44,690 nucleotides of DNA from Thermoleophilaceae bacterium (GTDB lineage Bacteria; Actinomycetota; Thermoleophilia; Solirubrobacterales; Thermoleophilaceae): contig JADGHQ010000013.1 in NCBI GenBank assembly GCA_019683805.1, positions 1-44,690 on the forward strand. The letters are read 5' to 3'. Below the pieces are notes generated by a model that was not told the origin of the DNA, did not search any database, and was given only the letters and a program-made list of their open reading frames with translations. Shown here one piece after another: positions 1 through 44,690 of the stretch (positions are counted from its first letter, which is position 1; each line of letters begins with the position of its first letter). The position numbers were made by a program, and so were the translations under genes.

Positions 1-60
1 CCCGGGGCGCCTATGGCCTCCCCCCCGGGGGCCCGGGGCGGGGGGGGGGCGCGCCGGCGC
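1..60. other. Low-quality contig edge
   Basis: The first ~60 bases are almost pure G/C with runs of seven C and about ten G. Protein similarity in the only plausible reading frame (the holA start) fades on entering this stretch. I read it as degraded sequence at an assembly end rather than biology. Confidence 0.6.
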
Positions 61-134
61 ACGCGGGCGCGCCACGAGTCGATCTTCGCGTCGTCCTCGC
101 CGGAGATCAGGTAGACGGGCTTGAGGCCGGCCAC
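1..134 (-). CDS. holA: DNA polymerase III subunit delta, N-terminal fragment (runs off the window)
   Basis: Starting at a GTG at 134 on the minus strand, the frame reads VAGLKPVYLISGEDDAKIDS, then WRA. This is the typical opening of HolA, the clamp-loader delta subunit (KPVYLxxGxD...). In actinobacteria holA normally follows comEC, and here it starts 34 bases after the comEC stop on the same strand, which supports the call. Only ~25 residues are credible; beyond about base 60 the sequence becomes homopolymeric. The rest of the gene lies outside the window. HolA is an AAA+-like protein that works with DnaX and HolB to load the beta clamp. The call rests on a short N-terminal match plus synteny. 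Confidence 0.6.
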   Translation of the reverse strand, partial: MAGLKPVYLISGEDDAKIDSWRARVRRRAPPPPRAPGGEAIGAP

Positions 135-168
135 GGGGCCGAGTCTACGGCGGCGCGCCGACCCGGCG

Positions 169-2550
169 TCAGCGCGCGGTCGAGACGATCATGCGCCCGT
201 CGCGGACCGTGAGCCGGACGGTGCCGTCGCGGTCGGTCCGGTACACGTGGGGCACGCGCCGGGCGAGCGCGGCGAGCGTCGAGGGCCGCGGGTGCCCGTA
301 GGGGTTGCCGGCGCCCACCTCGATCGCCGCCACCTTCGGCCGCAGGCGCTCGAGCAGGCGCGGCAGGCCCGGGTCGGCGCTCCCGTGGTGCGGCACCTTC
401 ATCGCGTCGACACGCGGGAGACGCAGCGGAAGCAGCGAGGGGCTCTCCGCGTCCGCTGAGAGCATCAGGTCGAAGCCGCCCTCGGAGACGACCGCCACGA
501 CCGCGCGCACGTTCGGGTCCTCGGGCGGAGGGCCGGGCGGACGCGGCCGCGGGGAGAGGATGCGGATGTCGAGCCGCCCCGCCCGCAGGCGCTGCCCCGC
601 GCGCGCGAGCACGCGCGGGACGCCGAGCCGGTCCGCCTCGCGCTCGAGCGCGACGAACGTCGGGTCGGTCGTACCGTCGCCGTTGTCGAGGAACAGGTCG
701 ACCGGGAAGCTGCGCAGCACCTCGGCGAGGCCGCCGTGGTGGTCGCGCGACTGGTGGGTCGCGACCACGGCGCTCAGGCGCCGGACGCCGAGGCGCCTCA
801 GCTTCAGCGCCACGCGCGCCTCGGGCGGGCCGCCGTCGAAGAGCACCGCGGCGCCCCCGGGGTCCTGGATCAGCGTCGCATCGCCCTGCCCCACGTCGAG
901 GAACGAGACGGTGAGCGCGCGCGGCGGGGCTGCGGGGCCGGTGGCCTGCCAGACGGCGGCGGCGACCGCGACGCACGCAGCGGCCCTGGCGGCGGCCCGC
1001 TCGGCGCGCGGCAGCCGGCGCCACTCGGCCGCGACGGCGTGCGCCCACGGCTCGAGCCGGGCGGCGCAGCGCGCCGCCGCCGCGCAGGCGCCCGCGATCG
1101 CCGCGTAGGCCGCGACGACGGCCGCGGGCGAGGGCAGCGACACCGCGAGCGTCGCGCCCGGCGCCGCCGCGAACCAGCGCGCCACCTGCTCGAGCCAGTC
1201 GAGCGGCACGCCGGCCGCGCGCCCGAGGAGCGTCTCGACCGACGCGGCGAGAGCGCCCGCCGGACCGCCCTCCGGCGCCACGGCGGCGAGCGCTATCTGG
1301 CCCATGCCGAGCCACATCGCGGGCGCGACGGCGGGCAGCGCCAGGAGGTTGGCGGCGAGCGACCAGGCGGGCAGCGTGCCGAAGTGGTGCGCGATCAACG
1401 GCGCGGTGGCGAGCGACGCGGCGAGCGTGGCCGCGAGCCCGTCGGCGACCGGCCGGGGCAGCGCCCCGAGCGCCCGCGCGAGCGGCGCGACCAGGGCGAG
1501 CATCCCCGCCACCGCCGCGAACGAGAGCTGCCAGCCGGGCTCCGCCGCCGCCCGCGGGTCGACGAGCAGCGTGACCGCGGCGGCGAGCGCGAGCGCGTAC
1601 CAGCGCGACGCCGCCCGACCGGCGAGCAGCGCGAGGAGTCCGGCCGCGCCCATCACGCCGGCGCGCTGCAGCGGTGGACCGGCGCCGGCGAGCGGCACGT
1701 ACACGCCGATCAGCGCGAGCAGGGCGACGGAGCGCGCTCGTAGGCCGAGCCCGGCGGCCGACAGCATCGGCAGCGCCAGCGCGCCGAGCAGCGCGACGTT
1801 CTGCCCTGACACCGCGATCAGGTGGGCGAGGCCGGAGCGGCGGAAGTCGTCGCGAGCCTCGGGCGCGATGCGGTCGTCCTCGCCGAGGACCATGCCCGCC
1901 GCGAGCGCGGCGTGGTCCGGCGAGAGCCCGCGCGCGAGCGCGCGCTCGGCGCGGCGGCGCAGCGCGTCGACGAGCGCCGCCGGGCCGCGCCCGCGCGGCG
2001 CCGCGCGCAGCGACTCGGCCGCAAGCACCGCCCCCACGCCCGTCGCGCGCAGGTGGCGCGCGTAGCCCTCGCCGCCCGGACCGCCCGGGAGCGGCTGGAG
2101 CAGGCCAGCCGCCCACGCACGATCGCCGCGCGACGCGAGTCCGCGCGGCACGCGGCCCGGGGAGCGGACGAGCACGCCGGCGCCGCGCGCGGTCCCGGAC
2201 AGGATGCGCGCCGCGGCGGACCAGCCGAAGCGCCCGGGGCGCGGCCGCTCCCGCAGCTCGAGCAGCGCGTCGATCCGCCGACCCGGGTGGAGACGCTCGA
2301 GCGGAGCGTCGAGCGCGGCGACCCGCGCCGCCCCGGCGCCCGCGCCGACGGCGACCGCGGCGGCGGCGAGCAGGCCGACGTGTCGGCCGCCGCAGCCCGC
2401 GCCGACGGCGCCCGCGGCCACGGCGAGCGCCGCGACCGCGGCGAGCGGAGCGCGGCACGCGAGCAGCCCGAGGACGAAGGCGCAGAGGCCGACGAGCTGC
2501 GGGCGCGAGCGCAGCTCGATCCGAAGCCTCTCGATCGCGTGCCCGCGCAC
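169..2550 (-). CDS. comEC: ComEC/Rec2 DNA-uptake channel with metallo-beta-lactamase domain
   Basis: A 793-residue polytopic membrane protein with a GTG start. Hydrophobic helices fill residues ~18-75 and ~215-480. The Competence domain signature HLIAVSGQNVALL is visible before the main helix bundle. A C-terminal MBL domain begins near residue 546 with the ComEC hallmark FLDVGQGDA. Its metal motif is THQSRDHHGG (~598-607), so the usual HxDxDH reads HxSxDH; a later KVPHHGS motif is present. ComEC forms the inner-membrane channel that imports single-stranded DNA during transformation, and the MBL domain is thought to degrade the non-transported strand. It sits downstream of comEA and a tiny Cys/His gene and upstream of holA, the standard actinobacterial order. 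A 189-base gap with no evident gene precedes it. Confidence 0.95.
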   Translation of the reverse strand: MRGHAIERLRIELRSRPQLVGLCAFVLGLLACRAPLAAVAALAVAAGAVGAGCGGRHVGLLAAAAVAVGAGAGAARVAALDAPLERLHPGRRIDALLELRERPRPGRFGWSAAARILSGTARGAGVLVRSPGRVPRGLASRGDRAWAAGLLQPLPGGPGGEGYARHLRATGVGAVLAAESLRAAPRGRGPAALVDALRRRAERALARGLSPDHAALAAGMVLGEDDRIAPEARDDFRRSGLAHLIAVSGQNVALLGALALPMLSAAGLGLRARSVALLALIGVYVPLAGAGPPLQRAGVMGAAGLLALLAGRAASRWYALALAAAVTLLVDPRAAAEPGWQLSFAAVAGMLALVAPLARALGALPRPVADGLAATLAASLATAPLIAHHFGTLPAWSLAANLLALPAVAPAMWLGMGQIALAAVAPEGGPAGALAASVETLLGRAAGVPLDWLEQVARWFAAAPGATLAVSLPSPAAVVAAYAAIAGACAAAARCAARLEPWAHAVAAEWRRLPRAERAAARAAACVAVAAAVWQATGPAAPPRALTVSFLDVGQGDATLIQDPGGAAVLFDGGPPEARVALKLRRLGVRRLSAVVATHQSRDHHGGLAEVLRSFPVDLFLDNGDGTTDPTFVALEREADRLGVPRVLARAGQRLRAGRLDIRILSPRPRPPGPPPEDPNVRAVVAVVSEGGFDLMLSADAESPSLLPLRLPRVDAMKVPHHGSADPGLPRLLERLRPKVAAIEVGAGNPYGHPRPSTLAALARRVPHVYRTDRDGTVRLTVRDGRMIVSTAR

Positions 2551-2739
2551 GCGCCGAAGCTATGGTGCCCGCGCGCACGCGTGTGCCTGCTGTGTTACGA
2601 GAGTGTGAGAGGTCGCCTACCGCCGCGGCACGCGCCCGTCGGCGGCACCGCGCGCCAGCCCGTCAGGGCCGCGGCGGACGCGCCCTTCGGAGCCGCCGCC
2701 GGAGCAGCGACGCCGAACAGTGGGGCCCTCGCGGAGCCG

Positions 2740-2910
2740 TCAGGCAGGCGGCTTCGACCCGGGGCGCGGCGCGCGGCACGTCCCCGCGTGGATCGCCCGC
2801 GGCTCGCCATGCCGGAAGCTCGCGAGAATATGGTCGCCGGGCTTCAGGTGGGCGTGGCAGATCGCACACGTCATCCCGCAGTAGCGACTCCCGCTCTCGA
2901 CCACGAGCAT
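2740..2910 (-). CDS. Small Cys/His protein (56 aa), possible zinc-binding, between comEA and comEC
   Basis: An ATG at 2910 is preceded by a strong Shine-Dalgarno (AAAGGGAGG, 6 bases from the start), which makes this short frame credible. It encodes 56 residues. Cys11, Cys15, Cys18, His19, His21, His27, His34, His41 and Cys45 crowd the middle (YCGMTCAICHAHLKPGDHI, then HAGTC). CxxCH followed by further His and Cys suggests a single zinc knuckle or treble-clef-like site. The frame stays open upstream to 3018, but the SD favours 2910. It lies on the same strand as comEA (157 bases upstream) and comEC. I do not recognise a family. Transcription with the competence genes is inferred from position only. 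Confidence 0.6.
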   Translation of the reverse strand: MLVVESGSRYCGMTCAICHAHLKPGDHILASFRHGEPRAIHAGTCRAPRPGSKPPA

Positions 2911-3007
2911 CGTGTGCCTCCCTTTGCGCTCGTTGGTCTGGATACAGCCATCAACTAAGACGATAGGACTCGTCCCGGCGGACGGATCGGCGTCCCGCTC
3001 TCCGTTG

Positions 3008-3031
3008 TTGGGGTACACCCGTTGTCCCCAA
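3008..3031. promoter_or_regulatory. Inverted repeat between comEA and the small Cys/His gene
   Basis: Arms TTGGGG (3008-3013) and CCCCAA (3026-3031) are separated by 12 bases, just downstream of the comEA stop and ~100 bases upstream of the small gene. On the minus strand a TATCGT/TTAGTT patch lies further downstream near 2955-2970 and could hold a -10. This may be an operator or a weak intercistronic hairpin; there is no T-tract. Low certainty. Confidence 0.25.
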
Positions 3032-3067
3032 ACCCAGGGAGCCCAAACTCGCGCAGCGCGCGGAGGC

Positions 3068-3688
3068 TTACGGCACGACCGCGTCCCTCAGCGCCGCGAG
3101 GCGCTTCTCGCCGATCCCCTCGACCTGGGCGAGCTCGTCGACGGAGCGGAACCCTCCGTGCTGCGCGCGGTACTCGAGGATCCGCTGCGCGAGCGCGGGA
3201 CCGATGCCGTCGAGCGCGTCGAGCTGCTCGGCGGTCGCCGTCGAGAGGCTGACGGGCGCCCCGCCGCCCGCAGCGCCCACCCCGGTCGCGCCGGCAGCGG
3301 GCGTGCCGGCCGGTCCGACGCCGCGCTCCGGCACCACGACCTGCTGCCCGTCGCGCAGGCGGGCGGCGAGGTTGACGCCCGTGAGGTCGGCGCGCCGCAG
3401 AAGCCCGCCAGCGCGCGCGACCGCGACCGCGACGCGCGCCCCCGCCGGCACGCGGTAGAGCCCCGGTTGCCGCACCGCGCCCGCGACCGCCACGAAGATG
3501 CGCCGCCGCGGGGCGCGCCCGTGGCGGCTCGCCGCCGCGGACGGGCGCGCGCCCGCCGGCTCGTCGAGCGAGACGCTCGCGACCGCGCCGCCGCCCCCGC
3601 CGTGCCCGAGCGCGCGCCAGGCGACGAAGGCGAGCACGAGCGCGATGGCGGCCCAGGCACCGATCCGGATGCGCGTCGTGTCGTCCAC
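3068..3688 (-). CDS. comEA: ComEA competence DNA-binding protein
   Basis: 206 residues. One transmembrane helix at ~8-26 anchors the protein. A low-complexity Gly/Ala linker follows, then an SLBB-type domain at ~64-122 (VAVAGAVRQPGLYRVP... QVVVPERG) and a C-terminal helix-hairpin-helix pair at ~147-206 (VSLSTATAEQLDALDGIGPALAQRI... GIGEKRLAAL). This is the standard Gram-positive ComEA layout. ComEA binds incoming double-stranded DNA at the outer face of the membrane and hands it to ComEC, encoded just downstream. The start is an ATG. The gene is divergent from the OsmC-like gene with 64 bases between starts. Confidence 0.93.
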   Translation of the reverse strand: MDDTTRIRIGAWAAIALVLAFVAWRALGHGGGGGAVASVSLDEPAGARPSAAASRHGRAPRRRIFVAVAGAVRQPGLYRVPAGARVAVAVARAGGLLRRADLTGVNLAARLRDGQQVVVPERGVGPAGTPAAGATGVGAAGGGAPVSLSTATAEQLDALDGIGPALAQRILEYRAQHGGFRSVDELAQVEGIGEKRLAALRDAVVP

Positions 3689-3752
3689 GAGGCGACCGTA
3701 CGCGGCCGCGCGTGGCGGGTGTGTGACGAGCGTGAGAAGATCGCGCCGCTTC

Positions 3753-4232
3753 GTGACCGTCCACCGTTACACGGCGCGCACGCTCTGGCGCGGCTCGACC
3801 TCGCTCGGCTGGGAGCGCTACGACCGCACGCACACCGCCGAGGCGCCGCCCGCCACCGCCTCGGTCACGCTCACGACCGGCGAGGAGCGCGGCAACCCCG
3901 ACCACCTCAACCCCGAGCAGCTCGTCGTGATGGCGGCCTCCTCGTGCCAGATGCTCTTCTTCCTGCACCTCGCGTCGAAGGCGCGCATCGACGTGGTCGA
4001 GTACCGCGACGAGGCGGTGGGCGAGATGCCCGACGACGACAGGCCGGTGCGCCTGACGCGGATCGCGCTGCGGCCGACGATCGTCGTGCGCCCGAGCCCG
4101 GGCGCGCCGCCCCCCAGCGAGGACCGGATCCGAGCGCTCTGCGAGCTCGCGCACCGCGAGTGCTACATCGCCAACAGCCTCAACGGCGAGGTGACGGTCG
4201 AGCCGCGGCTCGAGGTCGCGTCGGCTCCCTAG
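3753..4232 (+). CDS. OsmC/Ohr-family protein
   Basis: 159 residues from a GTG at 3753 (VTVHRYTARTLWRG), chosen because OsmC-family proteins of this type begin MTVHRY; GTG at 3732 is an alternative. The family thiols are present: Cys65 in AASSCQMLFFLHLA and Cys137 in RECYIANSL. This pair is the peroxidatic and resolving cysteine arrangement of Ohr/OsmC organic-hydroperoxide reductases. The sequence resembles the OsmC-like rather than the strict Ohr branch, so the physiological substrate is uncertain. It is divergent from comEA. Its TAG stop overlaps the TAG stop of the convergent acylphosphatase gene in a shared CTAG (4229-4232). Confidence 0.85.
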   Translation: MTVHRYTARTLWRGSTSLGWERYDRTHTAEAPPATASVTLTTGEERGNPDHLNPEQLVVMAASSCQMLFFLHLASKARIDVVEYRDEAVGEMPDDDRPVRLTRIALRPTIVVRPSPGAPPPSEDRIRALCELAHRECYIANSLNGEVTVEPRLEVASAP

Positions 4233-4504
4233 CGGACCTCGAAGCCCGACAGGCCGCGCGGCTCGAGCTCGGTCTCCTCCAGGCGCTCCACCCAGGCGCC
4301 GCGCGGCCCCTCGCGGCAGAACTCGATGAGCGCCCGCACCGCGTCCGCCTCGCCCTCGAGCACCACCTCGACGCTCCCGTCGGGCAGATTGACGGCCCAC
4401 CCGGAGACGCCGAGGCCCAGGGCGCGCCGGCGCACGCTCTCGCGGAAGAACACGCCCTGCACGCGGCCGCGCGCGATCAGCCGCCTTGCGACGGCCGCGC
4501 TCAC
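4229..4504 (-). CDS. acyP: Acylphosphatase
   Basis: 91 residues from a GTG at 4504. The acylphosphatase signature is complete: GRVQGVFFRESVRRRA near the N terminus with catalytic Arg21, then GWAVNLPDGSVEVVLEG with catalytic Asn39. It hydrolyses carboxyl-phosphate bonds such as acetyl phosphate or 1,3-bisphosphoglycerate. The GTG overlaps the TGA of the upstream decarboxylase gene (GTGA, 4501-4504), so the two are probably translationally coupled at the end of the leuS operon. A longer open frame reaches 4762, but its extra residues are an out-of-frame shadow of the decarboxylase. Confidence 0.9.
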   Translation of the reverse strand: MSAAVARRLIARGRVQGVFFRESVRRRALGLGVSGWAVNLPDGSVEVVLEGEADAVRALIEFCREGPRGAWVERLEETELEPRGLSGFEVR

Positions 4505-6033
4505 GAGCGGCGCTCCGCCGCCACCCTGATCGTCGCGAAGCTGCGATCGCTCGCGCCCCGGAGGGTGCCGCCGAGCCGCAGCGTCTGCTGGATGTACTCG
4601 ACTGTCTCGGCCGTGAGCTCCTCGCCCGGCAGCACGTTCGGGATCCCGGGCGGGTAGGCGGCGAGCGACTCCGCCGCCACGCGGCCCACCCCCTCGCGCA
4701 TCGGCACGACCTCCTGCGGGCCGAGGAAGGCCTCGCGCGGGGTCATCACGAGGCGCCCCCACGGGGGCGGCGGGGCGAAAGCGTCGCGCGCGCGGTCACC
4801 CGGCGCGTCGAGCGAGCCGACCGCGCGGCGCAGCGCCTCGACCAGCCGCACGCCCTGCTCGGCGGCGCTCTCCCCCATCCCGAACACCGCCACGATCACG
4901 TTCTCGCCGTAGAGCTCGAGGTTGATGTCGGCGTCGCGCAGGACGATCGGCGCGATGTCGTAGCCCGTCGCCCCGGTGCCGCGCACGTCGATCACGAGCC
5001 TGAGCGGGTCGTAGGCGTGCACGCCCGGCCGGCCGGAGATCCGCTCGTCGAGGACGTCGAGCCCCGGCACCTCGCGCACCGCGGCGCGCGCCGCCTCCAG
5101 CGCGCGCAGCGTCTCCCCCAGCAGCTCCGGCCCGTGGACGGCGGCCTGGCGGCGGGCGGCGTCGAGCGAGCCGAGCAGCAGCGAGCTCGGGCTCGTCGAC
5201 TCGACGAGCGTGACGCAGCGGTCGACGACGCTCGGGTCGAGCAGGCTGCCGCGCCCCAGGTGCAGCATGGCGGACTGCGTGAGCGAGCCCACGATCTTGT
5301 GGATGCTCGAGATCACTAGGTCGGCGCCGAGCGAGAGCGCGTGCGCGGGGAGCTCGTCGCTGAAGGCGAGGTGCGCGCCCCAGGCCTCGTCCACGACGAG
5401 CGGCAGGCCGCGCGCGTGGGCGACCTCCGCGAGGCCCTCGACGTCGGCGACCGCGCCGAAGTAGGTCGGCGAGACGACGAGCGCTCCCACCGCTCCCTGC
5501 GTCTCGTCGAGCGCGCGCTCGAGCGCGGCGGGCGTGATGCAGTGCGCGATCAGGAGCTCGGCGTCGATCTCCGGCGCCACGAACGTCGGCCGCATGCCCG
5601 ACAGGACCAGCCCGTCGATCGTGCTCGAGTGCACGTTGCGCTGCACCACCACGCGGTCCCCGCGGTGAGCTAGCGCCAGGCAGGCGACGTGGTTGCCCTG
5701 CGAGGCGCCGTTGATCAGGAACCACGTGCGCTGCGCGCCCCAGGCCTCGGCGGCGAGGCGCTGCGCCTCGGAGAACGGCGTGGGCTCGGGGCCCGTGTCG
5801 ATGCCCTGGGTGAGCGCCGGGATGTCGATCGCGAGCGCGCGCTCGCCGAGCGATTCGCGCAGGCCCGGGTCGGCGCCGACGCCGCCCTTGTGGCCGGGGA
5901 CGTGGAAGCGCCCGGGGCCGCGCGCGGCGTAGGCGCGCAGCGCGTCGAGGTACGGGGCGTCGTCCCGGGCCGCGCGGGCGCCTTCGGTGTCCCCCGGCCG
6001 GAGCCCGGCCGCGGCGCGTTCCGCGTTCGCCAT
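4501..6033 (-). CDS. Orn/Lys/Arg decarboxylase, fold-type I PLP enzyme
   Basis: 510 residues, close to the ~490 of short Gram-positive SpeA-type enzymes. The N-terminal PGRFHVPGHKGG motif (~40-51) and TPFSEAQ are typical of the family. The PLP site is seen as Asp215 in PLVVDEAWGAH and the Schiff-base Lys246 in SSIHKIVGSLTQSAM. The small domain follows (VHAYDPLRLVIDV... GYDIAPIVLRDADINLELY). It probably decarboxylates arginine or lysine to agmatine or cadaverine; substrate choice cannot be read from the motifs. It starts at ATG 6033, 15 bases after the LOG-like gene, and overlaps acylphosphatase by GTGA. The same operon appears to begin with leuS. Confidence 0.87.
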   Translation of the reverse strand: MANAERAAAGLRPGDTEGARAARDDAPYLDALRAYAARGPGRFHVPGHKGGVGADPGLRESLGERALAIDIPALTQGIDTGPEPTPFSEAQRLAAEAWGAQRTWFLINGASQGNHVACLALAHRGDRVVVQRNVHSSTIDGLVLSGMRPTFVAPEIDAELLIAHCITPAALERALDETQGAVGALVVSPTYFGAVADVEGLAEVAHARGLPLVVDEAWGAHLAFSDELPAHALSLGADLVISSIHKIVGSLTQSAMLHLGRGSLLDPSVVDRCVTLVESTSPSSLLLGSLDAARRQAAVHGPELLGETLRALEAARAAVREVPGLDVLDERISGRPGVHAYDPLRLVIDVRGTGATGYDIAPIVLRDADINLELYGENVIVAVFGMGESAAEQGVRLVEALRRAVGSLDAPGDRARDAFAPPPPWGRLVMTPREAFLGPQEVVPMREGVGRVAAESLAAYPPGIPNVLPGEELTAETVEYIQQTLRLGGTLRGASDRSFATIRVAAERRS

Positions 6034-6048
6034 GGAGGCGAGTCTAGG

Positions 6049-6507
6049 TCAGCGAGCGGCGAGCTCGAGCGCCCGCGCCGCGGCCTCCTCGGCGGACGCG
6101 ACGCGAACGACGCCGACGATGTCCCAGGTCGAGAGCCCCACCACGGGCTTCCCCGCCTTCAGGGCGAGCGCGATCTCCGAGAGCGTGCCGAACGCCCCGC
6201 CGATCGCGACGAGCGCGTCCGCGGCGCGCACGACGAGCGCGTTGCGGGCCTCGCCGAGGCCGGTCGGGACCGCCACGTCGACGTAGGGGTTCGCCGCGCG
6301 GCGGTCGCTCCCGGGCAGCAGCCCGAGCGTCGCGCCGCCCGCCTCCTTGGCGCCGCGGCAGGCGGCCTCCATGACCCCACCGAGGCCGCCGCAGACGAGG
6401 AGCGCCCCCGCCTCGGCGAGCCGTCGCCCCACCTCGCGCGCGGCCTCGCGCTCCGCGTCCGACCCCTCCCCCGGTCCCGCAACCGCAACCTGGAGCCGCG
6501 CGGACAT
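6049..6507 (-). CDS. LOG-like Rossmann nucleotide-binding protein (TIGR00725/YvdD-like)
   Basis: 152 residues. The fold is shown by VAVAGPGEGSD at the N terminus, a glycine turn CGGLGGVMEAAC (39-50), the pair Arg88-Asn89 in GLGEARNALVVRAADA, and GGAFGTLSE (103-111) in place of the plant/bacterial LOG PGGxGTxxE motif. LOG proteins release free cytokinin-type bases from nucleoside monophosphates. Members of this SLOG-type subgroup are often mislabelled lysine decarboxylase, and their substrates are mostly unknown. It sits 10 bases after leuS and 15 before the PLP decarboxylase, so it is co-transcribed. I call the fold with confidence, not the reaction. Confidence 0.82.
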   Translation of the reverse strand: MSARLQVAVAGPGEGSDAEREAAREVGRRLAEAGALLVCGGLGGVMEAACRGAKEAGGATLGLLPGSDRRAANPYVDVAVPTGLGEARNALVVRAADALVAIGGAFGTLSEIALALKAGKPVVGLSTWDIVGVVRVASAEEAAARALELAAR

Positions 6508-6517
6508 GGTGAGGCGC

Positions 6518-8959
6518 CTAGCGCACGACGAAGTTGACGAGCTTGCCGGGCACCACCACGGTCTTCACGAGCTCGCGCCCGTCGAGGCGCTGCGCGACCT
6601 TCTCGGACTCGCGCGCGAGCCGCTCCTGCTCCTCGCGCGAGGCGCCGGCCGGCGCGCGCAGGCGGTCGCGGAGCTTGCCGTTCACCTGCACGATCAGCTC
6701 GAAGGTGTCCTCCTCGAGGAGCGCCGGGTCGTGCTCGGGCCAGGGCTCCTCCCACACGCGCCGCCCGGTGAGCAGCTCGTAGACCTCGCTCCCCAGGTGC
6801 GGGGCGAAGGGGAAGATCAGCGACGCCGCGGTCGCGGCGGCGAAGCGCAGCTGGGAGCGTCCCTCGGCCGACCCGTACAGCTCCTCCTTGTCGCGGTAGG
6901 CGTCGTTGACGAGCTCGATCACCGCCGAGATCGCGGTGTGGAGCGCGAAGCGCTCGCCGAGGTCCTGCGTCACCTTCTCGATCGCCCAGTGCGCCTTGCG
7001 CAGCAGCGCGGTCGGCTCCCCGCGGGGATCGGCCTCCGACGCGTCCGTGCGCTCGGCCACCTCGACGCCCAGGCGCCAGAGCCGCGCTAGGAAGCGGTGG
7101 ATGCCCTCGACGCCCTGGTCCGACCAGTCGGCGTCCTGCTCCGGCGGCCCGATGAAGAGGATGTAGGTGCGGGCCGTGTCGGCGCCGTAGCGCTCGACGT
7201 ACTCGCGCGGGCTCACGACGTTGCCCTTCGACTTGGACATCTTCGCGCCGTCGCGCGTGATCATCCCCTGGGTGAAGAGGTTCGTGAACGGCTCCTGGAA
7301 GCCGACCAGGCCCAAGTCGGCGAGCGCCTTCGTCAGGAAGCGCGCGTACATCAGGTGCAGGATCGCGTGCTCCACGCCGCCGATGTACTGGTCGACCGGC
7401 ATCCAGCGATCCACCACCGCCCGGTCCCAGGGCGCCCTGTCGTTGCGGGCGTCGCAGTAGCGCAGGAAGTACCAGGCCGAGTCGACGAAGGTGTCCATCG
7501 TGTCGGTCTCGCGCCGCGCCTCGCCGCCGCACTTCGGGCAGGTCGTGCGCACCCAGTCCTCGGCCGCGGCGAGCGGCGAGCGGCCCTTCGGCGCGTAGTC
7601 CTCGACGTCGGGCAGCAGCACCGGGAGCTCGTCCTCGGGCAGCGGGACGATGCCGTCGGCGTCGCAGTACACGACGGGGATCGGGCAGCCCCAGTAGCGC
7701 TGGCGCGAGAGCAGCCAGTCGCGGAGCTTGTAGTTGACCGCCGCCCTGCCGCGTCCCTCCGCCTCGAGCCAGGCGACGATCTCGCCGAACGCCTCGCGGT
7801 TGTGCATGCCGTCGAAGCGCCCGGAGCCCACCATGACGCCGTCGCCGGTGTAGGGGAGCGCGTCGTCGCCGTTTGGGCTCCCGATCACGCGCCTGACCGG
7901 CAGCCCGAACCGCTGCGCGAACTGGAAGTCGCGCTCGTCGTGCGCGGGGACCGCCATGATCGCGCCGGTGCCGTACTCCATCAGCACGTAGTCGGACACG
8001 AACATCGGGATCTCCTCGCCGGTCACGGGGTTGGTGACCGTGCGCCCGAGCGGCACGCCCGTCTTCTCCTTCTCCGCCGCGCCGCGCTCCTCGTGCGACT
8101 CTGTGAGCGCGCGGTTCACGTACTCGCGCACCTCGGCGGAGTCGTTCAGGCGCAGCACGTCGGGGTGCTCGGGCGCCATCACGAAGAAGGTCGCGCCGAA
8201 GAGCGTGTCAGGCCGGGTCGTGAAGACCTCGTAGTCCTTGCCGATCGACTCGCAGCGGAAGCTCACCCGGGCGCCCTCCGAGCGGCCGATCCAGTTGCGC
8301 TGCATGGTGACCACGTGCGCCGGCCACTGCACCGTCTCGAGGTCGTCGAGCAGGCGCTGCGCGTACTCGGTGATCTTGAAGAACCACTGCTCGAGCTGGC
8401 GCACCTCGACCGCCGAGCCGCAGCGCTCGCAGCGACCGTCCACGACCTGCTCGTTCGCGAGCACCGTCTGGTCGTTCGGGCACCAGTTGACCGCCGCCTC
8501 GTTGCGGTAGGCGAGCCCGCGCTCGTAGAGCTTCAGGAAGAGCCACTGGGTCCAGCGGTAGTACTCCGGCTCGTGCGTCCCGAGCTCGCGCGACCAGTCG
8601 ATCGAGATCCCCCAGGAGCGGAACTGCTCGCGGAACTGCCGGATCGAGCGCTCGGTCGAGATCCGCGGGTGCTGGCCGGTCTTGATCGCGTGGTTCTCGG
8701 CAGGCAGCCCGAACGCGTCGTAGCCCATCGGGTGCAGCACGCGCATCCCCCGCCGGCGGCGGAAGTGCGCGAGCGCGTCGCCCACCGAGTAGACCTTCAG
8801 GTGCCCGATGTGCGGCTCGCCGGACGGGTACGGCAGCATCTCGAGCACGTACGACTTCGGCCGCTCGTCGGGCTCGTTGGACACCTCCCAGGTGCGCTCC
8901 TCCGCCCAGACGCGCTGCCACTTCTCCTCGATCGACTTGGGGTCGTAGCGGGCTTCCAT
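6518..8959 (-). CDS. leuS: Leucine--tRNA ligase
   Basis: 813 residues, full length for bacterial LeuRS. The class I signatures are clear: EPHIGHLKVYSVGD (~48-61, the HIGH motif) and AKMSKSKGNVVSP around residue 573. The CP1 editing domain lies between them (TTRPDTLFGATFFV, GTGAIMAVPAHDERD), and a zinc-ribbon insertion contains NWCPNDQTVLANEQVVDGRC then CGS. It charges tRNA-Leu and edits norvaline/isoleucine mischarging. ATG start at 8959. It heads a tight minus-strand operon with the LOG-like gene, the decarboxylase and acylphosphatase. Only 47 bases separate it from the divergent coiled-coil gene, too few for a T-box leader. Confidence 0.98.
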   Translation of the reverse strand: MEARYDPKSIEEKWQRVWAEERTWEVSNEPDERPKSYVLEMLPYPSGEPHIGHLKVYSVGDALAHFRRRRGMRVLHPMGYDAFGLPAENHAIKTGQHPRISTERSIRQFREQFRSWGISIDWSRELGTHEPEYYRWTQWLFLKLYERGLAYRNEAAVNWCPNDQTVLANEQVVDGRCERCGSAVEVRQLEQWFFKITEYAQRLLDDLETVQWPAHVVTMQRNWIGRSEGARVSFRCESIGKDYEVFTTRPDTLFGATFFVMAPEHPDVLRLNDSAEVREYVNRALTESHEERGAAEKEKTGVPLGRTVTNPVTGEEIPMFVSDYVLMEYGTGAIMAVPAHDERDFQFAQRFGLPVRRVIGSPNGDDALPYTGDGVMVGSGRFDGMHNREAFGEIVAWLEAEGRGRAAVNYKLRDWLLSRQRYWGCPIPVVYCDADGIVPLPEDELPVLLPDVEDYAPKGRSPLAAAEDWVRTTCPKCGGEARRETDTMDTFVDSAWYFLRYCDARNDRAPWDRAVVDRWMPVDQYIGGVEHAILHLMYARFLTKALADLGLVGFQEPFTNLFTQGMITRDGAKMSKSKGNVVSPREYVERYGADTARTYILFIGPPEQDADWSDQGVEGIHRFLARLWRLGVEVAERTDASEADPRGEPTALLRKAHWAIEKVTQDLGERFALHTAISAVIELVNDAYRDKEELYGSAEGRSQLRFAAATAASLIFPFAPHLGSEVYELLTGRRVWEEPWPEHDPALLEEDTFELIVQVNGKLRDRLRAPAGASREEQERLARESEKVAQRLDGRELVKTVVVPGKLVNFVVR

Positions 8960-9006
8960 CGGACAGCGGAATCTAGATCATCGCCGCCCGCATAAGCTCC
9001 CGCGCT

Positions 9007-9948
9007 GTGAACCCGGCAGAGACAGGCGACGCGATAGGCGTCGGGGACCGCTCCTCGCGCGCCGCGCAGCTCGCGGCGGAGCAGGTGGAGGCGATCCTCG
9101 GCGCGGCCTACGCGGCGGCAGAGGAGATGCGCGAGGAGGCGCGGCGGGAGGCCGCGCGGGTGCTGGCCGACGCCCGCGAGGAGGCAGACGAGCTGGTAGC
9201 CGAGGCGCGCCGCCACGCCGAGCGCATTCGCGCGGAGGCGCGTAGGTCGGAGCAGGAGCTCGAGCGGGCGCGGGCCGAGGCGGAGGAGCTTCGCGCCCAG
9301 GCGCAGGCCGACGCCGCGCGCGCGGGCAGCGAGGCGCGCCAGCGCGCCGAGGCCGTGCTGGCCGAGGCGGCGGCCGAGGCCGAGCGCCTGCGGGCCGACG
9401 CGCGCGCGGAGCGCGACCACGCCGCCGAGGAGGCCGAGCGGATCCGCGCCGAGGCCCAGGCCGCGGCCGACCGGGCGCGCCTCGAGGCGGCCGAGAACGC
9501 GCGGCTCGTGCGGACCGCCGCTGAGCAGGCCGCCGAGCAGCGCCGCGAGGCCGCCGAGCAGGAGGCTGCGGAGGCGGTCGCCAATGCCCGCGAGGAAGCG
9601 GGGGCGATCGTCGCCGCGGCGCGCGAGGAGGCGGACGAGATCCTCTCCCAGGCCCGAAGCGAGGCCGCCGAGCACGTGGCAGAGGCGCGGGACGCGGCTG
9701 ACGAGATGCTCGCCGACGCCGAGGCGGTGAGCTCGGGTCTGCGCCAGCTCGGCACGGCGCTCACCGACCACGCCGAGCGCATCCTTCGCGAGGTGCAGGC
9801 AGGCCACCGCTACATCCGTCAGGAGCTCGGCACGCCGGCGGCCCAGGCCGCCGGGCGCGACGGCGCGTCGGACGCGAAATCCGACGGCGGACGCGTGCGC
9901 GGGCTCGACATGGAGGTGCCGAGCTGGGTCGAGGGCGACGCCTCCTGA
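9007..9948 (+). CDS. Long coiled-coil protein with 11-residue periodicity, function unknown
   Basis: 313 residues from a GTG at 9007. Residues ~18-245 form a nearly unbroken Ala/Glu/Arg-rich helix. Phrases such as AREEADELVAEARRHAERIRAEARR and AREEAGAIVAAAREEADEIL recur, with an Ala-x-x-x-Ala stutter suggesting hendecad (11-residue) packing, as in DivIVA-like, ATP-synthase b-like or apolipoprotein-like rods. The tail (~246-313) has a short segment (LRQLGTALTDHAERILREVQAGHRYIRQEL) then a Gly/Ala/Asp-rich linker and a distinct end, VRGLDMEVPSWVEGDAS. No transmembrane helix or signal peptide. It could be a DivIVA-like polar scaffold, but I see no true DivIVA N-terminal motif. Divergent from leuS; the hydrolase gene starts 42 bases downstream. 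Confidence 0.8.
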   Translation: MNPAETGDAIGVGDRSSRAAQLAAEQVEAILGAAYAAAEEMREEARREAARVLADAREEADELVAEARRHAERIRAEARRSEQELERARAEAEELRAQAQADAARAGSEARQRAEAVLAEAAAEAERLRADARAERDHAAEEAERIRAEAQAAADRARLEAAENARLVRTAAEQAAEQRREAAEQEAAEAVANAREEAGAIVAAAREEADEILSQARSEAAEHVAEARDAADEMLADAEAVSSGLRQLGTALTDHAERILREVQAGHRYIRQELGTPAAQAAGRDGASDAKSDGGRVRGLDMEVPSWVEGDAS

Positions 9949-9990
9949 GCGCGGTGGCGAAGACGCAGGTCCCGTGATTAGGATCTCGAA

Positions 9991-11958
9991 GTGGAGAGAC
10001 GGGGCTCACAGGTCCGCTTTCGCCTGCTCGCGCTCGTAGGCGCGGCGTGGCTGTGCGCGCTCGCGGTCGCCGCACCGGCGCGCGCACAGGCTCCCTCCTT
10101 CCTGCGCGACTGCGGCCGCGGCTGGCGCTGCGGCCACGTGGCCGTGCCGCTCGACCGCGGCGGCAACGTGCCCGGCACGCTGCAGCTGGCGCTGAAGGTG
10201 CACCCGCCGCTCACCAGGGGGCCGGTGAACGGTGCGCTCGTCGCGCTGGCGGGCGGCCCCGGGCAGGCCGCCACACCGCTCGCCGACGACTTCCTCTACT
10301 CCTACGCGCCCGCGCTCCGCTCGCGCGAGCTTGTGGTGTTCGACCAGCGCGGGACCGGCCATTCCGGCGCGCTCGCGTGCTCGGGGCTCGGGATCGAGAC
10401 GACCGCGCCTCAGCGCCGGCGGAACGCCGCGCGCTGCGCCGCGAAGCTCGGCGCGGCGCGGCCGTTCTACACCACGCGCGACTCCGCCGACGACATCGAG
10501 TCGATCCGGCGTGCGCTCGGCGTCGACGGGATCACGGTCGCCGGCACCTCGTACGGCACCAAGGTCGCGCTCGCGTACGCGAAGCGCCACCCGGGCCACG
10601 TGGAGCGGCTGGTGCTCGACTCGGTCGTGCCGCTCGACGAGCACCCGTTCATGCTCCCCACGTTCGGTCGCATCCCCGTCATGCTCCGCGACGAGTGCAG
10701 CCTCGGCCTCTGCCGCGGCATCACGGGCAGCCCGGTCGGGGACGTCGCGAAGCTCGTGAAGCGACTCGACCGCAGGAGCCTCGCGGGCCGCGTGGTGCTG
10801 CCGAGCGGGCGCCGCACGCGCATGCGGATCGACGAGGAGGACCTCGTGAGCACCGTGATCGCCGGGGATCTCGATCCCACCGTGCTAGCCGACCTGCCGG
10901 GTTCCGTGAAGGCGGCGCTGCGGGGCGACGCCGGGCCGATCCTGCGACTCGTGCGCCGCGCGAACGCGGTCGAGGGAGAGACGCCCCCGGAGATCTTCAG
11001 CGACGCGCTCCAGTTCGCGACAGTGTGCGAGGAGGCGCCGCTGCCGTGGCCGCGCACCGCGCCGCTGTCGGAGCGGCCGACCGACATGAGGGCGGCGCTC
11101 GCCGCGATCCCGGCCTCGGACCTCTACCCGTTCAGCCGCATCGCGGCGCGATGGGCGGTGGAGGACTGCCTGCTATGGCCGCAGGCCCCGCAGCCGCCCG
11201 ATGTCGGCGGCGGCCCGCTGCCCGACGTGCCGGTGCTGATCTACTCCGGGCAGGACGACGTCCGCACGCCTCTCCAGCAGGCCGAGGAGGTGGCCGCGCA
11301 GTTCCCGCGCGCGTCGCTCGTGCAGGTGCCGTTCACGGGCCATTCGGTGCTGAGCGCCGACGTGTCCGGCTGCTCCACCCGCGCCCTCCACGACTTCTTC
11401 GGGGACCGGCCGGTGCGCGAGTGCGGCCGCGGCATCCCCCTTTTCCCGCCTGCGCCCGTGCCCCCGCCGTCGCTCTCCCACGTGCACGGACTGCACGGCG
11501 CTCCGCGCGGCGCAGGGCTGGCGCTCGACGCGCTGCAGCTCACCTTCGCGGACGCCATCAGCGAGGCGATCGCCACCGCGCTCACCGTCGGGCCCGGGGC
11601 GCACGTGCGCGTCGGCGGCCTGCGCGCCGGGCGGATGGAGGGCGTCCCGATCGGGCGGATGAGGCTCCACGGCTACTCGTACGTGCCGCGCGTGCGGGTC
11701 TCGGGCACGATCCGCCTCGCGCGCCTGGACGGCACGCTCACGGTGTCGGGCCCCGCCTCGGTTCGCGGCTCGGTGAGGATCCGCAAGTGGCGCGTGACCG
11801 GGGTGCTCGCGGGGGTGGCGCTCCACCGCTTCCCGATCGCGAAGGCGTTCGCGGCGAGCGGCCGAGGCGGGCGCGCGCTCGCGCCGCGCGAGGTGCGGGC
11901 CCTCCTGCGGCTCGCGGCGCGCAGGGCCGCGCAGGCGCCTCCCCGCTCGCTGCGCTAG
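9991..11958 (+). CDS. Secreted alpha/beta hydrolase (S33/TAP-like) with a C-terminal beta-rich extension
   Basis: 655 residues from a GTG at 9991. A signal peptide is seen at ~1-33 (RFRLLALVGAAWLCALAVAAPARAQA). The hydrolase core has GGPGQ (88-92), DQRGTGHSG (118-126), nucleophile Ser187 in VAGTSYGTKVA, an acid Asp422/423 in IYSGQDDVRTP and His451 in PFTGHSVL. This resembles prolyl-aminopeptidase-like and tripeptidyl-aminopeptidase-type secreted hydrolases. After ~480 comes a Pro-rich hinge, then ~160 residues of short beta-strand-like repeats (VRVSGTIRLARLDGTLTVSGPASVRGSVRIRKW) not typical of the family. Substrate unknown. Its stop shares CTAG (11955-11958) with the convergent modC. Confidence 0.85.
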   Translation: MERRGSQVRFRLLALVGAAWLCALAVAAPARAQAPSFLRDCGRGWRCGHVAVPLDRGGNVPGTLQLALKVHPPLTRGPVNGALVALAGGPGQAATPLADDFLYSYAPALRSRELVVFDQRGTGHSGALACSGLGIETTAPQRRRNAARCAAKLGAARPFYTTRDSADDIESIRRALGVDGITVAGTSYGTKVALAYAKRHPGHVERLVLDSVVPLDEHPFMLPTFGRIPVMLRDECSLGLCRGITGSPVGDVAKLVKRLDRRSLAGRVVLPSGRRTRMRIDEEDLVSTVIAGDLDPTVLADLPGSVKAALRGDAGPILRLVRRANAVEGETPPEIFSDALQFATVCEEAPLPWPRTAPLSERPTDMRAALAAIPASDLYPFSRIAARWAVEDCLLWPQAPQPPDVGGGPLPDVPVLIYSGQDDVRTPLQQAEEVAAQFPRASLVQVPFTGHSVLSADVSGCSTRALHDFFGDRPVRECGRGIPLFPPAPVPPPSLSHVHGLHGAPRGAGLALDALQLTFADAISEAIATALTVGPGAHVRVGGLRAGRMEGVPIGRMRLHGYSYVPRVRVSGTIRLARLDGTLTVSGPASVRGSVRIRKWRVTGVLAGVALHRFPIAKAFAASGRGGRALAPREVRALLRLAARRAAQAPPRSLR

Positions 11959-13025
11959 GCGCCCGGCACGAGCCGCGTCGCGGTCGCCTTCCAGGCCACC
12001 GCGGCGGCCGCCCCCTCCCGAAGGCCGAGGCGCTCGACCGAGGCGGTCGTCACCTCGGCGGTGACCGGCTGCGGAGTGGCCACCGAGACGCGCGCGCGGT
12101 TGCCGAGCACGGTGAGGGTGGTGACGCGGCCGGTCAGCCGGTTCACCTGCGAGCCAGCCGCGGGCGCGTCGGGGCGCTCGACCGTCACGTCCCACGGGAA
12201 CACCGCGACCCCCACGCGGCCGCTCGCCTCGTCAGTGCTGGCGACGAGCCCGCCGCCGTCCAGCGCGACCCTCGTGAGCTCGCCGCGCGCAGGCGGCGGG
12301 GTCGCGCGGCCGTGCAGGAGGTTCGCGCCCGCGAAGTCGGCGACGAAGGCGGTGGCGGGCGCCGCCACGAGCTCGCCCGGCGCCCCCTCCTGCACGAGCC
12401 GACCGCGCTCGATCACCGCCACGCGGCGGGCGAGCGCCGCCGCCTCGAGGAAGTCGTGCGTCACTACGAGCGCCGGCACGGATGCCGTCTCGAGGAGCTC
12501 GCGCAGCTCGCGCGCCGCCGCGCCGCGGGTGGCCGGGTCGAGCGCGGAGAGCGGCTCGTCGAGGAGCAGCGCGCGGGGCTCCGGCGCGAGAGCGCGCGCG
12601 AGCGCGACGCGCTGGCGCTCGCCGCCCGACAGCTCGGCGGGCCGGGCGCGCGCGAGGTGGGCGATCCCGAAGCGCTCGAGCAGCGCGCGCGCCCGCCGCT
12701 CGCGGTCCGCGCGGGGCCGCGCCGCCAGGCCGTAGGCGACGTTCCCCAGCGCGCTCAGGTGCGGGAAGAGCGCGTAGTCCTGGAAGACGTAGCCGACCCG
12801 CCGCCGCTCCGGCGGGACCTCGATGCCGCTGCGCGAGTCGAACCAGACCTCGCCCTGGCAGCGCACCGTGCCGCTGTCGGGGCGCTCGAGCCCGGCGGCG
12901 ATGCGCAGGGTCGTGGTCTTGCCCGCGCCCGACGCGCCTGCCAGCGCGAGCGCCCCCGACCCGACCTCGAGCGCGAGATCGAGCTCAAGCCGGCTGAGCC
13001 GTCTGCGCACGCGCAGCTCGAGCAT
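11955..13025 (-). CDS. modC: Molybdate ABC transporter ATP-binding protein
   Basis: 356 residues. Walker A GASGAGKTT (30-38), Q-loop region VGYVFQDYALFPHL, ABC signature LSGGERQRVALARAL (132-146), Walker B ALLLDEP (152-158) and H-loop VVTHDF are all present. The C-terminal ~70 residues form a TOBE/Mop-like domain (SQVNRLTGRVTTLTVLGNRARVSV...), as in molybdate importers. It energises uptake through ModB with the substrate lipoprotein ModA, encoded directly upstream. Its start overlaps the end of modB by 41 bases. The stop shares CTAG with the convergent hydrolase. Sulfate or tungstate specificity cannot be excluded from this protein alone; the adjacent Mop-type regulator favours molybdate. Confidence 0.92.
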   Translation of the reverse strand: MLELRVRRRLSRLELDLALEVGSGALALAGASGAGKTTTLRIAAGLERPDSGTVRCQGEVWFDSRSGIEVPPERRRVGYVFQDYALFPHLSALGNVAYGLAARPRADRERRARALLERFGIAHLARARPAELSGGERQRVALARALAPEPRALLLDEPLSALDPATRGAAARELRELLETASVPALVVTHDFLEAAALARRVAVIERGRLVQEGAPGELVAAPATAFVADFAGANLLHGRATPPPARGELTRVALDGGGLVASTDEASGRVGVAVFPWDVTVERPDAPAAGSQVNRLTGRVTTLTVLGNRARVSVATPQPVTAEVTTASVERLGLREGAAAAVAWKATATRLVPGA

Positions 13026-13836
13026 CGTCCCCCAGCCGGACGGCGCCTGTCGGCCCGGCCCACCTCGCGCCGCCGATCCGCAGGGCGGCGAGGAGCGCGC
13101 CGCTGACGACCACGAGCAACGCCGACATCGCGAGCGCCGCCGGGAAGTCGGTGGCGAAGCTCGCGTAGATCGCGAGCGGCAGCGTCTGCGAGACGCCCTG
13201 GAGGCTGCCGGCGAACATCAGCGTCGCGCCGAACTCGCCCAGCGCCCGCCCGAACGCGAGCCCCGTGCCGGCCGCGAGCCCGGGCAGGCAGACCGGCACG
13301 GCCACGCGCGCGAACGTGCGCGCCTCCGAAGCGCCCAGCGTGCGCGACGCCTCGACGAGCGAGGGGTCGAGCGCCGCGAACGCAGCCTGCGCCTGGCGCA
13401 CGTAGAAGGGGCTCGCGACGAAGCACAGCGCGAGCACCACCGCGGTGGTGGTGAGCGGCAGGCGGACGCCCGCGCTCGCGAGGGCCTCGCCGAGGATGCC
13501 GCGCGGGCCGAACGCCGCGAGCAGGCCGATGCCGGCCACCGCGGGCGGGAGCACGAGCGGCAGCTCGAGCGCCGTGACGGCGAGGGCGCGGCCGGGAAAG
13601 CGGCGGGTGGCGAGCAGGTACGCAGCCGGCGTGCCGACCACGACCATGACCGCCAGCGCCGTCAGCGTGGTGCGCACGCTCAGCCAGAGCGCGTCGGCGG
13701 CGACGGGGTTGTCGAGGCTCGAGACGAGCCGGCCCGGAGAGGTGTCGGCGAAGATCGCGACCACCGGCAGCACGAGGAACGCGAGCGCCAGCGCCAGCGC
13801 GGCTGCGAGCGCGGCGGTGAAGGCGGCGCGCGTCAC
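12985..13836 (-). CDS. modB: Molybdate ABC transporter permease
   Basis: 283 residues from a GTG at 13836 (VTRAAFTAALAAALALALAFLVLPV). About six hydrophobic helices are visible. The binding-protein-dependent permease EAA-type loop reads VEASRTLGASEARTFARVAVPVCLPGLAAG. The start GTG overlaps the modA TGA (GTGA, 13833-13836), so translation is probably coupled. The frame is open further upstream to 14565, but that part only shadows modA. It forms the membrane channel for the ModC ATPase. The C-terminal tail past the last helix (~20 residues) is Arg/Ala-rich and lies within the overlap with modC. Confidence 0.93.
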   Translation of the reverse strand: MTRAAFTAALAAALALALAFLVLPVVAIFADTSPGRLVSSLDNPVAADALWLSVRTTLTALAVMVVVGTPAAYLLATRRFPGRALAVTALELPLVLPPAVAGIGLLAAFGPRGILGEALASAGVRLPLTTTAVVLALCFVASPFYVRQAQAAFAALDPSLVEASRTLGASEARTFARVAVPVCLPGLAAGTGLAFGRALGEFGATLMFAGSLQGVSQTLPLAIYASFATDFPAALAMSALLVVVSGALLAALRIGGARWAGPTGAVRLGDDARAARAQTAQPA

Positions 13837-14594
13837 GGGACGGGGCCGAATCCGGCGGCCCGCAGGTAGTGCGCGCCCGCGCCCGAGCGCAGCCCCTCGA
13901 CGAAGCGGCGCGCCAGCCCGGCGGGGCTGGCGCCGACCGCCACGCCGGCGTCGTAGCGGATGGCGGGCTGCAGGGAGCGCGGCAGGGCGACGGTGTGGAC
14001 CTCTGCCCTGGCCGCGCGGGCGTCCGTGACGTAGACGATCCCCGCGTCCGCCGCGCCGCTCACGACCTTGGCGAGCACGCCCTTGACGTCCGGCTCCGAG
14101 CTCTTCACGTTCCGCAGCAGGGCGACCCGCTGCGGCTGGGGCAGGCGGGCGATCGCGTGGCGCGCGTACTTGCCGACCGGGACGCCGTCCGAGCCGAGCG
14201 CGACGACGACTCCGGGCCGCGCGAGGTCGGGCAGCGAGCGAACGGGCCCGGCCGGATCGGCGGCGATCGCGAGCCGGTTGCTCGCGAAGGGCTCGGGACG
14301 ATCGAGCAGGCCGGCGCGCGCCAGCTCTGCGGGGAGCACGGCGTCGGCGGAGAGGAACACGTCGGCCGGCACGCCCTGGCGGATCTGCGCGGCGAGCTCG
14401 TCCGAGCCGCCGAAGCGGACGCGCACCTCGACGTCGTGGTCGCGGCCGAACTGCCTGGCGTAGGCCGTGACGGGGTCGGAGAGGGACGCGGCGGCGGCGA
14501 CGTCGATCCGGTCGGGCCCGCCGGCGGAGCTGCTGCCGCCGCAGCCAGAGGCGAGCGCGGCGCACAGCGCGACGGCCGCGGCGAGGCGCCTCAT
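13833..14594 (-). CDS. modA: Molybdate-binding lipoprotein
   Basis: 253 residues from an ATG at 14594. The N terminus is a lipoprotein signal (MRRLAAAVALCAALASGC) with lipobox LASGC and lipidated Cys18. The mature protein begins IDVAAAASLSDPVTAYARQF, the usual ModA opening whose Ser residues bind the oxyanion. FGGSDELAAQIRQGVPADVFLSAD, GPVRSLPDLARPGVVVALGS and AADAGIVYVTDA are further family signatures. It captures molybdate or tungstate outside the membrane for ModBC. The start overlaps the regulator's TGA (ATGA, 14591-14594) and the stop overlaps modB. Confidence 0.95.
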   Translation of the reverse strand: MRRLAAAVALCAALASGCGGSSSAGGPDRIDVAAAASLSDPVTAYARQFGRDHDVEVRVRFGGSDELAAQIRQGVPADVFLSADAVLPAELARAGLLDRPEPFASNRLAIAADPAGPVRSLPDLARPGVVVALGSDGVPVGKYARHAIARLPQPQRVALLRNVKSSEPDVKGVLAKVVSGAADAGIVYVTDARAARAEVHTVALPRSLQPAIRYDAGVAVGASPAGLARRFVEGLRSGAGAHYLRAAGFGPVP

Positions 14595-14998
14595 GCGCCG
14601 CGCTCCACCATCACCGAGGTGGCCTTGACCGTCGCGGTGGCCGGCACGCCCGGCGCCAGCCCGAGGTCGTCGACGGCGTCGCGCGTGATCGCGGCGATCA
14701 CGCGGTGCGGCCCCGCCTCGATCTCGACGAGAGCCATCACCCCGTCCACCTCGACCGAGCGGACCACGCCGGGGAAGCGGTTGCGCGCCGAGAGCGAGTC
14801 GCCGGGGCGCGCGCGGTCGGGGCGCTGCGAGAGCCGCTCGACCTCCGAGCGCGGCACGCGGCGGCGGTTCGCCGAGTCGCGGATCGTGGTGAGCCTGCCG
14901 GCCCGCTCCCAGCGGCGGAGCGTGTCGGGGCTCACACCGATCGCGCGCGCCGCCTCGCCGATCGTCAAGCCGTCGCTTTGCGGCATCTGCATAAGCAT
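14591..14998 (-). CDS. HTH-Mop fusion: molybdate-responsive transcriptional regulator
   Basis: 135 residues. Residues ~10-57 are a MerR/excisionase-type winged HTH (LTIGEAARAIGVSPDTLRRWERAGRLTTIRDSANRRRVPRSEVERL). Residues ~70-132 are a Mop/TOBE molybdate-binding domain (SARNRFPGVVRSVEVDGVMALVEIEAG... ITRDAVDDLGLAPG). It is the first gene of the operon and overlaps modA by ATGA. I infer that it senses intracellular oxyanion and controls its own operon, as ModE does elsewhere with a different architecture. Starts at 14998, 14992 and 14986 are all in frame (M-L-M-Q-M-P) with no clear SD, so the exact start is open. The ATG cluster itself reads TATGCAATGCTTATGCA, an AT-rich repeat that could be an operator. 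Confidence 0.85.
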   Translation of the reverse strand: MLMQMPQSDGLTIGEAARAIGVSPDTLRRWERAGRLTTIRDSANRRRVPRSEVERLSQRPDRARPGDSLSARNRFPGVVRSVEVDGVMALVEIEAGPHRVIAAITRDAVDDLGLAPGVPATATVKATSVMVERGA

Positions 14999-15079
14999 TG
15001 CATAGGCACGGCTGTTTCGCACGCCCGTTGTGAGGCGGCCGCGCTGGTCGCGGGCCGGGGAGGTGCAGGCTGCGAGCAA

Positions 15080-15098
15080 TATACCCCTCTGGGGTATA
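15080..15098. promoter_or_regulatory. CsoR/RcnR-type operator overlapping the DUF4396 gene promoter
   Basis: A perfect 19-base palindrome, TATACCCC-TCT-GGGGTATA. The layout (AT flanks, a C-run and G-run around a short centre) is the known pattern for CsoR/RcnR/FrmR-family metal and stress repressors. The right arm runs into TATAAA (15095-15100), a good -10 for the plus-strand gene starting at 15143, so repressor binding would block RNA polymerase. It lies in the 144-base divergent gap between the mod regulator and the DUF4396 gene. No csoR-like gene is in the window. Confidence 0.7.
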
Positions 15099-15142
15099 AA
15101 CTGGAGTGCGTGACTCCCACCCGCGCACGCCGACAGGACGCA

Positions 15143-15718
15143 ATGCGGCACGAGCACGAGCGCCACCGCCACGACCTCCCCGCTCGAGGGGGCGCGCTCA
15201 GCGCGCTCGCGCTGAGCGCCACGCTCCACTGCCTGACAGGCTGCGCGCTCGGCGAGGTCGCCGGCATGGTGCTCGGCACCGCGTTCGGGCTCTCGAGCTG
15301 GGCCACGGTCGGGCTCGCGGTCGTGCTCGCGTTCCTGTTCGGCTACACGCTCACGAGCCTGCCGCTCCTGCGCGCGGGCATGGCGCTCGGCGCGGTCGTC
15401 CCGATCGCGCTTGCCACGGACACCGTGAGCATCGCGATCATGGAGCTGGTCGACAACGCGACGATCGTCGCCATCCCGGGCGCGCTCGACGCCGGGCTCG
15501 GCGATCTGCTCTTCTGGGGCGGCCTCGCCTTCTCGCTCGCGCTCGCCGGAGCAGCGGCGTTCCCGGCGAACCGCTGGCTGATAGCGCATGGACGGGGCCA
15601 CGCCGTCGCGCACGAGCACGGGGCGCACGGCGGTCCGCCGACGGCCGTGGTCGCGGCCGCGGCCGCGGGCGCCGGGCTCTTCGGCGCGGCCGTGCTGCTG
15701 GCCGAGGCGCTCGGCTGA
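15143..15718 (+). CDS. DUF4396-type integral membrane protein with His-rich termini
   Basis: 191 residues from ATG 15143 (AGGA four bases upstream); GTG 15110 is an in-frame alternative. The N terminus is MRHEHERHRHDLP, with five His in 10 residues. Hydrophobic helices follow at roughly 18-48, 53-92, 94-115, 122-142 and 166-190. A Cys/His cluster HCLTGC (29-34) sits in the first helix. A second His-rich loop, HGRGHAVAHEHGAHGG, precedes the last helix. The pattern ATLHCLTGCxxGE...PLLRAGM...VDNA...GALDAGLGDxLFWGxLA...PxNRWLIAxGRGHAVxH matches the DUF4396 family as I know it. Metal handling is inferred from the CsoR-type operator at its promoter and the His loops. The transport direction and metal are unknown. 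Confidence 0.8.
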   Translation: MRHEHERHRHDLPARGGALSALALSATLHCLTGCALGEVAGMVLGTAFGLSSWATVGLAVVLAFLFGYTLTSLPLLRAGMALGAVVPIALATDTVSIAIMELVDNATIVAIPGALDAGLGDLLFWGGLAFSLALAGAAAFPANRWLIAHGRGHAVAHEHGAHGGPPTAVVAAAAAGAGLFGAAVLLAEALG

Positions 15719-15772
15719 GCGGAGCCGCGCCCCGCTCAGCGCTTCGCGCGCCCCGGGAGCCCGCAGAAAGCA

Positions 15773-15798
15773 GAGACGGCGCCTGCCGGCGCCGTCTC
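15773..15798 (-). terminator. Strong hairpin terminator downstream of tRNA-Ala
   Basis: A perfect 11-bp stem: GAGACGGCGCC (15773-15783) and GGCGCCGTCTC (15788-15798) with a 4-base loop. On the minus strand it lies 6 bases past the tRNA 3' end and is followed by TGCTTTCTGC, a modest U-rich tail. It also lies 54 bases past the stop of the plus-strand DUF4396 gene and may serve both directions. Confidence 0.75.
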
Positions 15799-15804
15799 AT
15801 CGGA

Positions 15805-15877
<73 letters not shown>

Positions 15878-16245
15878 AAGCTCGTGGTCTCTCGCCAGTT
15901 TATACGGCTTCGCTGGTTGTTCCTTGCGCCCGCCAGCCGGAGGTGGATCGCGGACTTGCCTGCGGCCATCGCGATCGTGGGCCGCGAAGCAGAGTGACGT
16001 GGTGGTCGTGCGCACGTACGCCGCGCGCAGGACGCGGCCGGGCATCAGGCGCACCACCCCTTGCACTGCACGCGCATGAGCCGCTTGCGCAGCGCGAAGA
16101 TCATGTCGCAGCGCCCACCCTCGAAAACGGGTCGGCACTAGTTCTTATGTCGAATGGAACGGGCTTCCGGCGCGCCGGCGCGGCGCAACCTCCGCCGCGC
16201 CCCAACCCGCCTTGGGCCGGGCGCCGCCGCGCCCCGCGCGCGGGC
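15878..16245. other. 368-base stretch without a confident gene, between tRNA-Ala and rsfS
   Basis: The first ~30 bases hold the probable tRNA promoter: a TATAAA (minus strand, 15904-15899) sits 21 bases before the tRNA. A short AT-richer patch (16128-16160) may be another promoter. Open frames here lack SD sites and domain character. The last ~75 bases before rsfS are extremely G/C-rich. I see no clear structured RNA. Confidence 0.5.
15899..15904 (-). promoter_or_regulatory. Candidate -10 box for tRNA-Ala
   Basis: TATAAA on the minus strand, 21 bases before the tRNA 5' end, in an otherwise GC-rich background. No convincing -35 hexamer is seen at the usual spacing. Confidence 0.4.
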
Positions 16246-16617
16246 CTAATCGACCGAGCGCGCCGGGGCGTCGCCCCAGAGGCTCTCGAGGCGGTAGAAC
16301 GAGCGCGCCTCGGGCGTGAAGATGTGGACCACGCAGTCGAGGTAGTCCATCAGGATCCAGCGCGCCTCGCGCTCGCCCTCGACGCGGCGGGGCAGCACCC
16401 CCTCGTCCTTGAGCTGCCTGTGCACCGCATCGTGGATCGCCTTCGTCTGGCGCTCGGTGTTGCCGCTGCAGATCACGAAGAAGTCGGTGTAGCCGACCAC
16501 CCCGCGCAGGTCGATCACGCGGATGTCGAGCGCCTTGCGGTCCGAGGCGATCGCGGCGACCCGCTCCGCCAGCGCCTCGCCGTCGAGGCGGCGCCCCGGC
16601 TGCGGCTCCGCGGTCAC
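16246..16617 (-). CDS. rsfS: Ribosomal silencing factor RsfS
   Basis: 123 residues from a GTG at 16617. Family features are DIRVIDLRGVVGYTDFFVICSGNTERQTKAIHDAV and the C-terminal WILMDYLDCVVHIFTPEARSFYRLESLWGDAP. RsfS binds ribosomal protein L14 on the 50S subunit and blocks subunit joining when nutrients are short. The start overlaps the nadD TGA (GTGA, 16614-16617), the usual nadD-rsfS pairing. It is the last gene of the rplU-to-rsfS run. Confidence 0.95.
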   Translation of the reverse strand: MTAEPQPGRRLDGEALAERVAAIASDRKALDIRVIDLRGVVGYTDFFVICSGNTERQTKAIHDAVHRQLKDEGVLPRRVEGEREARWILMDYLDCVVHIFTPEARSFYRLESLWGDAPARSVD

Positions 16618-17234
16618 CGCCCCGCCCCCACCGGCGCCGAGGATCCGTAGAGGCCGTGTGCGCCGATGAAGCTCGCCACCCTGTCCGGCACGAGGTAGCG
16701 GATCGGCTGCCCCGCCGCGACGCGCGCCCGCACGAGCGTGGACGACACGTCGATCCGGGGCATGTCGAAGAACACCACGCGCTCGCTCCCCGCGAGCGCC
16801 GAGATCGCCTCGAGCACGCGCTCGCGCGTCCGCTCCCCGCGCGCCGCTGCCGCGACCGTCGCGAGCGACAGGACCTCCTCGGGCTCGTGCCAGGCCGGCA
16901 GCGCCGCTGCCTGGTCGCCCCCGAGGATCAGGAACAGGCTCGCCTCCGGCCTCGACGCCCGGATCGCCCGCAGCGTCTCGACCGTGTACGACGGCCCCGG
17001 CCTGTCGATCTCGATCCGCGAGAGCCCGAAGCGCTCGTCGCCCGCGAGCGCGTGCTCGCACATCTGCAGGCGCACCTCCGCCCCGGGGTCGTCCTCGATC
17101 TCGCGGTGGGGCGCCCTCCCGGTCGGCACCCACACGACCGTGTCGAGGCCGAGCTGCGCGTGCGCGTCCTGCGCGCAGGCCAGGTGTCCGACGTGCGGCG
17201 GGTTGAACGCGCCGCCGAAGATGCCGAGCCGCAA
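16614..17234 (-). CDS. nadD: Nicotinate-nucleotide adenylyltransferase
   Basis: 206 residues. The frame is open far upstream, but the family opening LRLGIFGGAFNPPHVGHL fixes the start at a TTG (17234); GGTGAGG 11 bases upstream is a possible SD. The nucleotidyltransferase HxGH motif is His14-Val-Gly-His17, and the C-terminal ISSTxxR-type motif reads IDVSSTLVRARVAAG. It joins nicotinate mononucleotide and ATP to make deamido-NAD. It begins 5 bases after proA ends and overlaps rsfS by GTGA. Upstream residues in this frame are a shadow of proA. Confidence 0.92.
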   Translation of the reverse strand: MRLGIFGGAFNPPHVGHLACAQDAHAQLGLDTVVWVPTGRAPHREIEDDPGAEVRLQMCEHALAGDERFGLSRIEIDRPGPSYTVETLRAIRASRPEASLFLILGGDQAAALPAWHEPEEVLSLATVAAAARGERTRERVLEAISALAGSERVVFFDMPRIDVSSTLVRARVAAGQPIRYLVPDRVASFIGAHGLYGSSAPVGAGR

Positions 17235-17239
17235 GGCCG

Positions 17240-18511
17240 CTACGGCCTCACCTGGCCGGAGCCGACGACCACGTACTTGTAGCTGCAGAGCTCGCGCAGG
17301 GCGATCGGCCCGCGCGCGTGCAGCTTCTGCGTGGAGTTGCCGATCTCCGCGCCGAGCCCGAACTGAGCCCCGTCCGTGAACCGCGTCGAGGCGTTCACGT
17401 ACACGCACGCGGCGTCCACCCCCTGCTCGAATGCCTGCGCCGACTCGAGCGAGCCGGTCACGATCGCCTCCGAGTGCCCGCTCCCGTAGCGGTTGATGTG
17501 CTCGATCGCCTCGTCCACCGAGTCCACCACCTTCACCGCGAGGATCAGCGCGTGGTACTCCGTCGACCAGTCCTCCTCGGTCGCCTCGGCGAGGCTCCCG
17601 ACGAGCTCCCCGGCGAGCGACCGGGTGCGGCCGTCCACGCGCAGCTCGACGCCCGCCTCGCGCAGCTCGCGCAGGGCGCGCGGCAGGAACGCGGGCGCCG
17701 CGTCGGCGTGCACGAGCAGCGTCTCGGCGGCGTTGCACACGCCCGGCCGCTGCACCTTCGCGTTGAGGACGATCGCGACCGCGTCGTCGAGGTTCGCGTC
17801 GGCGTCCACGAACACGTGGCAGTTTCCCGACGCCGCGTAGATCACCGGAACGGTCGCGTGCTCCTTCAGCGTCGCCTTCAGCCCCTCCCCGCCGCGCGGG
17901 ATGATCAGGTCGACGAGGCCGTCCTGGGTGGCGAGCTCGACGAGCTCCTCCCGCCCGCCGCCGTGCACGAGCGAGACCGACCCCTCAGGGAGCCCGACCG
18001 AGCGGACCGCCTCGGAGGCAATCGCGGCCAGCACCGCGTTCGAGTGCGCCGCGGTCGAGGAGCCGCGCAGGACGATCGCGTTGCCCGACTTGATGCACAG
18101 CGCCGAGCAGTCGATCGTCACGTTCGGGCGCGCCTCGTAGACGACGGCGACCACGCCGAGCGGCACGCGCACCTTGCGCACGTCGAGCCCGTTCTCGAGC
18201 CGCCAGCCCTCGATCGTCTCGCCCAGCGGGTCGGGCAGCAGCGCGACCTTGCGCGCGTCGGCGGCGATCCCCGCGATCCGCGCCTCGTCGAGCATCAGCC
18301 GGTCGAGCAGCGCGGCCCCGATGCCCGCCTCGCGGCCCGCCTCCATGTCGCGGGCGTTCGCCGCGAGGATCTCGCCCGTGCGCTCCTCGAGCGCGTCCGC
18401 CATCGCCACGATCCCGGCGTTGCGCGTCGCGGCGTCGAGACGAGCGAGCCGTCGCGAGGCGCGCTTCGCGCCGGCGCAGATCTCCGCCACGGAGCTTGCG
18501 GTGGTGGTCAT
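17240..18511 (-). CDS. proA: Gamma-glutamyl phosphate reductase
   Basis: 423 residues from ATG 18511. The ALDH-like fold shows VPLGVVAVVYEARPNVTIDCSALCIKSGNAIVLRGSS for NADPH binding, and catalytic Cys259 in VQRPGVCNAAETLLVH. It reduces gamma-glutamyl phosphate to glutamate semialdehyde, the second proline-synthesis step, with ProB encoded 97 bases upstream. The proA-proB gap is larger than other gaps in this run but holds no visible gene. Confidence 0.97.
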   Translation of the reverse strand: MTTTASSVAEICAGAKRASRRLARLDAATRNAGIVAMADALEERTGEILAANARDMEAGREAGIGAALLDRLMLDEARIAGIAADARKVALLPDPLGETIEGWRLENGLDVRKVRVPLGVVAVVYEARPNVTIDCSALCIKSGNAIVLRGSSTAAHSNAVLAAIASEAVRSVGLPEGSVSLVHGGGREELVELATQDGLVDLIIPRGGEGLKATLKEHATVPVIYAASGNCHVFVDADANLDDAVAIVLNAKVQRPGVCNAAETLLVHADAAPAFLPRALRELREAGVELRVDGRTRSLAGELVGSLAEATEEDWSTEYHALILAVKVVDSVDEAIEHINRYGSGHSEAIVTGSLESAQAFEQGVDAACVYVNASTRFTDGAQFGLGAEIGNSTQKLHARGPIALRELCSYKYVVVGSGQVRP

Positions 18512-18608
18512 GGGGCAAGGGTACCTGGCGCCGCCGGCGCCCGGACAGCGAGCCCGCCGCCTACACGCCCGCCCGGAACGCCCGGCGAGAGGCCGCGGCC
18601 GGCGGCCC

Positions 18609-19709
18609 CTACTCCAGCACGAAGTAGTCGCGGTGCACCGCCTCCTCGCTCGCGCGCGGGAGCAGCTCGCGCACCTCCGAGGTCTTCATGCCCTTGATCA
18701 GGCGCAGCTCCTCGGCCGAGTAGTTGACGATGCCCTTGCCGATCGGCCGCCCGTTGCCGTCGCTCGCCGCGATATCGACGGCGTCGCCCGGCTGGAAGTC
18801 GCCCTGCACGTCGACCACGCCGACCGGCAGGAGGCTCGTGCCGCGCTCGCGCAGCGCCTGGGCTGCGCCCCCGTCCACGAGCACGCGCCCCCTGCTCGGC
18901 TTGGCGTACTTCAGCCACAGCTTGAAGCTCGACACCCGCCCGTGCTGGGGAGCGAAGCGCGTGCCGAGCCGCTCGCCCGCGAAGGCCCGCTCGACCACGC
19001 GCTCGTCCGTGCCGCGCGCGATCACGGCGGTGATCCCCGCCGCGGTCGCCATCTCCGCCGCGACCACCTTCGAGCGCATCCCGCCAGACCCGAGCGGCGA
19101 GGTGGTGAGCGGGATGTCGAGCTCGTCGAGCTGGGAGAAGTCCGTCACCTCCCGGACCGGCGCCGCGTTCGGGTTGGCGCGCGGGTCGGAGTCGTAGAGC
19201 CCGTCCGTGTCGGTCAAGAGGAGCAGCATGTCGGCGTCGAGCAGGATCGCGACCTGGGCGGCGAGGAAGTCGTTGTCGCCGAAGCTGATCTCGTCGGTCG
19301 TGGTGGTGTCGTTCTCGTTGATCACGGGCACGACGCGCCAGTCGAGCAGGGTGCGGAGCGTCTGGCGCGCGTTGACGTAGTGGCTGCGCGCCGACATGTC
19401 GAAGAACGTGAGCAGCACCTGCGCGCTGGTCAGCCCGTGCTCGCGCAGGAGCTCGTCGTAGCTGCGGTAGAGCTTGCCCTGCCCCACCGCGGAGGCGGCC
19501 TGCAGCTCCTCGATCGTGCGCGGCCGCATCGGGAGCTCCATCACGCGCATCCCGCGCGCGATCGCCCCCGAGCTGACGAGGACGACCGAGTCGCCCTGCG
19601 CGTGCAGGGCGGCCGTCTGCGCGCAGATCCCGCGCAGCACCTCGGCGCGCAGCTCCCCGCGCTCGTCGGCGACGATGCTCGACCCGAGCTTCACGACGAT
19701 CGTGCTCAT
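18609..19709 (-). CDS. proB: Glutamate 5-kinase with PUA domain
   Basis: 366 residues from ATG 19709. The amino-acid-kinase domain opens IVVKLGSSIVAD and includes VLVSSGAIARGM, PVINENDTTTTDEISFGDND and TDTDGLYDSDPR. A C-terminal PUA domain (~268-350) begins RGRVLVDGGAAQAL and contains PIGKGIVNYSAEEL. It phosphorylates glutamate to start proline synthesis and is normally feedback-inhibited by proline. It lies 30 bases downstream of obg. Confidence 0.97.
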   Translation of the reverse strand: MSTIVVKLGSSIVADERGELRAEVLRGICAQTAALHAQGDSVVLVSSGAIARGMRVMELPMRPRTIEELQAASAVGQGKLYRSYDELLREHGLTSAQVLLTFFDMSARSHYVNARQTLRTLLDWRVVPVINENDTTTTDEISFGDNDFLAAQVAILLDADMLLLLTDTDGLYDSDPRANPNAAPVREVTDFSQLDELDIPLTTSPLGSGGMRSKVVAAEMATAAGITAVIARGTDERVVERAFAGERLGTRFAPQHGRVSSFKLWLKYAKPSRGRVLVDGGAAQALRERGTSLLPVGVVDVQGDFQPGDAVDIAASDGNGRPIGKGIVNYSAEELRLIKGMKTSEVRELLPRASEEAVHRDYFVLE

Positions 19710-19739
19710 CGCGGCGAAGGTTATGGGGCAGAGCGCGAG

Positions 19740-21044
19740 CTAGGCGAACGGGGCGCCCGGGTCGAGCTCGAACACCACGCCGCCGAGCTCGACGTCGTCC
19801 CCGGGCTCGAAGCCGGCGGCCTCGAGCGCCCGGACCACCCCCATCGCCCGCAGGCGCCCCTCGACGTAGCGCATCGCCTCCTCGTTGGCGATGTCGTGCC
19901 GCGCGATCAGGCGGTCCACGCGCGGCCCGCTCACGCGAAAGCGGCCCTCGCCGACCCGCTCGACGCGGAAGCCCCCGTCGTCGCCGGGGCGGTACACCCG
20001 GTGCTCTGCGAGGGCGAGCTCCGGGCCCTCCTCGGGCGCCGGCTGCTCGCTCGGCACGTGGCGCAGGAGCGCGGCCGCGAGCTCGTCGATGCCGTGGCTC
20101 GTCGCGCTCGAGGTGACGACGACGGCGAGCACGTCCTCCCCCAGCCGCTCGCGCCACTCGCCGGCGGCGGCCCGCGCGCGCTCGGGCGGGACGAGATCCG
20201 CCTTCGAGAGCGCGAGGATGCGCGGGAGCGCGGCGAGACCGTGGCCGTAGCCCGCGAGCTCGGCCTCCACGGTGCGGAAGCTCTCGACCGGGTCCGAGCC
20301 GTCGAGCGGCGCGAGGTCGAGCACGTGCACGAGCAGGCGCGTGCGCTCGACGTGCGCGAGGAACTCGAGCCCCAGGCCGGCGCCCTCCCCGGCGCCCTCG
20401 ATCAGCCCCGGGATGTCCGCCACCACAATCTGCCGGTCCTCCCCCTCGAGCGTTCCGAGCACCGGCTCGAGCGTCGTGAACGGATACGAGGCCACCTTCG
20501 GGTGCGCGCGCGTCAGGCGCGCGAGCAGCGATGACTTGCCCGCGTTCGGGAGCCCGACCAGCCCGACGTCGGCGAGCAGCTTCAGCCGCAGCTCGAGCCA
20601 GCGCTCCTCGCCCGGCAGGCCCCGCTCCGCGAAGCGCGGCGCCTGGCGGGTCGAGGTGGCGAAGCGCTTGTTGCCGTGCCCGCCGGCGCCGCCGCGCGCG
20701 ACCACCGCGCGCTGGCCCGGCTCGGTCAGGTCGAAGCGCAGCGTCCCCTCGACGTCCTCCACGACCGTGCCGGGCGGAACACGCACGAGCAGCGGGTCGG
20801 GGCTCGCGCCGTGGCGGTTCGAGCCCTCCCCGTGCCCGCCGCGCCGGGCCTTGTAGCGCGCCTTGCGCTTGAACTGCTGGAGGTCGCGCAGCGACGGGTC
20901 GCAGACGAGCACGACGTCCGCGCCGCGGCCGCCGTCGCCGCCGTCAGGGCCGCCGCGCGGCACGTGCGCCTCGCGGCGGAACGACACGGCTCCGTCGCCG
21001 CCGGCGCCCGCCTGCACGAAGATCTTCGCCCGGTCGTAGAGCAC
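19740..21044 (-). CDS. obg: Obg/CgtA ribosome-associated GTPase
   Basis: 434 residues, GTG start. The N-terminal glycine-rich Obg fold (FVQAGAGGDGAVSFRREAHVPRGGPDGGDGG) is complete. The G domain has G1 GLPNAGKSS (164-172), G3 VADIPGLIEGA and G4 ALSKADLV. The C-terminal OCT-type domain ends ELGGVVFELDP. Obg assists 50S maturation and links GTP/ppGpp status to growth. Its place after rplU-rpmA is the widely conserved L21-L27-Obg cluster. Confidence 0.97.
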   Translation of the reverse strand: MLYDRAKIFVQAGAGGDGAVSFRREAHVPRGGPDGGDGGRGADVVLVCDPSLRDLQQFKRKARYKARRGGHGEGSNRHGASPDPLLVRVPPGTVVEDVEGTLRFDLTEPGQRAVVARGGAGGHGNKRFATSTRQAPRFAERGLPGEERWLELRLKLLADVGLVGLPNAGKSSLLARLTRAHPKVASYPFTTLEPVLGTLEGEDRQIVVADIPGLIEGAGEGAGLGLEFLAHVERTRLLVHVLDLAPLDGSDPVESFRTVEAELAGYGHGLAALPRILALSKADLVPPERARAAAGEWRERLGEDVLAVVVTSSATSHGIDELAAALLRHVPSEQPAPEEGPELALAEHRVYRPGDDGGFRVERVGEGRFRVSGPRVDRLIARHDIANEEAMRYVEGRLRAMGVVRALEAAGFEPGDDVELGGVVFELDPGAPFA

Positions 21045-21106
21045 GAGGCCGATGCTAGAGGTCGCCCGTGCCGCCGCGCGCGGCCGCGCGCGGCTGGGGC
21101 CGCGAG

Positions 21107-21364
21107 CTAGTCGCCGTTCGGCGTGACCGCGACGACGCGGCCGCGACGCCCGGTCTTGAACTCGACCGTCCCCGCGCGGCGCGCGTAGATCGTGTCGTCC
21201 TTGCCGATGCCGGCGCCGTCGCCGGGCTTGAACTTCGTACCGCGCTGGCGCACGATGATCTCGCCGCCGTTCACGACCTGGCCCGCGAAGATCTTCACGC
21301 CCAGGCGCTTGGCCTGCGAGTCGCGCCCGTTGCGGCTCGAGCCGAGACCCTTCTTATGAGCCAT
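21107..21364 (-). CDS. rpmA: 50S ribosomal protein L27
   Basis: 85 residues beginning [31 protein letters not shown]. The flexible N-terminal tail that reaches the peptidyl-transferase centre is present without the extra cleaved leader seen in Firmicutes. The start overlaps the end of rplU by 11 bases. It lies 62 bases upstream of obg. Confidence 0.97.
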
Positions 21365-21713
21365 CCTCGGCCTCCTCGGACTTCCTGGCGGCCGGCTTGC
21401 GCGAGAGCAGCTTGATGTCCTCCACTTCGAGTCGGGTCAGCTCGGAGCGGTGGCCCTGCGCGCGCTTGTAGCCGCGCTTCGGCTTGAACTTCACGACGCG
21501 GACCTTCTTCCCGCGCTCGTGCCCCGCCACGACCGCCTCGACCTTGACCTTGTCGAGGTCGCCGCCCTCGAAGACGAGCTTGTCGCCGTCCTGGAAGAGC
21601 AGCGGCTCGAGCTGGACCTTCGCCCCCTCCTCGGCACGCATGCGGTCGACGAGCAGGGTGTCCCCCTTCTCGACGCGGTACTGCTTGCCGCCTACTTTGA
21701 CGATCGCGTACAT
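21354..21713 (-). CDS. rplU: 50S ribosomal protein L21
   Basis: 119 residues from ATG 21713 ([24 protein letters not shown]). It includes the conserved [26 protein letters not shown]. The C-terminal tail ([14 protein letters not shown]) is a little longer than the E. coli protein. It is the first gene of the rplU-rpmA-obg-proBA-nadD-rsfS run and is divergent from the PAS-GGDEF-EAL gene, with 106 bases between chosen starts. No clear SD precedes it. Confidence 0.96.
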
Positions 21714-21819
21714 GGCAGGAAAAGAGCGCCGCAGCGGGCGCCGGATCGGGAGTGTAGCGACCCGGCGCCGTGGGGGCCTGCGCGCATGGCGGCGCGGCCG
21801 ACGGGGTACGACGGCCACA

Positions 21820-24609
21820 GTGGCCACTGGAGGGCGATGGAACGCGTCGGAGGGCAGGGCGCAGGCCCGGGAAGCCGGGAGCGACAGGTTCTTCGAGGCC
21901 GCCCCCGCGCTGCTCGCGGTGATCGACGGAGGCCGCTTCGTGCGGATCAACGCGGCCTGGCGCGCGGTGCTCGGCTACGAGCCCGGCGAGATGATCGGCG
22001 TCGACTGGCGCGAGTTCGTGCATCCGCACGACGTGGCGGCGACCCTCGCGGCGGGCGCGTCGCTCGCGCCCGGCTCGCCGGCCGTCTTCTTCGAGAACCG
22101 CTACCGCACGAAGGCGGGCGACTACCGCGCGCTGCGCTGGACCGCCTCCATCGAAGAGGAGAGCGGGCTCGTCTACGCGGTCGCGCGCGACGCCACCGAC
22201 GTCTTCGAGAGCCGCGAGGAGCTGTACGCGTCGCGCGCGTGGCTCGACGTGATCTTCGCCAAGGCGCCGATGAGCCTCTGGGCGCTCGATCTCGACGGCC
22301 GCGTCACCGTCAGCCTCGGCACGCCGCCGCAGGGCATGGGTGATGAGCTCGTCGGGCGCACCGTGGAGGAGCTGTACGAGGAGCGCGCGCGGGAGATCGT
22401 CGAGTACAACCAGCGCGCGCTCGCCGGCGAGCTCTTCACGGCGGTGCTCCAAGACGAGCTCGGCAACGCCTTCGAGTCCCATTTCGCGCCGCTGCTCGAC
22501 CCGCGCGGGGAGATCATCGGCTCGGTGGGCGTGGCGCTCGACGTCACCGAGCGCGAGCGCGCGCTCGCCGAGCTGCGGACGAGCGAGCAGCGCTACCGCC
22601 TGCTCGTTGAGCTCTCGCACGGGCTGATCTGGACGATCGACACCGAGGGCCGCTTCACGTTCGTGAACGACGCCGCGCGGGTCGTCTACCGCTGCGACCC
22701 CTCCGAGCTCGGCGGGCGCAGCATGCTCGACTTCGTCGCCCCCGAGGATCGCGAGCGCTGCCGCCAGATGCTCTCGCGCCTGATCGCGCTGAGCGGCGAG
22801 CTGTCCGACTGGGAGCTCGAGGGGATCCGCGCCGACGGCAGCCGCATGACGGCGATCCTCAACGCCACGGCCATAGTCGACAAGGACGGCAGGCCGCTCG
22901 GCGCGACCGGCAGCCTGCTCGACATCACCTCGCGCAAGCAGGCCGAGCGCCTCGTGAGCGAGAGCGAGGAGAAGTACAGGCGGCTCGTCGAGACGACGCG
23001 CGACGTGATCTGGTCGATCGACGCCGCCGGCCGCTTCACGTTCGTGAACCAGGCTGTGCGCCGCACCCACGGGCTCGAGCCCGAGGAGATGGTCGGCCGG
23101 CACGTGCTCGCGTTCGTCGCGCCCGAATATCGCGAGGGCTCCCGCGGCGCGATCCGCCGGCTCCTGGAGGGCGAGGCGATCGATTCGTACACGACCGAGC
23201 ACGTGCGCGCCGACGGCACGCGCGTGTCGCTCGAGGTGTCCGGGATGCCGCTCCACGACCACGAGGGGAGCGTGGTCGGCGCGACCGGCACGGCGACCGA
23301 CGTCACCGAGCGCAAGCGCTACGAGCGGGAGCTCCGATACCTCGCCGACCACGACGCCCTCACCGGCCTGCTCAACCGCCGCCGCTTCGAGGAGGGGCTC
23401 GACCAGGAGCTCGCGCGCGACGCGCGCTACGGCGACAACGCGTCGCTGCTCGTGCTCGACCTCGACAACTTCAAGTACGTGAACGACACGCTCGGGCACA
23501 ACGTGGGCGACGAGATGCTGGTCGCCGTCGCGGGGATCCTGCGCGACCGCCTGCGCGACTCGGACGTCGTCGCGCGGCTGAGCGGCGACGAGTTCGCGGT
23601 GCTGCTGCCGCGGACGGGCGCCAAGGAGGCGCGCGCGGTGGCCCGCGACGTAGCCGCGGCGATCCGCGCGGAGCCCGTGATCGTGGGCGGGCAGGCGGTC
23701 CGCGTCACAGCCAGCGTGGGCATCACGGAGTTCCGCTCGCGCGACCTCACCGGTCGCGAGCTGCTCGGCGAGGCCGACCTCGCGATGTACGAGGCCAAGG
23801 AGGCCGGGCGCGACCGCGTCGGGTTCTACTCGCGCGCCGGCCACGCGCGCATGCACGAGCGCAGGACCTGGGCGGAGCGCGTGCGCGAGGCGCTCGAGAC
23901 CGACGGCTTCGTGCTGTACGAGCAGCCGATCCTCGACGTGCGCAGCGGCGCCGTGTCGCAGCACGAGCTGCTCGTGCGGATGCGCGGCCAGGGAGGACAG
24001 CCGGTCCTGCCCGACGCCTTCATGCCGGCCGCGGAGCGCTTCGGCCTGGTGGAGGCGATCGACCGCTGGGTGGTGACCCAGGCGATCGAGCTGATCCAAT
24101 CGTGCGTGCGGCAGGGGCGCGAGGTCAGGCTCGAGGTGAACCTCTCGGGCCGCTCGTTCGGAGACCCGGAGCTGCCCGACTTCATCGCCGACGCGGTGCA
24201 GCGGGCGCAGATCCCGCCCCACGCGCTGATCTTCGAGATCACGGAGACCGCGGCGATCGCGAGCCTGGAGGTGGCGCGCGGCTTCGCCTCCCGGCTCACC
24301 GGCGTCGGCTGCCGCTTTGCGGTCGACGACTTCGGCACCGGGTTCGGGTCGTTCCACTACCTGAAGTACATGCCGATCGACTACGTCAAGCTCGACGGCG
24401 ACTTCATCCGCGACCTCGCCCACTCGCACAGCGACCAGGTGCTCGTGCGCGCGATGGCCGACGTCGCCCGCGGGCTCGGCATGAAGACCGTCGCAGAGTG
24501 GGTCGAGAGCGAGGCGACGCTCGAGAAGGTGCGCGAGTTCGGCGTCGACTACGCGCAGGGCTACCACGTCGGCAGGCCGCGCCCGGCGAGTCGCCTCGGC
24601 GAGCGCTGA
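21820..24609 (+). CDS. Multi-PAS GGDEF-EAL cyclic-di-GMP turnover protein
   Basis: 929 residues from an in-frame GTG at 21820; ATG 21712 would overlap the rplU start. No signal peptide or membrane helix, so it is cytosolic. Four PAS-like sensor domains lie at ~23-130, 137-245, 258-370 and 385-497 (the second is most divergent). The GGDEF domain (~508-670) has SGDEF at 588-592 and the inhibitory RxxD site R579-D582. The EAL domain (~688-920) reads HELLVRM in place of EAL but keeps Glu716, Asn774, Glu806, Asp836/837 (DDFGTG), Lys857, Glu893 and Gln913. Both halves could therefore be active. It is a single-gene insertion in a core region, convergent with rng. The signal sensed is unknown. Confidence 0.92.
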   Translation: MATGGRWNASEGRAQAREAGSDRFFEAAPALLAVIDGGRFVRINAAWRAVLGYEPGEMIGVDWREFVHPHDVAATLAAGASLAPGSPAVFFENRYRTKAGDYRALRWTASIEEESGLVYAVARDATDVFESREELYASRAWLDVIFAKAPMSLWALDLDGRVTVSLGTPPQGMGDELVGRTVEELYEERAREIVEYNQRALAGELFTAVLQDELGNAFESHFAPLLDPRGEIIGSVGVALDVTERERALAELRTSEQRYRLLVELSHGLIWTIDTEGRFTFVNDAARVVYRCDPSELGGRSMLDFVAPEDRERCRQMLSRLIALSGELSDWELEGIRADGSRMTAILNATAIVDKDGRPLGATGSLLDITSRKQAERLVSESEEKYRRLVETTRDVIWSIDAAGRFTFVNQAVRRTHGLEPEEMVGRHVLAFVAPEYREGSRGAIRRLLEGEAIDSYTTEHVRADGTRVSLEVSGMPLHDHEGSVVGATGTATDVTERKRYERELRYLADHDALTGLLNRRRFEEGLDQELARDARYGDNASLLVLDLDNFKYVNDTLGHNVGDEMLVAVAGILRDRLRDSDVVARLSGDEFAVLLPRTGAKEARAVARDVAAAIRAEPVIVGGQAVRVTASVGITEFRSRDLTGRELLGEADLAMYEAKEAGRDRVGFYSRAGHARMHERRTWAERVREALETDGFVLYEQPILDVRSGAVSQHELLVRMRGQGGQPVLPDAFMPAAERFGLVEAIDRWVVTQAIELIQSCVRQGREVRLEVNLSGRSFGDPELPDFIADAVQRAQIPPHALIFEITETAAIASLEVARGFASRLTGVGCRFAVDDFGTGFGSFHYLKYMPIDYVKLDGDFIRDLAHSHSDQVLVRAMADVARGLGMKTVAEWVESEATLEKVREFGVDYAQGYHVGRPRPASRLGER

Positions 24610-24610
24610 G

Positions 24611-24633
24611 CCGCCCCCGCCGGCGCGGGGCGG
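24611..24633. terminator. Convergent-gene hairpin between the GGDEF-EAL gene and rng
   Basis: Arms CCGCCCC (24611-24617) and GGGGCGG (24627-24633) flank a 9-base loop, immediately after the plus-strand stop and 20 bases below the rng stop. No T-tract follows on either strand, so its role as a bidirectional terminator is tentative. Confidence 0.4.
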
Positions 24634-24652
24634 GCCGACGGGCCCGCAGCCC

Positions 24653-26626
24653 CTACTTCTGCGCCTCGGCCGCGGCCGCCTCCTCGGGCGGCGCGCCCGC
24701 GGTCGAGGCCCGCCTGCGGCGCCCGCCGCGGCGCCCGCGCCGGCGGCTCGAGGAGCCCGTCTCGGCGGGCTCGCCGTCGTCCGGGGCGGCCGCCTGCGCG
24801 GGCTCGCCGCGCCCGTTCGACCCGACGATCGTCGCCTGCGCGGAGGTGCGGCTCACGCTCTCGATCCGCACGAGCACCTGCTCGCCGATCTGGCGCACGG
24901 CGTTCGCGACCGAGATCACGTAGCCGTCGATCTTCGCGACCGCGTCCTCCTCGTTGTACATGTGCGGCTCCTCGATCGTCACGAGCACCTCCTCGCCCTC
25001 GCGGAACGGGAGCGCGCGCTCCTCGATCTCCTCGCGCGTGCCCTCTGCCGACACGGCGAAGTGGTCGATCGGCAGGCCCTCGGAGCCCTCGAAATGGAAG
25101 TGCTTGCCGACCTCGTCCTCGAGCTGGAGCAGCGGCGGCGTGCCCGGTCCGCTCAGCAGCGTGGAGGCGACGCGCGGGTGCACCTGCACCAGGAAGGCCT
25201 CGGGCTCGGGCCGCTCGAGCGCGAGCTCGCGCAGCTTGCGCTGGACGTCGAGCGCCACCGTCTCCTCCGACAGCACGACGCCGTCGCCGTTGCAGGTCGG
25301 GCAGGTCTTCGTGAGGATCTCCCTGACGCCGTCGGTCACGTTCTGGCGCGTCATCTCGACGAGCCCGAGCGGCGAGATCTCCATCACGTAGGTCTTGGTG
25401 CGGTCCTCGTCGAGCTCCTTGCGCAGGGTCTTGAGCACCGCGTCGCGGTTGCGCGCCCGCGCCATGTCGATGAAGTCGATGACGATGATCCCGCCGATGT
25501 CGCGCAGCCGCAGCTGGCGCACGACCTCCTCGGCGGCCTCGAGGTTGGTCTTGGTGATCGTGTCCTCGAGCTTGGCGCCCTTGCCGCGGCCGATGAACGA
25601 CCCCGAGTTGACGTCGATCACCGTCATCGCCTCGGCGTAGTCGATCATCAGGTAGCCGCCCGAGGGCAGGTCGACGCGCCGGCTGAGCGTGGACTGGAGC
25701 ACCTTGTCGATCCCGAAGCGCTCGAACAGCGGCTCGTCGTCCTCCACCAGCTCGATGCGGTCGACGAGCTCGGGCGCGGTGCGCGCGAGGAAGGAGGTGA
25801 GCCGCTCGTACGCCTTCCCGTCGTCGACGAGCGCCTCCTCGAACTGCGACGAGAAGATGTCGCGCACCACGCGCACCGGGAGGTCCGCCTCCTGGAAGAC
25901 CATCGCGGGCGCGACGGTCTCCTGCGCGCGCCGCTGGAGGATCTCGTAGAGCTTGTAGAGGTACTTCAGCTCCCGCTCGAAGTCCTCGCGCTTGGCGCCC
26001 CGGGCGGCCGTGCGGATGATCGCGCCGCCCTCCTTGAGATCGAGCCCGCGCGTCTCCTTGCGCAGCCGGTCCCGCTCCTTGTCGTCGAGCCGCCGCGAGA
26101 CGCCCACGCCCTCGGCCGTCGGCACGTACACGAGGTAGCGCCCCGCGATCGAGAGCTGCATCGTGAGCCTGGCCCCCTTGGTCTTCAGGGGGTCCTTCAT
26201 CACCTGCACGATGATCTCCTGGCCCGGCTCGAGCAGCTCGCCGATGCGCTGGCCCTTGCCGCCGCGCCCGCGGCGCTGCACCTCCACGCCGGGCATCACG
26301 ATGTCGTCGACGTGCAGGAAGCCGTTCTTGTCGAGGCCGATGTCGACGAACGCCGCCTCGAGGCCGGGCAGGACGTTGTCGACCTTGCCCTTGTAGATGT
26401 TGCCGACGATTGAGCGGCTGCCCCGCCGCTCGATGTAGAGCTCGGCTACCCGCTCGCCGGGGGCGAGCCCCGATGCCTTCTTCGCGCCGCGGCGCCCGCC
26501 TCGGCGGCGCCTGCTCGACGGCTTCTCATTGTCGTCTCGGGCGGCGTGGGACGGGTCACCCTCCGCCTCCAAGATCGCAACCCGGGTTTCGCCACGGTCG
26601 ACCGTGACGATCACTCGCTTTTTCAA
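24653..26626 (-). CDS. rng: RNase E/G family endoribonuclease with C-terminal TRAM-like domain
   Basis: 657 residues from a TTG at 26626 with SD GAGAGG five bases upstream. The core is RNase E/G: S1-like region (GNIYKGKVDNVLPGLEAAFVDIG), catalytic Asp338 in VIDVNSGSF and Asp384 in GGIIVIDFIDM, and the Zn-link CPTC (Cys442, Cys445). A basic insert at ~24-56 (KPSSRRRRGGRRGAKK) interrupts the N terminus. Residues ~540-602 (PFREGEEVLVTIEEPHMYNEEDAVAKIDGYVISV...) look like a TRAM RNA-binding domain, followed by an Arg-rich tail (~628-640). It processes rRNA and degrades mRNA. It precedes rplU in the usual actinobacterial order, apart from the inserted GGDEF-EAL gene. Symbol rne is equally possible. 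Confidence 0.93.
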   Translation of the reverse strand: MKKRVIVTVDRGETRVAILEAEGDPSHAARDDNEKPSSRRRRGGRRGAKKASGLAPGERVAELYIERRGSRSIVGNIYKGKVDNVLPGLEAAFVDIGLDKNGFLHVDDIVMPGVEVQRRGRGGKGQRIGELLEPGQEIIVQVMKDPLKTKGARLTMQLSIAGRYLVYVPTAEGVGVSRRLDDKERDRLRKETRGLDLKEGGAIIRTAARGAKREDFERELKYLYKLYEILQRRAQETVAPAMVFQEADLPVRVVRDIFSSQFEEALVDDGKAYERLTSFLARTAPELVDRIELVEDDEPLFERFGIDKVLQSTLSRRVDLPSGGYLMIDYAEAMTVIDVNSGSFIGRGKGAKLEDTITKTNLEAAEEVVRQLRLRDIGGIIVIDFIDMARARNRDAVLKTLRKELDEDRTKTYVMEISPLGLVEMTRQNVTDGVREILTKTCPTCNGDGVVLSEETVALDVQRKLRELALERPEPEAFLVQVHPRVASTLLSGPGTPPLLQLEDEVGKHFHFEGSEGLPIDHFAVSAEGTREEIEERALPFREGEEVLVTIEEPHMYNEEDAVAKIDGYVISVANAVRQIGEQVLVRIESVSRTSAQATIVGSNGRGEPAQAAAPDDGEPAETGSSSRRRGRRGGRRRRASTAGAPPEEAAAAEAQK

Positions 26627-26954
26627 TTACGCCTCTCAAGAGCATGGAGCCCGCTGCCCTCCGCTCGCAGACCGTGGCGCTCGCGCCGGTTCCGTGCGGG
26701 TGCGCGCGTGCAGCGGGCGATTTGCAAGTCGAGCCCGTGCGAGCGCGAAGGCGCTGCGCCTCCGCCGCGTCCGGCACGGGGTGTGGATGTGGGAGCGTCG
26801 AACTCAAGATCGAAGTCTTCGCGGCCGGATCCCGATCCGGCCCCGCGAGTCGGGCCCGGATCCATCGGTGCGGGACTCGCGTCTCTTCCTTCAGGGTACC
26901 GGCAGGCCGGACGCAGCGGGCGCCGCCGCGCTCTGCCGGGGCCGCCCGGCGCGC
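26627..26954 (-). other. 328-base structured gap between rodA and rng
   Basis: I find no believable gene here. On the minus strand it would be the 3' UTR of rodA and the 5' leader of rng. Two adjacent stems stand out: CGCGAGTC/GACTCGCG (26844-26851, 26874-26881) and a perfect GGCCGGATC/GATCCGGCC stem with a 2-base loop (26823-26842). Neither has a T-tract. They could terminate rodA transcripts or fold the rng leader. RNase E of E. coli regulates itself through its leader, so a similar role is possible but unproven. Confidence 0.45.
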
Positions 26955-28157
26955 CTAGAGCAGCGCCTGACGGCTCTTCAGCGCGCTCACCTCGCGCGCC
27001 TGCACGTGCACGGACTGCAGCAGGCCGAGCGCGAGCAGCGTCACGAGCACGGACGAGCCGCCGTAGCTCATCAGGGGCAGGGGCACGCCCGTGATCGGCA
27101 TGATCCCCACCGTCATGCCCACGTTCACGACTATCTGGAACAGGAGCATGGCGACGATGCCTCCCGCCAGGAGGCTGCCGTAGAGGTTCTTCGCCATCGT
27201 GAGGATGCGCAGGGCCCGCCATATGAGCAGCGCGTAGAGCGACAGCACGAACGCGCAGCCCACGAAGCCGAACTCCTCTCCCACCACGGAGAAGATGAAG
27301 TCGGTGTGGTGCTCCGGCAGGAAGTCGAGCTTCGTCTGCGTCGCCCCGTCCGGGCCGCGCCCCGTCTTCTGGCCCGAGCCGATCGCCGTCATGGACTGGC
27401 TGAGCTGGTACCCCTGGTCGCGCGGGTCCTCGGTGGGGTTGATGAAGGCCGTGAGGCGGTCGACCTGGTAGGGCTTGAGCACCGTCACCCCCGCCATCGG
27501 CGCTAGCACGAGCACCAGCGTGACGGCCACCACGCCGAGCCCCGCGAGCGCGGCGAAGTGCGTCCACTTCGTCCCCGCCACGAACAGCAGCGCCGTGGCG
27601 ATCGTGAGGTAGACGAGGCCCGAGCCGAGGTCGGGCTGCGCGATCACGAGCATCGCCGGGACGAGCGCGAGCAGCACGATCCGCTGCGTCGTCTCGCGCT
27701 CGCCGAGCCTGCGGCCGCGGTCGACGATGAACCCGGCGAGGCTGACGATCAGGAGCAGCTTGCCGAGCTCGGAGGGCTGGAAGTTGAGGAACGGCAGAGA
27801 GATCCAGCGCTTGGAGCCGCGCGTGGCGCCGCCGAGCAGCAGCACGAGCGCGATCAGGCCGATCATCGTCGCGTAGATGCCGATGCGCCACTCGCGCAGC
27901 CGCGAGTAGTCGACGCGCGCCACGAGCAGCATCAGCGCCACCCCCACGCCCGCGTAGAGCGACTGCCGGATCACGTAGTGGTACGGCGACCCGGGGATGT
28001 CGGTGCTCGTGGCCGTCCAGATCGTGTAGATCGAGCAGGCACAGATCGAGAGCGTCGCCACGAGCAGCAGCGGGTCCATGTGGAGCAGGCGCAGCCCCGC
28101 CCGCGCCTCCGGCGCGCGAAAGCCCTGCACGGATGTGCCGTAGGGGTTGGCTTGCAT
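26955..28157 (-). CDS. rodA: RodA SEDS peptidoglycan glycosyltransferase
   Basis: 400 residues from ATG 28157 with about ten transmembrane helices from ~residue 28 on. SEDS-family markers are visible: RGSKRWISLPFLNFQPSELGKLLLI, IAQPDLGSGLVYL, DFLPEHHTDFIFSVVGEEFGFVG and the C-terminal GIMPITGVPLPLMSYGGSS. RodA polymerises glycan strands for cell elongation together with the class B PBP2 encoded 37 bases upstream. It closes the mreB-mreC-mreD-mrdA-rodA operon. Confidence 0.96.
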   Translation of the reverse strand: MQANPYGTSVQGFRAPEARAGLRLLHMDPLLLVATLSICACSIYTIWTATSTDIPGSPYHYVIRQSLYAGVGVALMLLVARVDYSRLREWRIGIYATMIGLIALVLLLGGATRGSKRWISLPFLNFQPSELGKLLLIVSLAGFIVDRGRRLGERETTQRIVLLALVPAMLVIAQPDLGSGLVYLTIATALLFVAGTKWTHFAALAGLGVVAVTLVLVLAPMAGVTVLKPYQVDRLTAFINPTEDPRDQGYQLSQSMTAIGSGQKTGRGPDGATQTKLDFLPEHHTDFIFSVVGEEFGFVGCAFVLSLYALLIWRALRILTMAKNLYGSLLAGGIVAMLLFQIVVNVGMTVGIMPITGVPLPLMSYGGSSVLVTLLALGLLQSVHVQAREVSALKSRQALL

Positions 28158-28194
28158 CAGCGTGCGCGCGGCAGCGTATCGGGAACGGCGGCGC

Positions 28195-30072
28195 TCATCG
28201 GGTCCGGCTCGCGCCCTTCACGATCTTGTTCTCCTCGCTCTTGATGCCGAAGAGGGCGGCCAGGATGCGGCGGGCGTCCGGAGCGGCGGTCTCGGCGCCG
28301 AAGCCGCCGGTCTCATCGGTGACCGCAACCACGTAGCGCGGGTTCGGCCAGGGGGCGAGCGCGACGTACCAGGACTGGTCGGGCCGGCCCGGCCCCCTCT
28401 CGGCCGTGCCGGTCTTGCCCGCGACCTTGATCGGGAAGTCCTTGAACACGTCGGTCGAGGTTCCGCCCGGGGCGTTCGCGGCCTCGTAGAGGCCCTGCAG
28501 GATCAGCGAGCGCGTCTGGGAGCTGATGGGAACCCTGCGCCGGGCCGTGTTGTTCCCGAGCTCCTGGATCACGCGCCCGTAGCGGTCCTCGATGCGCTCC
28601 CCCAGGTGCGGGCGCACTATGTAGCCGCCGTTGGCGATCGCGGCGTAGGCGACCGCCATCTGCAGCGGGTCGGCCTGGAGGTCGCCCTGGCCCACGGCGA
28701 GGTTCACATTGTCGCCGATCGTCCAGGACTTGTCGGTCGCGTGCTTCTTGAAGAGCCTGTCGCGCCACTCGGGCGTCGGCAGCAGCCCGGGGACCTCGCC
28801 GGGGAGCTCGATGCCGGTCTTGCGCCCGATCCCGAGCTGGCGCGCCCAGTGCTGGAGCTGCTCCCCTCCCGCGGCGTTGTTGAGCTCCGCCCCGACCTTG
28901 TAGAAGAACACGTCGCTCGAGACCTTGAGCGCGTCGACGAGCGTCAGCGTGCCGTTCGCCACGTGGCCCGCGTTCCAGATGCGCAGGCCGCCGCCGAGGT
29001 CGAAGTAGCCCGGGTCGTAGATCGGCGTCGAGGGCGTCAGCACGCCGCTCTCGAGCGCAGCGACCGAGGTGATCGGCTTGAACGTCGAGCCCGTCGGATA
29101 GAGGCCCTGGATCGCCCGGTTCGCGAGCGGGTTGTCGGGGTTGTGCAGGAGCGCCGAGTAGACGGACTCCTTGACGCCCTTCGAGAAGACGTTCGGGTCG
29201 AACGACGGCGAGCTGCCGAGAGCGCGGATCTCGCCGTTCTTGATGTCCATCACCACGAACGCGCCGCGACTCCCCGCGAGCGCGTCCTGGCCGACGCGCT
29301 GCACGTCGTAGTCGATCGAGAGCCGCAGCTGCTGGCCCGGCTTGGCCGGCCGCTCGGTGAGCGTGCCGCGGAAGTTCCCGAGCGAGTCGACCTGCACGCG
29401 CTCGGCGCCGTCCTGGCCGCGCAGGTAGCGGTCGTAGGCGTACTCGATGCCCGACTGGCCCACGCGGTCCCCCATCGCCACGCCGCGGTAGCGCTTCTTG
29501 TCCTTCAGCTCCTCGGCGGTGACCTCGCCGACCGTCCCGAACAGGTGAGCGCCGATCGAGTGGTGCGGGTAGTAGCGCAGCGCCACCGGCTCGACCTCGA
29601 CGCCCGGGAACGAGTTCCAGTGCTCGAGGATGTAGGCGTACTGCGGCTGGGTGGCGTCGAGCTTGACGGTCGCCTTCGCGAACGGCTGCGCCTTGAGCTG
29701 CGTGCGGACGGTCGCGCGGATCTCGTTGCGCCGCATGCCGAGCACGCGCGCGAGCCGCACGTACAGCCTGGTCTTGTCCGCCTGCCGCCTGGGCAGCTTG
29801 TCGGGCGACACCTTGACCGCGTAGGCGATGCGGTTGTCCACGAGCACGCGGCCGTCGCGGTCCACGATCTTGCCGCGCGGCGCGTCCACCCGGATCTCGC
29901 GGACCTGGTTGTCGCGCGCCTTGGCGAGGTAGGTGTCGCCCGAGAGGATCTGCAGGTACCAGAGCCGGATGAAGATCACCCCGAAGGCGACGAGCGCGAT
30001 GCCGCCCAGGATCGCGACCCGAAGGGCTAGCTGGGGGGTGATCGCGGGCCCGGTCTCGCTGTCGCGGTACAT
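28195..30072 (-). CDS. mrdA: Penicillin-binding protein 2 (elongation transpeptidase)
   Basis: 625 residues from ATG 30072. One membrane anchor (~15-43) is followed by the pedestal/dimer domain and the transpeptidase domain. Active-site motifs are Ser329-xx-Lys332 in YPTGSTFKPITS, SSD (385-387) in ALKVSSDVFFY, and KTGTAE around residue 553. It cross-links peptidoglycan along the side wall as partner of RodA. It begins 3 bases after mreD ends, so the two are co-translated. Confidence 0.96.
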   Translation of the reverse strand: MYRDSETGPAITPQLALRVAILGGIALVAFGVIFIRLWYLQILSGDTYLAKARDNQVREIRVDAPRGKIVDRDGRVLVDNRIAYAVKVSPDKLPRRQADKTRLYVRLARVLGMRRNEIRATVRTQLKAQPFAKATVKLDATQPQYAYILEHWNSFPGVEVEPVALRYYPHHSIGAHLFGTVGEVTAEELKDKKRYRGVAMGDRVGQSGIEYAYDRYLRGQDGAERVQVDSLGNFRGTLTERPAKPGQQLRLSIDYDVQRVGQDALAGSRGAFVVMDIKNGEIRALGSSPSFDPNVFSKGVKESVYSALLHNPDNPLANRAIQGLYPTGSTFKPITSVAALESGVLTPSTPIYDPGYFDLGGGLRIWNAGHVANGTLTLVDALKVSSDVFFYKVGAELNNAAGGEQLQHWARQLGIGRKTGIELPGEVPGLLPTPEWRDRLFKKHATDKSWTIGDNVNLAVGQGDLQADPLQMAVAYAAIANGGYIVRPHLGERIEDRYGRVIQELGNNTARRRVPISSQTRSLILQGLYEAANAPGGTSTDVFKDFPIKVAGKTGTAERGPGRPDQSWYVALAPWPNPRYVVAVTDETGGFGAETAAPDARRILAALFGIKSEENKIVKGASRTR

Positions 30073-30075
30073 CCG

Positions 30076-30666
30076 CTAGCGACCGATCTCGAGTCCGCGC
30101 AGCCCGATCGGCCCCCTCTCGATGGTGGCCGCGCGGCGCCGGCGGCGGCGCTCGAGCGGGTCGACCTCGAGGACCGGGCGCAGCACCCTGCGGATCGCGA
30201 CGAACACGGGCAGAGAGATGAGCGTGTTCAGGAAGACGGTGACGACCATGTCGCGCAGAACCAGGAGGCTCACCGAGGCGCCGCCCACCTCGAGCATGAA
30301 GCTCACCGCCGCGATCCCGACGACATACGCGAGCGACGCGGCCGAGCCGACGACCAGCGGCAGCAGGCCGTGGCCCGAGTCGCGCAGCTCGCGGTAGCTC
30401 CCGACCCAGTAGCCGACCACGGTCAGGACGAGCGACGAGGTCCCGAGCGTCTGGCCGAGCAACAGGTCGGCCAGCAGGCCGGCGAAGAAGCCGGTGGCGG
30501 CGCCGGCGAGGCTGCCGCCGTAGAGCGCCGCCGCGCCGACGAGCAGCGGCAGGAGGTCGGCGTAGCCCCCCAGCAGCCGCACGCCGGACACGCCGGAGAT
30601 GTCGAGCAGGACCGCGACGATCACCAGCAGGCCGACGCGCGCCACGCTGCCCGGCGAGAGGATCAA
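30076..30666 (-). CDS. mreD: Rod shape-determining protein MreD
   Basis: 196 residues with five to six hydrophobic helices covering most of the chain. The start appears to be TTG at 30666, which overlaps the mreC TGA (TTGA, 30663-30666). The LLVGAAALYGGSLAGAATGFFAGLLADLLLGQTLGTSSL segment is typical of MreD. It helps link MreB filaments and MreC to the wall-synthesis enzymes. A short basic tail (RRRRRAATIERG) ends the protein. Confidence 0.88.
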   Translation of the reverse strand: MILSPGSVARVGLLVIVAVLLDISGVSGVRLLGGYADLLPLLVGAAALYGGSLAGAATGFFAGLLADLLLGQTLGTSSLVLTVVGYWVGSYRELRDSGHGLLPLVVGSAASLAYVVGIAAVSFMLEVGGASVSLLVLRDMVVTVFLNTLISLPVFVAIRRVLRPVLEVDPLERRRRRRAATIERGPIGLRGLEIGR

Positions 30667-31556
30667 CTGCCCGTGCCTCCCGCCGCGGTCTGCGACGCCG
30701 ACCTGTCGACGCCGACGATCACCTGCACGTAGTTCATCCGCCGCAGGTCGGCGAACGGGGTGATGTGGACCCGGCGGTAGAGGTCGAGCTCGCCCGGCTC
30801 GACCCTCGTCACGCGCCCGATCGGGATGCCCCGCGGGAACAGCGACTCGAGCTTCGAGGACGCAAAGCCCGAGGTGACGACCGTCTCGCCCCGCTTGATG
30901 TCGCGCCCCTTCTGGATGTAGTCGAGCAGCAGGTCGTTCGGGTTGCCGACCTCCGGGCGCACGATGCCGCTCGCCCCGTCGGGCACCACCATGGCCGAGA
31001 CGTTGCTCGAGCCGTCCGTGATGAGCGTGACCTGGGCGCTCCCGCCCCCGACCTGCGTGATCTTCCCCGCCAGGCCGTTCGCCGCGAGCACCGGCTGGTT
31101 CACCCGAATGCCGTCGGAGCGGCCCTTGTCGATCTGCACGGTCGAGTACCAGACCTGCGGCGAGCGGGCGGTGATGCGGGCCGTGACGCGCCGCGTGACC
31201 GGGAAGCCATCGCTCCTGGGCAGGCCGAGCAGGCCGCGGAGCTCAGCCGCGTCGCGCTGCGCGAGCTGGCCCTGCGAGGCCTGGAGGCGAAGCTCGGCGA
31301 GCTCCTTGCGGAGCGTCTTGTTCTCGCCCTGCGCGTGCAGCACGTCGCCGGTCCAGCCGGCGATGTCGCGGAACGGCTTCAGCACCTTCGACACGCCCGC
31401 CTCCACGGGCGAGAAGACGGCCTGGGCGCCGCGCTGGATCGCGTGCAGCGCGCCCCCGGCCGACTCGCCGAAGTAGACGGTCAGCAGGGCGAGGGAGAGA
31501 CCTACGAATGTCGCGAGAACTGCCCGCCGCCTGCGGACAACCTTTCTGTCGTACAC
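30663..31556 (-). CDS. mreC: Cell shape-determining protein MreC
   Basis: 297 residues, GTG start. A basic N terminus precedes one transmembrane helix (~12-30). A coiled coil (~75-108) leads into the beta-barrel domain (VTARITARSPQVWYSTVQIDKGRSDGIRVNQPVLAANGLAGKI... VVTSGF... FPRGIPIGRVTRV). This is full-length MreC. It scaffolds RodA/PBP2 outside the membrane. It begins 21 bases after mreB ends and overlaps mreD by TTGA. Confidence 0.95.
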   Translation of the reverse strand: MYDRKVVRRRRAVLATFVGLSLALLTVYFGESAGGALHAIQRGAQAVFSPVEAGVSKVLKPFRDIAGWTGDVLHAQGENKTLRKELAELRLQASQGQLAQRDAAELRGLLGLPRSDGFPVTRRVTARITARSPQVWYSTVQIDKGRSDGIRVNQPVLAANGLAGKITQVGGGSAQVTLITDGSSNVSAMVVPDGASGIVRPEVGNPNDLLLDYIQKGRDIKRGETVVTSGFASSKLESLFPRGIPIGRVTRVEPGELDLYRRVHITPFADLRRMNYVQVIVGVDRSASQTAAGGTGS

Positions 31557-31577
31557 GGGCGCAACCCCCCGTGGCGC

Positions 31578-32654
<1,077 letters not shown>

Positions 32655-32798
32655 TCAGCGAGCTTCGCCCCTTCGCGCCGGCCGACGGGTCCGCGTGTCC
32701 CGGCCCGAGCGCGCACTGTGCGTCGGTCCCGCCTGTGCGAGCAGTGTAACGAAGGGCAGGCGAGGTGATCGAAAGCCGCGTTGCGGCCGGACCGCGCC

Positions 32799-33368
32799 TC
32801 AGCGGGCGGCGGCGGCGCCGCCGCGCACGAGCCCCGGCGCGAGCCGCACGAGTTCGGCGACGGGCAGCCCGACGACGTTCCAGAAGTCGCCCTCGACGCC
32901 CTCGACGAGCGCGGCGCCGAGGCCCTGGATCGCGTACGCGCCGGCGCGGCCGCGCCACTCCCCGGTGCCGAGGTACCAGTCGAGGTCGGCCTGCTCGAGC
33001 GCGCGGAAGCGCACGCGCGTGGACGCGCAGGAGCTGCGCAGCTCGCCCCCCATCTTGAGCGCGATGCCGCTCAGGACCTCGTGCGTGCGGCCCGACAGCC
33101 GCCGCAGGAAGCTCTCCGCCTCCGCCTCGCCGGAGGGCTTTCCGAGCCAGGCGCCGTCGAGCACCACCGCGGTGTCCGCGGCGAGCACGAGCTCCCCCTC
33201 GACGGCGCTCGCCTTGCGCAGCGCGTTCTCGACGACGCCCGACCGCGGGTCCCCGCTCTCGATCTCGGGCACGCCGGGAACGACCACCTCGAACGCGATG
33301 CCGAGCTGCTCGAGGATCGCCCGCCGCTGCGGCGAGCCGGAGGCGAGGATCAGGCGGTCGGAGGGCAC
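32799..33368 (-). CDS. maf: Maf-family nucleotide pyrophosphatase
   Basis: 189 residues from a GTG at 33368 (VPSDRLILASGSPQRRAIL). Motifs ASGSPQRR, VENALRKASAV, LAADTAVVLDGAWLGKP and YAIQGLGAALVEGVEGDFWNVVGLP are the standard Maf series, including the catalytic Asp in AADT. Maf enzymes hydrolyse non-canonical or methylated NTPs. The frame is open upstream through ndk, which is a shadow. It follows ndk by 50 bases. Confidence 0.93.
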   Translation of the reverse strand: MPSDRLILASGSPQRRAILEQLGIAFEVVVPGVPEIESGDPRSGVVENALRKASAVEGELVLAADTAVVLDGAWLGKPSGEAEAESFLRRLSGRTHEVLSGIALKMGGELRSSCASTRVRFRALEQADLDWYLGTGEWRGRAGAYAIQGLGAALVEGVEGDFWNVVGLPVAELVRLAPGLVRGGAAAAR

Positions 33369-33418
33369 TTTGCCGGCGGCATCTTGGCGCAGACGCCGCC
33401 GGCGCGTCGGGCCCGCGG

Positions 33419-33829
33419 TCAGGCGGCGAGCTTCGGGAAGAAGATCCCGATCTCGCGCTCGGCCGAATCCGGCGAGTCCGAGCCGTGGACCATGTTGTTC
33501 TGCACCTCGAGCGCGTAGTCGCCGCGGATCGAGCCCGGCGCGGCCTCGAGGGGGTTGGTGGCGCCGATCACCTGGCGCGCCGCCTTGATCGCCTCGTGGC
33601 CCTCGAGCACCATCGCGACGAGCGGGCCGCTCGTGATGAAGTCGACGAGCTCGCCGAAGAACGGCTTCTCGCGGTGCTCGGCGTAGTGCTCCTCGGCGGT
33701 CGCGCGCTCGAGCTGCATCCGCTCGAGCGCGGCGATGCGAAGGCCCTTGCGCTCGAAGCGGGCGATGATCTCGCCTGTCAGCCCGCGCGCGAAGGCATCG
33801 GGCTTCACCAGGATCAGAGTCCGTTCCAC
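33419..33829 (-). CDS. ndk: Nucleoside diphosphate kinase
   Basis: 136 residues from ATG 33829 ([22 protein letters not shown]). The phospho-accepting His115 lies in [21 protein letters not shown], the family signature. It equilibrates NTP and dNTP pools. It sits 30 bases downstream of the zinc-ribbon membrane gene, in the actinobacterial folC-ndk neighbourhood. Confidence 0.98.
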
Positions 33830-33859
33830 TGAGTCTCCTTCTCAGTCGTCGGGTGAGGG

Positions 33860-34447
33860 CTAGCTGTCCCTCGACGGCGGCCGGCGCTCGCCGGTGGGCG
33901 GCGGCGCTGCCCGCGCGATCGTGGGATCGTCGATCGCGGTCCTGCCGCCGGCCGTGGTGGGCTGGCGCCGCGGGCGCCGCCGCTGCTGGGCGGACGGGGC
34001 CACCTGGCCGATCTCGGACTCGCAGTAGGGGCATATCTTCCAGCGCGGGTCGAGGGGCCGGCCGCAGGTCCGGCACGGCTCCTTCAGCCGCCTGAGGCAG
34101 CTCGGGCAGCGCAGGAAGGTCTTCTCGATCTCGAAGCCGCAGTAGGGGCACGCAGGGTCGAGCTCCTGCAGGCGCGCCTGGGCGGCGGCGATCTCGAGAG
34201 CGCGCTCGCGTACGTCGTCGAGGTACTCGGGCGGCCGCACGATCATGTACACGATCGTTCCGATGAAGGGGAAAATCAGCGACGCCAGCGTGGCGCAGCC
34301 GATCAGCATCGGGTCCTCGATCCGGCGGCGGGCGTCGGCGTAGGTCCACCAGACGAGCGCGAGCCAGATCACGACGATGCAAAGCAGAAGGACGCTGACG
34401 GCGCGGTTCAACCCGTCGTTCTCGATGCCGAAGACGGCGAGGCGCAT
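33860..34447 (-). CDS. Membrane protein with double zinc ribbon
   Basis: 195 residues from ATG 34447. Two hydrophobic helices (~17-36 and ~48-70, the second ending GTIVYMIVRPPEYL like PLDc_N-type or DUF-type membrane modules) are followed by a short helix and two CxxC-CxxC zinc ribbons: Cys100/103 with Cys114/117 and Cys125/128 with Cys139/142. The C-terminal ~45 residues are a basic, Pro-rich tail. The layout suggests a membrane-anchored cytosolic zinc module that may bind nucleic acid or protein. Found between folC and ndk, where actinobacteria often carry small membrane genes. Function unknown. Confidence 0.85.
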   Translation of the reverse strand: MRLAVFGIENDGLNRAVSVLLLCIVVIWLALVWWTYADARRRIEDPMLIGCATLASLIFPFIGTIVYMIVRPPEYLDDVRERALEIAAAQARLQELDPACPYCGFEIEKTFLRCPSCLRRLKEPCRTCGRPLDPRWKICPYCESEIGQVAPSAQQRRRPRRQPTTAGGRTAIDDPTIARAAPPPTGERRPPSRDS

Positions 34448-34481
34448 GCGGGCGCAGTGTACTGGGGACGGTGGACTGCCC

Positions 34482-34601
34482 TTACAGGAACAACCGCCCG
34501 ATCAGGTACCCGATACCGAAGAACACGAGTATCACGACCGCCACCACTACGGCGACGATGCCGATCATCGTGAGCAGGCTCGGGAACTCGTCGTCTCTCA
34601 C
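34482..34601 (-). CDS. 39-residue single-pass membrane protein coupled to folC
   Basis: A short frame from a GTG at 34601: nine polar residues (VRDDEFPSL), one hydrophobic helix rich in Val/Ile (~11-34), and GRLFL at the end. The GTG overlaps the folC TGA (GTGA, 34598-34601), the same coupling seen at several other junctions in this window, which supports it as real. It ends 34 bases before the zinc-ribbon membrane gene. No family recognised; it could be a small subunit or regulator acting with that neighbour. The call rests on overlap and a clean helix only. Confidence 0.6.
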   Translation of the reverse strand: MRDDEFPSLLTMIGIVAVVVAVVILVFFGIGYLIGRLFL

Positions 34602-35833
34602 AGCATCGAGGCGCGGCCCGCGGCGCGGTCCGACACGAGATCGGCGATCAGGTAGATCGAGCCGGTCGCGATCACCGCCCCGCCCGGGCCGGCGAGCTCC
34701 TGCGCGCGCGCCACCGCGCCGTCGGGGTCCGCGACGATCTCGGGCTCGGGGCCGCCCAGGCGCTCCGAGAGCGAGGCGAGCGTTCCGGGCGGCAGGGAGC
34801 GCGGGTTGCGCGAGCGGGTGACCACGAGCGCGTCGACGAGCGGCAGGAGCGGCCGCAGCATGCCCGCCGCGTCCTTGTCGTCGAGCACGCCCAGCACCGC
34901 CACGAGCCGCCGCTGCCCCACCACCTCGGGGAGCGCGTCCGCGAGCGCCTCGCAGCCCGAGGGGTTGTGCGCGCCGTCGTAGATCGTGAGCGGCGCGTCG
35001 GCGACCTGCTGCATCCGGCCGGGCACCTGGGTCTCCGCTGCCGCCCGGCGCACCGCCCCGGGATCGAGCTCGCCCAGGAACGCCGCGGCGGCCGCCTGCG
35101 CGAGCGCGAAGTTGCGGCGCTGGAAGGAGCCGAGAGCGGCGAGCGGCAGGTCGCTCGACTCGGGCGCCCGCACGAGCCGCGCGTGCCGCTCCGCCGCCAC
35201 CCGCCGCGCCACCGCGTCGGCGTCCGGGTCGAGCCGCCCGGCGACAAGGGTGGCGTGGTCGCGCACCACCGCGAGCTTCTCCTCGGCGATGTCGCGGATC
35301 GTCGGGCCGAGCCAGCGCGTGTGCTCGAGCCCCACCGAGGTGACCACCTGCACCCTCGAGGGGATCACGTTGGTCGCGTCGTAGCGCCCCCCGAGGCCGG
35401 CCTCGATCACCGCCACCTCCACCCCTCGGCGCGCCAGCTCGTGGTAGGCGGCGGCCGTCAGCGCCTCGAACTGGGTGACGCGGTCGCCCGGCTCGAGCGT
35501 CCGGTTCACGAGCTCGGCCGCGCGCGCGACGCGCGCGACGGCGGCCGCGAAGTCCGGCCCTGGCACGGGCCGCTCCCCCACCTCGATGCGCTCGGCGAAC
35601 GAGGTCAGGTGCGGCGAGGTGTAGCTGCCCGTGGCGATCCCGTGGCGCTCGAGGATCGCGGCGATCATCCGGACCGTCGAGGACTTGCCGTTCGTGCCCA
35701 CGACGTGGATCGAGGCGAAGCGCCGCTGCGGCATGCCGAGCGCGGTCATCAGCTTGTGCATGCGGTCGAGCCCGAACCGCATGCCGAACAGCTCGAGGTC
35801 GAGCAGGTAGTCCTCGGCGGCGCGCAGGTCCAA
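34598..35833 (-). CDS. folC: Folylpolyglutamate/dihydrofolate synthase
   Basis: 411 residues from a TTG at 35833 (LDLRAAEDYLLDLELFGMRFGLDRM), chosen because FolC proteins start with this helix. P-loop GTNGKSS (46-52), the omega-loop SYTSPHLTSFAERI, and AVIEAGLGGRYDATNVI are intact. It adds glutamates to folates and may also make dihydrofolate. It begins 3 bases after valS, the conserved valS-folC pairing. Confidence 0.96.
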   Translation of the reverse strand: MDLRAAEDYLLDLELFGMRFGLDRMHKLMTALGMPQRRFASIHVVGTNGKSSTVRMIAAILERHGIATGSYTSPHLTSFAERIEVGERPVPGPDFAAAVARVARAAELVNRTLEPGDRVTQFEALTAAAYHELARRGVEVAVIEAGLGGRYDATNVIPSRVQVVTSVGLEHTRWLGPTIRDIAEEKLAVVRDHATLVAGRLDPDADAVARRVAAERHARLVRAPESSDLPLAALGSFQRRNFALAQAAAAAFLGELDPGAVRRAAAETQVPGRMQQVADAPLTIYDGAHNPSGCEALADALPEVVGQRRLVAVLGVLDDKDAAGMLRPLLPLVDALVVTRSRNPRSLPPGTLASLSERLGGPEPEIVADPDGAVARAQELAGPGGAVIATGSIYLIADLVSDRAAGRASML

Positions 35834-35836
35834 GCG

Positions 35837-38434
35837 CTATCCCAGCTCTTCGAGCTCGGCGCGGTAGCGCGCGAGCTTCTCGCGCTCGGCCTCGACGATC
35901 GGGGGCGGCGCCTTCTCGACGAAGCCCTTGTTCGAGAGCTTGCCCTCGGCACGCCTGATCTCCGCCTCGAGCGTCTTGCGCCGCTCCGCGCGCCGGCGCT
36001 CCGCCTCCTCCACGTCGATCGCCTCGGTGCGCAGCACCTGGACCGCGCCGCCCGGGACCGCGACCGTCGCGATCGCGTCGCCGTTCTCCTCGCCGCCCGC
36101 CTGCAGGTCGAAGCGCGCGAGCCGCGCGACCTGCGCGAGCGTGCGCTCGTAGCCGTCCGCTACGAGCCGCCCCGGGATGCGCGCCCCCGCGGGCGCGCCC
36201 ACCTCGTCGCGGTAGCGGCGCAGGGCGGTGACCGCCTCGATCGCGCGCCCGACCTCCGCCTCGGCCTCCTCGTCGAAGCGCGAGCGGTCGACCTGCGGCC
36301 AGCGCGAGGCCGCGAGCAGCTCCCGCTCGCCGGGCAGGAACGACCAGATCTCCTCGGTCACGAACGGCATCACCGGGTGGATCAGCTTGAGCACGCGCTC
36401 CCACGCGAACAGCAGCGTGGCCGACAGCGCCGAGCGGTCCCCCTGCTCGTCGTAGAGCCTCGGCTTGACGAGCTCGAGGTACCAGTCGCAGAGCTCGCCC
36501 CAGAAGAAGTCGTAGAGCTCGAGCGCCGCGCGCGAGAGGTCGAACGACTCGTACAGCGCGGTGACGCGCTCGGTAACCCGCTCGAGCCGCGAGAGGATCC
36601 AGCGGTCCTCTGCGGTCTCGGGCCGTGGCGCGGGCTCGACGTCCTCGACCTTGAGCAGCACGAGCCGCGAGGCGTTCCAGAGCTTGTTGGCGAGCTCCTG
36701 GCCCTGCCTGACGCGCTCCTCCGAGTAGCGCACGTCCTGCGTCGAGGCCATCGCGAGCAGGCCGAAGCGCACCGCGTCGGCGCCGTAGCGCTCGATCTCG
36801 TCGAGAGGATCGATGCCCGTGCCGAGCGACTTCGACATGCGCCGCCCGTCGGGCGCCTGGATCACGGCGTGGATCGGGACGTCGGTGAACGGCGCCTGCC
36901 CCGTGAACTCGATGCCCATCATCACCATGCGGGCCACCCAGAGGAAGATGATGTCCCGCGCCGTCGAGAGCACGTTCGTCGGGTAGAACGCCCGCAGCTC
37001 GGGGGTCTGCCGCGGCCAGCCGAGCGTCGCGAAGGGCCACAGCGCCGAGCTGAACCAGGTGTCGAGCACGTCGGGGTCGCGCCGCAGCTCGCCGCCGCAC
37101 TGCGAGCAGCGCTCCGGCTCGGTCTCCGACACGTACATCTCCTCGCACGGGTCGCAGTACCAGACCGGGATCCGGTGGCCCCACCAGAGCTGGCGGGAGA
37201 TGCACCAGGGCCGGATGTTCTCGAGCCAGTCGAGGTAGACGCGCGTCCACGGGGTCTCCGGGTGGAAGCGCACCGCCCCCTTCTCGACCGCCTCGATCGC
37301 GGGCGTGGCGAGGCGCTCCATGTCGCAGAACCACTGGAGCGAGATCAGCGGCTCGATGCGCATGCCGCTGCGGTGCGAGAAGGGCACGTCGTGCTCGTAC
37401 GGCCGGCTGCCCGAGATGCGGTCCTCCTCGCGCAGCGCCTGGACCACGGCGTCGCGCGCCTCGTCGACGGCCAGCCCGGCGAAGCGCCCGGCCTCCGCGG
37501 TCATGCGCCCGTCCTCGCCGATCACGGTGAGCGCCGGCAGCCCGTGCCGGCGGCCGATCTCGAAGTCGTTGGGGTCGTGGCCCGGCGTGATCTTGAGGGC
37601 GCCGGTGCCGAACTCCGGGTCCACGTACTCGTCGGCGACGATCGGCAGCCTCCGGCCGACGAGCGGCAGGATCGCGGCCTCGCCGATCAGGCGCGTGTAG
37701 CGCTCGTCGCTCGGGCTCACCGCCACGGCGGTGTCCGCGAGCATCGTCTCCGGTCTCACCGTGGCGATCGTGATCGAGCCCGACCCCGACTCGAGCGGGT
37801 AGTCGATCATGTAGAGGGTGTCGACCGTCCGGCGCTGCTCGACCTCGAGGTCGGAGATCGCCGAGCGCGTGCCGGGGTCCCAGTTGACGATGTAGCTGTC
37901 GCGGCGGATCAGGCCCTTCTCGAAGAGCTTCACGAACACGTGCGCGACGGCCTGCTGGTACTCGTCGTCCATCGTGAAGCGCTCGTCCTGGTAGTCCGCG
38001 GACGCGCCCAGGCGCTTGAACTGCTCGACGATCGTCGAGCCGTACTTCTCGCGCCACTGCCAGACGCGCTCGACGAAGGCCTCGCGGCCGATCTCCTCGC
38101 GGCTCGTGCCCTCCTCGCGGAGCTGCTGCTCGACCTTGACCTGGGTGGCGATGCCGGCGTGGTCGGTGCCGAAGATCCACTTGGTGCGCCGGCCCTTCAT
38201 GCGGTTGAGCCGGACGAGCACGTCCTGGAGCGACCCGTTCAGCGCGTGGCCCATGTGCAGCGCGCCGGTGACGTTGGGCGGCGGGATCGCGATGGAGAAG
38301 TTCTCGCCCGGCTCCCCCTCGGGCTCGGGATGGAAGATGCCGGACTCCTCCCAGCGCGTGAAGACGCGGCGCTCGACCTCCCCGGCGAGGTAGCGCGTGC
38401 GTTCCTCGAGCAGCTTCAGGCGGTTGTCGCGCAC
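35837..38434 (-). CDS. valS: Valine--tRNA ligase
   Basis: 865 residues from a GTG at 38434. HIGH-type motif HMGH (60-63) in NVTGALHMGHALNG, and RMSKSLGTGIDP (~530; Arg replaces the first Lys of KMSKS). The editing domain and the C-terminal tRNA-binding coiled coil (EERRRAERRKTLEAEIRRAEGKLSNKGF) are present. It charges tRNA-Val and clears Thr-tRNA-Val. Only 38 bases separate it from the divergent molybdoenzyme gene, so no T-box is possible there. Confidence 0.98.
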   Translation of the reverse strand: MRDNRLKLLEERTRYLAGEVERRVFTRWEESGIFHPEPEGEPGENFSIAIPPPNVTGALHMGHALNGSLQDVLVRLNRMKGRRTKWIFGTDHAGIATQVKVEQQLREEGTSREEIGREAFVERVWQWREKYGSTIVEQFKRLGASADYQDERFTMDDEYQQAVAHVFVKLFEKGLIRRDSYIVNWDPGTRSAISDLEVEQRRTVDTLYMIDYPLESGSGSITIATVRPETMLADTAVAVSPSDERYTRLIGEAAILPLVGRRLPIVADEYVDPEFGTGALKITPGHDPNDFEIGRRHGLPALTVIGEDGRMTAEAGRFAGLAVDEARDAVVQALREEDRISGSRPYEHDVPFSHRSGMRIEPLISLQWFCDMERLATPAIEAVEKGAVRFHPETPWTRVYLDWLENIRPWCISRQLWWGHRIPVWYCDPCEEMYVSETEPERCSQCGGELRRDPDVLDTWFSSALWPFATLGWPRQTPELRAFYPTNVLSTARDIIFLWVARMVMMGIEFTGQAPFTDVPIHAVIQAPDGRRMSKSLGTGIDPLDEIERYGADAVRFGLLAMASTQDVRYSEERVRQGQELANKLWNASRLVLLKVEDVEPAPRPETAEDRWILSRLERVTERVTALYESFDLSRAALELYDFFWGELCDWYLELVKPRLYDEQGDRSALSATLLFAWERVLKLIHPVMPFVTEEIWSFLPGERELLAASRWPQVDRSRFDEEAEAEVGRAIEAVTALRRYRDEVGAPAGARIPGRLVADGYERTLAQVARLARFDLQAGGEENGDAIATVAVPGGAVQVLRTEAIDVEEAERRRAERRKTLEAEIRRAEGKLSNKGFVEKAPPPIVEAEREKLARYRAELEELG

Positions 38435-38472
38435 CCGCCGAAGTCTATTTACGGGCTGCTAGAGGTATCGGT

Positions 38473-39540
38473 GTGGCGGCGCCCGGCAAGCACCCCGAGA
38501 TGCGCGTGTGGCAGGAGCGCCCCCTCAACGCGGAGACGCCGCCCCACCTGCTCGCCGGCGCCGACACGACGCCGATCGAGTGCTTCTTCGTGCGCAGCCA
38601 CGGCCCGCTGCCCGAGGTCGGCGGGAGCCCGTCGCTCGTGGTCGACGGGCTCGTGGGGCGCCCGCTCGAGCTCCGGCTGGCCGAGCTGCCCGCGCGCTTC
38701 GACGCGCGCACGCTGACCGCGACGCTCGCCTGCGCGGGGAACCGGCGCTCCGAGCTCGCGGCGCTGCGCGCGATCCCCGGCCAGATCCCGTGGGGCGCCG
38801 GCGCGATCGGCACGGCGGTGTGGTCGGGCGCGCCGCTTGCGGCGGTGCTGCGCGAGGCCGGCGTGCGCGCGGGCGCGCGCCACGTCGCCTTCCTCGGGCG
38901 CGACGAGGCGAGCGGCTGCGCCTTCGGCGGCTCGATCCCGCTCGCGAAGGCGCTCTCCGGCGAGGTGCTGCTCGCCTGGGCGATGAACGGCCGCGAGCTG
39001 CCGCGCGAGCACGGCGGGCCGCTGCGTGCGCTGGTCCCCGGCTACGTCGGCGCGCGCAGCGTGAAGTGGCTCGCGCGCGTGACCGTCCAGCGCGAGGAGT
39101 CCCGCAACCCGTTCCAGCGCGACGACTACCGGCTCGTCCCGGCCGGCCGTGAGCCCGGCCCGGGCGTCGGCGTCGCGCTCGGCGAGCTGCCGCTGAACGC
39201 CGTGATCCTCGCTCCCGCGGACGGCGCGACGGTGCCCGCGGGTCCGCTCGCGGTCGAGGGCTGGGCGCTCTCGGGCGGCGGCCGCGCCATCGAGCGCGTC
39301 GAGGTGTCGGTCGACGGCGGGCGCGCCTGGTCGCAGGCCGAGCTGCTCGAGGATCGGGGACCGTGGGCCTGGCGCCTCTGGCGCGCCCGGCTCGCGCTCT
39401 CCCCCGGCCCGGCCGAGATCGCGGCGCGCGCCTGGGACTCGTCCGGCACGCCCCAGCCGCCCGACCCGGCGCCGCTCTGGAACCCGCGCGGCTACGCGAA
39501 CGCCGCCTGGCCGCGGGCGCGCGTCGTCGCCCGAGCGTGA
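38473..39540 (+). CDS. Sulfite-oxidase-like molybdopterin oxidoreductase
   Basis: 355 residues from a GTG at 38473 with GAGG seven bases upstream. The Moco domain has ECFFVRSHGP and the molybdenum-ligand Cys87 in TATLACAGNRRSEL, then GAGAIGTAVWSGAPL, LAWAMNGRELPREHGGPLRALVPGYVGARSVKWL. The C-terminal Mo-co dimerisation domain follows (~205-355; VSVDGGRAWSQAEL, RAWDSSGTPQP). No signal peptide, Tat motif or haem domain, so it is likely cytosolic with an unknown electron acceptor. It depends on molybdenum, supplied presumably by the modABC operon in the same window. Single plus gene between valS and the MBL hydrolase. Confidence 0.92.
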   Translation: MAAPGKHPEMRVWQERPLNAETPPHLLAGADTTPIECFFVRSHGPLPEVGGSPSLVVDGLVGRPLELRLAELPARFDARTLTATLACAGNRRSELAALRAIPGQIPWGAGAIGTAVWSGAPLAAVLREAGVRAGARHVAFLGRDEASGCAFGGSIPLAKALSGEVLLAWAMNGRELPREHGGPLRALVPGYVGARSVKWLARVTVQREESRNPFQRDDYRLVPAGREPGPGVGVALGELPLNAVILAPADGATVPAGPLAVEGWALSGGGRAIERVEVSVDGGRAWSQAELLEDRGPWAWRLWRARLALSPGPAEIAARAWDSSGTPQPPDPAPLWNPRGYANAAWPRARVVARA

Positions 39541-39565
39541 GCGCCCGGCTGCGCCTGGGCGGCCG

Positions 39566-40231
39566 CTAGCGCGGGAGCGAGCGCACGAACTCGACGAAGC
39601 CGCGCGTGTCGCGCGAGGGCGGCCCGTGCCCGAAGCAGATCAGCGCCGGCTCGAGCTCGGCGAGCTTGCGCGCCGACTCGCGGTTGCGAGCGGGGTCGGG
39701 CGTGAAGAAGACGGGCGGCTCGTGGAAGCCCGGGCGGCCCGTGCAGGGGTGGCAGCCGAACACCACGTCCCCGAGGATCAGCGTGCGGTCGCTCTCGCGC
39801 CAGTAGGAGACGTGGCCCGCCGAGTGGCCGGGCGTGTCGAGGACGGTGAAGCAGCCGACCCGGTCGCCCTCCCTCAGCCGTCGCGCCACCGGGTGCGGCG
39901 GGCCGGCGAACGCGCGCTCGCTGAGGCGGTTGAGCGGATGGCTCGGCTGGCGGTCCGCGATGCGCCCGTCCTCCACGGCGGGCGCGTCGGCCTCTCCCGC
40001 CCACAGGGGGACGCCGAGCGCCTCGCAGACCGCGTGGCTCGACCCCTGGTGGTCGGGGTGCGCGTGCGTGATCGCGTGCGCGCTCACCTCGTGGCCGCGC
40101 AGCTGGCGCAGGATGCGCCGCCGCGCGTGGCGGGTGGCGGCGTCGATCAGCACCCCGTCGGCGAGGTAGACGTTCATGACGTTGGGCGGGAAGCCGCTCA
40201 GCAGGTGGAGCCCGTCGGCGAGGCGCTTCAT
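39566..40231 (-). CDS. MBL-fold metallo-hydrolase
   Basis: 221 residues from ATG 40231. The di-metal motif is HAHPDHQG (His56, His58, Asp60, His61), with DTPGHSAGHVSYWRE, LILGDVVFGCHP and the C-terminal FGHGPP supplying further ligands. This is the glyoxalase-II-like branch of the superfamily. Substrate unknown. It follows clpX by 24 bases on the same strand, so it may be co-transcribed. Confidence 0.87.
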   Translation of the reverse strand: MKRLADGLHLLSGFPPNVMNVYLADGVLIDAATRHARRRILRQLRGHEVSAHAITHAHPDHQGSSHAVCEALGVPLWAGEADAPAVEDGRIADRQPSHPLNRLSERAFAGPPHPVARRLREGDRVGCFTVLDTPGHSAGHVSYWRESDRTLILGDVVFGCHPCTGRPGFHEPPVFFTPDPARNRESARKLAELEPALICFGHGPPSRDTRGFVEFVRSLPR

Positions 40232-40255
40232 ATGGTCGCGAGCGGGCTGAGGGGG

Positions 40256-41533
<1,278 letters not shown>

Positions 41534-41567
41534 GCCTCTCCCCTCCCCGGAGGCTGGGCGCTCACAG

Positions 41568-42152
41568 CTAGTGCTGCGAGATCACCCTGTCGATGAGACG
41601 GTACTCCTTGGCCTCCTCGGCGCTCATAAAGTAGTCGCGCTCGGTGTCCCGCGCCACCTTCTCGAGATCCTGGCCGGTGTGTTTGGCGAGGATCTCGTCG
41701 AGGCGCCGACGCACGTCGATGATCTCCTTGGCGTGGATCTCGATGTCCGTCGCCTGGCCCTGGAAGCTGGACGAGACCTGGTGGATGAGGATCTTCGCGT
41801 TGGGCAGCGCCATGCGCTTGCCCGGCGTGCCGCCCGCTAGCAGCAGCGCCCCCATCGACATCGCGATCCCGACGCAGATCGTCTGCACGTCGGGCTTGAT
41901 GAACTGCATCGTGTCGTAGATCGCGAGCCCCGCGTACACCGACCCGCCCGGCGAGTTGATGTACAGCGAGATGTCCTTGTCGGGGTCCTCGGACTCGAGG
42001 TGGATGAGCTGCGCGACGATCAGGTTCGCGATCTCGTCCGTGACCGGCGTCCCGAGGAACACGATCCTCTCGTTGAGGAGGCGGGAGTAGATGTCGAACG
42101 CGCGCTCCCCGCGGGAGGTCTGCTCGACGACCATCGGGACAAGAGGGCTCAT
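41568..42152 (-). CDS. clpP: ClpP protease subunit
   Basis: 194 residues from ATG 42152. Catalytic triad Ser99 ([11 protein letters not shown]), His124 (ILIHQVS) and Asp173 (DTERDYFM). A short N-terminal propeptide precedes [14 protein letters not shown]. It is a single copy here, whereas many actinobacteria have tandem clpP1P2 at this locus; a second copy may lie elsewhere. A GAGAAG SD is eight bases upstream. Confidence 0.98.
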
Positions 42153-42241
42153 GTGATCGCTTCTCTTTCGCTTGCTCCGGCGGATTCCTTCAGGGGACGC
42201 GCGCTCGCCCGCCCGCGGCGCAGTCTAGCAACGGCCCTTTC

Positions 42242-42265
42242 GCCGCCCTGGGGGCTCGCGGCGGC
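42242..42265 (-). terminator. Weak hairpin after tig
   Basis: Arms GCCGCC (42242-42247) and GGCGGC (42260-42265) directly follow the tig stop on the minus strand, with a 12-base loop and no T-tract. It may only slow transcription between tig and clpP. Low certainty. Confidence 0.25.
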
Positions 42266-43678
42266 CTAGGAACGGGGCGTCCAGAGCTCGGGGGAGCCCT
42301 CTTCGCGCTCCTCCTTGCCTGGCGTCCAGAGCTTGTCGCGGGCCTTCGCCTGCTCCACCGGGATCGCCTTCGCGGACTCGACGAGGACGTCGAGCGCTCG
42401 GCGCATCGCGATGTCCTCGCGGAGCGCCTCGGCGCGACCCTGCTGCTTGGCCCGCTCGAGCGAGCGCCGCAGCGACCGCTCGCTCGGCGGCTGGCCGCCC
42501 TGGCGCACGGCGGCCTCGCGCAGCGCGTCGAGCAGGTCGTCGTCGGAGACCTCGATCCCCTCGGCCTCGACCACCGCTGCGAGCACGCTCTCGCGCTTGA
42601 GCGCGCGCTCGGCCTCCGGCTCGGACTCGGTGACGAGCTCCTCCTCGTCCTTGCCCGTCACCTCGAGCCAGCGGCGCGGGTCGATGCCGCGGTGCTGGAG
42701 CTGGTGCGCGGTGTCGTGCCACATCTCGTGCGCCTTCGCGTGCACGAGCTCGTGCGGGACCTCCACCGCGGCGGCCTCGACGGCCGCGTCGAGCACGGCC
42801 TGGCGGAACTCGCCCTCGATGCTGCGCTCGTCCGCCTCGCGCAGCTTCTGCTCGATGTCCGCGCGCAGCTCGTCCAGCGTGTCGAACCCGGCGGCGTCGG
42901 TCGCGAAGTCGTCGTCGAGCTCCGGAAGCCGCTTCTCCTTGACGTCCTTGACGGTCGTCGCGAACACGGCCTCGCGGCCGCGCAGGCGCTCGACGCCGTA
43001 GTCGTCGGGGAAGGTCACGCGCACGTCGCGCTCCTCCCCCGCCTTCGCCCCGACGAGCTGCTCCTCGAAGCCCGGGACCAGACGGTCGGAGCCGAGCTCG
43101 ATCGTGTAGCCGCGCGCCTCGCCGCCCTCGAACGGCTCGCCGTCGAGCGTGCCGACGAAGTCGAGCACCACGTAGTCGCCCTCGCGGGCCTCGCGGTCGA
43201 CGCTCTCGAGCGAGGCGAGCGACTCGCGCAGGCGCTCGAGCTCCCGCTCGACATCGCCGGCGTCGACCTGCGGCTCGCGCCGGCCGACCTCGAGGCCCTT
43301 GTACTCGCCGAGCTTCGCCGTCGGGCGCACGCCGACCTCGATCGTGAATGAGAGCGGATCGCCCTTCGCGGGGTAGTCGCCCACGTCGAGCTTGGGGTCG
43401 CCGACCGTGGCGAGCCGCGCCTCGGCGAGCGCCTCCTCGTACCAGCCCGGCAGCCCGCGCCGGATGGCCTCCTCGAGCACGGCCTCACGGCCCACGCGCT
43501 GGATCACGACGGGCGCCGGGACCTTGCCGCGGCGGAAGCCCGACACGCGCATCTCGCGGCCGAGGGCGCGCGCCGCGGACTCCACCTCGCGCTCGACCGC
43601 GGCCGGCGCGACCTCGACGTCGACGCGGACGCGCGAGCTCTCGAGCTCCGTGGTCTTGGTCTTGACGGCGCCTGCCAT
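42266..43678 (-). CDS. tig: Trigger factor chaperone
   Basis: 470 residues from ATG 43678 (MAGAVKTKTTELESSRVRVDVEV). The ribosome-docking signature GFRRGK (47-52), an FKBP-type PPIase domain (~166-246; GDYVVLDFVGTLDGEPFEGG) and a long helical C-terminal chaperone domain are present, with a short acidic tail. It binds nascent chains at the ribosome exit. Followed by clpP and clpX on the same strand after 113 bases, the classic tig-clpP-clpX order. The longer frame upstream to 44335 is a shadow. Confidence 0.97.
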   Translation of the reverse strand: MAGAVKTKTTELESSRVRVDVEVAPAAVEREVESAARALGREMRVSGFRRGKVPAPVVIQRVGREAVLEEAIRRGLPGWYEEALAEARLATVGDPKLDVGDYPAKGDPLSFTIEVGVRPTAKLGEYKGLEVGRREPQVDAGDVERELERLRESLASLESVDREAREGDYVVLDFVGTLDGEPFEGGEARGYTIELGSDRLVPGFEEQLVGAKAGEERDVRVTFPDDYGVERLRGREAVFATTVKDVKEKRLPELDDDFATDAAGFDTLDELRADIEQKLREADERSIEGEFRQAVLDAAVEAAAVEVPHELVHAKAHEMWHDTAHQLQHRGIDPRRWLEVTGKDEEELVTESEPEAERALKRESVLAAVVEAEGIEVSDDDLLDALREAAVRQGGQPPSERSLRRSLERAKQQGRAEALREDIAMRRALDVLVESAKAIPVEQAKARDKLWTPGKEEREEGSPELWTPRS

Positions 43679-43704
43679 GGGTGCGCCACGATAGCGTTCT
43701 CGCC

Positions 43705-43869
43705 ATGGCGCCGCCCTCGATCGTGCGCGGGCCCCGCGAGCGGCTGGCCGCCTGGCTGTACACGGGGCCGCCCGGACACCTGTACGGCGTGCTCGCGGAT
43801 CTGGCGCAGCTCGGCGCGCGCTACGCGCTCCAGCGCCTGCGCGCGCGGCTCGCCAGAGCAGCCCGATGA
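43705..43869 (+). CDS. Small conserved-looking protein (54 aa)
   Basis: From ATG 43705: MAPPSIVRGPRERLAAWLYT, GPPGHLYGVLADLAQLGARY, then a basic helix ending RLARAAR. The WLYTGPxGHLxxxxADxxxLxARY pattern resembles short actinobacterial proteins I have seen annotated as hypothetical, with one amphipathic or membrane-peripheral helix. Divergent from tig, 26 bases between starts, and followed 79 bases later by the flavoprotein gene on the same strand. Function unknown. Confidence 0.6.
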   Translation: MAPPSIVRGPRERLAAWLYTGPPGHLYGVLADLAQLGARYALQRLRARLARAAR

Positions 43870-43948
43870 GCGGGCGGCGAAGCCTGCCGCCGCAGCGGCG
43901 CCCTCGTCGCGCGGCGCCAAGGGACCCAGCGAGGCGAAGGAGGGGCAG

Positions 43949-44690
43949 ATGCCCGCCAGGTATGACGCGATCGTGATCGGCGCAGGGCCTGCGGGCGAGG
44001 TCGCGGCAGGCGGGCTCGCCGACGCGGGGCTGCGCGTGGCGGTCGCCGAGCGCGAGCGCGTCGGCGGCGAGTGCGGCTTCTGGGCGTGCATACCGTCGAA
44101 GACGCTGCTGCGGCCGCTCGAGGTGCTCTCGGAGGCCCGGCAGGCGCCCGGCGCGCGCGAGGCCGTGAGCGGCCCGCTCGACGTCGAGGCGGCGCTCGGC
44201 TGGCGGGACTTCCAGGTGTCGGGATACGACGACGCCGGCCAGGCGAGCTGGCTCGAGGACAAGGGGATCGACATCCTGCGCGGCGGGGCGCGGCTCGACG
44301 GGCCGGGGCGCGTGCGGGTGGGCGAGCGCGTGCACGAGACCGAGCGCGTGCTGATCGCCGCAGGGTCCGACCCGGCGCTCCCGCCGGTCGAGGGGCTCGA
44401 CTCGCTCGACGGCGTCTGGACGAACCGCGAGGCGACGGGCGTGCGGGAGCCGCCCGAGTCGCTGCTCGTGCTGGGCGGCGGGCCGGTGGGCGTGGAGATG
44501 GGCCAGGCGCTCGCGCGGATGGGCACGCAGGTGACGATCGTGCAGCGCGACGAGCGGCTGCTGCCGCGGGAGGCCGCGCCGGCTGGACGCGCGCTCGAGC
44601 AGGCGCTGCGCTCGGAGGGGATCGACGTCCCGCGCGGCGCGGGGCCCGGGGGCGCGCCCCCCGCCGGGGGGGGGGGCCAGCCCGGGCGCG
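43949..44690 (+). CDS. FAD-dependent pyridine nucleotide-disulfide oxidoreductase, N-terminal part
   Basis: Begins at ATG 43949 with a very good SD (AAGGAGGGG, five to six bases upstream) and runs off the right edge. FAD motif IGAGPAGEVAAGGLADAGLRVAVAE is at residues ~10-34. The redox disulfide is Cys42/Cys47 in GECGFWACIPSKTLL, a variant of the usual CLNxGC. ATG-loop RVLIAAGSDP and the NAD(P) motif LGGGPVGVEMGQAL (~175-188) are seen. This belongs with dihydrolipoamide dehydrogenase/mercuric-reductase-like proteins. No lipoyl-enzyme gene is beside it, so the substrate is open. The last ~50 bases look corrupted. Confidence 0.88.
   Translation, partial: MPARYDAIVIGAGPAGEVAAGGLADAGLRVAVAERERVGGECGFWACIPSKTLLRPLEVLSEARQAPGAREAVSGPLDVEAALGWRDFQVSGYDDAGQASWLEDKGIDILRGGARLDGPGRVRVGERVHETERVLIAAGSDPALPPVEGLDSLDGVWTNREATGVREPPESLLVLGGGPVGVEMGQALARMGTQVTIVQRDERLLPREAAPAGRALEQALRSEGIDVPRGAGPGGAPPAGGGGQPGR
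44640..44690. other. Low-quality contig edge
   Basis: The last ~50 bases consist of G and C runs (up to ten G) that break the flavoprotein's similarity to its family. The same style of sequence occurs at the left edge. Most likely assembly or read-end error. Confidence 0.6.

Follow-up and report, generated by a model that had tools for sequence, protein, structure and literature searches.

A putative CsoR operator upstream of a DUF4396 membrane protein gene in a Thermoleophilaceae bacterium suggests a role of the family in copper handling

The DUF4396 gene located in the 44,690-nt stretch of Thermoleophilaceae DNA analysed here (the window) follows a palindrome that matches the CsoR operator, and its product is probably a copper-detoxification component controlled by CsoR and Cu(I). 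The predicted control of the gene by CsoR in response to Cu(I) is, on comparative evidence, almost certain, and a direct involvement of DUF4396 in copper handling is highly likely; a specific function in transport or export is given slightly less than an even chance. Sequence comparison establishes the identity of the operator, its conservation, the type of regulator, the copper neighbourhood of the gene and a second copper switch in Proteobacteria. The metal-responsive role that a preliminary description of this DNA had proposed for DUF4396 is supported and narrows to Cu(I). The widespread membrane protein family DUF4396 gains a function area, copper.

Operator, promoter and host regulator

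The palindrome TATACCCC-TCT-GGGGTATA (Table 1) is present exactly as first described, with two perfect 8-base arms flanking the 3-base spacer TCT, itself non-palindromic. It is the sole match in the window at up to 3 mismatches and exceeds chance expectation, 100 shuffles having returned 0 matches. In S. lividans the CsoR operator consensus reads ATATACCCCTNAGGGGTATAT; binding requires its TAC-N9-GTA repeat (PMC3902906). The palindrome contains TAC-CCCTCTGGG-GTA and thus displays both the TAC-N9-GTA repeat and the G-tracts of a type-2 CsoR operator. The promoter overlap of such operators is also predicted from the sequence, as the putative -10 element TATAAA runs into the right arm, in agreement with the overlap originally noted; no consensus -35 is present at the DUF4396 promoter. 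By sequence identity and conservation the palindrome is a putative CsoR operator, to which the host CsoR would bind. The earlier assignment to the CsoR/RcnR/FrmR type of operator is borne out by the match to the published type-2 CsoR operator. Neither of the two results named in advance as refuting it was obtained: the genome encodes a CsoR homologue, and orthologues retain the palindrome upstream.

The product of the gene matches PF14342 with 122.7 bits (Pfam cut-off 27) and is the only PF14342 copy of the host genome (2.56 Mb, 134 contigs, 95% complete). Just past the end of the DUF4396 gene is a tRNA-Ala (ggc) gene (15802-15878, minus strand), the one tRNA detected in the window. The window showed no CsoR-type gene, and the genome encodes exactly one CsoR-family protein (PF02583), on another contig (C17; 102.8 bits). 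The regulator would act in trans, as the preliminary description had anticipated, and its term "orphan" holds for the operator only in this sense, since the genome does encode CsoR. The host CsoR displays Cys-His-Cys at the X-Y-Z ligand positions: C57, H82 and C86, identified by alignment with 4m1p and 4adz, are 25 and 4 positions apart, as are the Cu(I) ligands in known CsoR proteins. Its best PDB matches are CsoR of Geobacillus and of S. lividans. It carries RLSR in helix 1, which corresponds to the RLxR DNA-contact motif as defined for CsoR (PMC3902906).

When the entire genome was scanned for the palindrome alongside csoR/rcnR homologues, ATACCCC-N3-GGGGTAT at up to one mismatch returned two sites, a perfect one at the DUF4396 promoter and one with a single mismatch at the promoter of csoR itself; the reversed-pattern control returned 0 sites over the host genome. 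At both copies the start codon lies 12 nt past this 17-mer. The in-frame GTG at 15110 is the more likely start of DUF4396 compared with the ATG at 15143, because it occupies the same register as the csoR ATG, and in relatives the distance from the palindrome to the DUF4396 start codon is often 9-20 nt. The host copZ-YtkA-copA operon lies on a contig that begins inside copZ, its promoter being cut off by the contig end.

Table 1. Features of the DUF4396 locus, in window coordinates.
Feature	Position	Strand	Basis and remarks
MerR-HTH + TOBE protein (ModE-like), heads molybdate transport cluster	14591..14992	-	Divergent from DUF4396; rejected as palindrome owner
Putative CsoR type-2 operator, palindrome	15080..15098	.	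Sequence, genome scan, published TAC-N9-GTA, conservation in relatives
Putative -10 element TATAAA, overlapping operator right arm	15095..15100	+	Sequence; TATAAT/TATACT at same place in many relatives
DUF4396 (PF14342) membrane protein gene	15110..15718	+	Probable GTG 15110 start, very short or no leader; ATG 15143 alternative
His-rich N terminus MRHEHERHRHD, predicted cytoplasmic	15143..15175	+	Sequence; charge distribution, 69 relatives
HCLTGC in TM1	15227..15244	+	Alignment; H29, C30, C34 invariant in 69 relatives
MELVD in TM3	15440..15454	+	Alignment; M100, E101 invariant, D104 in 68/69
Predicted cytoplasmic His loop GHAVAHEHGAH	15596..15628	+	Sequence, alignment; H153, H157 in 68/69

Conservation of the operator in Actinobacteria

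PF14342 was found in 121 of 399 genomes sampled from the same class, whose related named records are Thermoleophilia. A total of 100 DUF4396 loci were taken from the class, and sites were counted at the 98 that include 150 nt or more of upstream sequence. The palindrome is conserved in these relatives. ATACCCC-N3-GGGGTAT occurs within 400 nt upstream of the domain at 38/98 loci with up to one mismatch and at 46/98 with up to two, compared with 0/98 for the reversed-sequence control. Spacings of 0-8 were permitted, and all sites with at most one mismatch upstream of DUF4396 have a spacing of 3. Their density is approximately 58 times higher upstream of DUF4396 (41 in 39 kb) than elsewhere in the same loci (18 in 995 kb), and several of these 18 are located farther upstream of DUF4396, heading csoR or copA operons. 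The 38 class sites comprise 22 different spacers between near-invariant arms, and the 20 nt on each side are almost without information; selection has therefore acted on the palindrome itself, beyond mere relatedness. Of 39 other actinobacterial DUF4396 loci, from genera such as Mycobacterium, Streptomyces, Nocardioides, Lentzea and Terrabacter, 26 likewise contain the palindrome. One further record, CAMCUD010000029.1, is titled as a Bifidobacterium breve MAG, a name that looks wrong, and holds a DUF4396 locus (L146) 73% identical to the window protein.

Perfect palindromes are found in 74 of the 399 class genomes, the reversed pattern being unmatched in the genomes listed, and 25 of 30 loci around them hold CsoR, CopA or DUF4396 within approximately 1.5 kb. 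Thus, the palindrome is a copper-regulon operator in this class. Among the subfamily-1 loci of the class (n = 88) the site is directly upstream at 37 and 0.4-4 kb upstream at 11; the remaining 40 have no recognisable operator within reach, which counts against the copper-control reading. A second PF14342 subfamily (HCGAGC...GD; L043, L058, L085, L111, L117, L125, L127 and L134) is mostly without a CsoR operator and may respond to a different signal. CsoR itself is common, so that its presence is not significantly tied to DUF4396 over the 399 genomes (99/121 with DUF4396 vs 205/278 without, p = 0.10), and this co-occurrence was dropped as evidence. CsoR was not found in 3 of the 38 operator genomes, perhaps through incompleteness.

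CueR boxes in Proteobacteria

No CsoR site with up to one mismatch occurs in 17 proteobacterial DUF4396 loci. The element cTTGACCTTnCC-...-GGAAGGT, which is the published CueR/HmrR signal ACCTTCCC-(5)-TGGAAGGT (PMC1526738), lies within 350 nt upstream of DUF4396 at 7/16 proteobacterial loci, and in three Microvirga loci the box is positioned at about -660 to -686. Its density is 7 in 5.6 kb upstream of DUF4396 vs 9 in 185 kb elsewhere, the latter including the three Microvirga boxes, and the reversed control returned 0. CueR scores over its cut-off in 14/16 of the genomes concerned, and 7/16 loci combine the box ACCTTCC-N7-GGAAGGT with a genomic CueR. Both CsoR and CueR sense Cu(I) without being related to each other, and the factor common to the two is therefore the controlled protein, DUF4396. 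That two unrelated sensors of Cu(I) control the gene in different phyla argues strongly for copper handling by DUF4396 itself.

Copper genes around DUF4396 and fused domains

The neighbours of DUF4396 in the 100 class loci include CsoR (29), CopA (22) and a YtkA-like gene (15). Gene orders include copA-csoR-DUF4396 (L068, L120, L123, L128), csoR-DUF4396 (L081, L084, L095, L102) and YtkA-copA-DUF4396 (L121, L139). Among 88 scanned adjacent genes (<700 aa) PF02583 is the commonest family (7), followed by DUF305 (3, level with two others) and HMA (2); beyond these, most neighbouring genes occur only once, and the DUF4396 gene thus usually stands alone. The Kineococcus plasmid pKRAD01 (L253) carries csoR, an HMA protein, a P-type ATPase and DUF4396 in this order; term searches of a Kineococcus copper proteomics paper found no mention of this csoR cluster. 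Proteins of the DUF305 family and an F510_1955-family glycosylhydrolase recur near DUF4396 on pKRAD01, on Streptomyces pFRL6 (L252) and at L251, with a CehA/McbA metallohydrolase occurring once among the three; all are possible further copper-linked genes.

DUF4396 is also fused to other domains. At L072 (G231:C127:24949-25362) a divergent DUF4396 domain (HCIAGD variant) is joined to three multicopper-oxidase domains, and a CsoR site with one mismatch lies upstream of the fusion gene. At L055, which L090 and L097 resemble, a fifth helix links DUF4396 to a YtkA-like domain (a weak match) with HLHP and HVHP motifs; in the host genome a domain of this type is a separate gene before copA (G000:C98).

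A copper ATPase scores over the cut-off in 30 of the 38 operator-bearing genomes. Three contain no P-type ATPase of any kind (G047, 96% complete; G057, 93%; G227, 85%), and four contain only P-type ATPases in which no CPx motif was found (G148, 92% complete; G180; G264; G394, 75%). The presence of operator and DUF4396 without a copper ATPase in some genomes is suggestive, a hint and not proof, because the seven cases compare with approximately 3.5 expected from genome incompleteness alone.

Architecture of DUF4396

The AlphaFold2 model (pLDDT 92.7) comprises helices 16-47, 52-77, 82-110, 122-148 and 167-190. All the protein features of the preliminary description were found: the His-rich N terminus, the second His-rich loop and HCLTGC in TM1. 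Residues H29, C30, C34, E38, M100 and E101 are invariant over 69 relatives. In the model, C30, C34 and E38 are located midway along TM1, whereas TM3 contains M100, E101 and D104. Across divergent subfamilies the fixed positions are HC..G...G and a few others. Lys and Arg average 0.83 per sequence in the N terminus, 0.94 in loop 2-3 and 2.22 in loop 4-5, and approximately 0 in loops 1-2 and 3-4. By the positive-inside rule the N terminus is predicted to lie inside together with loops 2-3 and 4-5, and loops 1-2 and 3-4 to be exposed on the outer side; both His-rich stretches would therefore face the cytoplasm. A fold search of the model against the PDB gave no match at E <= 0.001. The best, a TRIC cation channel (Z 7.8, 3.7 A over 109 residues), is at a level reached by unrelated helical bundles, and a PDB sequence search with the PF14342 family profile returned chance-level matches only. 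The solved folds thus provide no structural support for transport.

Proposed role of DUF4396 and alternative explanations

At low cytosolic Cu(I) the sole host CsoR would occupy the operator and block the overlapping promoter. Rising Cu(I) would release CsoR and allow DUF4396 to be expressed from an mRNA with almost no leader, at the same time as CsoR and probably also the copZ-YtkA-copA operon. The induced protein, predicted to be an N-in membrane protein of four to five helices, would most likely serve as a copper-detoxification component. The His-rich tail and loop on its cytoplasmic side may collect Cu(I), which H29, C30, C34 and E38 of TM1 and M100, E101 and D104 of TM3 would bind within the membrane and hand outwards, in parallel with CopA or supporting it. 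If DUF4396 moves Cu(I), it would be a new kind of copper transporter. More tentatively, the family may form a new class of small Cu(I) transporters unlike the known copper pumps, placed independently under CsoR and CueR and providing the sole CsoR-controlled copper exit where there is no copper ATPase.

The main rival to transport places DUF4396 in the same copper regulon as a membrane-bound Cu(I) chaperone or buffer that hands the metal to CopA or to extracytoplasmic multicopper oxidases, a serious possibility with less than an even chance. The fusions to multicopper oxidase and YtkA-like domains, the frequent position of DUF4396 beside copA and copZ and the two cytoplasmic His-rich segments all fit a chaperone. 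However, nine invariant or near-invariant candidate ligands, several of them within TM1 and TM3, exceed what a tether needs, and in at least 6 of the 38 operator genomes no heavy-metal P-type ATPase was found that a chaperone could serve (incompleteness predicts approximately 3.5).

That DUF4396 imports copper, or helps to assemble copper enzymes and is simply co-regulated, appears improbable. The direction of movement is unreadable from a sequence and one fusion does involve a copper enzyme domain, but both CsoR and CueR turn on their targets when copper is in excess, a condition under which import would be harmful (PMC3902906, PMC1526738).

All these readings take Cu(I) as the signal. The list of effectors given in the preliminary description, Cu(I), Ni/Co, formaldehyde and persulfide, keeps Cu(I) and loses the others on account of the C-H-C ligands, the copper-type neighbours and the proteobacterial CueR boxes. 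RcnR has a His at the last ligand position, and CstR has two Cys without a His between them. The sole family member of the host displays neither set, since it carries C86 at the last position and H82 between the two Cys. RASK replaces RLxR in RcnR (PMC3902906), whereas the host protein has RLSR and scores 40.5 bits against an NCBIfam RcnR cut-off of 138. The Pro2 and Cys35 pair is the hallmark of FrmR (PMC5016687); the host protein begins with MAST, does not display this pair and scores 39.2 bits against a cut-off of 133. Moreover, 27 of the 29 CsoR proteins adjoining DUF4396 in relatives are C-H-C. It is thus very improbable that the regulator senses Ni/Co, formaldehyde or persulfide and that DUF4396 answers such a signal, even though the DNA-binding family of CsoR also includes RcnR, FrmR and CstR (PMC5016687).

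Ownership of the palindrome by the divergent MerR-HTH/TOBE gene, for the governing of molybdate genes, has a negligible probability: that gene begins approximately 90 bp away in the opposite orientation, but neither it nor modA is found near DUF4396 in any of 100 relatives, where the palindrome stays with DUF4396, and the other copy of the palindrome in the genome is at csoR.

Comparison with known systems

In a search of the open-access literature one paper was found to name DUF4396, as a gene flanking a metal-resistance cluster and with no function assigned (PMC7760498), and none to name PF14342. The system resembles the CsoR regulon of S. lividans (csoR, copZA1, copZA2; PMC3902906), with which it shares the type-2 operator sequence, a C-H-C Cu(I) repressor and a csoR gene with its own operator. 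In contrast, the known targets there are csoR and copZ-copA, whereas here a lone DUF4396 gene is placed under the operator. The proteobacterial DUF4396 genes resemble the CueR/HmrR regulon in bearing ACCTTCC-N7-GGAAGGT just after TTG; in the passages of PMC1526738 that were consulted, no DUF4396 protein is named among the regulon members. The sensor is unrelated to CsoR and works as an activator. The DUF2318 and DsbD-like proteins of gut Firmicutes (PMC4938975) are likewise functionally uncharacterised membrane proteins for which comparative genomics suggested control by CsoR, but they are other families and no relation to DUF4396 is suggested. CopA, the P1B-type copper ATPase, is Cu-induced, as DUF4396 is predicted to be, and often shares an operon or regulon with DUF4396, which, unlike CopA, displays no ATPase, HMA or CPC motif and spans four to five helices. 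Both the operator and its repressor belong to a known type; what appears to be new is the assignment of the DUF4396 family to copper and its dual control by CsoR and CueR.
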